DNA from: Verrucomicrobiaceae bacterium UBA2429
Lineage (GTDB): Bacteria > Verrucomicrobiota > Verrucomicrobiia > Verrucomicrobiales > Verrucomicrobiaceae
Length of the DNA stretch: 47,300 nucleotides
Direction: 5' to 3'
Assembly: GCA_002343505.1 (NCBI GenBank)
Contig: DDQZ01000106.1
Coordinates: 51,428 to 98,727 of the forward strand
The position numbers were made by a program, and so were the translations under genes. Shown one piece after another: positions 1 to 47,300 of this stretch. Each line of letters begins with the position of its first letter. Positions within the stretch are counted from its first letter, which is position 1. The notes beneath the pieces were generated by a model, which made no database searches, was not told the origin of the DNA, and worked only from the letters and a program-made list of their open reading frames with translations.

Positions 1-49
1 ACCAGATGCCCCGCCGCGCCCTGGATGGCGCTGCCGATCTCCCCGCCTG

Positions 50-460
50 TCACGCTGACGCGCGTTCCTGCGTGTTCGTCGGCAGGAACACCTGGATCAG
101 GCCGCCATCCACCTGCACCTGCATGGACTGCCCCCAATCCACCGGATCAACGAACTCGATCTGGATGTCATTCCCCGCCACCCCGGGATCCACTGCGGTG
201 AAGACCAGGCCCGCGTCAGGCCACGCCGCGCTGGCCGCATCCCCCGCGTCCTGCCCCAGGTGAACCCTCACCACCCCGCCAACCACCTCCACCCGCGTCG
301 GCTCCTCCGGCCCGGCTTTGACGTGCTGGATGCTCAAGCTGTTGCCGGAGGCGCAGAAGACAGCCGCCGCCAGGATCAGAAGGCGGAGAAAAAGGCTGCC
401 TGTGGGGCGAGAGGACACGCAGGAGAAAATGACGCGCCAAGCAGCAATGCCAAGCATCAA
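50..460 (-). CDS. exported hypothetical protein
   Basis: Function unknown; 136 residues. The N-terminus has a hydrophobic stretch at about residues 22-38 (LFLRLLILAAAVFCASG) that looks like a signal peptide or anchor, so the protein is probably exported. The mature part is acidic and beta-rich, with a phrase VAGNDIQIEFVDP near residues 93-105 that resembles short AGNDIxIxFVD segments in large exported or adhesin-like proteins; I do not assign a domain on that basis. A later Met is not available, so the start could be anywhere near residues 1-2. No operon partner is visible: the next gene on this strand, the transposase remnant, lies 138 bases upstream. It may be a truncated piece of a larger repeat protein. 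I am fairly sure it is coding, not sure it is functional. Confidence 0.5.
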   Translation of the reverse strand: MMLGIAAWRVIFSCVSSRPTGSLFLRLLILAAAVFCASGNSLSIQHVKAGPEEPTRVEVVGGVVRVHLGQDAGDAASAAWPDAGLVFTAVDPGVAGNDIQIEFVDPVDWGQSMQVQVDGGLIQVFLPTNTQERASA

Positions 461-521
461 GTGCGGTGCGACGAGCTTGCCTGCAAGGGCATGAAAGACT
501 CAATCAATGAACAGCAACCAC

Positions 522-544
522 CCCTACCCATGCCGCAGACGCGC
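522..544 (+). repeat. short dispersed repeat, copy 1
   Basis: These 23 bases (CCCTACCC followed by TGCCGCAGACGCGC) recur at 39902-39925 with one inserted base and one substitution. Both copies lie in gene-poor DNA beside accessory genes. The function is unknown. Confidence 0.45.
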
Positions 545-598
545 GGCACCAGCGCTTTCGGTAAGGTCAAATGAGTTATTGATTGTGAATGTGTTGCG

Positions 599-1114
599 TT
601 AAGAACGACTACTTTTCGCCTGGCAACTATTCACTATTCGGCACAGAAAATCGAGTTGAAGCTGGCCGTCGGCTTTTCCCGGAATCTGCCCAGCCTTGCG
701 GTAGCTCATCCCGAGCTTAGTCATCAAACGGCGCGTCTGGCTGGGTGAGAGCGTGATGCCGGTGAGTTTGACAATCCGCACACTAGCCTGCTTGGCGCAG
801 CCAACGGGCTCCCGGCGAAAGTCCTTCTCCAGCCCCTCCCAGAACGGTTCAACACTACTGTCAGGACAGTAAGTCCTGTCTTCCACACTGTCTTCCAATG
901 TGGCTTTGAGACCACCGCTGCGGTACTCGCAGGTGTAGTTGGAAACCGTTCGTTGCGACACATCCAGCGACGAAGCGATCATCTTCACGGGGATGCCCGA
1001 AGAACGCATCTTCAAAGCCATCAACTTGCGTCTGAACTTCCGCTTGAGTCCCTCTTCTTCTTGAAGCGCTCCGCCGATATCGGTAATTTCTGAGCTGCTG
1101 AATTCCAATTCCAT
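599..1114 (-). pseudogene. IS630-type transposase remnant (N-terminal part)
   Basis: The 171-residue reading frame matches the N-terminal helix-turn-helix half of IS630-like transposases. A first HTH lies around residues 28-65 (KLMALKMRSSGIPVKMIASSL, then SQRTVSNY), followed by a second winged-helix segment (GITLSPSQTRRLMTKLGMSYRK) and the linker GKAD near residue 146 that normally leads into the catalytic DDE domain. The frame stops about 20 residues after the linker, so the whole DDE catalytic core is missing. Family members are usually about twice this length. No terminal inverted repeats are evident in the flanks. I read it as a dead insertion-sequence fragment; it could still make a DNA-binding peptide. 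Confidence 0.65.
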
Positions 1115-1209
1115 GGCTCAAGGAACAGCGTCTGTCCGCAGACACAAATTCATTGACCTGAAATTATTGATGGCGCGGAGTATAAATATTGCCGACACCC
1201 CGCCAGCCA

Positions 1210-2352
1210 TCATTCCCCGCCCCCCCCACCACGCATCCTCCGCAGCGCATACCATCCGCCGCCAGCTACCTCTGTGATCGGTCGCGCCCCCTCCTTGCGC
1301 CGCGCGCTGTAGCGCCCCCGGTTCGCCTCGAACACCGCCTCCACAAACTCCTTCCCACCCAGCACCAACCCCTCTGAAAAATAGCGCACCCGCAGCCGCA
1401 CCAGCTCGCCCGCCGTCAGCTTGCCTTTCTCCTTGAGCACCGCCCGTGCTTCCTCCGCCGTCACTCCCCGGCGCACCACGTTCTCATTCTGCGCGTCTTT
1501 GACCTCTACACCTGAGCTGAACAACAGGCACCGGTAAGCCTCCGCTCCCCCCTGCTTTTCCCATCCATCCACAGGCCTGCCAGTCACCTTCGCCAACCCC
1601 CTCCGCGCCCGCTGGCTGCCGCCCATCGCCTCCCCGTAGCCGCACCAGCGGTAGTCCTTCGGGTCCTCCACCAGCCCCGCGCGCACCGGGTTCAGATCAA
1701 TGTAAGCCGCCATCGTGTGCAGCGGCTCGCCTTTGCCCTCGACCAGCACGCTCTTGAACCGGTCCATCCACAAAGTGCCCTTGCGCCCCCGGCGCTTGTT
1801 GAACCAGCGGCTGAAGCGCTCTTTGACCTCCTTCACATACAGCGACAGATCGCAGAACCGCCGCTTGATCCGCTCCAGCTTAGCCTCCACCAGCGCATCC
1901 ATGCCCAGACGCCGCAGCTCCCCGATCTCCTGGCGCAGCAGACCGATGAATTCCTTGCTGTAGAGCAACCGCAAATGCTCAAAGAGCCGCTCCTCCCCCT
2001 CCGCCCCGGCGAACCGCTCCAGCCAAATCTCCCGCTTCGGCACCTCAATCAGAGCGTGAAAGTGATTGCCCATCACACAATACGTGACGAGCCGCACGCC
2101 GCAAAACTCGCTCATTTTCCACAGCAGGCGCTTGAGCGCCTCCTTCTCCACGTCATCGAAGAAGACCTCGCCGCCGCAGGTGCGGGACATGGCATGGTAA
2201 GTGTTCGTCTCAAAAACCTCGCGCCCCAGGATGCGCCTGCGCCCGCCAGACCAGGAACGCGCGGCAGGGTAGGGAGCCGTCTTGGCATTGACTCCAACGA
2301 GCTGCTTTTCGAGGTCGTCGGACTGTGATTCAGTGGCTTGAGTGGGATTCAT
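1210..2352 (-). CDS. REP-associated tyrosine transposase (RAYT, Y1_Tnp family)
   Basis: Single-strand DNA transposase-like nuclease of the HUH/Y1 superfamily, the type that processes REP palindromes. The N-terminal domain shows NTYHAMSR (strand 1), the HUH motif in MGNHFHALIEVP, and the family signatures GTLWMDRFKSVLVEG and YIDLNPVRAGLVEDPKDYRWCGYGEA, which holds the expected catalytic Tyr region. A C-terminal extension of about 130 residues ends in a basic, Gly-rich tail. I chose the ATG at 2352 (MNPTQATESQ); the frame is open 13 codons further upstream. At about 380 residues it is longer than minimal RAYTs and belongs with the long forms. It stands alone, without a clear REP pair at its borders, but GTAG-headed hairpins occur elsewhere in the window (39229-39250). 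Probably functional. Confidence 0.85.
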   Translation of the reverse strand: MNPTQATESQSDDLEKQLVGVNAKTAPYPAARSWSGGRRRILGREVFETNTYHAMSRTCGGEVFFDDVEKEALKRLLWKMSEFCGVRLVTYCVMGNHFHALIEVPKREIWLERFAGAEGEERLFEHLRLLYSKEFIGLLRQEIGELRRLGMDALVEAKLERIKRRFCDLSLYVKEVKERFSRWFNKRRGRKGTLWMDRFKSVLVEGKGEPLHTMAAYIDLNPVRAGLVEDPKDYRWCGYGEAMGGSQRARRGLAKVTGRPVDGWEKQGGAEAYRCLLFSSGVEVKDAQNENVVRRGVTAEEARAVLKEKGKLTAGELVRLRVRYFSEGLVLGGKEFVEAVFEANRGRYSARRKEGARPITEVAGGGWYALRRMRGGGGGE

Positions 2353-2570
2353 AATGCGAAAATGGAGCCGAATTGCGAATCGCACAATCACTTTTTGCCT
2401 GGCATCTTTTTTTTTATTACAGCGAAGCCACCTTCACCGCCGCTCAGAAACACCGTGGCCTACCAAGCTGACCCTTTTGGCCCTCTCGCCATCTTGTGAA
2501 CAAAATCTCCAACTCAACTCTTTTTCCGCTTGCAAGAATGCTCAGTCCATCTGGCAACTGTTTAGACTTT

Positions 2571-3020
2571 TTACTTCATGAGTTGTAATGAATCAATAAT
2601 AATCCCAATTTCATCGACGTTATTTTCCGATCTCTTGAGTATGTTTGATATGATATTTATCAACTCATGATCACGCAATAGTTCAATGCCAATAGACAGA
2701 TCGCAAAACGGACTGATTATTATCTTTTTATAGGATATAATATTATTATCAATTTGTTTTGAAGTGACATCGGCAAGAAGAAAAACGACCTCTTCGGATG
2801 GCAGCTCAATTCTGAAACCAAACGAACCGCCATCGCGAAAGCTAATTCGCCGCAGTTTAATTTTTTCATTTTCGAGCACTTTTGTCAAAGTTAATGATTT
2901 TAACAATTTATTTCGAGTCACCAATTGCCATGATGCCATTACATCACTTGACTTGACCTGCGCAACCCCGTCAAAAAATAATGATTTAAAAATAACAATA
3001 GCCAAGATAAGTTTTTTCAT
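2571..3020 (-). CDS. AT-rich exported hypothetical protein
   Basis: A 149-residue protein that I do not recognise. It opens with a typical Sec signal (MKKLILAIVIFKSLFFDGVAQ), so it is likely periplasmic or secreted. The rest is a soluble mixed alpha/beta sequence rich in Ile, Leu, Lys and Asn, with no Cys and no obvious catalytic motif. Base composition is very different from its neighbours: bases 2701-2760 hold 13 G/C of 60, against a GC-rich background everywhere else. That, and the position beside a transposase remnant and a RAYT, indicate recent transfer. The flanks hold no tRNA or integrase. No partner gene is adjacent. I am confident it is a coding sequence because the signal peptide and codon-phase composition fit, but its role is unknown. 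Confidence 0.65.
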   Translation of the reverse strand: MKKLILAIVIFKSLFFDGVAQVKSSDVMASWQLVTRNKLLKSLTLTKVLENEKIKLRRISFRDGGSFGFRIELPSEEVVFLLADVTSKQIDNNIISYKKIIISPFCDLSIGIELLRDHELINIISNILKRSENNVDEIGIIIDSLQLMK

Positions 3021-3413
3021 TTCAAAAAGCTCATTGTGTTTTGCTTGGACATGAGATTTAAAGCCGGGCGACTGCCGCCGGCTAAATTGTCAGGATCAGT
3101 CGGGAAACGGGGTCAGTGTGCAACTGCTTGACGGAAGTGCGGTGTTTACGGGGTGTCGTCATCGGTTTCTCCAGGAAGTGTTTCATTGTTTCGGGTTCCC
3201 TGCCTTAGCGCGCGCATTTTGTCCAGTCGCCTCAACTGCTGGCTCATGTTTGCCGCAGGGATCATTCGTAGTTTGGCTGCCACTCCTTTCTGCGATGTCC
3301 GTGACGAACAGAGCCATTCCTGACGAACTTGTCAGGCGAATGATGACAATGCGGTGACGGCTCATCCTTCATTGAACGGCGCTTTTGCAGTCTGTGGCCG
3401 CATGGTCACGGGT
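3021..3413. other. gene-poor stretch
   Basis: About 390 bases between the AT-rich gene and the ABC transporter. On the minus strand there are two short frames overlapping by ATGA (3183-3365, 60 residues, and 3082-3186, 34 residues). Neither resembles a known protein, so I do not call them genes. No promoter or terminator stands out. Confidence 0.4.
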
Positions 3414-6400
3414 TTAGACGCGTGTGAGCTGCCGGCGGAGGGAGACTTCGACGCAGGTGATGATGAAGCCGAGGGTGAGCAGGATGACCATGCTGTTGAT
3501 CCACAGGGTCTTGAAGGGCGTGCCAAAGTAGGTTTTGGAGGTGCCGAAGAAGACGTTGGGGCTGGCTTTGCGCCGGTAGTCGGTGCGCTCCATCTCGGCT
3601 TTGGTGACGAGGTCGAGCACTTTGCGGTTCACATAGATCTCCTCGGCGCTGGTGCCGTCCTGCTGCTCCAGCGCCTCCTTCAAAAGCTCGGGGGTGAGGC
3701 GGCCGCGCAGAGTGGCATCCCAGATGCGGGCGAGCATTTTCGCGGCGGCGTCGCTGTCCTTCGCATACAAGCCGGAGACGACGGCGAGGCCCTGCTTGGC
3801 GGCGTCGAGCTCTTTTTGCTGGTCGTTGGTGAGCTTGATCTCGGGCGGGATGCTGACGAGATCCTGGATGCGCTCCTCCAGCGTGTCCTGCGCGTGTGTC
3901 AGAGGGTTGAGCTTGGCCTGGGAGATGAGCATGCCCTCGTAGCTCCAGCGCAGGGGCATGAACTGGCAGATGAAGGGCACCTTGAGCTTGGTCTTGGTCT
4001 CCTCCTCATAAATGCCGGCCTTCACCAGCCAGGGCTGGAGGGAGTAGATGAGATCCAGGTTGCGGTTCATTTCCTCGTATTTGATGAGGGCGCCACCGAG
4101 GATGATTTGCGGAATGAGCAGAAGCGGTATGGCATTGATGGCGGTGCGGCTGTCGCCCACGAAGCTGGAGATGAGCAGTCCAAGGCAGGCGCCAGTCAGC
4201 GCGGTGACAAACATCCACCAGAGATGGGTGAAAAACATGTCGCGGATCTCCAGCACCCAGTTGCCGATGAAAAGATAGATCACACATTGCGCAAGGGCGA
4301 AGGCACTCAGGGAGAGGATCTTGCCCAGGAGGTAATAAAAAGTGCGCAGGTTGTGGTTGCGTTCGCGGCTGAGCAGATGGCGGTCGCGGATGATCTCGTC
4401 GGCGCTGTTGGTGAGGCCGAGGAACATGGCCACCACGAGGCTCATGAAGAGGTAGGTGGGGATGTGAAAGGCGGTGGCGAAGGTGTAGGCGTCCTCCTCG
4501 CTGTATTTGAGGACGCTGGAGATGAGGAAGGCCAGCAGGGGGGCCTCGAGCAGGGTGGTGAGCAGGTTGGTGCGGTTGCGCAGCTTCGAGAGGAAGGCGC
4601 GCTTGAGCATGGTGTAGAAGAGGATGCTTTCCTCCCGCACGGTGTGCTTCGGCGGCTTGGGCATGGCGCGGCCGCGCGAGCCGCTCTGGGTGTCCTCGCG
4701 CGGGCGGGCGATGAGGTTGGTGCTGCCGGGGGCGGCCTGGGCTTTGGCCATGCTTTCGAGCAGCAGGTGGCTTTGATAACGGTCGCGCCAGAAATTGGGC
4801 GGGAAGCGGCGCGCGGCCACTAGATGGCCGTCGGCGCTTCGCTCCTGGATGATGTCTCCGCTGATGTCGCGCAGGGGTGTCTCGAGCACGTCGAAGACGA
4901 AGTCGGGCGTGAGGTTGGCGGGCATGGCGGCGCCGGGCTGGCCGGTCTCGTCATTGTAGGCGCGCCAGAAGTATTCGAGCATGGCCTGCGGGGTGCCGAA
5001 GAAGGCCATCTTGCCGCCCTTGTCGAGCAGGAGGGCCTTGTCGAACATCTGCAGGAGCTTCATGCTCGGCTGGTGGATGGAGCAGAGCACGAGCTTGTTG
5101 CGGGCGAGGCTGCGGATGATTTCCAGCACATGCTCGCTGTCCTTCGAGGAGAGGCCGGAGGTGGGCTCGTCGAAGAGGTAGATGTCGGAGATGCCGATCA
5201 TGTCGAGGCCGGCGTTGAGGCGCTTGCGCTCGCCGCCGGAGAGGAATTTCTGCTGCGGGGTGCCGGCCAGCCGTTTGCGCATGTCGGCCAGGCCGAGTTC
5301 GGCGAGCTTGGCTTCGACGCGCTTGCGGCGCTCCTCGGTTTTCAGGTGCGGGCAGCGCACGGCGACGGAGAAGTCCAGGTTTTCCTGCACCTTGAGCAGG
5401 GGGTCGAAGGCATCGTCCTGCGGGATGTAGGCGATGTAGGGGGTAAGGTTCGGCAGGTTTTGATACAGCGAGAGGCCGTTCATCAGGATGTCGCCGCCAC
5501 GGGTGCGGAGCTGGCCGCCGAGGGCGCGCAGGAGGGTGCTTTTCCCGCAGCCGCTGGGGCCCATGACGCAGATCATCTCGCCGCGCCGCGCGCTGAAGCT
5601 GATGCCGTCGAGCGCGGTGTCCTTGCTGTCGAAGCGGTGCGCCAGCTCGCGCACCTCCATCTGGCGGATGGTGTTTTTTTCCTCCTCGATGATGCGGTCG
5701 GCGAAGTGGCAGCGCAGGAACTGGCCCTCGCCGAGGGTGATGGTGTCGCCGTCGCTGAGGGAGATGCGGTCGCGCACGGGCACCTGGCCGACGTAGATGG
5801 GGCGGGAGGCGCGCAGCAGCTCGAGAGTGCCGGTTTTCTGCGCGTAGTTGCACTCGATGCGCAGGAGGATCTCGCCCTCGGTGTCGTCGGAGAGCAGAAT
5901 GTCGCCCTCGTCGAGCAGCTCGGGGTTGTTGGAGACGAGGTAGGTGTTCCGGCTGCCTTCGAGCCGGAACTGGCCGCCGAACTCCTGGGCGCGGACGCGC
6001 AGGTCGCGCAGGGAGATTTCGATCTCGCCGTGGGCGATGATGCTGTCCTCGATGGATGCCTCGACGCGGGTGCCTTCCTTCAAGAGCACGCCGTTGAGGG
6101 TGGCGTCGGTGTTGCGGAGGGCCTCGATGCTGACGCCGAGGCCGAAGCTGACGCGCAGGTTCGTGCCGCGCGCGCGCTGCGGGGCGATCTCGGCATCACC
6201 TGTTTCGGTCAGAGTGAGGTAGAGCTGCGCGCCGGTGACGGTCTTTTTGGCGCTGAAGTAGGAGGCGAGGTCGTTGTAGTCGAGCGTCACGTCCTCCAGC
6301 ACCACACGCTCGGCAGGGTAGAGGCGGGAAAACTCGCCGGGTGGCAGGCGGCGGCTGCGCACAAGCACGGGAATGGCTCCGGTGTTTTTCAGCAGCAAGA

Positions 6401-7067
6401 GGTTTTGATAGCGGAACGCCATCACCGAGCAGTCGGTGGAAAGCGTGCGCAGCAGCACATCGCAGCCCCCGCCGGAGCCGATGCGCAGGGTTTCCAGAGG
6501 CTGGCCGGTCTTGCCGCTGAACTCCTCGTCCTGGGGTTTGTCCCCCGAGTTGAGCTGATAGACGATGTCTATGGCCTGGGCGGCGATGCCCAGGTTCGTC
6601 ATGAAGAGATAAAACTCGACCATCATGCGCTGGTCGGTCAGCGAGCGGGAGATGAGCAGGTAGAGCTGGACGCAGAGCAGGATTTTCTGCTCCAGGGTCA
6701 GCTCCTCGGCGAGTTCGCTGGCGCGCTTGGACAGGTCCTGCGGCTCCTGGAGCGCCTCGAAATAAAGCCGGCGCAGGTCGGCGTAGAGCGTGCCGCTGTA
6801 ATCGTAGCGCAGGTAGCCGAGCGAGGACTCGATCTCATCCTCCTGCACCGCGCCATCCAGTTTCGAAAATCCGGCGAAGACCTCGATGAGCACGGGCAGC
6901 ATGGAATTGCCGTCGCGCGAGGCGAGCACGGGCGCGCCGTCTTCCTCGGCGAACCAGCGCCGCCACCACCAAAGCGGGGAGAGCCTCCGCATGAGGCCCG
7001 CAGGTTCCCGCGCCTGCGACTCAGGCCGCCTGGAGAGGCTGGGGCGGGACATTTGTGAGGTGCTCAT
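3414..7067 (-). CDS. large ABC transporter, ATPase fused to ABC-2/ABCG-type permease
   Basis: A 1217-residue ABCG-like half-transporter with long N-terminal additions; the substrate is unknown. Residues about 50-180 are a helical domain resembling TerB-like domains (VLIEVFAGFSKLDGAVQEDE). Residues about 190-480 contain beta-rich, FHA-like segments (IGSGGGCDVLLR; ISLSDGDTITLGEGQFLRCHF). The ATPase follows: Walker A GPSGCGKST near residue 505, signature LSGGERKR near 607, Walker B YLFDEPTSGL near 630, and the H-loop in CSIHQPS. The membrane domain starts near residue 840 and has about six helices, with a soluble loop of about 150 residues before the last one. The soluble N-terminal half probably senses or docks a partner. 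It is monocistronic and is followed by gene-poor DNA. The translated ABC-2 architecture is clear; the labels for the N-terminal domains are tentative. Confidence 0.85.
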   Translation of the reverse strand: MSTSQMSRPSLSRRPESQAREPAGLMRRLSPLWWWRRWFAEEDGAPVLASRDGNSMLPVLIEVFAGFSKLDGAVQEDEIESSLGYLRYDYSGTLYADLRRLYFEALQEPQDLSKRASELAEELTLEQKILLCVQLYLLISRSLTDQRMMVEFYLFMTNLGIAAQAIDIVYQLNSGDKPQDEEFSGKTGQPLETLRIGSGGGCDVLLRTLSTDCSVMAFRYQNLLLLKNTGAIPVLVRSRRLPPGEFSRLYPAERVVLEDVTLDYNDLASYFSAKKTVTGAQLYLTLTETGDAEIAPQRARGTNLRVSFGLGVSIEALRNTDATLNGVLLKEGTRVEASIEDSIIAHGEIEISLRDLRVRAQEFGGQFRLEGSRNTYLVSNNPELLDEGDILLSDDTEGEILLRIECNYAQKTGTLELLRASRPIYVGQVPVRDRISLSDGDTITLGEGQFLRCHFADRIIEEEKNTIRQMEVRELAHRFDSKDTALDGISFSARRGEMICVMGPSGCGKSTLLRALGGQLRTRGGDILMNGLSLYQNLPNLTPYIAYIPQDDAFDPLLKVQENLDFSVAVRCPHLKTEERRKRVEAKLAELGLADMRKRLAGTPQQKFLSGGERKRLNAGLDMIGISDIYLFDEPTSGLSSKDSEHVLEIIRSLARNKLVLCSIHQPSMKLLQMFDKALLLDKGGKMAFFGTPQAMLEYFWRAYNDETGQPGAAMPANLTPDFVFDVLETPLRDISGDIIQERSADGHLVAARRFPPNFWRDRYQSHLLLESMAKAQAAPGSTNLIARPREDTQSGSRGRAMPKPPKHTVREESILFYTMLKRAFLSKLRNRTNLLTTLLEAPLLAFLISSVLKYSEEDAYTFATAFHIPTYLFMSLVVAMFLGLTNSADEIIRDRHLLSRERNHNLRTFYYLLGKILSLSAFALAQCVIYLFIGNWVLEIRDMFFTHLWWMFVTALTGACLGLLISSFVGDSRTAINAIPLLLIPQIILGGALIKYEEMNRNLDLIYSLQPWLVKAGIYEEETKTKLKVPFICQFMPLRWSYEGMLISQAKLNPLTHAQDTLEERIQDLVSIPPEIKLTNDQQKELDAAKQGLAVVSGLYAKDSDAAAKMLARIWDATLRGRLTPELLKEALEQQDGTSAEEIYVNRKVLDLVTKAEMERTDYRRKASPNVFFGTSKTYFGTPFKTLWINSMVILLTLGFIITCVEVSLRRQLTRV

Positions 7068-7238
7068 GCGGTGGGAAATCCGAAACTCGAAGCTCGAATT
7101 TTTCGGCGCGCAGCCATCGGCGCTGGGCTTCGAGGTTTCAAGTTTCAGCTTGGGAGTTTTATCGAGCCGGCATGGGAAGGATGAATTTCAAAATTCAGGT
7201 TGGTCAAAGCGCGGTGTTTTTGATTCAATGCCGCCGCC

Positions 7239-7481
7239 ATGCTCCTGAATGCCGCCATCCCCGTCCTGTGCATCCTCTGGGTGCTGCTCTGTCTGCGCTT
7301 CTACACGCTGATCAGCCACGAGAATGTCTGGCAGCGGCGCTTCATCGCCATCGGCGCCGGACTTGGCGCGGGCTTGATTTATCTGCTCGGCTCCATGCTG
7401 ATGCCCTGGCTGAAAATGCCTGACAACCCCCTGGAGGCGCCCGTCAAACAATCGGAAAACGTGCGTGTGAAAGGCAAATAG
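7239..7481 (+). CDS. small two-helix membrane protein
   Basis: An 80-residue protein with two predicted membrane helices (about residues 4-20 and 37-57) and a charged tail (PVKQSENVRVKGK). I do not recognise the family. It lies 93 bases upstream of secG on the same strand, which suggests co-expression with the Sec translocon gene, but there is no direct evidence of a role in secretion. The start ATG at 7239 is the first in the frame and leaves a normal length. The upstream gap to the divergent ABC transporter (7068-7238) contains TTCGA/TCGAA-rich sequence similar in style to the dispersed repeats elsewhere in the window. Coding status is likely because of the hydrophobicity pattern and position. 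Confidence 0.6.
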   Translation: MLLNAAIPVLCILWVLLCLRFYTLISHENVWQRRFIAIGAGLGAGLIYLLGSMLMPWLKMPDNPLEAPVKQSENVRVKGK

Positions 7482-7574
7482 ACCCGCCTCGCGCGGGCGG
7501 CGGGCGCGTGTCTTTCACGCGCGTCCAGAAGCAGCTTGCCAAAGGGGGAAGTGCCCTCATAGTGAGCGCCCCTT

Positions 7575-8189
7575 ATGGACATTGTTATCGGCATTCTCAT
7601 GGTGGTCGAAGTTCTCGTCTGCCTCCTTCTCATCCTCATCGTTCTCATGCAGCGCCCCCGCCAGGAGGGGCTGGGAGCCTCGTTCGGCGGTGACATGATG
7701 TCGCAGATCGCCGGCGCGCAGACGACGAACGTGCTGCAGAGGTTCACGGTTTATCTGGCCATCATCCTTTTCGTTCTCACTCTCGGCCTTTCCATGCTCA
7801 CCGCCCGCCAGCAGACAGCCAGGGCAAACGCCAAAATCTTCGATGCGCCGCCGCCTCCCGCGCCGGTCGAGGCTCCCAAGCCTGTGGAAAGCCCGGCTCC
7901 GGCTGCCGCAGGCGATGCCGCCCCAAAAGCCGGTGAAAAATCCGCCGCCCCGGCCAAGGATGAAACCGCGCCAGCCAAGAAGGACGAGGCGAATCCCCCG
8001 GCTCCGCCTGCCGGCGCGCCGAATCCGCCTGCGGAGGCGAAAAGCGCTCCTGCCACTCCCCAGGCTGCCGAACCCGCTCCCCAAGCCGCAACTCCAGCGA
8101 TGAAAGAGCCCGCCGAGCCAGCTCCTCCCGCTCCTCCCGCAGCCGCTGACAAACCCGCCGCGGAGCCTGCCGCTCCCAAGTCCAACTGA
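7575..8189 (+). CDS. secG: preprotein translocase subunit SecG with long Pro/Ala tail
   Basis: Inner-membrane subunit of the SecYEG translocon, assisting SecA-driven export. The canonical part is residues 1-78: first membrane helix about 4-25 (IGILMVVEVLVCLLLILIVL), the cytoplasmic loop QRPRQEGLGASFGG that is diagnostic for SecG, and a second helix about 55-77. Most SecG proteins end soon after this. Here about 120 more residues follow, almost entirely Pro, Ala, Lys and Glu (repeated PAPPA, AEP and AAPK phrases). This is a low-complexity linker-like tail that would lie on the side of the C-terminus. The start ATG at 7575 is fixed by the hydrophobic N-terminus. It precedes the M23 peptidase gene by 29 bases, so the two may share a transcript. 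Confidence 0.9.
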   Translation: MDIVIGILMVVEVLVCLLLILIVLMQRPRQEGLGASFGGDMMSQIAGAQTTNVLQRFTVYLAIILFVLTLGLSMLTARQQTARANAKIFDAPPPPAPVEAPKPVESPAPAAAGDAAPKAGEKSAAPAKDETAPAKKDEANPPAPPAGAPNPPAEAKSAPATPQAAEPAPQAATPAMKEPAEPAPPAPPAAADKPAAEPAAPKSN

Positions 8190-8218
8190 GGCCGCGCGGT
8201 TTCACCATATTAATTCCC

Positions 8219-9052
8219 ATGTCCGGCGGCAAGGCAGCACCCATCGCCCGGCGCAGCCTCTTTGCCGCCGCCGTTCTTGCCTTGTCGGGTTTCCTGCAAG
8301 TCTCGGCGCAGTCCTCCGGCCAGGTGCGCTGCCAGCTTGCGGATGGGTTTGATTTCCCCGTGGGCAAGCCGAACGCGGACGGCTATTACAAATCGCGGGG
8401 CTACTGGCCCAACGGTCATCTTGGCGAGGATTGGAACCACCGCAGCGGCGGCAACAACGACCTCGGCCATCCCATTTACTCCTGCGCGCGGGGCGTGGTG
8501 GTCATCTCCGAGGATGTGCGCGCCGGCTGGGGGAACTGCGTGATTGTGCGTCATGCCTACCGCGATGCCACGGGCAAGATCGCCATGGTGGACAGCCTTT
8601 ACGCCCACCTGCTTCAACGCGGTGTGAAAGTGGGGCAGGTGGTGGAAAAAGGCCAGCTCGTCGGCACGATGGGCGGGAACAACGGCATGTATTATGTGCA
8701 TCTCCACTTCGAGATGCGCAAAAACCTCCGCATCGGCATGAACCGCTCCCAGTTCGCCAGGGACAACAGCAACTACTACAGCCCGACGGACTTCATCAAC
8801 AAGCACCGCACTCTGCCGACCAGCTTTCAGAAGTATCCGATACCCCTTGGCTATTTCGCGCCTTACGGTCGTTCGCAGGCGGACATGCGCCCTGACGACG
8901 GGGCCGTCATCCAAGTGCCGACCCTTCCTGGAGGCGCGTCAAAAATCCTGCCCGAAAGCGGGCCTTCCGCCGATGACGAGGACTTCTGGTCGAAATTGCG
9001 CAACCGTTTGAAGCAAGGCAAGGTGACCAACGGACTCGACGAACAGCGTTGA
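8219..9052 (+). CDS. exported M23-family (LytM-like) metallopeptidase
   Basis: Likely periplasmic peptidoglycan endopeptidase or a LytM-type regulator. A signal peptide covers about residues 1-30 (ARRSLFAAAVLALSGFLQVSA). The zinc site of the M23 fold is present: HLGED gives His67 and Asp71, YAHL gives His130, and the HxH motif YVHLHFEM gives His161 and His163. All metal ligands are therefore intact and enzymatic activity is expected. The C-terminal 60 residues are a charged, Pro-rich tail without a known domain. At 277 residues it is a simple single-domain member with no coiled coil of the EnvC type and no LysM. It follows secG closely and is convergent with the sulfatase, whose stop lies 26 bases away. 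Confidence 0.85.
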   Translation: MSGGKAAPIARRSLFAAAVLALSGFLQVSAQSSGQVRCQLADGFDFPVGKPNADGYYKSRGYWPNGHLGEDWNHRSGGNNDLGHPIYSCARGVVVISEDVRAGWGNCVIVRHAYRDATGKIAMVDSLYAHLLQRGVKVGQVVEKGQLVGTMGGNNGMYYVHLHFEMRKNLRIGMNRSQFARDNSNYYSPTDFINKHRTLPTSFQKYPIPLGYFAPYGRSQADMRPDDGAVIQVPTLPGGASKILPESGPSADDEDFWSKLRNRLKQGKVTNGLDEQR

Positions 9053-9078
9053 GCCTGAAGAGGGCGGACGCGGCCGCG

Positions 9079-10533
9079 TCAGGGTTGCTTCTTTTTCTTT
9101 GCTCCTGGTTTGGTGGCGCCTTTGGCCTGGCGGTTGATGTGGGAGTCGTAGGCCCAGTAGCCTTTCCACAGGCCGGCCAGTTTGAGATAAGGCTCCGCCT
9201 CATGCCAGTTCTGAGGCACCGGATCGGCCGGAGTGACCGCGCCCTCCGGATAGTCCTTGCCCGCGAAGCTGGCATCCACACCGGCGCTCCATGCCAGCAG
9301 GTCCCTTTTCATTTTTTCAAACAACTCCGGCATGTCAGCGCCCAGGTCGCGTGTCTCGTGCGGGTCCGACTCCAGGTCGTAAAGGGAAAACGCGCCGCCG
9401 TCGAGATTGTCGGTGAGGATTTTGTGCATGTTGTCCACCAGCGCCGCCTTGCGCCCGTAGCGGAAGGGGATGGGCTTCACGCGCGGCCCGCTTTCCGTGC
9501 CGGCGAGCAGGGGTTTGAGGCTGGCCCCGTCCACCGGCTGGATGAAGCATGTCTCCGGCAGCCCGGCGATGTCCGCCACGGTGGGGAAGAGGTCCATCGT
9601 GCTCGCGGGGAAGGAGGTCACCCGTCCGGGCTTGATGACGGCGGGCCATTCCATGATCCCTGGCACGCGCAGGCCGCCCTCATAAACCGTGCCCTTGTTG
9701 CCGCGCAGGTCGCCGGTGGTTCCGGGCTGGATGCCGGCCAGTCCGCCGTTGTCGCTGTTGAAGACCAGCAATGTGTTGTCCGCGATGCCGAGGTCCCGCA
9801 GCTTCTTCCGCAGCGCCCCGATGCTGCGGTCCATGGCCACCAGCTCCCCATGATGATTCGCCGACGCCTCGTCCAGGTGGGCAAAAGGCGCCTTGTCAGC
9901 CTCAAGGGCGCGGAACGGACTGTGCGGGGTGCCATACCAGATGATGGCGAAAAACGGGCCGTCCTTTTTCCGCTCGATGAACTTAGACGCCTCCGCCACG
10001 ATGACTTCCGATGAATCACCGGTGATCTGCTCCGGCGCGCCCATGCGCCCCAGCCAGGGGTCCATGTCAATGAAGTTGGTGGCCGACACCCACTCATCAA
10101 ACCCGAACGCGCCGGGGCTGCGCGGATCGTCCTTCAAAACCGGCGCGCCGGGCCCCTTGTAGCCATTGAGATGCCATTTGCCAAAATGGGCGGTGGCATA
10201 GCCCGCTGACTTCAGCGCCTGGGCGATGGTCTTCTCCTGGAGCCGCAGCGCGTAACCGTGGCTGAGCACGCCGGCCCGGTCATTGCTCCGCCCGGTGAGC
10301 ACCGAGGCGCGGGTTGGCGAGCACACGGGATTGCCCGCGTAGAAGCGCTCAAAGCGCAGCCCGTTCGCCGCCATGGCGTCAAGGTTCGGAGTCTTCAGCA
10401 GCGGATGCCCGCGATAGCCCGTCTGCCCCCAGCCCATGTCGTCTGCCATGACAAAAATGATGTTCGGCCTGCCGGCCGCGGTGGCGTGGAAAAGCGCGGC
10501 TAGGCACAAGAAAGGAAGGATCAGCGTTTTCAT
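9079..10533 (-). CDS. exported arylsulfatase-type sulfatase
   Basis: Hydrolyses sulfate esters, probably on a polysaccharide. Residues 1-20 are a signal peptide (MKTLILPFLCLAALFHATAA). The metal site begins with DDMGWG (Asp31, Asp32). The catalytic motif CSPTRASVLTGR starts at Cys71, the residue that a formylglycine-generating enzyme must oxidise. Other sulfatase signatures are HFGKWHLNG, GTPHSPF and FNSDNGG. The C-terminus is Lys-rich (GAKKKKQP). I chose the ATG at 10533 because the frame remains open for another 236 codons upstream without homology, and the signal peptide sits exactly at this Met. The protein has 484 residues, normal for the family. It is a single gene, divergent from the release-factor-like gene with 99 bases between starts. 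The substrate cannot be told from sequence alone. Confidence 0.9.
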   Translation of the reverse strand: MKTLILPFLCLAALFHATAAGRPNIIFVMADDMGWGQTGYRGHPLLKTPNLDAMAANGLRFERFYAGNPVCSPTRASVLTGRSNDRAGVLSHGYALRLQEKTIAQALKSAGYATAHFGKWHLNGYKGPGAPVLKDDPRSPGAFGFDEWVSATNFIDMDPWLGRMGAPEQITGDSSEVIVAEASKFIERKKDGPFFAIIWYGTPHSPFRALEADKAPFAHLDEASANHHGELVAMDRSIGALRKKLRDLGIADNTLLVFNSDNGGLAGIQPGTTGDLRGNKGTVYEGGLRVPGIMEWPAVIKPGRVTSFPASTMDLFPTVADIAGLPETCFIQPVDGASLKPLLAGTESGPRVKPIPFRYGRKAALVDNMHKILTDNLDGGAFSLYDLESDPHETRDLGADMPELFEKMKRDLLAWSAGVDASFAGKDYPEGAVTPADPVPQNWHEAEPYLKLAGLWKGYWAYDSHINRQAKGATKPGAKKKKQP

Positions 10534-10632
10534 CGGGGCATGGGAACGCGCGGCCGCGGCGTTTGTGTCAAAAACTCCCGCCGCCGCGGCCGGCGCGCTT
10601 GCCTCACAGCGGCCCGGCACTATTCTCGCGTC

Positions 10633-11034
10633 ATGCCACTGCCCGACGACGACGCCCTGCTGAAACGGATGCGCAAGCTGCGCCTTCGCGAGGAGGACTT
10701 GGAGGAGAGCTTCATCCGTGGCGGCGGTCCTGGAGGCCAGAAGATCAACAAAACCTCCTCCACCGTCGTCTTGAGGCACGTCCCCAGCGGCGTCGAGGTG
10801 CGCTGCCAGCGCGAGAGGTCCCAGGTCATGAACCGGCACTGGGCGCGGGTCGAACTCTGCGAGCGCATGGAGGCCGCATTGGAGCAGGCTCGGCTCGCCA
10901 TCCAGGAGGAGCGGGAGAAAAAACGCCGCCAAAACCGGCCGCGGCCCCGCTCGGTGAAGCGGGAGATGCTTGAGGGCAAGCGGCGCCGTTCCGGGGTGAA
11001 GCGCAACCGGGGCAGGGTGGGCGGAGACGATTGA
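10633..11034 (+). CDS. ArfB/YaeJ-like peptidyl-tRNA hydrolase (release-factor homologue)
   Basis: A short class I release-factor-like protein of 133 residues that lacks the codon-recognition domains and should act on stalled ribosomes by hydrolysing peptidyl-tRNA. The catalytic GGQ lies at residues 34-36 in GGGPGGQKINK, followed by the domain 3 fold (VVLRHVPSGVEVRCQRERSQVMN). The C-terminal 40 residues are strongly basic (EKKRRQNRPRPRSVKREM...), as needed by ArfB to enter the empty mRNA channel. I chose the ATG at 10633; an upstream in-frame ATG at 10540 would add 31 Arg-rich residues without homology. It could also be a PrfH-like or uncharacterised RF-like protein, but the tail fits ArfB best. 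Confidence 0.82.
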   Translation: MPLPDDDALLKRMRKLRLREEDLEESFIRGGGPGGQKINKTSSTVVLRHVPSGVEVRCQRERSQVMNRHWARVELCERMEAALEQARLAIQEEREKKRRQNRPRPRSVKREMLEGKRRRSGVKRNRGRVGGDD

Positions 11035-11193
11035 CGAATGCCCGGGCGAAGTGCCGGCAGGCATTCGGCATCTGCTCCATGCCGCCGTTGAGCCATGCAT
11101 CGGTTTCTTCATGTTCCAGCGCATGTTTTGGCCTTGTCCCGGAAAACCCTGCCGATTTGGTTCTCGCAATGCCGAACACTTGGGACAACACGG

Positions 11194-11223
11194 CTCCAAG
11201 TCTCCTCGTCTCCAAGTCTCACC
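11194..11223 (-). repeat. GACTTGGAG-type repeat, left border of defence island
   Basis: On the minus strand this reads GTGAGACTTGGAG, ACGAG, GAGACTTGGAG. The 14-base core GAGGAGACTTGGAG recurs in opposite orientation at 19811-19839, on the other side of the restriction-modification island. Confidence 0.5.
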
Positions 11224-11229
11224 CATCAC

Positions 11230-11312
11230 GTCCTCGTCCATGAGGAAGTGGAAGCCGTGCAGCAGGAAGGCGAAGTCGGCGGCGGACTTGGGGGCGAGGC
11301 CGTTGCCTTGAA
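11230..11312 (-). pseudogene. hsdM fragment, copy 2 of duplicated lineage
   Basis: About 28 codons of a type I DNA methylase subunit: GNGLAPKSAADFAFLLHGFHFLMDEDVM. This nearly repeats the longer fragment at 12279-12522 (HGMAPKSAADFAFMLHGFHFLKDEG) and corresponds to the region just after the NPPF catalytic motif of HsdM. It lies directly downstream of the second hsdR 3-prime end, as the longer fragment does downstream of the first, so the pair was duplicated in tandem. It is truncated on both sides; the 3-prime edge abuts the GACTTGGAG repeat. It has no function as protein. Confidence 0.75.
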
Positions 11313-11451
11313 TTTGCAGTCAGGAACTCGTCGGTCATTCCCAGTCACACCCAATCCGCACACAGCAGCTCCGCCTGTTGCAGCACCTTCTTCAGGCGGC
11401 CTCCTGAAGGTCCGGCGGGTAGCCATACTTGTTCAGGATGCGCTTCACCAT

Positions 11452-11599
11452 GACGCAAGCCGAAGGAGCGGGGCGACTGAACCGTAGGCGAAGCCGGAGA
11501 TAGCCAGATCAAGGCTGCCCGCAGGGCGAACGAAGTGAGGCAAACAGGCTGTGCGAAGCACAGGCCGAAGGCCGACCGAGCGGCGGCAGCGAGGGAGCC
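11452..11599 (-). repeat. 148-bp hairpin-rich insert in hsdR copy
   Basis: It lies exactly between the codons for ARAKI and MVKRIL of the hsdR duplicate, replacing about six bases of the intact copy. On the minus strand it holds CCTGCGGGCAG and CTGGCTATCTCCG, both shared with the insert at 19573-19638 in hsdM, plus small hairpins with TTC or TTCG loops (GGCCTTCGGCC, TGTGCTTCGCACA). Confidence 0.7.
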
Positions 11600-11745
11600 A
11601 ATCTTCGCTCTCGCACTTTCGCGGAGCGTCCAGTCAATGCTCACGCTCTTGCGCACCTGGGTGATGAGTTCGGCGGCGATGACTTTCAGTTTGTCGTCGC
11701 CCATGGCCTTCACGGCGGACTCGTTGGCGGCGAGGGCGTCGTAGA

Positions 11746-11827
11746 GCCGAACCGCTGGGGAGCGAGCGAGACAGACAGCGCGGAGCGATGGGCGCAAGCC
11801 CGACTGAGCGGGAGCGAAGGAGTCAAC
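11746..11827 (-). repeat. 82-bp insert in hsdR copy
   Basis: It interrupts the hsdR duplicate between DDEI and YDALAAN; the intact copy has only AG at this place. On the minus strand it opens with a CTCCTTCGCTCCCGCTCA phrase, similar in style to the insert at 19399-19458 (CCTTCGCTGCGCTCA). No open frame or gene is inside. Confidence 0.65.
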
Positions 11828-11937
11828 GCGATCTCGTCATCGATCAGGCCGAGGTCTTCGCCGCGCTTGGCCGCGGCATCCATCTCCTTGGCGAGGCGGA
11901 TGAGTTCCTCGATCACCTCCATCGTGCTGATGGCGCG

Positions 11938-12117
11938 TTCAGCCCCGAAGGGGCGCGATATGCCAGCCCAGGGCAACGCCCTGGGTTCGATGGTCACAAC
12001 CATCCCAAGCCCTGAAAGGGCGAAACAACGGTTGTGCCGCCCCTTCAGGGCTTGATCAAACGGGGACGCATCCCCAGGGCGTTGCCCTGGGCTGGCATGT
12101 GCCGCGCCGCTGGCGCT
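11938..12117. repeat. composite palindromic element with nested inverted repeats
   Basis: A 180-bp structure in the hsdR duplicate. The outer arms 11960-11985 and 12073-12098 are perfect 26-base inverted repeats containing CCCAGGGCAACGCCCTGGG. The inner arms 12006-12021 and 12039-12054 are 16-base inverted repeats with one mismatch (CAAGCCCTGAAAGGGC). Each end adds a short hairpin: GCCCCGAAGGGGC at 11942-11954 and GCGCCGCTGGCGC at 12104-12116. It replaces about 195 bases of the intact hsdR copy. It contains no gene. It resembles a non-autonomous REP/BIME or MITE-like element. Confidence 0.8.
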
Positions 12118-12201
12118 TAAACCCGGCGGCGGTGAAGACATCGATCACCTGCCCGTCGGTCGAGATGGCCTTGCTCACGAGCTGGCGCACGGCGGCGTCA
12201 G

Positions 12202-12278
12202 GGGAAGTGCGAAGTCCGATGTGCGAATGGCGAAGTTCCGCCAGTTCGACATTCGGTATTCAGCATTCGAAATTCCCC
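12202..12278 (-). repeat. ATTCG-rich element, copy A1
   Basis: A 77-base run of GAATGnnGAAT phrases between the truncated hsdM fragment and the truncated hsdR duplicate. Its reverse complement follows the same order of blocks as 19272-19356: GGAATTTCGAATG, CGAATGTCGAAC, GGCG, then ATTCG and GGACTTCGCACTT. The two copies are in opposite orientation. Confidence 0.7.
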
Positions 12279-12522
12279 CGATGATGGCCATTACGCCTTC
12301 GTCTTTGAGGAAGTGGAAGCCGTGCAGCATGAAGGCGAAGTCGGCGGCGGACTTGGGGGCCATGCCGTGGCTCTTGAAGCGCACGTCGTCGCCCATGCTC
12401 TCGCTCGGATCCCAGCGGTAGCAGCCGAGCGGATTGCAGATGCCGGGCCATTCGACATTCCGAATTCGTCATTCGTCATTTCTTCCGTCGCCGTGGAAGA
12501 TTTCGAACTCGGTGTCCTTCAC
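12279..12522 (-). pseudogene. hsdM: hsdM fragment, copy 1 of duplicated lineage
   Basis: Type I DNA-methylase fragment starting 2 bases after the hsdR stop. It reads KDTEFEIFHGD, then after the ATTCG repeat ICNPLGCYRWDPSESMGDDVRFKSHGMAPKSAADFAF and HGFHFLKDEGVMAII. In functional relatives the segment before YRWDP is the catalytic NPPF/NPPY motif; here it reads NPLG and the upstream part is deleted. The 3-prime end is cut off by the ATTCG element at 12202-12278. This HsdM belongs to a different lineage from the one at 18904-19740 (FKSHGMAPKS versus [13 protein letters not shown]). The locus therefore holds debris of two type I systems. Dead gene. Confidence 0.8.
12445..12486 (-). repeat. ATTCG-rich element, short copy A2
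   Basis: It lies inside the hsdM fragment, between FEIFHGD and the NPLG remnant, where about 20-30 codons are missing. The minus strand reads GAAATGACGAATGACGAATT then CGGAATGTCGAATGG, the same vocabulary as the copies at 12202-12278 and 19272-19356. Confidence 0.6.
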
Positions 12523-12524
12523 CC

Positions 12525-14401
<1,877 letters not shown>

Positions 14402-15706
14402 TCAGAGCAACCGTTCAACCTTGTTGGCTGTGCGGTAGCGCACCGGTTTTGGTTTGGTGACTTTCTCCAAGTCCGCTTCCTCTACCAGGCGAGCTAGCCA
14501 AGCCTTTGCCTGCGGTTTCGTAACGACCAGCAGAGTCGCCACTTCTTCCTCCGTGCGAGCTTCGGCGAGTTCACGGCGAAGAATCTCCCTCACCGTGTTC
14601 AATAACTCCGCTTCAGGTGACGGCTTCGCGTCGGTTGCCGTTGGCTCGGCTTTTACCACCGTTGCTTTCGTTGGCTTTGCAACAGGTGCAGCATCATAAA
14701 CGACCGGTTCCTCCCGCAGGCTAAGTGGCAGCGTGTCTTGCTTTGGCTCCGCAGCGACGAACTGAGCCGCAGCGACGAGCGCTACCCCCAGTTCATTGCC
14801 GCTTTGAGGATTTGGCCACGGTTTGCCTCCGCGACTCAGCAAGGCCGAGTTGCCCTTGCCTGCGTTGGCCCCGTTGCGGACAAAGACAGGCACAAAGTGC
14901 AGACGTTCAAGTTGCTCAATAGCTCCAGCCCATGTTCCTCCCTTCTCGAAGTCTGAGGTCACCACCAAAGCCGCGTCTGCGAGGGCATAGATGAGTTTGT
15001 TTCGTTGCATGGCATGCCCGACGTTGAAGCCCGCTGCCGGATCGTAAGGAGAAATGAGCACCAGTCGGCCTTCCATCAACGGCTCCCGATTGTCCCGCGC
15101 CAACGCCGCCCGCTCCAAGCTATCCGCCATCACTCCCGCCACATCGCCGCCCGCCATCAGAGCACCATGCATCGCCGCCCTGTCTATTCCCTTTGCTCCA
15201 CCTGACACGATGTTGCGATGCGCCTCGGCGCTCAGTCGCCCTACGTTTTCAGTGAAGCCGACGAGTTCGTCATCCACATGGCGAGAGCCGACGACCGCCA
15301 ACCCGCCCTTTTCGAGCAAAGCAATATCGCCGCACCCATAAAGCAGCGGAGGCGCATCTTCCTTCAGCTTGGATTTTAGCCGTCTCGGGTATTTGGCGTC
15401 AGCCCGGCTAATCACCCAGATCGCCCGAGCGTTCCACCGCTCAACTGCTTGACTGAGCAGGAACCCACGCCCAAGCAACGCTTCAAGTCGCGCCCGGCCG
15501 AATGGCTGCGCGCAAACTTCAATCAACTCCTGCGCATCTGGCGCGAGCAAGTCCGCAGGCTGTTTCTGCTTTTGGCGCAGAATGAGGGTGAGCCGGTTGT
15601 ATTCACCCAGGCTGAGTAGATCTCGCGAGGTCTCACCGCGTCCGGCAATCAGCGGAGCGGTCAGCAGCAGGATGGCCTGCGTGTTTGGTGTCAGTGGCTC
15701 AATCAT
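14402..15706 (-). CDS. DprA-like SLOG-domain protein with C-terminal winged helix
   Basis: A 434-residue protein with a DprA/Smf-type Rossmann-like (SLOG) domain. After an N-terminal helical region (1-110), residues about 133-275 carry [11 protein letters not shown], the signature [16 protein letters not shown] (168-183), [33 protein letters not shown] (two pieces of one conserved block, about 218-249) and [15 protein letters not shown] Pro/Lys/Thr linker follows, then a winged-helix-like domain (about 365-425, [26 protein letters not shown]). Real DprA loads RecA on incoming single strands, but SLOG domains also bind nucleotides in defence systems. The start ATG overlaps the stop of the RecQ-PRTase gene by four bases (ATGA), so the two are translationally coupled. 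Its stop abuts the hsdR remnant. I infer a defence role, not natural transformation. Confidence 0.85.
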
Positions 15707-17778
15707 TCGTCAGAGTTTGCAGTTGATGCCAGTGCCAGAGGATACACCGGACCACTGCCGTTGGAGGTTAAAAGATAAGCAGCGACCGTCAGCGTCCACT
15801 TGGAATCCACCATGTCATCAACCAGCAGCACAGGGCCAGTTGGCACCTGTCCACGGACGGCCAGTGCGCCATCAACGTTGCGCGCCTGCTGGCTACTGTT
15901 CGCCATATCCTTCTGCGCGGGCCGGTCGTCCGTCTTCTCCAGAACTGGATGAAACGGTAGATTCAGAGCCACCGCCAGACGGCGGGCAAAGTCCTGCACC
16001 AGCTCAGGATGCCTTCGTGATGGAATGCATGTCACCCAAACCGGTGAAGGCTGTGGTGCCCAGCTTCGCACCATCGCGGCACAAGCCTCCACCAACTGGT
16101 CAGCAAAATGCCCGTCACGCGACTTGCCCTGCCTCACCAAAGAGCCCCAGCCTGCATCATTCCAGATGCACAGGACTCGCCCGGGCTGAGCGCGGAAAGC
16201 CTCGGCGATGTTTCCGCTGACATTCATCTGCGGCAGACCTCCACCCGGCCATTGGCGGCGTGGCTCCAACGGCAGACTGGTGCGGCGCAGGTAGGTCAAC
16301 GCCTCGCGGGCGATTCCTTCGTCGAATGTTGCTGGCAGCGGAGCCACATCTGGCGATTGATGTTCGCTTACCTCCCCGTCCAAGGCACCGACAAGGAACT
16401 CCATGTGGCCGGCTCCCAGTGCAACATACTCCTGCATCTGTTGTTGCTCAGCCCTGCGCAGTCCGGTGAGTCGGTCGGCTCGTTGCCAAAATGCCTCCGT
16501 CAAATTGGCTGCGGTGAGCCGCCACTTGCTGCCCTCCTTCACAATCGGGGCTGGCGATTCGAGCGCCATGAGTTGCAGCGCCTTGTCGATCCGCCCGCGC
16601 CGTGCATTCACCAGCGGCAGCAATTGAGGGATGGAAAGCCCGTCCGGCGCGCCTTGCAGCGCGGCCAGCACTCCCGCCACCTCCTCACGCGAAGGGAAAG
16701 CGCTCTCAATGAAGAAGTCTGTAATGTTGGTTTCCTCTGCGCCGCTCAGCAACACCCCGTGAGCCGCATTCAGTGCTCGGCCAGCACGGCCGACTTGCTG
16801 GTAATAAGCCACGACCGAACCTGGCGTCTGGTAATGAATCACAAATGCCAAATCCGGCTTGTCGAAGCCCATGCCAAGCGCCGTCGTCGCCACCAGCGCC
16901 TTCACTTGGTTCTCCAGCAGCGCGTTCTCCAGTTCCACGCGTCTCTCGCCGGTTTCACCGCTATACGCTTCCGCCTGAATGCCCCGCGATTGCAGCCAGC
17001 CTGCGATCTGCACCGCATCACGCACGGTCAGCGTGTAGATGATGCCGCTGCCCGCCATGCTCGGCAGATGAGTCGCCAGCCATGCCATCCGCCCCACCTG
17101 GCTCGGGATGCGCATCGTCTGGAGCAAGAGCGACGGCCTGCCCAGTCCGCCGCGCGACACCGTGAGATTCGGCCCCAGCACCATCTGCAAGTCATCCAGC
17201 ACCCGGTTGTTCGCTGTGGCCGTCGTCGCCAGCACGCGGAGGTTTGCGGGCATCGTGCGTAGGATGCGTTCGATGAACCGATAGTGCGGGCGAAAGTCAT
17301 GGCCCCAGTCCGAGATGCAATGCGCCTCATCCACCACCAACAGCGAAATACGCGCGGCAATCGGTGCCAGCACTTCCGTGCGGAAATGTTCGTTGGCCAG
17401 CCGTTCGGGAGAAATCAGCAAAATGTCCACCTCGTTCCGCGCCAGCGCCGCCTCGACCACCTGCCAGTCGTCGCGATTCTCCGAGTTAATCGTTACTGCA
17501 CGCACTCCCATCCTCTCCGCCGCCGCGATTTGGTTCCGCATCAGCGCCAGCAAGGGCGAAATCAAAATGGCCGGCCCCATGCCTTCTTCCCGAAGCAGCT
17601 TGGTCGCGATGAAATAGACCGAACTCTTTCCCCACCCCGTCTTCTGCACTACCAGCAGTCGCCCGCGCCCCTCCACCACATGCTGAATCGCCTGCTCTTG
17701 ATCATCACGAAACGCCGCCGCCGGGTTTTGTGTTCCGAGACACAGCAGTTCAAGAGCGCGTGTTGGATTGTAAGGCAT
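15703..17778 (-). CDS. RecQ-like DNA helicase fused to ComF-type phosphoribosyltransferase
   Basis: A superfamily 2 helicase with a C-terminal PRTase-like domain. Numbering from the ATG at 17820: motif I TGWGKS (61-66), DEAH in [20 protein letters not shown] (164-167), motif [11 protein letters not shown], motif [14 protein letters not shown], motif [10 protein letters not shown] (341-348). After the RecQ core, the region of the usual zinc-binding subdomain (about 465-500, [12 protein letters not shown]...) has none of the expected four Cys. Residues about 590-705 look like a ComF-like PRTase: [19 protein letters not shown] and the PRPP-loop motif [14 protein letters not shown] prefer the start at 17778 ([12 protein letters not shown]), because the longer form only reads through the end of the preceding gene. 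Stop and next start overlap as ATGA. The gene looks intact amid pseudogenes; it is probably a defence helicase acting with the DprA-like protein. Confidence 0.88.
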
Positions 17779-17800
17779 GGCGAGTTCCGTGGCTATAAGT

Positions 17801-18898
17801 TCAAAATTCGACCACGACATCCTTGCCGAACTTCAGTTCAGCGACCTCGGCAGCGAGGCGGATGATGGTTTTCTTCAAAACATTGTTCAGGTTAGTGGCG
17901 ACCAACCAGCCGCCCGGCAGAGTGTCGCGCATATCGCGCAGGTCTTCACGGTCGGGATAAAGTTCTTCCGGTGTCCGCGCGATGTAGCGGCGCTTGCGGC
18001 CTTGGGCGTCCCGGTGTTGGGAACAGCGTTCGAGGAACGAGGGATCGGTCTTAGCGAGTTCTCGAAGGACGATGACCATGGCATCCTTGGCGTTTTGGTA
18101 TACGTGCACCTTGCCTAGCAGCACGAGCTTGCCGCTGCGGGTCGTTTCGTTCGTAGTGCGCGTCGGCGTCGAACGGGAAGAAACACCGGCACTCGGCTGT
18201 GTTGTGTTACTCCGTGCGGCTTCCACGATGATTGTCTTGCCGAGGCCTGCGAGAAACTCTGCGACATCGTCCGCATCGGGCCGGACTCCCGCTCGCGATT
18301 CCACGGCGTTGGTCAGCATTTCCACGAGGAGTTCGTCGCCTTTTTCAACCAATTCACGCCAAGCCTCAGGAATGGCGGCTTTGGCCTGCGATTGTCGGTT
18401 GCGGCTGCGGTATTCCTTTCGTGCAGTCTCGAGCGCTTCGCCGGACTGGACTCTGGCGCAATCCAAGTAGCGGTGAAGCGCTGCGGCGGCTTCGGCAGGC
18501 GGGCGCTCGTAGAGGTCGAGCTTGTAAACCCGCCGGTCCTCGTAGCTGCCTTGTTCGGCGGGGAGGTAAAAGCTCCACGTTCTCCCGTCGGTCAGAACGA
18601 CGAAGGGAACACCTGCGTGAAAAGCGTATTCGAGTGCTTGGCGCACCGCGTCCTCCGCTTTGCCGGGCTGTTTGACCTCGGTAAACACCGCCGGCTTCGA
18701 GGGAGGATGGCACAGCGCGAAATCCGCACGACCTTCGCCTGTTTGATATTCGGGCCAAACGACGTTGGTGTCCCAAGTGTCCCAACTGAGTTCCTGAAAA
18801 ACGCGCAGCACGATGCCTTGAGAAATGGCCTGTTCGTTCGGAAACTTTCCCTGACGCAGCCGTGAAGTGATGTCGGCGAGTGTGGTTTCGAGTGACAT
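17801..18898 (-). CDS. HsdR_N-like PD-(D/E)XK protein
   Basis: A 365-residue protein whose N-terminal half is a type I restriction HsdR_N-like nuclease fold. The putative catalytic residues are Glu22 (FPNEQAIS), Asp59 in GEGRADFAL and Glu74-x-Lys76 in FTEVKQPGKA, so the PD-(D/E)XK pattern is complete. Further family phrases are VLTDGRTWSFYLPAEQGSYEDRRVYKLDLYER and IPEAWRELVEKGDELLVEML. The C-terminal part (about 250-365) is a separate, charged domain ending in ELKFGKDVVVEF. There is no helicase domain. It starts 5 bases after the hsdM remnant and ends 22 bases before my chosen recQ start, so it reads as the first intact gene of a three-gene operon. Stand-alone proteins of this type are common next to type I loci; whether it cuts DNA is unproven. 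Confidence 0.82.
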   Translation of the reverse strand: MSLETTLADITSRLRQGKFPNEQAISQGIVLRVFQELSWDTWDTNVVWPEYQTGEGRADFALCHPPSKPAVFTEVKQPGKAEDAVRQALEYAFHAGVPFVVLTDGRTWSFYLPAEQGSYEDRRVYKLDLYERPPAEAAAALHRYLDCARVQSGEALETARKEYRSRNRQSQAKAAIPEAWRELVEKGDELLVEMLTNAVESRAGVRPDADDVAEFLAGLGKTIIVEAARSNTTQPSAGVSSRSTPTRTTNETTRSGKLVLLGKVHVYQNAKDAMVIVLRELAKTDPSFLERCSQHRDAQGRKRRYIARTPEELYPDREDLRDMRDTLPGGWLVATNLNNVLKKTIIRLAAEVAELKFGKDVVVEF

Positions 18899-19271
18899 AA
18901 GTTTTAAGCAGCAAGGGCCACGCTGAGTTTTTCCGTCGACGCGAAGAGCTGGCCGGGGAGGGCGACCATGCAGTCCACGAGGTCGGCCTCGATGAGGGCT
19001 TTGCGAATCTCGCCTTCGCCGGACTGGTTGGAGGACATGCTGCCATTGGCGAGGACGAAGCCCGCCATGCCCTGCGGGGCGAGGTGGTGGATGAAGTGCT
19101 GCACCCACGCGAAGTTGGCGTTGCCCTTCGGCGGGACGCCGAACTGCCAGCGCACGTCGTCGTCCTTGCGGAACCAGTCGGAATCGTTGAAGGGCGGGTT
19201 GGCGATGACGAAGTCGGCGCGAAGGTCGGGGTGCAGGTCGCGGCGGAAGGTGTCGGCGTGCTCCGGGCCGA

Positions 19272-19356
19272 GGGAAATTCCGAATGATGAATTTCGAATG
19301 ACGAACGGGCGCGATTTCTTCACTTCGACACTCACAATTCGGACTTCGCACTTTGC
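19272..19356 (+). repeat. ATTCG-rich element, copy A3
   Basis: An 85-base element within hsdM, in the position of about 45 missing codons after the SAM-binding motif. It begins GGGAAATTCCGAATGATGAA, then TTTCGAATGACGAACGGGCG, and ends ATTCGGACTTCGCACTT. The same block order is seen in reverse complement at 12202-12278. It is translated in frame on the minus strand as [20 protein letters not shown] and NSSFGIS. Confidence 0.7.
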
Positions 19357-19398
19357 CACGCCGCCGGAGCCGCAGGCGGGGTCGTAGATGCGGCCATT

Positions 19399-19458
19399 GT
19401 CCTTCGCTGCGCTCACGACCTGCGGTGAGGCTTCGCTTTGAAGAAATGCGCTGCCGCG
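19399..19458 (+). repeat. hairpin-rich insert in hsdM, copy C3
   Basis: About 60 bases inserted in frame between LAPYT and [12 protein letters not shown] of hsdM. It contains CCTTCGCTGCGCTCA and CCTGCGG, the same vocabulary as the inserts at 11746-11827 and 19573-19638. It adds roughly 20 residues ([20 protein letters not shown]). Confidence 0.55.
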
Positions 19459-19572
19459 CAGAGCAGTGTAGGGTGCGAGCATCTCGACGAGCAGGCGCAC
19501 GACGCAGGACGGCGTGTAGAACTGCCCGCCGTTCTTCCCCTCGGCGCTGGCGAACTGGGTGAGGAAGTATTG

Positions 19573-19638
19573 ATTCGCTACGCTTACCCTGCGGGCAGTC
19601 TGCGGCTGGCTATCTCCGCTGCGCTCCGGCTCCGCCGC
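19573..19638 (+). repeat. hairpin-rich insert in hsdM, copy C1
   Basis: About 66 bases at the large deletion junction between NNMDAAE and [10 protein letters not shown] of hsdM. It shares CCTGCGGGCAG and CTGGCTATCTCCG, with the same spacing, with the reverse complement of the insert at 11452-11599. The opposite orientation of the two copies shows that both directions are tolerated. Confidence 0.65.
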
Positions 19639-19740
19639 GTCCATGTTGTTGCGGAGCTTGTCGGCGGCGCGCCAGAGCTTGGCCTCGAAGCCAAGATTGG
19701 CGGTGGAGTCGGCGGGTTTGCTGGATGTTTTGCGTACCAT

Positions 19741-20107
19741 GCGGGAGTTTTCCTATCCAAGCAGGGGATGGCCTGAAAGGCAAGACAGGGGGACGGGAGA
19801 CTTTGAGACCGTGAGAAGAGGAGACTTGGAGACTTGGAGTTGGGGTGATTCCGGGGTGTTTTCGGTGGTTTTGGTCCGGATTTGGCGATTCCGGGGTGGG
19901 ATATGGCTCGATCCTAGCCGGGATGGCGGGTGATCCGGCGGCGGTGATGGCGGTGTCCTTGCCGGGGCGTTCGGTGATCCGGGGACGCTGGCGCGTCTTC
20001 TGTGTCGGGATGGCTCAAGTCAGGGCGGCGGGTGAATGCGCCCCCTGCATAACAGAGGATCCCGCTCATGGGCAAACCGAAAGGCGCTGGCAGGCGTGCC
20101 CGCCATC
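19741..20107. other. gene-poor stretch right of the defence island
   Basis: About 370 bases without a credible gene. It holds the GACTTGGAG repeat (19811-19839) and two copies of GATTCCGGGGTG (19848-19859 and 19886-19897). No terminator or promoter is clear. Confidence 0.45.
19811..19839 (+). repeat. GACTTGGAG-type repeat, right border of defence island
   Basis: It reads GTGAGAA, GAGGAGACTTGGAG, ACTTGGAG. The 14-base core matches the copy at 11194-11223 in inverted orientation. The pair brackets all restriction-modification debris and the three intact defence-like genes. Confidence 0.5.
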
Positions 20108-20956
20108 TTACGGCTGCACTTTCGGCGGCTGAGGCACGGCGTCGGGTTCGAAGTCGAGCACGCTCTGGTGGGTGCGCAGAGCCTGGCGGGCTTTGTCAAA
20201 GAAGGCGCCGAGATCCCCGGCGTTGGCGGCGTTTTTGTCCTCAATGAGGTCGGCGAGCTTTTTCAGCGTGCCCTCGGCGTCGAGGTTGACGGCGCGCATG
20301 GAGCGCTGGGCGGAGGCATAGACGGTGTCGAACTTGGCCTGCGCCTCGGCGAAGGCGCGGCGCGCGCCCTCCTCGCGCAACTGCTCCCTTTCCGCTTCGC
20401 GGAAGTCCTTGCTGAACATGCGCTTGAAGAATCCGAAGCGGGACTTCGGCTTCTCGCCGGCGGTCTCGGAGGCGGCGTCCTCGAGGTAGTCGCGCAGGGC
20501 GGTGAACTCGGCCAGGGGCTTTTGATACTGCTTCTGGAGGAAGCCGATGCCGCTGGTGATGGCGGTGAGTTTTTCGACCTCGATCCTGGAGAGCTGCTGG
20601 CCGGCCTTCACGCGGCTTTCGAGGAGGTTGATGTATTCGATGGTCTGCCTGTTGCCGGCGAAGATGCTCTCAAACTCCTTGTAAGCGGCGGCCATCTGGG
20701 TGCGCTGGCTCTGGCGCAGCTCGTTGAGTTTTTTGTCATGCTCGTCGTTGAGGGACTGGAGCGCTTTCTGATGCTGGTCGTTTTGCGCGGCCAGGGCGCT
20801 CCGCATCTCCTGGGTGAGTCTTTCGACTTCCGCGAGGTGGGCGGTCTTCAGCGACTCCACCTCGGCGTGCAGGCGGCCGGCGTCGGAGTGGTAATGCCAG
20901 ATGCCATAGAGCAGGGAGAGGACGACGAGGGCGAAGGTGATGTTGCGCGCGTTCAT
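20108..20956 (-). CDS. membrane-anchored coiled-coil protein
   Basis: A 282-residue protein of unknown function. One N-terminal hydrophobic segment (about residues 4-18, ITFALVVLSLLYGIW) should anchor it in the inner membrane or act as a signal anchor. Most of the rest is alpha-helical and highly charged, with heptad-like runs (residues about 25-110: HAEVESLKTAHLAEVERLTQ and following), predicted to form a long coiled coil. The C-terminus is Pro-rich (EPDAVPQPPKVQP). I use the ATG at 20956 (MNARNITF), since the upstream extension has no hydrophobic logic. It is divergent from rsfS with 175 bases between starts. No domain name can be given. Confidence 0.7.
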   Translation of the reverse strand: MNARNITFALVVLSLLYGIWHYHSDAGRLHAEVESLKTAHLAEVERLTQEMRSALAAQNDQHQKALQSLNDEHDKKLNELRQSQRTQMAAAYKEFESIFAGNRQTIEYINLLESRVKAGQQLSRIEVEKLTAITSGIGFLQKQYQKPLAEFTALRDYLEDAASETAGEKPKSRFGFFKRMFSKDFREAEREQLREEGARRAFAEAQAKFDTVYASAQRSMRAVNLDAEGTLKKLADLIEDKNAANAGDLGAFFDKARQALRTHQSVLDFEPDAVPQPPKVQP

Positions 20957-21131
20957 GGGAAGGGGAAGGGGGTTCGCGGGTACTCCTGCGCGCGCGGCCG
21001 GAATGCGCAAGGTTCATTCCCGGAAACTGCGGGGTTTTTGCTCCGCGTTTTTGCGGCGGGAACGGTGCGGTCCCGATGGCGGCTTGCTTTCCGGGCAATC
21101 CGGCGTTTTGATGCGCGCCTCAACCCCGCTC

Positions 21132-21629
21132 ATGGAATCCCTCGAAACCGCGCGCTTGTGCGCCAAATACGCCGATGAAAAAAAAGCGGCCGACCTCGTC
21201 CTGCTCGACCTGCGGGGCATCTCGCCGGTGACGGACTTTTTCGTCATCTGCACGGCCACGTCGAACCCGCATCTGCGCGCCGTGCGCGACGAGGTGGTCG
21301 AAAGGATGCGCGAGGATCACGACATGAAGCCGCTGGGCGGCGACGGCTCGTATGAAAGCCAATGGCTGGTGGTGAACTACCCGAATGTGCTGGTGCATGT
21401 GCTCAGCCCGGAGAAGCGGGAGTTTTACAGGCTGGAGGAACTCTGGGGTGACGCTCCGCGCCTGCCATGGGAGGAGGGCGCGCCCGCCGCCGCCGAAGTG
21501 AAGCCGCCCGCGAAGAAGGCTGCGGCCAGGAAAGCCGCCGCGAAAAAAGCGCCAAAAAAAGCGGCCGCAAAAAAAGCGGCCGCAAAGAAGACGCCCGCGA
21601 AAAAGGCGGCGCGGCGGAAGGATGGGTAA
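21132..21629 (+). CDS. rsfS: ribosomal silencing factor RsfS with histone-H1-like tail
   Basis: RsfS binds ribosomal protein uL14 and blocks subunit joining in starved cells. Residues 1-115 are the complete domain: ADLVLLDLRGISPVTDFFVICTAT (two adjoining phrases), NPHLRAVRDEVVERM, the Tyr/Trp block GSYESQWLVVNYPNVLVHVL and FYRLEELWGDAP. The usual protein ends about here. This one continues with about 45 residues made almost only of Lys and Ala with some Pro and Arg (AAKKAPKKAAAKKAAAKK type), resembling bacterial histone-H1-like tails. I choose the ATG at 21132 (MESLETARL); another in-frame ATG lies at 21111. It is convergent with the U32 peptidase, whose stop is 21 bases away. Confidence 0.9.
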   Translation: MESLETARLCAKYADEKKAADLVLLDLRGISPVTDFFVICTATSNPHLRAVRDEVVERMREDHDMKPLGGDGSYESQWLVVNYPNVLVHVLSPEKREFYRLEELWGDAPRLPWEEGAPAAAEVKPPAKKAAARKAAAKKAPKKAAAKKAAAKKTPAKKAARRKDG

Positions 21630-21650
21630 CCTGCCTGGCTGAACGGTTTT

Positions 21651-24116
<2,466 letters not shown>

Positions 24117-24504
24117 GAGCCTGCGAGACTAACCCCAAACCCAGTCGAGGAAAGAAATCTCAAATTACTGTTCATTAACACAACTTAAAATCATTTTATT
24201 CACAATATTGGAGATTTTCCAAAAAAAGCGAAATGCACTATTTACATCTCTTGGATTTCCGAATATTAAGATGACGAAAATAGGTCGCAGAGATTAATTA
24301 TCAACGCTGACCTTGGCTTCCAGGCTGCTTTCCCGAAGATCTGCCATGACATCGTCAACGCTAAACATTTTTTCCAATTTTTGGAGTATTTTCCAGAAAA
24401 AAGAAATCCTGCGCGGGAACGGGCAGCGCAGCTCGGCGTTGCAACCGCGTTTTTTTGAATTTTTCCAGGTGGGGGTGTGGCCATGGTTTGGAGCTTCGGA
24501 GGCC
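24117..24504. other. AT-rich intergenic region upstream of the dcw cluster
   Basis: About 390 bases between divergent U32 and rsmH genes, clearly richer in A/T than the rest of the region. It contains a good sigma-70-like promoter (24241-24269) and two small dyads (TTGGA-N5-TCCAA at 24208-24222; TCCAATTTTTGGA near 24372). No mraZ gene and no TGGG-type MraZ box array is seen. A minus-strand frame of 70 codons (24294-24506) is not called. Confidence 0.5.
24241..24269 (+). promoter_or_regulatory. candidate promoter of the dcw cluster
   Basis: TTTACA at 24241-24246, a 17-base spacer and TATTAA at 24264-24269 make a close match to a housekeeping promoter. Transcription would begin near 24276, leaving a leader of about 230 bases before rsmH. 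Confidence 0.45.
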
Positions 24505-25536
24505 ATGGATGAACAGATGCCCTGGGGCAGGGGAAAGTGTGTGTCGCGTCCGCAAGGTGGGGATCATGAGCCTGAATCACAGCCTCCGCACGATTCGGAA
24601 GGCGGCAGACAGACGCCCTTTTATCATTTGCCGGTCTTGACGCAGCAGGTGCTGGACTTTTTGCAGCCACGCTCCGGCAAGCTATTTCTTGATGGCACAG
24701 TCGGAGGGGGAGGTCACGCGGAGGCGCTGCTCCAGCATGGCGCCCGGGTGGTCGGAATGGATCAGGACGAGGAGGCGCTGGATCATGTGAAACGCAGGCT
24801 GGCTTGTTATGAGGACAGGTTTTGCGCGCTGCGCGGGAACTTTCGCGACTTTCCCAAGGTGCTGGGCGAGGCGGGAGTCAGCGGGCTGGATGGCATCCTG
24901 GTTGACATAGGTGTGAGCAGCAGGCAGCTCGACTCGGCGGAAAGAGGGTTTTCGTTTCAGAAGGACGGCCCGCTGGACATGCGCATGGATCGCGGCGCCT
25001 CATTGACTGCGGCGCATGTGGTCAACGGTTATGAGTTGGAGAATCTGGCGCGCGTGATCCGCGAATTCGGCGGAGAGCCTCATGCCATGCGCATCGCGCG
25101 GGCGATCGTGCGCGAGCGCGCGAGGCAGCCCTTCACCAGCACCCTGCAGCTGGCGGAATTGATTGAGCGCGCTTGTCCGGGGCGCGGGCGCAAACATCCC
25201 GCAACACTGACCTTTCAGGCGCTGCGCATCGAGGTGAACCAGGAGATCGCCGCGTTGCGGGAGTTTTTGCAGGAGGCTCCGCGCTGGCTGAAACCCGGAG
25301 GGCGGCTGGTGGTCATTTCGTTCCACTCGACAGAGGACCGGGAAACCAAGCAGGCATTCCAGCGGATGAGCGCGCCATTCCTCGACAAAAAAGAGTGGGC
25401 CAGTCCGCGTCCGAACCCGGACTGCCTGCTGCGAGTGCTGACGCGCAAGCCTGTCGAGGCGGCGGAGGCGGAAGTGACGCTGAACCCGCGCGCGCGAAGC
25501 GCCCGCCTGCGCGCCGCAGAGAGACTCCCCGCATGA
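24505..25536 (+). CDS. rsmH: 16S rRNA (cytosine(1402)-N4)-methyltransferase RsmH
   Basis: SAM-dependent methyltransferase acting on C1402 of 16S rRNA, classically the first or second gene of the dcw cluster. Motifs: YHLPVLTQQVLDFL at the N-terminus, the SAM loop LFLDGTVGGGGHAEALL (about residues 64-80), GILVDIGVSSRQLD, RGFSFQKDGPLDMRMD, TFQALRIEVNQEI and VISFHSTEDRETKQ. All are complete. I chose the ATG at 24505, preceded by GGAGG with only two bases of spacing. The frame is open back to a TTG at 24313, and the next Met is four codons downstream, so the exact start is uncertain. About 40 extra hydrophilic residues precede the domain. The stop overlaps the ftsL start by ATGA. Confidence 0.93.
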   Translation: MDEQMPWGRGKCVSRPQGGDHEPESQPPHDSEGGRQTPFYHLPVLTQQVLDFLQPRSGKLFLDGTVGGGGHAEALLQHGARVVGMDQDEEALDHVKRRLACYEDRFCALRGNFRDFPKVLGEAGVSGLDGILVDIGVSSRQLDSAERGFSFQKDGPLDMRMDRGASLTAAHVVNGYELENLARVIREFGGEPHAMRIARAIVRERARQPFTSTLQLAELIERACPGRGRKHPATLTFQALRIEVNQEIAALREFLQEAPRWLKPGGRLVVISFHSTEDRETKQAFQRMSAPFLDKKEWASPRPNPDCLLRVLTRKPVEAAEAEVTLNPRARSARLRAAERLPA

Positions 25537-25880
25537 AAAACCGCCGCAACAGCTCCGGCCTCAGCCTGCCGCGCCTCTCGGCGCTGCTCACCATCATTGT
25601 GCTGCTGCTGCTGACGGCGCTCAGCGTGGTGGTGAACAAAAACCGCATCACCGCGCTGGCGGACCAGCAGCGCCTGGTGGAGCAGGAGACCCGTCTGCTG
25701 AAGTTTGAGATCACCAACCTGGACAACAAGATCGGCACCCAGCTTCTCGACAAAAAGCGGGTCTCGGGCGTGCTGGCGGACAAAGCCCTGCAGCTCCAGG
25801 AAATCAACAAGGACGCCAGATCCGTCATTTACCTGAAATCCGCCTCCATTCCGGTGGCTCAAAACAGCTCTCCCCAGTGA
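25533..25880 (+). CDS. ftsL: FtsL-like division protein
   Basis: A 115-residue bitopic protein in the ftsL position between rsmH and ftsI. It has a basic cytoplasmic N-terminus (MKNRRNSSGLSLPR), one membrane helix (about 15-33, LSALLTIIVLLLLTALSVVV) and a periplasmic coiled coil (about 38-90, ALADQQRLVEQETRLLKFEI and following). FtsL proteins share this layout rather than sequence, so the name rests on architecture and position. It would help recruit FtsI/FtsW with FtsB and FtsQ. Its start overlaps the rsmH stop by four bases, and its stop overlaps the GTG start of ftsI by four bases (GTGA), so translation of the three is coupled. Confidence 0.75.
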   Translation: MKNRRNSSGLSLPRLSALLTIIVLLLLTALSVVVNKNRITALADQQRLVEQETRLLKFEITNLDNKIGTQLLDKKRVSGVLADKALQLQEINKDARSVIYLKSASIPVAQNSSPQ

Positions 25881-27775
25881 ACCCAGCCGCCAAACCAGCC
25901 CGCCCATGCCGCCATGCAGCCGAGCTTCGCCGCATGATCCTCGCCGCCAGCCTTCTCGTGACGGGTTTTTCCGCCGTGGTGTGGCGACTTTATGACCTGC
26001 ATGTGCGCCAGGCGCCGCGTCTGGCGGAGCTGGCCGCGGCCAAGTTTCGCGAGGAGCGCGTGCTGCTGGCGCGGCGCGGCACCATCAAGGACTTCAGCGG
26101 CAGGCTCCTTGCTTATGACGAGCAGGTCCATGAGCTGCGCACCAACCAGGTGCATCTGCACGAGCTGCCCACCATCAAGCCCTGCCTGGCTGCTGTGAAG
26201 GGCATGACGGTCCGTGAATTGACCCTCAAGATGAGCGACCGCGCCATCTTTGACGCTTACCACGACCATGTCTCCAGGGCGCTGGCCGCCAAGCTGGGCC
26301 GGCAGGTGCCGGAGATGCTGGCCGTGGTCAAGTCCAAGGAGCCTGTGCAGACACTGGTCCGTGAAATGGACGACGAAAAATCCGCTGAGTGGGCCGGGTA
26401 TCTCGAAGCCATGCAGATCAAGGGGGTGTATGTGAAGCCCGCGGTGAAGCGCAGCTACCCCGCCGGGAACAGCATGGCGTTGATCGTTGGCGGCACCGCG
26501 CCGGGCAAGGGCGGCACCTATGGCATTGAAAAGGGCCGCGAGTCCATTCTTCATGGCGAGAATGGCAGCGTGCAGATCGAGCGGAACAAGCGCGGGGAGG
26601 AGATGCTGCTTTACCGCGGCGAGATGATAGACCCGCGCCACGGCAGCGGCCTCCACCTGACTCTGGACCTGGCTTTGCAGGAGGCCGTGGACAAGATCCT
26701 GATCGAGGCGCACAACCGCTGGAAAGCCACCCGCAGCATGGCCGTGGTCACCGAGGTCACCACCGGCACGGTGCTGGCGATGAGCTCCCTGCCCGCCCAC
26801 GACCGCGCGCTGGCCGGCCAGTCTGAAGCCACAAACTGGGAGCACTTCGCCGTGAACAAACCCTACGAACCCGGTTCCACTTACAAGATCGTGGCATTCA
26901 CCGCAGCTCTTGACCAGCGCAAGATCACGGTGGACGAGCGTTTCGACTGCCACTGGGGCAAGTATCACGACCCGGTTCTCAATTTCGACCTCGAAGACTT
27001 GACCAAAATGGGCACCGTGCCAGCGCGTGATGTGTTCACCCATTCGAGCAACATCGGCACCTACAAAATCTTCAAGAAAACAGGCCAGGCTGTGTTTCTC
27101 GACTACACACGGCGCTTTGGCTTTGGCAGCGCCACTGGCTGCGGCATTCCCGGTGAAAGCGCGGGCAAGATAAACTGGAGCAACTGGTCGAACACGACCT
27201 ACTCCAGTTTTCCCATGGGTTACGAGGTGGAGGTGACTCCCCTGCAAATGGCGCTGGCCATGGGCGCGCTGGCAAACAACGGACTTCTCATGAAGCCGCG
27301 CCTCGTGGATCGCGTGACCAGTGAGAGGGGAGTCGAGCATTTGCAGCCGGAAGTGGCGGGCCAAGTCTGCTCCGGGCGCACCGCGCAGATGATGCGCGAA
27401 CTGCTCAAAAACGTCGTCGCCAAAGGCACCGGCAAAGCCGCGGAGATCGAAGGCATTGAAGTGGCTGGCAAGACAGGCACCGCGCAGCGTTTTGACCCCG
27501 AAATGGTCACAGGCTACAGGAAGGACGGCACGCCCAAAAAAGGCGGCTATCGCAAAGACCAGTGGGTTGTCTCCTTTGCCGGCTTCGCGCCGGCCAATGA
27601 TCCAAAAATCGCTTGTGTCGTGGTGTTGGACAATCCGAAAAAGTCGCTGGACACCGACGTCATCGGCGGAGGCGCGGTGGCCGGGCCTGTCTTCGCGCGC
27701 ATCGTCGAGGAAACCTTGAAACAACTCAGCGTCAGACCCCAGCGTCCGCTGGCCTTGAAAGGAGGCGGTCAATGA
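25877..27775 (+). CDS. ftsI: penicillin-binding protein FtsI (PBP3-type transpeptidase)
   Basis: Class B PBP that cross-links septal peptidoglycan, working with FtsW. The start is GTG at 25877, overlapping the ftsL stop. A membrane anchor lies at about residues 22-40 (ILAASLLVTGFSAVVWRLYDL). The pedestal domain contains RRGTIKDFSGRLLAYDE. The transpeptidase has the active-site Ser in PGSTYKI near residue 333 (SxxK), the SxN motif in THSSNIGT near 390 and KTGTAQ near 531. All catalytic residues are present. There is no PASTA domain. At 632 residues it is slightly longer than enterobacterial FtsI, because of the N-terminal half. The stop overlaps the murE start by four bases, preceded by GGAGG at 27761-27765. 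Confidence 0.93.
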   Translation: MNPAAKPARPCRHAAELRRMILAASLLVTGFSAVVWRLYDLHVRQAPRLAELAAAKFREERVLLARRGTIKDFSGRLLAYDEQVHELRTNQVHLHELPTIKPCLAAVKGMTVRELTLKMSDRAIFDAYHDHVSRALAAKLGRQVPEMLAVVKSKEPVQTLVREMDDEKSAEWAGYLEAMQIKGVYVKPAVKRSYPAGNSMALIVGGTAPGKGGTYGIEKGRESILHGENGSVQIERNKRGEEMLLYRGEMIDPRHGSGLHLTLDLALQEAVDKILIEAHNRWKATRSMAVVTEVTTGTVLAMSSLPAHDRALAGQSEATNWEHFAVNKPYEPGSTYKIVAFTAALDQRKITVDERFDCHWGKYHDPVLNFDLEDLTKMGTVPARDVFTHSSNIGTYKIFKKTGQAVFLDYTRRFGFGSATGCGIPGESAGKINWSNWSNTTYSSFPMGYEVEVTPLQMALAMGALANNGLLMKPRLVDRVTSERGVEHLQPEVAGQVCSGRTAQMMRELLKNVVAKGTGKAAEIEGIEVAGKTGTAQRFDPEMVTGYRKDGTPKKGGYRKDQWVVSFAGFAPANDPKIACVVVLDNPKKSLDTDVIGGGAVAGPVFARIVEETLKQLSVRPQRPLALKGGGQ

Positions 27776-29328
27776 AGTTGAGGGACATCGTCGCCCGGCT
27801 GGAGCAGCCCGTTGTGTCCGGCAGCCTTGACACGGACATCCGCGCGCTGGCCTATGATTCACGCAAGGTTGGTCCGGGCGCGGCCTTCTTCGCGCTGCGC
27901 GGAGCGCAGGCGGACGGCCACGATTTCATTCAGGCCGCCATGACTGCGGGAGCCGCCGCCATTATTGCCGAGACCGCGCCGCCTGCGGATGCGGTCATCC
28001 CCTGGGTTCATGCGCGCTCCACGCGCCGCGCACTGGCCGCCGCCGCCGCCGCCCTGCATGATGATCCGGGGCGCGTGCTGGCGCTTGCCGGCATCACGGG
28101 CACGAATGGCAAGACCACCACAGCCTTTCTTTTGCACGACCTGCTCAACCAGGGGCAGAAGCGCGCCGGTCTCATCGGCACCGTCTCCTGGGACACTGGC
28201 GCGCGCAAGCCGAAGCCGGCCACCCACACCACGCCCGAGTCCCTGGAGATTCAAGGACTGCTCTCTGAAATGCGCGACAATGGCTGCCGCACCTGCGTCA
28301 TGGAGGTCAGCTCGCATGCCCTGGACCAGGAGCGCGTCCACGGGCTGGATTTTGCCGCCGGCATTTTCACCAACCTCACCCAGGACCATCTCGACTACCA
28401 CGGCACGATGGAGAAATACTTCGCGGCCAAGGCGCGCTTGTTTGAAAAGATCGCCGCGCAAAAAACAGGCCGCATGGTCGTCAATGGCGACGATGCCTGG
28501 GGGCGCAAGCTCATCACCCGCTTCGAGGGCACCGGCAAGGTCGTTCGTTACGGCTTCGGCGCGGGGCTGGAATTCCGCGCCACCAATGTGCGCTATGATG
28601 TGACCGGCACCACCTATGAGTTGGAGGCGCTGGGACGGCACTTGCTGGTGCGCCTGCCTCTGATCGGCGACTTCAATGTCTATAACTCCCTGGCCGCGCT
28701 GGCTGGCGCCCATGCCATGGGCCTCAACCTGCGCGAAAGCGTCGCTCATCTGAAAAGCGCCCCGCAAGTCCCGGGCCGTCTTGAGCGCGTCACCGACCAG
28801 ACGCGCTTCCACGTCTATGTGGACTACGCGCACACGCCGGACGCCATCGAGAACGCCTTGCGCACTCTGCGCGCCCTCCGGCCGCGCCGCATCATCACCG
28901 TCTTCGGCTGCGGCGGCGACCGCGACCGCACCAAGCGCCCGAAGATGGCGGCCGCCGCCGAGGCCGGCAGCGATGTTTGTGTCCTAACCTCGGACAACCC
29001 GCGTTTTGAGGATCCCGAGGCCATCATTGCCGACACGATCAAAGGCTTCGCGCGTCCGAAAAACCATGCCGCCATCGCGGACCGCCGCCAGGCCATCCGC
29101 GCGGCCCTGGAGCACGCGCAGGGCGGGGACATCGTGCTTGTGGCCGGCAAAGGGCACGAGGACTACCAGGACATCCAGGGCAAAAAACACCCCTTCGACG
29201 ACCGCCGCGTGGTGCGGCAGACACTCAACGACCTCTTCCACGAGCGCGACGCGGAAGCCGCCGAGCGCGAGGCCCTGCGAGAGCAGGAAATGAGGGACCA
29301 GGACATGCGAGGCCCTTGGCGTGATTAA
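27772..29328 (+). CDS. murE: UDP-MurNAc-tripeptide synthetase MurE
   Basis: Adds the third amino acid to UDP-MurNAc-L-Ala-D-Glu. The ATP-binding P-loop is GITGTNGKTTT (about residues 107-117), followed by the central-domain phrases EVSSHALDQERV and NLTQDHLDYHGTMEKYF. The specificity motif DNPR (about 408-411, LTSDNPRFEDPEAI) predicts meso-diaminopimelate. The C-terminal domain has VFGCGGDRDRTKRP and LVAGKGHEDYQ. After the conserved end about 30 charged residues are added (AEAAEREALREQEMRDQDMR), a tail not needed by the family. The ATG at 27772 overlaps the ftsI stop and has GGAGG six bases upstream, so the start is well supported. murF begins directly after its stop codon. Confidence 0.95.
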   Translation: MKLRDIVARLEQPVVSGSLDTDIRALAYDSRKVGPGAAFFALRGAQADGHDFIQAAMTAGAAAIIAETAPPADAVIPWVHARSTRRALAAAAAALHDDPGRVLALAGITGTNGKTTTAFLLHDLLNQGQKRAGLIGTVSWDTGARKPKPATHTTPESLEIQGLLSEMRDNGCRTCVMEVSSHALDQERVHGLDFAAGIFTNLTQDHLDYHGTMEKYFAAKARLFEKIAAQKTGRMVVNGDDAWGRKLITRFEGTGKVVRYGFGAGLEFRATNVRYDVTGTTYELEALGRHLLVRLPLIGDFNVYNSLAALAGAHAMGLNLRESVAHLKSAPQVPGRLERVTDQTRFHVYVDYAHTPDAIENALRTLRALRPRRIITVFGCGGDRDRTKRPKMAAAAEAGSDVCVLTSDNPRFEDPEAIIADTIKGFARPKNHAAIADRRQAIRAALEHAQGGDIVLVAGKGHEDYQDIQGKKHPFDDRRVVRQTLNDLFHERDAEAAEREALREQEMRDQDMRGPWRD

Positions 29329-30714
29329 ATGATGAAAGCCATTCCACTCCAAACGCTGCTTTCCTTCTGCCCCGGCATCGTCCGCAGGGCGGGGGATTCT
29401 ACGCGCGCGGTGACGCGGGTGGTCACTGACTCGCGCGCGGTTCAGCCTGGGGACGTGTTCGTGGCTTTGAAGGGGGAGAGGTTTGACGCGCATGATTTCA
29501 TCCCGCAAGCGGCTGCGTCAGGCGCCTCGGCTGTGATCGTGAGCCATGTGGATGAAAAATGGAGCCTGCCGGAGCACTGCGCGCTGATGGAGGCGCCGGA
29601 CACGCTGACGGCGCTGCAAAATTTGGCGCGCGGCTACCGCTCATGGCACCAGCCGCTCCTCATCGGCCTAACTGGCAGCAATGGCAAGACCACGACCAAG
29701 GACTTCGCCGCCGCCGTCATGTCGGCGAAGTTCCAGACCCGCGCCACGGCGGGGAACCTGAACAACCACATCGGCGTGCCGCTGACTCTTCTCTCGCTCC
29801 AGGATGGCGATGAGTGCGCCGTCGTCGAGATGGGCATGAACCATCCCGGCGAGATCAGGACACTGGTGGACACAGCCCTGCCGGATGCAGCCATCCTGAC
29901 CAACGTGGGCATCGCCCACATCGAGCACATGGGCAGCCGCGATGCCATCGCGTGGGAAAAAGGCACCCTGCCCGCGAACGTGCCCGGCGGCGGCACCGTC
30001 GTGCTGCCCGCGGATGACGACTACACGCCGCTCATCGCGCGGCATTGCCAGGCGCGGGTGCTCACCGCCGGCATCGAGTCCGGTGATGTCAGCGCCTCGG
30101 AACTTGAGCGGGTGGAAAACGGCACGCGCTTCAAACTCGATTTCCGCGGGGAAAGCGCGGAAGTTTTCCTCCCCGTCATCGGCCGCCACATGGTGGTGAA
30201 CGCGGCGCTGGCCGCCTGCATGGGCTGGGCGCAGGGCATCGCCCCGGAGGACATCGCCGCCGCGCTTTCCAGGGCGTGCATCACCGGCGGGCGCATGCAG
30301 GTGCTCGACATCGGCGGAGTCGTTTTCATCAACGACTCGTACAATGCCAATCCAGACTCTGTCATGGCCGGCATTCTGGCGCTAAGGACCACCGGCAAAG
30401 GCCGCAAACACGCCGTGCTCGGGCGCATGGGCGAGCTGGGAGCGCGCGCGGAGGAGGAGCACGCGCGCATCGGTCGAAGCGCGGCCAGCACCCTCGACTC
30501 CGTCATCACCGTGGGTGACGGAGAGGCGCGGCTGATCAGCCAGGCGGCGGCGGACACGGAGTCTTTCGACCCCTGCCACACCGCTCATTTTGCCACGCAT
30601 GAGGAATGCGCCGCGCACCTGCGCCAGCTCGTGAAGCCGGGGGATGCCGTGCTTGTCAAAGGCAGCCGCTCGACGCGCATGGAGCGCGTGCTCGAACTTT
30701 ATCAGCAATCATGA
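29329..30714 (+). CDS. murF: UDP-MurNAc-tripeptide D-alanyl-D-alanine ligase MurF
   Basis: Cytoplasmic Mur ligase adding D-Ala-D-Ala to complete the pentapeptide precursor. Visible motifs: N-terminal substrate domain VTDSRAVQPGDVFVALKGER, P-loop LTGSNGKTTTKDF (about residues 111-123), NNHIGVPLTLL, ALENMGMNHPGEI-like block here read as VVEMGMNHPGEI, TNVGIAHIEHMGS, and NDSYNANPDS in the C-terminal domain. The length of 461 residues is typical. The start ATG follows the murE TAA with no spacer; the second ATG (29332) would serve equally. Its stop overlaps the mraY start by ATGA. Nothing unusual is seen. Confidence 0.95.
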   Translation: MMKAIPLQTLLSFCPGIVRRAGDSTRAVTRVVTDSRAVQPGDVFVALKGERFDAHDFIPQAAASGASAVIVSHVDEKWSLPEHCALMEAPDTLTALQNLARGYRSWHQPLLIGLTGSNGKTTTKDFAAAVMSAKFQTRATAGNLNNHIGVPLTLLSLQDGDECAVVEMGMNHPGEIRTLVDTALPDAAILTNVGIAHIEHMGSRDAIAWEKGTLPANVPGGGTVVLPADDDYTPLIARHCQARVLTAGIESGDVSASELERVENGTRFKLDFRGESAEVFLPVIGRHMVVNAALAACMGWAQGIAPEDIAAALSRACITGGRMQVLDIGGVVFINDSYNANPDSVMAGILALRTTGKGRKHAVLGRMGELGARAEEEHARIGRSAASTLDSVITVGDGEARLISQAAADTESFDPCHTAHFATHEECAAHLRQLVKPGDAVLVKGSRSTRMERVLELYQQS

Positions 30715-31913
30715 TCTACTGGCTCTACGAACTTCGAAACTGGCTCGAGGCCGGGCAATGGATCACGGTGGACTCCCTGGTTTACAAGGTGCTGAACATT
30801 TTCCGCTACCACACCTTCCGCGCCGGCGGGGCGGCGGTCACGGCGTTTTTTCTGTCCGTGTTTTTCGGCGGCTGGCTCATCCGCAAGCTCATCTCCCTGA
30901 AAATCGGCCAGCCCGTGCGCACCGCCGAGGAGGTCAACAAGCTCTACGAGTTGCACGGGAAAAAAGCGGGCACGCCCACCATGGGCGGCATTCTCATCGT
31001 GGGCGCCATTCTCGTCTCCACGCTGGTCTGGGCCAAGTGGGACAACCTCATGGTTTGGATCATCCTTTTTGCCACGCTCGGCCTCGGCGCGCTCGGTTTT
31101 TGGGACGACTATCTGAAGATCAGCAAGAAGAACTCCAAAGGCGTCAGCGCCCGCGCCAAGCTTGTCTGGCAGGGTGGTGTCGCCTTCGCGGCCGGTCTTG
31201 CCTTTTGCTACCTCATGCCTCCGGACGTGCTGGTGGACCAGGCCAGCAAGGCGGGGCAGGACGCCCCCATCCTGCACATGGGCGGCACGGAGACCTACCG
31301 GGCTTTGTATGTGCCTTTTCTCAAGGAGCCGCTAATCGCCGACATGGGATTCTTTGCCGTGCTGCTCTTCACCCTGGTCATCGTGGGGGCTTCGAACGCG
31401 GTGAACCTCACCGACGGACTCGACGGCCTGGCCACGGGCTGCTCGCTGACGACCGCCCTGGCCTACATGGTCTTCGGCTACGTCTGCGGCAACGCCAACT
31501 ACTCCGAATATCTCGGCGTGGCGCATCACTCACTGGCCAATGAACTGCCCATCATCGCCATGTCGCTCGCGGGCGCCTGCCTCGGCTTTCTTTGGTTCAA
31601 CGCCCACCCCGCCCGCATGTTCATGGGTGACACCGGCTCGCTAGCGCTCGGCGGCTGCATCGCCACACTGGCCATTGGCTGCAAGCAGGAGATCGTGCTC
31701 GTGCTTGTCGGCGGAGTCTTCGTCATGGAGGCGGCGAGCGTCATGATCCAGGTGGCCAGCTTCAAGACCCGCGGGAAGCGCGTCTTCAGAATGTCCCCCA
31801 TCCACCATCATTTCGAGCTGGGCGGCTGGCATGAGAACCAGGTCATCGTCCGCTTTTGGATCCTCTCCATCCTCTTTGCCCTCATGGGACTCGCCTCCCT
31901 GAAACTGCGTTGA
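30711..31913 (+). CDS. mraY: phospho-N-acetylmuramoyl-pentapeptide transferase MraY
   Basis: Integral membrane enzyme that makes lipid I from UDP-MurNAc-pentapeptide and undecaprenyl phosphate. About ten membrane helices are recognisable over 400 residues. The catalytic and Mg-binding signatures are intact: GTPTMGGI, LGFWDDYLKI (the first acidic motif), ASNAVNLTDGLDGLATG, NAHPARMFMGDTGSLALGG, and the HHH motif in SPIHHHFELGGWHE. A loop of about 20 residues around 185-210 (DQASKAGQDAPILHMGGTE) is somewhat long. The ATG at 30711 overlaps the murF stop by four bases. The gene is followed by murD after 29 bases. Confidence 0.95.
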   Translation: MIYWLYELRNWLEAGQWITVDSLVYKVLNIFRYHTFRAGGAAVTAFFLSVFFGGWLIRKLISLKIGQPVRTAEEVNKLYELHGKKAGTPTMGGILIVGAILVSTLVWAKWDNLMVWIILFATLGLGALGFWDDYLKISKKNSKGVSARAKLVWQGGVAFAAGLAFCYLMPPDVLVDQASKAGQDAPILHMGGTETYRALYVPFLKEPLIADMGFFAVLLFTLVIVGASNAVNLTDGLDGLATGCSLTTALAYMVFGYVCGNANYSEYLGVAHHSLANELPIIAMSLAGACLGFLWFNAHPARMFMGDTGSLALGGCIATLAIGCKQEIVLVLVGGVFVMEAASVMIQVASFKTRGKRVFRMSPIHHHFELGGWHENQVIVRFWILSILFALMGLASLKLR

Positions 31914-31942
31914 ACTTCAAACCGCCTTTTCTCCAAGCCTTG

Positions 31943-33268
31943 ATGTCACTCCAGGATCAAAACATCGCCATTCTCGGCGCCGGCCGCAGCGGTCTCGGCG
32001 CCGCGCGCCTCGCGCGTCTGCATGGCGCCCGGGTGACGGTCATGGACGAGGGCGACCCCGCGCGCATCGCGCCGGCGTTGGAGAAACTTCACGCCGAGGG
32101 TTTTGACACGCTCCCGGGCGCGCCGGCGCGCGACCTGGTGGTGAGGCCGGGGGAATGGAGCCGGGCGGTCATCAGCCCCGGACTCGACGCGGGCTGGCCT
32201 TTGCCAAAAAAATTCACCAGTGCCGGAGTGCCGCTCACAGGTGAAATGGAGTTCGGCTACGGCTTTTGCCGGACGTCCCTGGCGGCCATCACCGGCACCA
32301 ATGGCAAGAGCACATGCACGGAGATCACCGCCGCCGTCTTCAATGGCTGCGGTCTGAAATCCCTCCCCTGCGGCAATCACGGCGTCAGTCTCAGCGAGGT
32401 CGTGGCCTCGGGGGAAAACTACGACGTGCTCGCCCTGGAGGTCAGCAGCTTCCAGCTCGAGACCATTCGCGCCTTCCGTCCGCGCGTGGCCGTGTGGTTG
32501 AACTTCGCGCCCGACCATCTGGACCGCTATCCGGGCATGGAGGAGTACTTTTCCGCCAAGGCGCGCATTTTTGAAAACATGACCGGGGAAGACCTGGCCG
32601 TGGTGCGCGCCGGAGAGCCGGTCAACAGCGGCGCGGCGCGCCGTGTCACCTTTTCGGCGCATGGCATGGAGGCGGACTGGACATGGGCGGACAGCGTCAT
32701 CCGGCATCCCGGCGGCGAGGCGCCAACCGGCGGCATCCGCCTGCGCGGACGGCACAACATGGAGAACCTCCTGGCCGCGCTCATCGCCTGTCAGAGCTTT
32801 GGTTTGGACGTGCCGGACATGCTGCGCGCCGCCGCCGGGTTTGAGCCTCCGGCGCATCGTTGCGAGCTGGTGCGCGAATGGCGCGGGCGGGAGTTCATCA
32901 ACGACTCGAAGGCCACCAATCTCCATGCCCTCAATGCATGCCTGCTCGCCATGGACCGGCCCGTGATCCTCATCGCCGGCGGCAAGGACAAGCAGCTCGA
33001 CTACGCGCCGCTGCTGGCCAGCCTTCCCGGCCGCGTGCGCGCCATGGTCCTCATCGGCGAGATCGCTCCCGCCCTGCACTCGCTATTTTCCCCGCATCTG
33101 CCCTGCGAGCGCGCCGCGGACATGGACGAGGCCGTGCGGCGCGCCGCGCGCCTCTCCCAGGAGGGCGACCTCGTCCTCCTCAGTCCGGGCACCTCCAGCT
33201 TCGACATGTACACCGGCTACGCACAGCGCGGGGAGGCCTTCCGCGCCGCCGCACTTTCACTCCATTGA
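31943..33268 (+). CDS. murD: UDP-MurNAc-L-alanine:D-glutamate ligase MurD
   Basis: Second Mur ligase, adding D-Glu. The N-terminal Rossmann-like domain begins IAILGAGRSGLGAARLA; the P-loop is AITGTNGKSTCTE (about residues 112-124). Further motifs: LEVSSFQLETI, LNFAPDHLDRYPGMEEYF, HRCELV and INDSKATNLHA, the last being the MurD hallmark, and LLSPGTSSFDMY near the end. The length of 441 is normal. I use the ATG at 31943; a TTG at 31910 overlapping the mraY stop could add 11 residues, but the dinucleotide-fold Met position fits the ATG. The next gene, a LysM protein, begins 21 bases after the stop. Confidence 0.94.
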   Translation: MSLQDQNIAILGAGRSGLGAARLARLHGARVTVMDEGDPARIAPALEKLHAEGFDTLPGAPARDLVVRPGEWSRAVISPGLDAGWPLPKKFTSAGVPLTGEMEFGYGFCRTSLAAITGTNGKSTCTEITAAVFNGCGLKSLPCGNHGVSLSEVVASGENYDVLALEVSSFQLETIRAFRPRVAVWLNFAPDHLDRYPGMEEYFSAKARIFENMTGEDLAVVRAGEPVNSGAARRVTFSAHGMEADWTWADSVIRHPGGEAPTGGIRLRGRHNMENLLAALIACQSFGLDVPDMLRAAAGFEPPAHRCELVREWRGREFINDSKATNLHALNACLLAMDRPVILIAGGKDKQLDYAPLLASLPGRVRAMVLIGEIAPALHSLFSPHLPCERAADMDEAVRRAARLSQEGDLVLLSPGTSSFDMYTGYAQRGEAFRAAALSLH

Positions 33269-33289
33269 ACCCGCCAACTCCCGAACACC

Positions 33290-34348
33290 ATGAGCACCAC
33301 AAGGCAAAAGAAAATGCTGCTGCCGGATTCCCCCAGGCGGCGGAAAATCAAACAGCACCAGATGATCGTGGCCACCGTCACCGAGGAGGAGGGCTTCAAC
33401 CCGCCCGTGCCCCACACCGACACGCTGAGACTGCTTGTCGCCATCTTCCTCATTCACGCCGTCGTCATCGGCGCCATCATCGGCTACGACCGCATGAGCG
33501 GCGTGACCGAGGAGACACGCACGATGAAAAAAGACACCCGTGGCGAGGCCGTCCCGAGCGTGCTGCCGCCCTCCGCGGTCAACACCGATCTGCTGCAAAA
33601 GGAGTATCCCATCGAAGAATACGCCACTTATGAATGGCGCTCCGGCGACTCGCTGCCCAAGGTGGCGGAAAAACTGCGCGTGCCGCAGGACCTGCTCGTG
33701 CGCCTGAACATGCTGGACAAGGGGGCGCAGATCGCCACGAACACCATTCTGCGTTATCCCAGGCAGCCCGCCGTCAAGGCCGTCGGTATTGGTGTTGCTG
33801 GAGCGGACGGCCTGCCGCCGGTGACCGCCGTGGCATTTGAGCCGCCGCCGCCCGCGGGCAGCCTGGCCGCGTCCTCGCCTTCCATCGGTCTCGAAATGCC
33901 TGGTGAGGCGCCTTTCAGCCTCTCTCCCAACATCATGCATGAGCTGGCCCAGGGGCCCGATCTCGGCTCCGGCGCGGTGTCGGCTCCAGATTCGCCGCCG
34001 CCGGCGCAGCCCGTCGCGGAAAAAACCCCGGCAGTCCAGGACCAGCCGCCGCCCGCGCCTCCGCCTGTGGTGAAAACGGCCGGGGAAAAGCCCGTGCCCA
34101 AGGCCATACCGGTCCCGCGTTCCTACACGCCCCCCGCTCCCCCCGCCGCGCGCAAATCCGCGCCGCCGCCGGCGGTCAAGCCCGCCCCACAGAGGCAGGG
34201 GGCATCCCATGTTGTCAGGCCGGGTGAGAATCTTTACCGCATCGCCGCGCGGTACAAGGTGGATGTGAAATCCATCCAGGACGCCAACAAGCTCAAAAAT
34301 CCGGACCACATCCGCGAAGGCATGAAGTTGCTCATTCCCGCCAAATAA
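33290..34348 (+). CDS. membrane-anchored protein with two LysM domains, inside dcw cluster
   Basis: A bitopic protein of 352 residues, probably a peptidoglycan-binding division or wall-synthesis factor. It has a 45-residue cytoplasmic basic N-terminus, one membrane helix (about 47-65, LLVAIFLIHAVVIGAIIGY), a divergent LysM domain (about 114-157, YEWRSGDSLPKVAEKLRVPQ), a long Pro/Ala-rich spacer (about 158-305), and a clear C-terminal LysM (about 307-352, HVVRPGENLYRIAARYKVDV). Its place between murD and ftsW, on the same strand with gaps of 21 and 10 bases, puts it in the division operon, where the classical cluster has no LysM gene. I infer a septal peptidoglycan-binding role comparable in logic, not homology, to FtsN or DamX. 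Confidence 0.8.
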   Translation: MSTTRQKKMLLPDSPRRRKIKQHQMIVATVTEEEGFNPPVPHTDTLRLLVAIFLIHAVVIGAIIGYDRMSGVTEETRTMKKDTRGEAVPSVLPPSAVNTDLLQKEYPIEEYATYEWRSGDSLPKVAEKLRVPQDLLVRLNMLDKGAQIATNTILRYPRQPAVKAVGIGVAGADGLPPVTAVAFEPPPPAGSLAASSPSIGLEMPGEAPFSLSPNIMHELAQGPDLGSGAVSAPDSPPPAQPVAEKTPAVQDQPPPAPPPVVKTAGEKPVPKAIPVPRSYTPPAPPAARKSAPPPAVKPAPQRQGASHVVRPGENLYRIAARYKVDVKSIQDANKLKNPDHIREGMKLLIPAK

Positions 34349-34358
34349 AAGCACTCAC

Positions 34359-35537
34359 ATGGCCAGACGCTCCGTTTTCATCCTGCTGGCGGCCGTGCTT
34401 TTACTCACGGGGCTGGGCATCACCATGCTGGCCAGCACCAGTGTTTATTCCGTGAAGGCTGGCGAGGACTACGTCACCGTCTGGAAGCAGTGCGTCTCCG
34501 CCGGTGTGGCCTTGCTGGCGGGGCTGATCGCGGCCCTGGTGGATTACCACGTCTGGCACCGGCTGCGCTGGTGGATTTACGGACTCGCCTGCGCGGGGCT
34601 GGCGCTTTGTTTCGAATGGCACCTGGCAAAGCTCGCCGGCTATGAGCCGTTGATCGGCGTCTGGAAAGGCGGTGCCGCGCGCTGGTTGAAAACGGGCCTG
34701 GGCGACATGCAGTTGCAGCCTTCGGAGTTTGCAAAAATCGCCCTCATCATCGCCCTCGCGGGCTGGTTCGTCGCGCATGAGGGAAAGGAGCGCACATTCA
34801 GGCACGGCCTGCTGCTGCCCGGTCTCATCCTTGGCGGCGTCACTGGCTTGATCGGACTGGAGGTTGACCTTGGCAATGGCAGCCTCGCCATCGCCGTCGG
34901 CATGGGCATCCTCTTTGTGGCGGGCACCCGCGCGCGCTATTTGACCATCCTTGGCGGATTGGGTGGCGCGCTGCTGGCGGCGGGCATCTGGCTGGCGCCG
35001 AAGCGGTTCGAGCGCGTCATCGCCATCTTTGACCTGGAGAAGTACAAGGACGGAGTCGGTCTCCAGCAGTGGATCTCCTGGCTCGCCTTCGGCTCCGGCG
35101 GCCTGGACGGGCGCGGGCTTGGCGAGGGGCGCATGAAGCACTCCTACCTGCCCGAGGCGCACACCGACTTCATTTTTCCCATGATCGGGGAGGAGATCGG
35201 CCTTTGGGGCAGCCTGGGCACCCTGCTGATCTTCGTCGTCATCGCCCTCTGCGGCATGTCCATCGCCATGCACGCGCCGGACCGCTTCGGCCGCCTGCTG
35301 GGCTTTGGTCTCACCCTGCTCATCAGTCTGGAAGCGCTCTTGAACATGGGCGTCACCACTGTTTTGCTGCCGAACAAGGGCCTGCCCATGCCTTTCGTCT
35401 CGTACGGGGGCTCCAGCCTTGTGGCCGCCATGGTGGCGGTGGGCATCCTTGTCAACATTCACTGTCGCAGCACCCATTCCGCGCGTGACCAGCTCCCGCT
35501 GATCCGCAGGGACAAGCGCTGGACGCCCCAGATTTGA
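34359..35537 (+). CDS. ftsW: lipid II polymerase FtsW (SEDS family)
   Basis: SEDS glycosyltransferase that polymerises septal glycan with FtsI. It is a ten-helix membrane protein of 392 residues. Signatures: TMLASTSVYS in the first helix, GGAARWLKTGLGDMQLQPSE (the conserved RW...QPSE block), LEVDLGNGSLAIAVGMG (the D-G pair), LPEAHTDFIFPMIGEEIG with the catalytic Asp region, and GLPMPFVSYGGSS, the classic SEDS motif. All are intact. It follows the LysM gene by 10 bases and murG follows after 6. It is more FtsW than RodA by location in the dcw cluster. Confidence 0.94.
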   Translation: MARRSVFILLAAVLLLTGLGITMLASTSVYSVKAGEDYVTVWKQCVSAGVALLAGLIAALVDYHVWHRLRWWIYGLACAGLALCFEWHLAKLAGYEPLIGVWKGGAARWLKTGLGDMQLQPSEFAKIALIIALAGWFVAHEGKERTFRHGLLLPGLILGGVTGLIGLEVDLGNGSLAIAVGMGILFVAGTRARYLTILGGLGGALLAAGIWLAPKRFERVIAIFDLEKYKDGVGLQQWISWLAFGSGGLDGRGLGEGRMKHSYLPEAHTDFIFPMIGEEIGLWGSLGTLLIFVVIALCGMSIAMHAPDRFGRLLGFGLTLLISLEALLNMGVTTVLLPNKGLPMPFVSYGGSSLVAAMVAVGILVNIHCRSTHSARDQLPLIRRDKRWTPQI

Positions 35538-35543
35538 TTTTCC

Positions 35544-36677
35544 GTGAAACCATCCTCGAAAAAGCCCGCCCATGTGCTCATCGCCTGCGGCGGCACCGGC
35601 GGGCACCTGTTCCCCGGCATCGCCGTCGGTGAGGTGCTCGCCGCGCGCGGGCACCCTGTCACCCTTTTCATCAGCGAGAAAAAAATAGACGCCATCGCCG
35701 CCTCCGGTCACAAGGAGCTGCGGTTCGAAAAAATGCCCTTCCTGGCCATGCCGAAGCCGTGGTCGCCCAAAATGCCCGGCTTCCTGCTCGGAGTCTGGCG
35801 CGGCATTCAGGCCTCGCGGAAATTCATCCGCGACAACGACGTGGCTCTCGTCCTCGGCATGGGCGGCTTCACCTCCTTCGCCCCGCTCTATGCCGGGCGC
35901 AAGGAAGGCCGCCACACCCTCATCCACGAGAGCAACGCCATCCCCGGCAAGGCCAACCGACTCAACGCCCGCTACTCCGGCACCGTCCTCTGCGGCCTCG
36001 GCGCGTGCAAAAGCGCCTTCGCCTCTCACCCCGACGTGCGTGTCACCGGCACCCCCGTGCGCTCCAGCATGAAGACCGCCTCCAAGGAGGACCCCCACGC
36101 CTTCTTCAAGCTCGACAAAAACAAAAAAACCCTCCTCGTCATGGGCGGAAGCCAGGGCGCGCGCGGCATCAACCGAGTCGTCGGCATGACCCTCGATCAC
36201 TTTGAAAAAATGGATGTCCAGGTCCTCCACATCGCCGGTCCCGGCGACTATGAGGAAGTGCGCGACACCTATGCCCGCCACCCCATGCTCTCCCAGCATG
36301 TCGCCGCCTTCTGCCACCGCATGGACCTCGCCTGGCGCGTCGCCGATCTCGCCCTCGCCCGCAGCGGAGCCTCCACCATGGCCGAGATCGCCCTCTTTGG
36401 CGTGCCCAGCCTGCTTGTGCCCTACCCCTTCGCCGCGGATGACCACCAGACGCGCAACGCCGAAGTCTTCGCCAATGCCGGCGCCGCATTGCTGCTGCCC
36501 GAGTCCGGCCTCAATGCCGAAGTCCTCGCCGACGCCGCGCGCTCCATCCTCCAGGACGGGCGCAAAGCCGCCGAAATGCGCCGCGCCGCAGGCAGTCTCG
36601 CCGTGCGCGACGCCGCGCAAAAAATCGCCACCCTCATCGAAAAGACCCTCAAAAACCAGACCGGCGCCAAACGCTGA
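35544..36677 (+). CDS. murG: UDP-GlcNAc:lipid I N-acetylglucosaminyltransferase MurG
   Basis: Peripheral membrane GT28 enzyme making lipid II. The N-terminal G-loop is ACGGTGGHLFPGIAVGEVL (about residues 13-31), followed by GMGGFTSFAPLYAG and HESNAIPGKANR. The C-terminal domain has VMGGSQGARGINRVV and the donor-site phrases ARSGASTMAEIALFGVPSLL and YPFAADDHQTRNAEVF. The length of 377 is normal. The start is GTG at 35544, six bases after the ftsW stop; no upstream alternative exists. It is the last gene of the cluster in this window. murC, normally next, is not found; an unrelated gene on the opposite strand follows. Confidence 0.95.
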   Translation: MKPSSKKPAHVLIACGGTGGHLFPGIAVGEVLAARGHPVTLFISEKKIDAIAASGHKELRFEKMPFLAMPKPWSPKMPGFLLGVWRGIQASRKFIRDNDVALVLGMGGFTSFAPLYAGRKEGRHTLIHESNAIPGKANRLNARYSGTVLCGLGACKSAFASHPDVRVTGTPVRSSMKTASKEDPHAFFKLDKNKKTLLVMGGSQGARGINRVVGMTLDHFEKMDVQVLHIAGPGDYEEVRDTYARHPMLSQHVAAFCHRMDLAWRVADLALARSGASTMAEIALFGVPSLLVPYPFAADDHQTRNAEVFANAGAALLLPESGLNAEVLADAARSILQDGRKAAEMRRAAGSLAVRDAAQKIATLIEKTLKNQTGAKR

Positions 36678-36765
36678 GAAGCGCGCGCCGCCGCCAACGG
36701 GTCAACTTGGGAGCGGGAAAAAAACACGAATCACACGGACGGGCACGGATTCAGCCCCGCCCGCC

Positions 36766-38586
36766 TCATTGGCTGTGCAGCGCCGCGATGGCGATGTTTG
36801 CCTGCCGCAGGCGGGATGAGATCTCCCTCATGAACGCCTGGAGCAGCCTGATCTTCAGTTCGGGGTGCGTCTCCGACAGCGACTCGAACCATGCCCTCGT
36901 CATCACCAGGCACTCCACCCGGTCCATCGCCACCACATCCGCCGAGCGCGGCGAGCCGTCGAGGAAGGCCATCTCACCCGCCGTCATGCCGGAGGTCAGC
37001 ACATCCACCCGCTGGCTCAGCCCCAGCTTGCCCTTGATCCGCACCTCCACATTCCCCTCCAGCAGCACAAACATCTCGTCGGAGCTCTCGCCCGCCTTGA
37101 TCAGCGTCTCGTCCGTCTGGAAGGTCCGCCTCGTCAGCGTCTGCTCCAGCATCCGCGCCTCCTCCGGCGAGCAGGACTGGAAGACGGGGCATTCCGCCAG
37201 CTTCAGACCGCGCGCCGGCCTCCATGACACCCCCGTCACAGCCAGGAGCAGCGCGTCCTCGCATTTCTCCAGCGCCGCGTCCAGGGTGGAAAACACGCAG
37301 TCCGCCGGCACGCCCGCGCTTTGCAGGCGCGGGGCCAGGCCGCCCGGCTGGCACACCACCAGTTGCACCCCCAGCCGGCGCATCCGCCCGCACAGGTCCG
37401 CCAGCAGTTTCAGGCTCACCGTGTTCGCCATCACCACCGCGCGCAGGTCGAAGATGATGTGCAGGCAGCCCGCGTTCGCCAGTTGAAAGACCTGCCTCAC
37501 CACCGGCTCGAACGTTGTGAAAATCAGCCCGCCCTGCAACTCCAGCACCTGGATGCGCGAGCCGTGCCTGCGCAGCGTCTCGCGCGAGCTTTGCGGCAGC
37601 CGCCGCCGCGCCGTCACCTCCCCGCCGTGGTAGCCGAGCCGCACCGCCGTGCGCGGAGTCGCCGTCGGGTTCATCATGTGCAGGGACAGCTCGCGGGAAA
37701 GGTCCATGCACACCTGGATGCCGCGGTGGCTGTTCCCCTGCGCGTCCAGCGGCGGGGAAAAAACACCGATGCCCAGTTGCCCCGGCAGCACCGCCAGGAT
37801 GCCGCCGCCCACCCCGCTCTTCGCCGGCAGGCCCACGCGGTAGATCCACTCCCCGGACCAGTCATACATCCCGCAGGTCGCCATCACCCCCAGCACATTG
37901 TCCACATATTGCGTCGGGATCGCGCGCTTCTGCGTCAGCGGCTGCACGCCCTGGTTCGCCAGCGTCGCCCCCATCAGCGCCAGGTCGCGGCACGTCACCC
38001 GGATGGCGCACTGGCGGAAATACGTCTCCAGCGTCTCGTGCGGGTTCTCATCCACAATGCCGAAGTTCCGCAGCAGCCAGCCGATGGCGCGGTTGCGGTG
38101 CCCGGTCGCGCTCTCGCTCTCATACACTGCCTCGTCCACATCCAGCGCCCGGCCCGCGAAGCCGCCCAGAAACTCCAGCAGCCTTTCAAAGCGTGTCTTG
38201 CCGTCCTTCGCCAGCACCTGCCCGCAGGTGGCGATCGCCCCCGCGTTGATCATCGGGTTGAATGGCGCGCCGCTGCCCTCTTTCAGGCTGATCGCGTTGA
38301 ACGCCTCCCCGGACGGCTCCACCCCGATGCGCGAGAGCACATGCTCCTCCCCGCGGTCCTCCAGCGCCAGCCCGTACGCCAGCGCCTTGGAGATGGACTG
38401 GATCGTGAAAGGCTGCCGCGTGTCACCCACCTCATAGACATGCCCGTCCCGCGTCGCGATGCAGATGCCGAACCAGTCCGGGTCCGCCTTCGAGAGCTCA
38501 GGGATGTAGCTGGCCACGGCACCCTCCCGCGCGGGCGCGTGGCGGGCGTGCAGATTCTCGAGGTACTCTTGGATGGGAGAGAGCAT
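36766..38586 (-). CDS. glsA: glutaminase fused to STAS and cyclic-nucleotide-binding domains
   Basis: The N-terminal 305 residues are a serine-dependent glutaminase (GlsA type) that converts glutamine to glutamate and ammonia. The catalytic SxxK is Ser64-Lys67 in TIQSISKALAYG, with FNPMINAGAI, YESESATGHRNRAI, CAIRVTCRDLA and PAKSGVGGGI. A STAS/anti-sigma-antagonist-like domain follows (about 345-440, IQVLELQGGLIFTTFEPVVR), then a cyclic-nucleotide-binding domain (about 470-590, VLLEGNVEVRI; SGMTAGEMAFLDGSPRSADV). The cNMP pocket normally reads GExAxxxxxxRxA; here GEMAFLDGSPRSAD fits. The fusion suggests activity controlled by a nucleotide and by a partner protein. I chose the ATG at 38586 because the upstream frame has no homology. 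It is convergent with murG and divergent from the GYF_2 gene. Confidence 0.88.
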   Translation of the reverse strand: MLSPIQEYLENLHARHAPAREGAVASYIPELSKADPDWFGICIATRDGHVYEVGDTRQPFTIQSISKALAYGLALEDRGEEHVLSRIGVEPSGEAFNAISLKEGSGAPFNPMINAGAIATCGQVLAKDGKTRFERLLEFLGGFAGRALDVDEAVYESESATGHRNRAIGWLLRNFGIVDENPHETLETYFRQCAIRVTCRDLALMGATLANQGVQPLTQKRAIPTQYVDNVLGVMATCGMYDWSGEWIYRVGLPAKSGVGGGILAVLPGQLGIGVFSPPLDAQGNSHRGIQVCMDLSRELSLHMMNPTATPRTAVRLGYHGGEVTARRRLPQSSRETLRRHGSRIQVLELQGGLIFTTFEPVVRQVFQLANAGCLHIIFDLRAVVMANTVSLKLLADLCGRMRRLGVQLVVCQPGGLAPRLQSAGVPADCVFSTLDAALEKCEDALLLAVTGVSWRPARGLKLAECPVFQSCSPEEARMLEQTLTRRTFQTDETLIKAGESSDEMFVLLEGNVEVRIKGKLGLSQRVDVLTSGMTAGEMAFLDGSPRSADVVAMDRVECLVMTRAWFESLSETHPELKIRLLQAFMREISSRLRQANIAIAALHSQ

Positions 38587-38670
38587 CCGAAGCGCGGAAG
38601 CACGGATGATGCCGTAAGAACGAATATTTTTTTCTTCCCCCGCCGCCGCCGCCGCGTTTAGCCTCCGCTC

Positions 38671-38994
38671 ATGAACTGGTATTACGACAATCAAGGCGAG
38701 GCCGCCGGTCCTCTCGACCTGCCCGGCCTGCGCGCCGAAAGGGACGCCGGACGCATCCGCGCGGACACCCTCGTGTGGTGCCCCGGCGCGCAGGAGTGGC
38801 AGGCCGTCGGCCTGCTCCAGCCCTCCTGGTGGACCCAGGCGGAGGAAAAGGAACCTCTCCAGCCCGCCATCCCCGCGGGCGACACCGCGGCCCGCAAACT
38901 GCCCGCGCCCCATGCCCCCGTCAGCTCCGGTCACGAGTCCGCGCGCGGCGGCTTCCTCAAGCGGCTCTTCAGCTTCGGCAAAAAACGCGCCTGA
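38671..38994 (+). CDS. GYF_2 (DUF4339) domain protein
   Basis: A 107-residue protein whose first 50 residues are a GYF_2 domain: MNWYYDNQGEAAGPLDLPGL, then DAGRIRADTLVWCPGAQEWQ. These domains are thought to mediate protein contacts, often in membrane proteins. No membrane helix follows. The C-terminal half is Pro/Ala-rich and ends in a basic segment (FLKRLFSFGKKRA) that could be amphipathic. It begins 84 bases from the start of the divergent glutaminase gene and has no downstream partner. The exact role is unknown; the domain call is firm. Confidence 0.75.
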   Translation: MNWYYDNQGEAAGPLDLPGLRAERDAGRIRADTLVWCPGAQEWQAVGLLQPSWWTQAEEKEPLQPAIPAGDTAARKLPAPHAPVSSGHESARGGFLKRLFSFGKKRA

Positions 38995-39061
38995 GCACCG
39001 CCATGCCCCGCGCCATGACATTTATACTGAAGGTCATCACCTTTTGTAAATTGGGTTTTCT

Positions 39062-39133
39062 CCCACAGATTCAGGGAGGCCCGCAGATTAAGGATGAGAA
39101 AGAGAAATCTGCTGGCCTCCTTGAATCTGCGGG
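39062..39133. repeat. 28-base inverted repeat
   Basis: Arms 39062-39089 and 39106-39133 pair with three mismatches around a 16-base purine-rich loop. The arms contain CAGATTCAGGGAGGC and GCCTCCTTGAATCTG. No T-run follows on the plus strand, so it is not a standard terminator for the gene at 38671-38994. Confidence 0.75.
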
Positions 39134-39201
39134 AAATCACAATTCATGGTGACGCACGGCATACATGCCCTTTCTGAGCTTTTACCACACATTGAAGGAC
39201 G

Positions 39202-39291
39202 CGGCGCGGCGGAACATTCCCGCCGCGCCGTAGCTTCCGCCGCAAGGCGGTGGAGTGTGGAGGGAAGGGGACCCCACAGCCCGAGCGGGGT
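39202..39291 (+). repeat. cluster of three hairpins with a REP-like GTAG head
   Basis: CGGCGCGGCGG (39202-39212) pairs perfectly with CCGCCGCGCCG (39220-39230). GTAG at 39229-39232 is followed by the hairpin CCGCC-GCAA-GGCGG (39237-39250). GACCCC and GGGGTC pair further on (39269-39291). GTAG followed by a hairpin is the layout of REP sequences mobilised by RAYTs, such as the one at 1210-2352. Confidence 0.5.
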
Positions 39292-39424
39292 CTGAAAATC
39301 ACCCGTTTGCGCAAGTGACTGATATTCAGTCGGAAAAAGGTGCTCCTGGGCTCTCCAAAGCGTGTTTTTGAAGGCTGGGAGGCCATTTTTCATGCCGTGC
39401 AGGCGCGTCTCCACGCTTTGGTGA

Positions 39425-39790
39425 CGCACCTCCACGCCGTCCGATGGACGCTGAGAAGTTCGGAGGCGCACCTCCACGCCGTCCGATGGACGCTGAGAAG
39501 TTCGGAGGCGCATCTCCACGCCGCTCGAGAGACACTGAGAAGTTCGGAGGCGCACCTCCACGCCGCCCGAGAGACACCGGGAAGTTTGGAGGTTCACCTC
39601 CGCGCCGTCGGAGGGACGCCGGGAAGTTTGGAGGTGCGCCTCCACGCCGTCCGAGAGACGTTGGGAAGTTCGGAGGCATGCCTCCACGCCGTCCGAGAGA
39701 CGCTGAGAAGTTTGGAGGCACGCCTCCACGCCGTCCGAGAGACGCTGAGAAGTTTGGAGGCGCACCTCCACATCGTCGGCGGGCCTCCCC
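39425..39790. repeat. 42-bp tandem repeat array, eight full copies and a partial one
   Basis: Full units begin at 39425, 39467, 39509, 39551, 39593, 39635, 39677 and 39719; a ninth diverges after about 20 bases. The core is CTCCACGCCGTCCGA and GAGAAGT(T/C)NGGAGG. Because 42 is divisible by three and no stop occurs, several frames stay open. On the plus strand one frame gives a 14-residue repeat (RLHAVRETLRSLEA) with heptad spacing of Leu/Val, but two units contain Pro there. Differences between units fall in all codon positions, so I do not call a gene. Confidence 0.85.
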
Positions 39791-39901
39791 AGGTGGGGCG
39801 CTTGGTCCTCCAAGCGCCGCGTGCGCACGCGCAGGGTCCGAGCGGTGCGGCAGCATCAAGCGCACCCGCAGCTCCGTACGCGGCGCGTTGAGGACAACTC
39901 G

Positions 39902-39925
39902 CCCTACCCCCTGCCGCAGACGCGC
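39902..39925 (+). repeat. short dispersed repeat, copy 2
   Basis: A near match to 522-544 (CCCTACCC, then TGCCGCAGACGCGC). It lies between the 42-bp array and the interrupted gene at 39958-40566. Confidence 0.45.
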
Positions 39926-39935
39926 TTGCCCTGGA

Positions 39936-39954
39936 AGATGCCAGACATCTGCAA
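39936..39954 (+). repeat. 19-base direct repeat, left copy
   Basis: AGATGCCAGACATCTGCAA. It recurs exactly at 40713-40731. The first 15 bases are an imperfect palindrome (AGATG-N5-CATCT). The two copies bracket the interrupted gene at 39958-40566. Confidence 0.7.
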
Positions 39955-39957
39955 CCT

Positions 39958-40566
39958 TCATTCTTTGCCGCTCTTGGCTGGGGTTTCCTTGTGGCGGGCG
40001 TAGGGAAGCAGGCTGTCACAGTGGCTCAGAAGTTCCTTCGCGATCTCGCTGTCCGCATCAAACCCATACCATCCGCTGCCCAAAGGCCAGATCTCGACGT
40101 AGAAGTTACTGCACTCCCAACAGATGCTCGTCTCGGCGACAAGCTTGGCGCCTCGATAGAGACGGAATCCATAAGCAGGTTCATGGCAAAGGGACCCACG
40201 CTGATGAGCGGCTGACTGCCAACGCCAGAGGTCCAGGAACGCATCGAGCTTCTCTCCGGTGAGAGTGATGCTGCCGCAAACAGGCTATGTGCGCCCATAA
40301 GGGCGAATCGGAAAGGTCTCTTTGGTCTGTTGCTCCTTGGTGCCCATGAGAAGATAAATGCGTGCTTCGGTGACGCCTCCAACCTTGGAAAACATCTCCT
40401 GAGCCTTCCGGTGAAAACGTCCGAATGTGACATCCTTCCAGCCTTCTCCAAGCGCGAGGTAGAAACCAATGATGAACAGCAACAGCCACGGCAGGGCACG
40501 AACGCATTTCTGGAGTCTTGGTCGCATCACGAGTGGCTGTTTGGTTGCCCGAACATTGCGCATCAT
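39958..40566 (-). pseudogene. hypothetical membrane-anchored gene interrupted by in-frame TAG
   Basis: A 203-codon frame broken only by TAG at 40285-40287. The first part (93 residues) has a membrane helix at about 25-40 (LPWLLLFIIGFYLALG) and ends TEARIYLLMG, then FPIRPYGRT. The second part continues in the same frame: PVCGSITLTGEKLDAFLDLW, then LCHEPAYGFRLYRGAKLVAE and TSICWECSNFYVE, ending in KSGKE. The two halves look like one protein, with a C-terminal CxWxCxN-like cysteine motif (ICWECSN) in a strand-rich domain. I know similar unnamed verrucomicrobial-type proteins only loosely and give no function. The lack of further damage suggests recent inactivation, a sequencing error, or suppression. 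It lies between two 19-base direct repeats. Confidence 0.65.
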
Positions 40567-40712
40567 TCACAAAAGCGCCGCTTTGTCAGCAGCTTTATCT
40601 CCGGCGGATGGGTTGCTTGATGACGGGCTTTGGGATTCATGGCATGGCTTTTGCCGGGTATTTGAGCGCAGGGCAACAAGGAGGCTCCTTTTTGCTCAAG
40701 TGCCTGGCAGAA

Positions 40713-40731
40713 AGATGCCAGACATCTGCAA
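40713..40731 (+). repeat. 19-base direct repeat, right copy
   Basis: Exact copy of 39936-39954, same orientation, 777 bases apart start to start. Confidence 0.7.
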
Positions 40732-40764
40732 TCTGCAAGGATGAGGAGCTGGCAAGTGGGGGGC

Positions 40765-41679
40765 TCACTTCCCGGCGGCCTTGCCCCCGCGCTCGGCGGG
40801 CAGGGACTGGCCTTCGAGCCAGACGTATTCCTTCCACGAGCCCTCGTAGAGGCGCACCTTCGGGTAGCCGAGCACGTGCTTGAGGGTGAAGTAGAGCAGG
40901 CTGCCCTCGCGGGAGGTGCCGCAGTAGCAGATGATGTCCTTGTCCGGCGTGATGCCCGCGCTTTGCAGCTCGCGCTTCATTTGGGCCGTGGATTTGAACT
41001 GGTGCGTGTTTCCGCCGTCCATGAGCCGCGCCCAGTGGAAGCTGATGGCGCCGGGGATGTGCCCCTTGCGCAGCCAGACATCGTCGTTGCCTTGGTATTC
41101 GTTTAGCGGACGGGCGTCCACGAGCAGGTTGCCGGGTTTGCCGGCATGGGCGCTCACGGTTTTCACATCCACGCCGATGCCTTTGTCTCCCCGCCAGGGC
41201 AGGCTGCCGGGTGGGTTGCCAAAATACTCCCGCACGGGTTTGAGCCCGGCCTTCACCCAGCCGGCCAGGCCGCCATCCACGACGCGGATGTTTTGGATGC
41301 CGTACTTTTCCAGCACATAGACGACCATGCTGGTACTGAGGATTTCATCATTGGGCAGCGCGGCGCCGGTGGCATAGACGAGGTGGAGGCGGTCTTTGTC
41401 CGCGCCGGCGCGCTTGAGCAGGGCTTTGGTGATGGAGTCGGGCAGGTATTGCACAGGCACGGCCTGGTCGGTGCCGCGCAGGGTGTCGAAGTTGATGTGG
41501 TGCGCCTGGGGCAGGTGGCCGCGGAAGTAGTCCTTGTAGCCGCCGCGCGTGTCGAGCACGATGGGGCGCTGGGCGGGGTCGGGATGGTCGAGCAGCTTTT
41601 TGGCGTCAGCCGGTGAGATGAGGCCGATGTCGGCATGGACGGCGGTGGCGAGCAGGGCGAGTGCGAGGATGTGTTTCAT
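40765..41679 (-). CDS. exported two-domain rhodanese (thiosulfate sulfurtransferase)
   Basis: Transfers sulfane sulfur from thiosulfate or another donor. A signal peptide covers about residues 1-16 (MKHILALALLATAVHA), so it acts outside the cytoplasm. The first rhodanese domain (about 20-140) has IVLDTRGGYKDYFRGHLPQA but lacks the active Cys (YATGAALPND at the loop position). The second (about 160-295) has LLVDARPLNEYQG, GHIPGAISFHW and the active loop CYCGTSREG near residue 252, with the catalytic Cys. This is the normal two-domain arrangement. At 304 residues it is full length. It ends a minus-strand group with the beta-barrel-like gene (12-base gap) and the phosphate transporter, possibly one transcript. 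Confidence 0.88.
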   Translation of the reverse strand: MKHILALALLATAVHADIGLISPADAKKLLDHPDPAQRPIVLDTRGGYKDYFRGHLPQAHHINFDTLRGTDQAVPVQYLPDSITKALLKRAGADKDRLHLVYATGAALPNDEILSTSMVVYVLEKYGIQNIRVVDGGLAGWVKAGLKPVREYFGNPPGSLPWRGDKGIGVDVKTVSAHAGKPGNLLVDARPLNEYQGNDDVWLRKGHIPGAISFHWARLMDGGNTHQFKSTAQMKRELQSAGITPDKDIICYCGTSREGSLLYFTLKHVLGYPKVRLYEGSWKEYVWLEGQSLPAERGGKAAGK

Positions 41680-41691
41680 GGTGGGTGGGGA

Positions 41692-42378
41692 TCAGAAGGT
41701 GAAGACGAAGTTGATCTTGGCGATGAAGCTGACGCTGCCCTGGTCGGGAAAGTTGGTCCAGGTCTCCAGGACGATGTGCTTGCTGAGGTCGTACTTGGCG
41801 CCGACGGAGGGCAGCCAGCCGCGCTGGTCGCGGGTCTGCACGAGGTCGGCGTTGAGGTTGAAGTTGCGGTCGAGCAGTTTCCAGGTGCGGTCCACGCCGA
41901 GCAGGAGGGTGTCGCCCCCGGTCTGCCTGCCGTAACCGGCGTGGCCGCGCAGCAGGCCGAAGTCGTGGGCGAGCACGGCGTAGCTGAAGGGATCGCTCCA
42001 GCGCTCATGATCGGTGAAGGCGATGTTGGCCACGCCGAGCGCGAGCAGACCATTTTCCCAGGGGCTGAAATTGACCTTGGTCTGGAACAGCAGCGGCCCG
42101 GTGAGATCGGGTGCGATGGGGCTGTCCATGCCCCATTCGAGATCCAGCGGGCCAAAGTCCCAGCCGGTCTTGAAGCCGAGCCAGAAGGAGTGCTGGCCGG
42201 GGCCGTTGGCGGCGAACTGGTTGGCGCCGCCGAAGCTGCTGAAGGCCTGCACGGCCACGGTGCGGTGTGGCACGGTGTCGGCGGTGGGGATGTTGTTGAG
42301 GCCGGTCGGCGTGCCGAGGGCGGTGGAGGCGGCGGCGAGGAGCGCGGCGGTTAGGATGTGAGCACGGTTGGTTTTCAT
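41692..42378 (-). CDS. exported beta-barrel-like outer-membrane protein
   Basis: A 228-residue protein with a signal peptide (about 1-22, ILTAALLAAASTALG) and an alternating hydrophobic pattern typical of transmembrane beta strands (FWLGFKTGWDFGPLDLEWGM; LLFQTKVNFSPW; LLLGVDRTWKLL). It ends KINFVFTF with the C-terminal aromatic residue read by the BAM machinery. I do not recognise a named family. I use the ATG at 42378 (MKTNRAHIL); the upstream extension is Arg-rich and out of character. The start overlaps the phosphate transporter stop by ATGA, so the two are co-translated. A role in phosphate or anion entry is an inference from that coupling. Confidence 0.7.
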   Translation of the reverse strand: MKTNRAHILTAALLAAASTALGTPTGLNNIPTADTVPHRTVAVQAFSSFGGANQFAANGPGQHSFWLGFKTGWDFGPLDLEWGMDSPIAPDLTGPLLFQTKVNFSPWENGLLALGVANIAFTDHERWSDPFSYAVLAHDFGLLRGHAGYGRQTGGDTLLLGVDRTWKLLDRNFNLNADLVQTRDQRGWLPSVGAKYDLSKHIVLETWTNFPDQGSVSFIAKINFVFTF

Positions 42379-43355
42379 GGTGAGAGAAGGCGGAAGATCA
42401 GCGCCGCGAGCAGCGCGGAGACGGGCAGGGTGACAACCCAGGCAGCGAGCACGGGCAGTGCGGTGCGCCACTTTGCCTGCCGCGTGGTGATGCCGATGCC
42501 GAGCAGCGCGCCCACGGAGACATGCGTGGTGGAGACGGGCAGCGCGTGCAGGCTGGCGGTGGTGACGAGCACGGCGGTGGCGAGATTTGCGGCGAAGCCC
42601 TGGCCGGGGTTCATGCCGGTGATCTTGTGCGCCAGCGTCTCCGCCACCTGGCGCGCACTGATGAGCCCGCCCAGCGCCATGGCGGCGGCGATGAGCATCA
42701 TGCCCGCGCCGCCCTGGAGCCAGCCGATGACGGCGAGCAGCGCGGCCATCTTCGGCGTGTCATTCAGCCCGCGCGCGAAGCACACCGCGCCGGCGCTGAG
42801 GAAATGCAGAGCGTCCAGCGCGCGCGTGCGGTGGTCCGGAGCCAGACGGAGCTTTTTCAGCGCGAGATAAACCCCTGCACCCGCCGCCACGGCGAGCACG
42901 GGGCTGAGCAGCAGCGGCTTCACAAAACTCTCCCACAGCTTGCCGGCATGCACGTCCCCCGTCATCCAGCCCGCGCCGAGCAGGGCGCCGGTGAGCATGT
43001 GCGTGGTGGAGACGGGAAAGCCGAGCCGCGTGGCCAGCATGCCCGCGAGCCCCGCCGCGGCGGCCACGGAGGCGAGGAAGGCTGGCTGAGCGGCCAGGTC
43101 ATCCGGCACGAGGCCCTTGCCGGAAAAAGCCTTCAGCATCGCGCCCGTCAGCAGCGTGGCAGCCACGCAGCCCGCCGCCGTCGTCACCGCCGCCCAGAGC
43201 ACGGCGGTCCGGTAGCTGGCCGTGCCGCTGCCAAAGAGCGAGGCCACGCCTTTGAAATTGGCGTTGGCCCCGTTCGCGTAAGCCACGATGAGCACGGCGC
43301 TGAACAGGAGGATGAGCACGGCGCTGCTTTTGAATGCATTTGCCCGTTTTGGCAA
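42375..43355 (-). CDS. inorganic phosphate transporter, PiT family
   Basis: Membrane protein of 326 residues with about ten helices and the duplicated PiT signature: first half AYANGANANFKGVASL and GFPVSTTHMLTGALLG, second half FARGLNDTPKMAALL and ALPVSTTHVSVGALLG. It probably imports phosphate (or sulfate in some relatives) with protons or sodium. In the first half the usual GANDNFKG motif reads GANANFKG. No DUF47 (PhoU-like) partner is adjacent, unlike many PiT loci. The first possible start is TTG at 43355, which overlaps a dyad at 43339-43356; a GTG at 43319 (VLILLFSAVLIVAYANG) would give a more natural N-terminus. The start is therefore uncertain by 12 residues. Confidence 0.85.
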   Translation of the reverse strand: MPKRANAFKSSAVLILLFSAVLIVAYANGANANFKGVASLFGSGTASYRTAVLWAAVTTAAGCVAATLLTGAMLKAFSGKGLVPDDLAAQPAFLASVAAAAGLAGMLATRLGFPVSTTHMLTGALLGAGWMTGDVHAGKLWESFVKPLLLSPVLAVAAGAGVYLALKKLRLAPDHRTRALDALHFLSAGAVCFARGLNDTPKMAALLAVIGWLQGGAGMMLIAAAMALGGLISARQVAETLAHKITGMNPGQGFAANLATAVLVTTASLHALPVSTTHVSVGALLGIGITTRQAKWRTALPVLAAWVVTLPVSALLAALIFRLLSP

Positions 43356-43356
43356 A
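43339..43356. promoter_or_regulatory. operator-like dyad 1
   Basis: TTTGCC-CGTTTT-GGCAAA. Its arms are identical to those of the dyad at 43363-43380, and the centres are 24 bases apart. It covers the upstream start option of the phosphate transporter. Confidence 0.55.
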
Positions 43357-43362
43357 CTTTAA

Positions 43363-43380
43363 TTTGCCAATATTGGCAAA
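43363..43380. promoter_or_regulatory. operator-like dyad 2 (perfect 18-base palindrome)
   Basis: TTTGCCAATATTGGCAAA, a perfect palindrome with the same TTTGCC-N6-GGCAAA arms as dyad 1. It lies between the divergent phosphate transporter and alginate-export-type porin, so one dimeric regulator could control both. Confidence 0.6.
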
Positions 43381-43450
43381 CAACTTCGTCAGGCTGGCCT
43401 CATCTCGCTTTTTGACAGCGCGGCGGATTTCATGAAAGGAAAGCGTTCCG

Positions 43451-44839
43451 ATGCTCTTGCCAGATTTGCAGCCCCTCTCATCCTTGAGGCGGACCTTCGT
43501 CCGACTGGGAATGGCCGTGGCTGCTGGCTGGGCCTCCTGCGGACAGGCGGAGGATTTCAGTCCGGTGAAAACGCTCGCCGCGGCATCGGATCGCATCTCG
43601 GAAAGCCCCGCCTATGCTCATGCGCTGGCGGGCAGCCTGGAGTGGCTGGACTTCGGCATCGAGTCGCGCACGCGTTACGAACAGCGCTGGAACGACTATG
43701 CCACGCCCGGACTGCTCAGCGATGACGCGCTGGTGACACGCAACCTGCTCTGGCTCGGCATCACGGAAAAGCTCGACCCGCTGCGCCTCTTTGTGGAGGC
43801 GGAGGATTCCCGCCGATTTTTCTCCGACAGAACTGCGGATCCAAACATCGAGACCGGTCTGGAGCTGATCCAGGCCTTCGCCCAGCTTTACTGGGAGGAC
43901 GCGCTGGCCGGCCTGCCTCTGCGCATCAACGCCGGGCGCATGGCCTTTGACTTCGTGGACCGCCGGCTGGTGGCGCGGAACCGCAACCGGAACACCATCA
44001 GCGCATTCGACGGCCTGCGCATCCGGCTCGGGGAAGATGCCACGCGCTGGGAGGTGGATGCCTTTGCCCTGCATCCGGTGGAGCGCATCTTCGACGCGCG
44101 TGATCAGGCGGCGGAGAACATCTGGCTAGCGGGCCTGGCCGCGCACTGGCGCGGCAGCTCGCCGCATTTCATCGCCGAGCCTTACTGGCTGTGGCTGAAC
44201 CAGGACAATGACAGGACCACGCCCATGCGGCGCGACATCCACACGCTCGGCTTTCATGCCTTCGGACGGCTGGGCAAAGAGGAAGCCTGGGACTACGATG
44301 CCAGCCTGACCTGGCAGTGGGGCACGGCGCAAGACAGCCGCCACCGCGCCTGGGCCGCGCACCTGGAGGCCGGACGCACCTTTGACGCCCCATGGAAGCC
44401 CCGGCTGGCCCTGTGGCTGAACTACGCCAGCGGCGACAGGACGCCTGGCGATGGCAGCAACGAGCGCTTCGATCCGCTCTTCGGCGCCTCCTATGCCATG
44501 TACGGCTTCAGCGGCTGGTTCGTCTGGCGCAACATGCTGAACACGGCTGTCCGGCTGACGTTTCAGCCAGCCGCCCGTCTCAGGTGCGAGCTGCTGCACC
44601 GCGCCTACTGGCTGGCCTCCGACACGGATGCCTGGACGCGCGGACTGCGCCGCGACCGCACGGGCGGCAGCGGCAGCTTCATCGGCCAGGCGGCGGAGGC
44701 GCGCCTGGTCTGGCTCGTGTGCGGGAACCTGGACTTTGACCTGGCCTGCTCGCACTTCCTGCCCGGTGGCTTCACCTCAGGCACTGGCGACGCGCCCGCC
44801 GCGCACTTTTTTCAAGCCGCCGCGACGCTGAAGTTTTGA
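43451..44839 (+). CDS. alginate-export-family outer-membrane porin
   Basis: A 462-residue beta-barrel protein of the AlgE/alginate_exp type. An N-terminal signal lies at about residues 18-34 (RLGMAVAAGWASCGQAEDF). The barrel begins with SLEWLDFGIESRTRYEQRWND, a typical first strand, and continues with NLLWLGITEKLDPLRLFVEA, LRINAGRMAFDFVDRRLVAR, AFDGLRIRL, and ends AHFFQAAATLKF with the C-terminal Phe. The exact exported or imported solute is unknown; relatives move anions and acidic sugars. It is divergent from the phosphate transporter with two matching dyads in between. The first ATG (43451) is used; a later Met (residue 21) is possible. It is convergent with the CobW gene. Confidence 0.8.
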   Translation: MLLPDLQPLSSLRRTFVRLGMAVAAGWASCGQAEDFSPVKTLAAASDRISESPAYAHALAGSLEWLDFGIESRTRYEQRWNDYATPGLLSDDALVTRNLLWLGITEKLDPLRLFVEAEDSRRFFSDRTADPNIETGLELIQAFAQLYWEDALAGLPLRINAGRMAFDFVDRRLVARNRNRNTISAFDGLRIRLGEDATRWEVDAFALHPVERIFDARDQAAENIWLAGLAAHWRGSSPHFIAEPYWLWLNQDNDRTTPMRRDIHTLGFHAFGRLGKEEAWDYDASLTWQWGTAQDSRHRAWAAHLEAGRTFDAPWKPRLALWLNYASGDRTPGDGSNERFDPLFGASYAMYGFSGWFVWRNMLNTAVRLTFQPAARLRCELLHRAYWLASDTDAWTRGLRRDRTGGSGSFIGQAAEARLVWLVCGNLDFDLACSHFLPGGFTSGTGDAPAAHFFQAAATLKF

Positions 44840-44855
44840 GGAACGGCCTCCTTCC

Positions 44856-46019
44856 TCAGCAGCAGCCGCTGCCGGGCTGGCAGCCGCCTTTGGTTTCCAT
44901 CACCAGCTCGCCATCCCGGTAGGTGGGCACGGGCTTGCCAGGGCAGAAGTGCTCCTCATGATCCAGCGTGGCCCGCAGCCCGAAGAAGCCCGCGCTGACC
45001 GCCTCCAGCCCCGCTTTCACAGCCTCGACCAGCGCCGCGGGCTCCGCCTCGGCGCGCAGGTTCACGATGAGCTGGCCGCCGGTGCTGGGCTCGTCCAGCT
45101 CCATGCCCAGCTCGGGGATGTAGTCGCTGCGCACGAGGTTCACGCTCGCCAGCTCGCCCGCGATGCCGTCGTCCGGGCTGAAGGTCATCTTGAAATGCGC
45201 GATCTCCACGCCCTGGCGCTGCAGCTCCGCCTGCACATGGGCGGCGAGCTTTTTGAGGAAGTCGTTCGCTTCAAATTCATCGTCGCAGCTCAGCGTCACG
45301 GTGGCATTCAGCCAGCCGAGCAGCGCCTCGCCCTCGGCATACACCTCGTAGTCCACAGCCATGGGATTCCGCCGCGCCTGCTCGCCACTCATCAGCGTGG
45401 CGAAAAGTTCGTCCAGCCCGCTCTCCTGCCGTGGCGAGGCGGCAACGACTTGAGCCAGCGGGAACTCCTTCTGCAAAACCGCGCGCAGTTCTTCGCGCTG
45501 CGCGTCATCGAGCAGATCGCTCTTGCTGATGACGATGAGATCGGCCTCCTCGATCTGCTTTTTGAAAATGTAGGCCACCTTGGAAGAGAACGTGCCTCCC
45601 TCCTCCAGACCAAAGACGCGCCTGGCGCGCACCGGGTCCACCAGCACCGCCAGCGGCGCGATGGTGAAGGCATCCCCATACATGCGGCGCAGCGGATACG
45701 TCACCGTGGCGACGAGGTCCGTGCAGCTCCCCACCGGCTCGGCGATGAAGACATCCGGCTTGGTGGCGTCATTCAGCCGCGCGGCGGCATCCACCAGCGT
45801 GTTGAAGCGGCAGCAGAAGCACCCGCCCGCGATCTCCTCCGTGGCAAAGCCCTGGCCGCGCAGCAGCTTCGTGTCCACCAGGCCGCCCGCCTGGTCATTG
45901 GTGATGAGGCCGACCTTCAGCCCCTGATTGCTCAGGTAACGGGCCAGGCGGCCGACGGTGGTGGTCTTTCCGGCTCCGAGGAAGCCGCCGATCATGATGT
46001 AACGCGCAGGTGAGGGCAT
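44856..46019 (-). CDS. CobW/G3E family GTPase, putative metallochaperone
   Basis: P-loop GTPase of 387 residues that probably delivers a metal, most likely zinc or cobalt. Walker A is GGFLGAGKTTT (about residues 11-21). The metal-binding CxCC motif is GGCFCC (Cys67, Cys69, Cys70). ISKSDLLD is the NKxD-like guanine motif, with S in place of N. EPVGSCTDLVATV follows switch regions. The C-terminus ends GGCQPGSGCC, three more Cys that could bind metal; this is not universal in the family. I use the ATG at 46019 (MPSPARYIMIGGF). It is divergent from an ArsR regulator with 73 bases between starts, which suggests metal-responsive control of both. Confidence 0.88.
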   Translation of the reverse strand: MPSPARYIMIGGFLGAGKTTTVGRLARYLSNQGLKVGLITNDQAGGLVDTKLLRGQGFATEEIAGGCFCCRFNTLVDAAARLNDATKPDVFIAEPVGSCTDLVATVTYPLRRMYGDAFTIAPLAVLVDPVRARRVFGLEEGGTFSSKVAYIFKKQIEEADLIVISKSDLLDDAQREELRAVLQKEFPLAQVVAASPRQESGLDELFATLMSGEQARRNPMAVDYEVYAEGEALLGWLNATVTLSCDDEFEANDFLKKLAAHVQAELQRQGVEIAHFKMTFSPDDGIAGELASVNLVRSDYIPELGMELDEPSTGGQLIVNLRAEAEPAALVEAVKAGLEAVSAGFFGLRATLDHEEHFCPGKPVPTYRDGELVMETKGGCQPGSGCC

Positions 46020-46092
46020 GAGGTTTGTTTGCCGGGAGGCGCAAGTACGCAAGCCTCAACCGCGCTTCTTGCGCAAAAATGCCGCGCGTAGT
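46020..46092. promoter_or_regulatory. shared control region of cobW-like and arsR-like genes
   Basis: A 73-base divergent spacer with GCGCAAGTACGCAAG (46039-46053) and CTTGCGCAAAA (46068-46078). These repeat CAAG/CTTG half-sites and could be ArsR binding sites. No binding site has been proven; the call rests on position and symmetry. Confidence 0.35.
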
Positions 46093-46431
46093 ATGAAATG
46101 CATCAAGATGCCCGCCCGCAAGACTCCGCCCAAGTTCGACTGCCTTTCCGCCATGAAAGCCCTTGGCGAGCCGACACGTCTGCGGCTGGTGCGCCAGCTC
46201 ATCAGCGGGCCCAAGCCGGTGACGGAGTTGTGCGAGAGCCTGGGCGCCACAGCTTACAACGTCTCCAAGCATCTGCGCGTGCTCAAAGAGGCGGGATTAC
46301 TGGAGATGCAAAAGCAGGGGCAGCAGCGCATTTATGATCTGGCCTCCGCGTTTCGGGAAAAGCTCTCGCGCAACTCCATGACGCTCGATCTCGGCTGCTG
46401 CCAGTTTCACTTCGACAAGCTGCCGGAATAA
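46093..46431 (+). CDS. ArsR-family winged-helix regulator
   Basis: A 112-residue repressor-like DNA-binding protein. The winged helix runs from ALGEPTRLRLVRQLISG (about residues 22-38) through VTELCESLGATAYNVSKHLR, the recognition helix, to VLKEAGLLEMQKQGQQRIYDL, the wing. The C-terminus LDLGCCQFHFDKLPE holds a CC...H cluster, and ELCES a further Cys, which could sense metal, although the classical alpha3 CxC motif is replaced by a single Cys. I use the ATG at 46093 (MKCIKMPARK); 46108 is an alternative. It is divergent from the CobW GTPase and is likely to regulate it. Confidence 0.82.
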   Translation: MKCIKMPARKTPPKFDCLSAMKALGEPTRLRLVRQLISGPKPVTELCESLGATAYNVSKHLRVLKEAGLLEMQKQGQQRIYDLASAFREKLSRNSMTLDLGCCQFHFDKLPE

Positions 46432-46462
46432 GACGATCCGGGATCAGCGGCATGCGCGCTCG

Positions 46463-46490
46463 AAAAAAAAGCCGGCGGTTTCCCGCCGGC
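46463..46490 (-). terminator. intrinsic terminator of the thioredoxin-like gene
   Basis: On the minus strand: GCCGGCGG-GAAA-CCGCCGGC (46471-46490), an 8-bp perfect stem with a GNRA loop, followed by eight T. It lies 26 bases after the stop at 46517. Confidence 0.88.
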
Positions 46491-46516
46491 TGGTGTGAGA
46501 CTCGGAGCGGCCTGGA

Positions 46517-46933
46517 TCATTTGGCCTTGGCCAGCACCTGCTCCAGCGTGCCCGCGAAGGCTGAAGCGCTGGTTCCGCCGACCTGGTTGCCGAGGCTTTT
46601 GCCGTCAGCGCCAAGGAACTGGATGTGCGGGATGCCGTTGACGCCGTATTTCTGAGCCGCAGCCGCGTTGGCCTCGACATCCGTGTCCAGGTAGGCCCAG
46701 ACAAACTTGTCATGCAGGGCGGCGACTTCCTTGCTGGGATAGACGGTCTTTTTCATTGCCTGGCACGGAGGGCACCAGACGGCGGAAAAAACCACGACCA
46801 GGGGCTTGCCCTCTTTTTTCGCGGTCTCGGTGGCGGTTTTGAAATCGGTGAGGAAGGCGGGGCTGCCTTTGGGGAAATCCGCGGCGAGGAGTGGCAGGGA
46901 CAGGGCGGCGGCGAGTGCGAGGATGCGTTTCAT
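46517..46933 (-). CDS. exported thioredoxin-family protein
   Basis: A 138-residue thioredoxin-fold protein with a signal peptide (MKRILALAAALSLPLLAADF), probably periplasmic. The redox motif is WCPPC (Cys54, Cys57) in VVVFSAVWCPPCQAMKKTV. The cis-Pro is in NGIPHIQFLG. The CPPC centre is less reducing than the CGPC of thioredoxin and resembles thiol-disulfide proteins of the DsbD gamma/TlpA-like group that reduce or charge periplasmic substrates. I use the ATG at 46933 because the signal begins there; the frame is open farther upstream into the next gene. It lies 64 bases after the ABC exporter stop and ends in a strong terminator. Confidence 0.85.
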   Translation of the reverse strand: MKRILALAAALSLPLLAADFPKGSPAFLTDFKTATETAKKEGKPLVVVFSAVWCPPCQAMKKTVYPSKEVAALHDKFVWAYLDTDVEANAAAAQKYGVNGIPHIQFLGADGKSLGNQVGGTSASAFAGTLEQVLAKAK

Positions 46934-46997
46934 AAGTGTGTGTGGATTGGGGTGACGCGGAGAAGACGCGCGGCGGCTGAATTTTATTCCATTGGGA

Positions 46998-47300
46998 TCA
47001 TTCGAGCTGGAGCTTCGCCAGCGAGTTGTAAAGTCCGCCGGTCTTGCCGACAAGCTCTTCGTGCGTGCCGCGTTCGATGACAGTGCCGCCGGACATGACG
47101 AGGATTTGATGGCAGCGGCGCACAGTGCTGAGACGGTGGGCGATGATGATGCTGGTGCGGTTTTCCATGAGCTTGTCCAGCGCGTCCTGCACGAGCCGCT
47201 CGCTCTCGGCATCGAGGCTGCTGGTGGCCTCGTCGAGGATGAGAATGGCGGGATCGGCCAGGATGGCGCGGGCAATGGCGATGCGCTGGCGCTGCCCGCC
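46998..47300 (-). CDS. ABC exporter (MsbA/ABCB-like), C-terminal part
   Basis: Only the last 100 codons lie in the window; the 5-prime part is outside. Visible ATPase features: the end of the signature motif with [13 protein letters not shown], Walker [14 protein letters not shown], and the H-loop [13 protein letters not shown]. The A-loop, Walker A and membrane helices would lie beyond 47300. [22 protein letters not shown] is typical of lipid A or peptide/lipid exporters such as MsbA, but the substrate cannot be told from this piece. It ends SLAKLQLE. The thioredoxin gene is downstream on the same strand. Confidence 0.9.

Follow-up and report, generated by a model that had tools for sequence, protein, structure and literature searches.

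An intact PsyrTA/RqlHI pair and a predicted nuclease gene of another family amid decayed type I restriction genes in a Verrucomicrobiaceae bacterium

The window, a 47,300-nucleotide stretch of contig DDQZ01000106.1 (positions 51,428–98,727) from Verrucomicrobiaceae bacterium UBA2429, carries an intact PsyrTA/RqlHI toxin–antitoxin pair next to an intact predicted nuclease gene of another family (gene 1). These were probably joined by the decay of two different type I restriction operons. A preliminary description of this DNA had placed three intact minus-strand genes here, and all three were confirmed as open reading frames (17801–18898, 15703–17820, and 14402–15706). The features of the locus are collected in Table 1.

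Table 1. Genes and gene remnants of the locus, in window coordinates.
Feature	Position	Strand	Description
hsdM remnant	18904..19740	-	Matches residues 62–93 and 226–434 of the 594-amino acid HsdM of L138
gene 1, 365 amino acids	17801..18898	-	HsdR_N-type PD-(D/E)XK nuclease domain and C-terminal SeqA-like DNA-binding domain (predicted)
psyrT (rqlH-like) toxin, 691 amino acids	15703..17778	-	RecQ-like helicase with phosphoribosyltransferase domain at C-terminus
psyrA (rqlI-like) antitoxin, 434 amino acids	14402..15706	-	DprA-like SLOG protein
hsdR remnant, two frames	12525..14377	-	Residues 445–1048 of a 1049-amino acid HindI-type HsdR
second hsdR copy, scattered pieces	11345..12211	-	From comparison with the whole hsd genes of L138

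The integrity of the hsd genes in the window was judged against the whole genes of a relative's locus, L138, which is an intact operon of the order hsdM-hsdS-DUF6119-psyrT-psyrA-X-hsdR. Only residues 445–564 and 566–1048 of the 1049 in the whole HsdR are matched by the hsdR remnant, in two frames, and neither the HsdS of L138 nor that of L133 has a match anywhere in the window. The locus has no whole hsdR, hsdM, or hsdS, and does not amount to a type I restriction-modification system. The earlier statement that all hsdM and hsdR genes are broken is true of the window but does not extend to the genome, because contig C69 of the same genome carries a long N6_Mtase frame (524 amino acids) and a long HsdR-like frame (1121 amino acids). 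The last ten codons in the frame of the hsdM remnant (18933–18904) resemble the end of another hsdR, and it is from these roughly ten codons that gene 1 is read as possibly derived from a different hsdR operon.

Judged by their sequences, the second and third genes belong to the known PsyrTA/RqlHI toxin–antitoxin family. Both proteins match the PADLOC PsyrTA models over nearly their full length (E 7e-271 for PsyrT and 8e-132 for PsyrA), an assignment that supplies a name where the preliminary description knew of none and that led us to reject a housekeeping RecQ or DprA. The view that the helicase and DprA/SLOG genes belong together, as a system of the toxin–antitoxin or defence kind, was supported. 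As in other PsyrTA/RqlHI pairs, the RecQ-like helicase is fused to a C-terminal phosphoribosyltransferase (PRTase) domain, with ATPase and PRPP motifs intact, and the DprA-like partner lies directly downstream, the ends overlapping by the ATGA already reported (15703–15706). The ComF-like PRPP-binding motif ([13 protein letters not shown]) described in the helicase is likewise present. Walker A residues T47–S52, the DEAH sequence at 150–153, and D654/D655 of the PRTase domain are invariant in 12 aligned PsyrT homologues. No difference from PsyrTA/RqlHI was seen in the proteins; the window pair differs in its setting, among broken type I genes and with an extra nuclease gene as neighbor. Other matches to PsyrT and PsyrA in the genome have at most 34% and 30% identity, respectively, which also spoke against a housekeeping RecQ or DprA. 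A DprA-like antitoxin also occurs in ShosTA (PADLOC ShosA, E 1.5e-22; structure 9vzo, E 6e-4), but the window psyrA fits the PsyrA model far better (438 vs. 78 bits), and the ShosTA toxin is not known to have the helicase. In E. coli RqlHI, the first protein is toxic and the second relieves the toxicity (PMC4670107). A native-host study reports that PsyrTA gave no protection in its strain (PMC12409345).

The start of psyrT is likely the ATG at 17778 and not 17820, because the two relatives closest to it cease to be homologous in DNA at 17781 on the start side, and because an in-frame stop reported in the psyrT of genome G234 disappears once the query begins at 17778. As this stop precedes the likely start, we rejected the reading of the G234 gene as a pseudogene.

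The HsdR_N-type nuclease domain previously recognized in gene 1 is present. A SeqA-like C-terminal domain, spanning about residues 259–365, had been missed. Four of the five positions with which SeqA contacts GATC are conserved in 25 or more of the 28 gene 1 homologues, while the position of T117 is mostly K. The tail matches SeqA in Foldseek at an E of only 0.02–0.05, with 17% identity in the structural alignment. Sequence scores for SeqA lie below the cut-offs (Pfam, 18.7 vs. 25.5 bits; NCBIfam, 20.2 vs. 185 bits), and the L133 homologue had no SeqA match in the NCBIfam comparison. A profile comparison with E. coli SeqA returned a probability of 1.7%, E. coli SeqA was not hit at E up to 10 when the tail was searched as a profile, and no PDB chain was matched at E up to 1 by sequence searches with gene 1 or by a profile of its family. 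The SeqA N-terminal domain (PF17206), present in all SeqA proteins listed, was absent from the gene 1 family, whose 28 members yielded matches to 12 other families. A scan of 387 genomes of the phylum identified SeqA-like proteins in 14, with gene 1 of the source genome below the limit; in a very small set, the tail profile gave a weak match to one of these proteins (E 0.0018) and none to E. coli SeqA. Relatives of gene 1 numbered 1625 at E up to 0.001 among 7998 candidates scored from environmental data, and a search of plasmids and phages with gene 1 gave no match at E 1e-5.

From its fold and residue conservation, gene 1 would be a modification-dependent restriction nuclease with a SeqA-like reader. 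It would resemble DpnI and other modification-dependent enzymes in combining a PD-(D/E)XK nuclease with a domain for reading modified DNA; DpnI reads Gm6ATC (PMC3874153). Unlike DpnI, gene 1 is a predicted enzyme, has an HsdR-type nuclease domain, and carries a SeqA-like domain in place of a winged-helix reader. With SeqA it shares the fold of the C-terminal DNA-binding domain as well as the contact positions, but the sequence similarity is weak, and a nuclease domain stands where SeqA has its N-terminal domain. A competing interpretation, to which we give real though lesser weight, is that the tail resembles SeqA in fold only, binding a protein or unmethylated DNA, and that the gene is a type I accessory and not a methylation reader. 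This would suit the low structural identity, the weak SeqA scores, and the prevalence of K at the T117 position, and also the location of gene 1 beside hsdS in L133 and L156, within other type I operons; the conservation of the GATC-contact positions argues against it. The same hsdS neighbors bear on the preliminary description's proposal that the three genes are one defence operon. In such a system, the nuclease would cut ends opened by the helicase and sensed by the DprA-like protein. For nucleotide signalling, which the preliminary description also suggested, the analysis gave evidence in neither direction. The genes do share a strand, are all intact, and are closely spaced (22 bp between gene 1 and psyrT, then the ATGA overlap), but relatives of gene 1 occur in the available DNA of none of the 96 PsyrT loci compared, 81 of which extend 1.2 kb or more upstream of psyrT. 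Moreover, among 288 genomes of the phylum, five have gene 1 and 16 have PsyrT, with both only in the source genome, and no other genome carries both in a second set of 68. The co-occurrence that the preliminary description had suggested looking for is thus missing, gene 1 not being co-conserved with psyrTA. We rejected the trio as a conserved operon and consider a single three-gene system very improbable; the trio is most likely a scar left by the decay of two restriction loci.

Among relatives, PsyrTA is often located within type I restriction operons, and in L039, L068, L137, and L138 the pair lies between hsdS and hsdR; the window holds only remnants of such an arrangement. A quick tree built from 92 proteins shows 12 or more changes of the type I label, and a scan found no type I neighbor at 38 PsyrT loci with long flanks. 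EcoprrI is similarly organized, its toxin gene prrC occupying the slot between hsdS and hsdR. PrrC differs in being an anticodon nuclease, with different toxin chemistry, and in having no separate antitoxin gene. Two reports describe PrrC as embedded in a type IC operon and freed on infection (PMC3874165, PMC12707154). This precedent, the recurrent slot, and the label changes are what PsyrTA would show as a PrrC-like guardian of restriction, silenced by the restriction complex and triggered by anti-restriction or loss of restriction. We nevertheless hold such a role to be unlikely, given the 38 loci outside a type I context, the antitoxin that PsyrTA itself possesses, and the copies in the window and in G234 that persist with broken restriction genes. 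That persistence counts against a restriction-silenced toxin, unless PsyrA alone suffices. An explanation by history is somewhat less doubtful, namely that PsyrTA is a passive leftover under no current selection, whose survival reflects nothing more than the recent breakage of the restriction genes. The preliminary description had argued that preservation amid decay implies selection, and dN/dS is indeed low for psyrT, psyrA, and gene 1. However, dN/dS is also low for the hsdR remnant (0.118–0.138 vs. L138), which over 602 codons has acquired a single frame change and not one stop. The restriction genes therefore seem to have been lost so recently that intact neighbors say little about selection, and the argument is weak. 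Too little time would have elapsed, as a leftover requires. Against a leftover are the deletion ends, at most 36 bp from intact gene edges in the window and at most 33 bp from psyrTA in G234, and the changes on the window branch of psyrT (76.5 synonymous vs. 13.5 nonsynonymous), although the latter may predate the loss.

Homology ends at the edges of the psyrTA genes in L009 and G234. Deletion fits these edges better than a precise mobile cassette, which we rejected, because the two flanks in G234 come from different hsd genes. In L009, direct repeats of 359 bp surround the pair.

By analogy with reports on E. coli RqlHI, the DprA-like PsyrA would bind and restrain the helicase-PRTase, and PRTase activity, once freed, would damage DNA and arrest growth. 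The DprA-like part may sense single-stranded or phage DNA, in which case the pair would work as abortive infection. Because relatives have the pair inside type I operons, several between hsdS and hsdR, PsyrTA may also be a reserve, like PrrC, for cases in which restriction has been inhibited or lost. The pair remains in the window although the type I operon is broken, and addiction to the antitoxin may keep it there. In gene 1, the SeqA-like domain would bind GATC-like sites that carry methylated adenine, probably in the hemimethylated state, and the HsdR-type domain would cut the DNA. Methylation of such sites on one strand would be the state of foreign Dam-methylated DNA after its first replication without Dam. 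Gene 1 would attack DNA that arrives methylated and is then replicated, restricting methylated invaders at the moment of replication. The full proposal, that gene 1 is a hemimethylation-reading restriction enzyme and PsyrTA a suicide module that recurs within type I operons and can outlive the operon it guarded, is speculative, and we do not expect all of it to hold.

The apparent new trio resolves into one known module and one unexpected enzyme. If the prediction for gene 1 is true, the fusion of a nuclease with a SeqA-like reader would be a means of sensing DNA methylation that is undescribed as far as our searches show, and one that is common in environmental data. Type I operons, in which PsyrTA is nested time and again, are a concrete place to seek the trigger of the pair, a question that the RqlHI paper did not settle (PMC4670107).

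Two of the three intact genes form a pair of a known kind. The preliminary description knew of no named system for the trio, but PADLOC and the literature identify psyrT, encoding a helicase-PRTase, and psyrA, encoding a DprA-like protein, as PsyrTA, also called RqlHI. The PADLOC models are covered almost end to end (E 6.8e-271 for psyrT and 7.9e-132 for psyrA). The helicase part of PsyrT matches RecQ structures, and the DprA part of PsyrA resembles DprA structures, with a weak match to the antitoxin ShosA as well. The Walker A motif, the DEAH motif, and the PRTase aspartates of PsyrT are invariant in 12 homologues. All three reading frames and the ATGA overlap between psyrT and psyrA are present as first described, with 22 bp between gene 1 and psyrT. 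ATG 17778 is the most likely start of psyrT, because DNA homology to its two nearest relatives (locus L009 and genome G234) ends at 17781 on that side, and because an in-frame stop reported for G234 disappears when the query begins there. PsyrT of L009, the closest named relative, is 93% identical, and the L009 pair lies between direct repeats.

Features at the locus and in related loci
Feature	Location	Remarks
gene 1	window 17801-18898 (-)	365 aa
psyrT	window 15703-17778 (-)	
psyrA	window 14402-15706 (-)	
short insert in hsdM remnant	window 19270-19350 (-)	with self-similar string ttcgtcattcgaaattcatcattcgg
strings similar to ttcgtcattcgaaattcatcattcgg	window 12240-12480	
Acido-Lenti-1 RNA family match	window 11941-11985 (-)	amid scattered hsdR pieces; 42.2 bits, gathering 37
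further scattered hsdR pieces, one hsdM piece	contig C10 of the window's genome (G000), about 1744-8601	
DUF6119/TIGR04141 protein gene	L138:7275-8894	before psyrT
436-aa protein gene	L138:12285-13595	after psyrA; no Pfam, PADLOC or NCBIfam match
gene after gene 1	L132:2769-5015	matches PADLOC candidate family PDC-S06 (AAA_13; E 1.3e-181)
direct repeats	L009:26-384, L009:4019-4377	359 bp, 94% identical

The trio does not behave as one unit. None of 96 PsyrT loci (80 from one search and 16 from the phylum census) contains gene 1, although 81 of them include at least 1.2 kb before psyrT, the expected place of gene 1. Among 288 genomes of the phylum, gene 1 occurs in 5 (E up to 1e-20) and PsyrT in 16 (E up to 1e-120); among 68 genomes of the family, gene 1 is in 3 (E up to 1e-20) and PsyrT in 2 (E up to 1e-100). 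In each sample only the window's genome has both. Since about 0.2 further shared genomes are expected by chance in the phylum sample, these counts show no association, not avoidance.

Gene 1 has type I neighbors elsewhere. In L133 the gene order is hsdR (EcoEI type)-gene 1-hsdS-AAA-hsdM, and in L156 it is gene 1-hsdS-...-N6 methylase; in L132, gene 1 precedes an AAA_13 gene. It is broken in L134 and cut short in L147. Thirteen residues preceding gene 1 in the window resemble both the HsdR end EELNEILVA in L133 and EELNEALAA preceding gene 1 in L156, where the gene ending before gene 1 has no match to the L133 HsdR. We infer from these sequences that gene 1 brought along the end of the gene originally upstream of it and today borders on what is left of another operon.

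PsyrTA itself recurs within type I operons. L138, a locus from the same order but a different family, carries such an operon intact: hsdM-hsdS-DUF6119-psyrT-psyrA-(436 aa)-hsdR. The order is hsdM-hsdS-(other genes)-psyrT-psyrA-hsdR in L137, hsdM-hsdS-psyrT-psyrA-hsdR in Vibrio furnissii (L039) and Providencia heimbachae (L068), and psyrT-psyrA-hsdR in a Nitrospirae MAG (L010). A same-strand type I gene lies within 5 kb of the pair in 14 of the 96 loci; 38 have no type I gene despite flanks of at least 5 kb on both sides, and 44 have short flanks and no type I match. A quick tree of 92 PsyrT proteins needs at least 12 changes of the type I label (15 with, 35 without), indicating that the association was often gained or lost. 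N6_Mtase matches were observed in 7 of 52 cases, against a rough background of about 0.6% per random one-strand place (233 matches in 187.9 Mb, 40 of the genomes); because defence genes cluster, this background is too low, and the repeated gene order therefore weighs more than the enrichment. Other neighbors are DUF1156 and DUF499 genes flanking PsyrTA (L035 and L053) and a RecC-like gene directly after it (L018).

The hsdM and hsdR pieces in the window are fragments of genes found whole in L138. DNA identity to L138 is 77.8% for the hsdR remnant, with 88-95% identity for the hsdM pieces and 69% for psyrT, and these unequal values indicate that the parts differ in history. Contig C69 of the same genome carries a long N6_Mtase frame and a long HsdR-like frame. 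The self-similar string in the hsdM insert and the similar strings at 12240-12480 look as if small dispersed repeats helped to break the hsd genes.

Preservation of the trio amid this decay had been taken to imply selection. The dN/dS ratios are indeed low for psyrT (0.076 against L009, 0.078 against G234), psyrA (0.165 and 0.088), and gene 1 (0.094 against L156, with dS close to saturation), and window-branch changes are mostly synonymous (synonymous/nonsynonymous, 76.5/13.5 in psyrT and 36/6 in psyrA). However, the hsdR remnant also has a low ratio against L138 (0.118-0.138) and no stop in 602 codons. Its break is thus recent, which makes intactness of the trio weak evidence for selection. 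Better evidence, though from few cases, comes from deletions that end at the borders of intact genes. G234, of the same family, provides a second case of psyrTA outliving restriction genes: an hsdR 5' fragment precedes the pair at a distance of about 20 bp, and an hsdM 3' fragment follows it at about 33 bp, both weak matches (E 6e-6 and 9e-6).

RqlH genotoxicity is reported to act via the PRTase domain, and RqlI to bind and neutralise RqlH; rqlH precedes rqlI where both occur, and many bacteria, Gram-positives above all, have rqlH without rqlI (PMC4670107). Protection against T7 and lambda was observed for a DprA gene together with a PRTase gene, and DprA was proposed to act as a sensor (PMC9122126). 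PsyrTA of one strain in its native host is reported to give no protection and a growth defect (PMC12409345). By analogy with RqlHI, PsyrA would hold PsyrT in check here, and released PsyrT would damage DNA through its PRTase. Literature searches covering few subscription journals returned no description of PsyrTA as a guardian within type I operons, nor, by title or abstract start, of a SeqA-nuclease fusion; the novelty of both is provisional. RecQ, DprA, and PsyrT do not occur in the main text of a restriction review (PMC12707154), whose examined passages mention SeqA as a tool only.

Gene 1 encodes a predicted HsdR_N-type nuclease with a C-terminal SeqA-like domain. SeqA-family matches (L159-L173) occur in 14 of 387 phylum genomes, all in the same class, and most of those inspected seem to be ordinary SeqA-like proteins that lack the nuclease part of gene 1. 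SeqA is described as binding hemimethylated Dam sites, neither fully modified nor unmodified ones, and Dam-methylated DNA entering a Dam-deficient host becomes hemimethylated upon first replication (PMC12707154). A SeqA-nuclease such as gene 1 may encode would therefore cut methylated incoming DNA once it replicates; the closest functional precedent is DpnI (PMC3874153). The host genome has six MethyltransfD12 matches of unassigned specificity, and if its own GATC sites are methylated, the gene 1 enzyme would need restraint.
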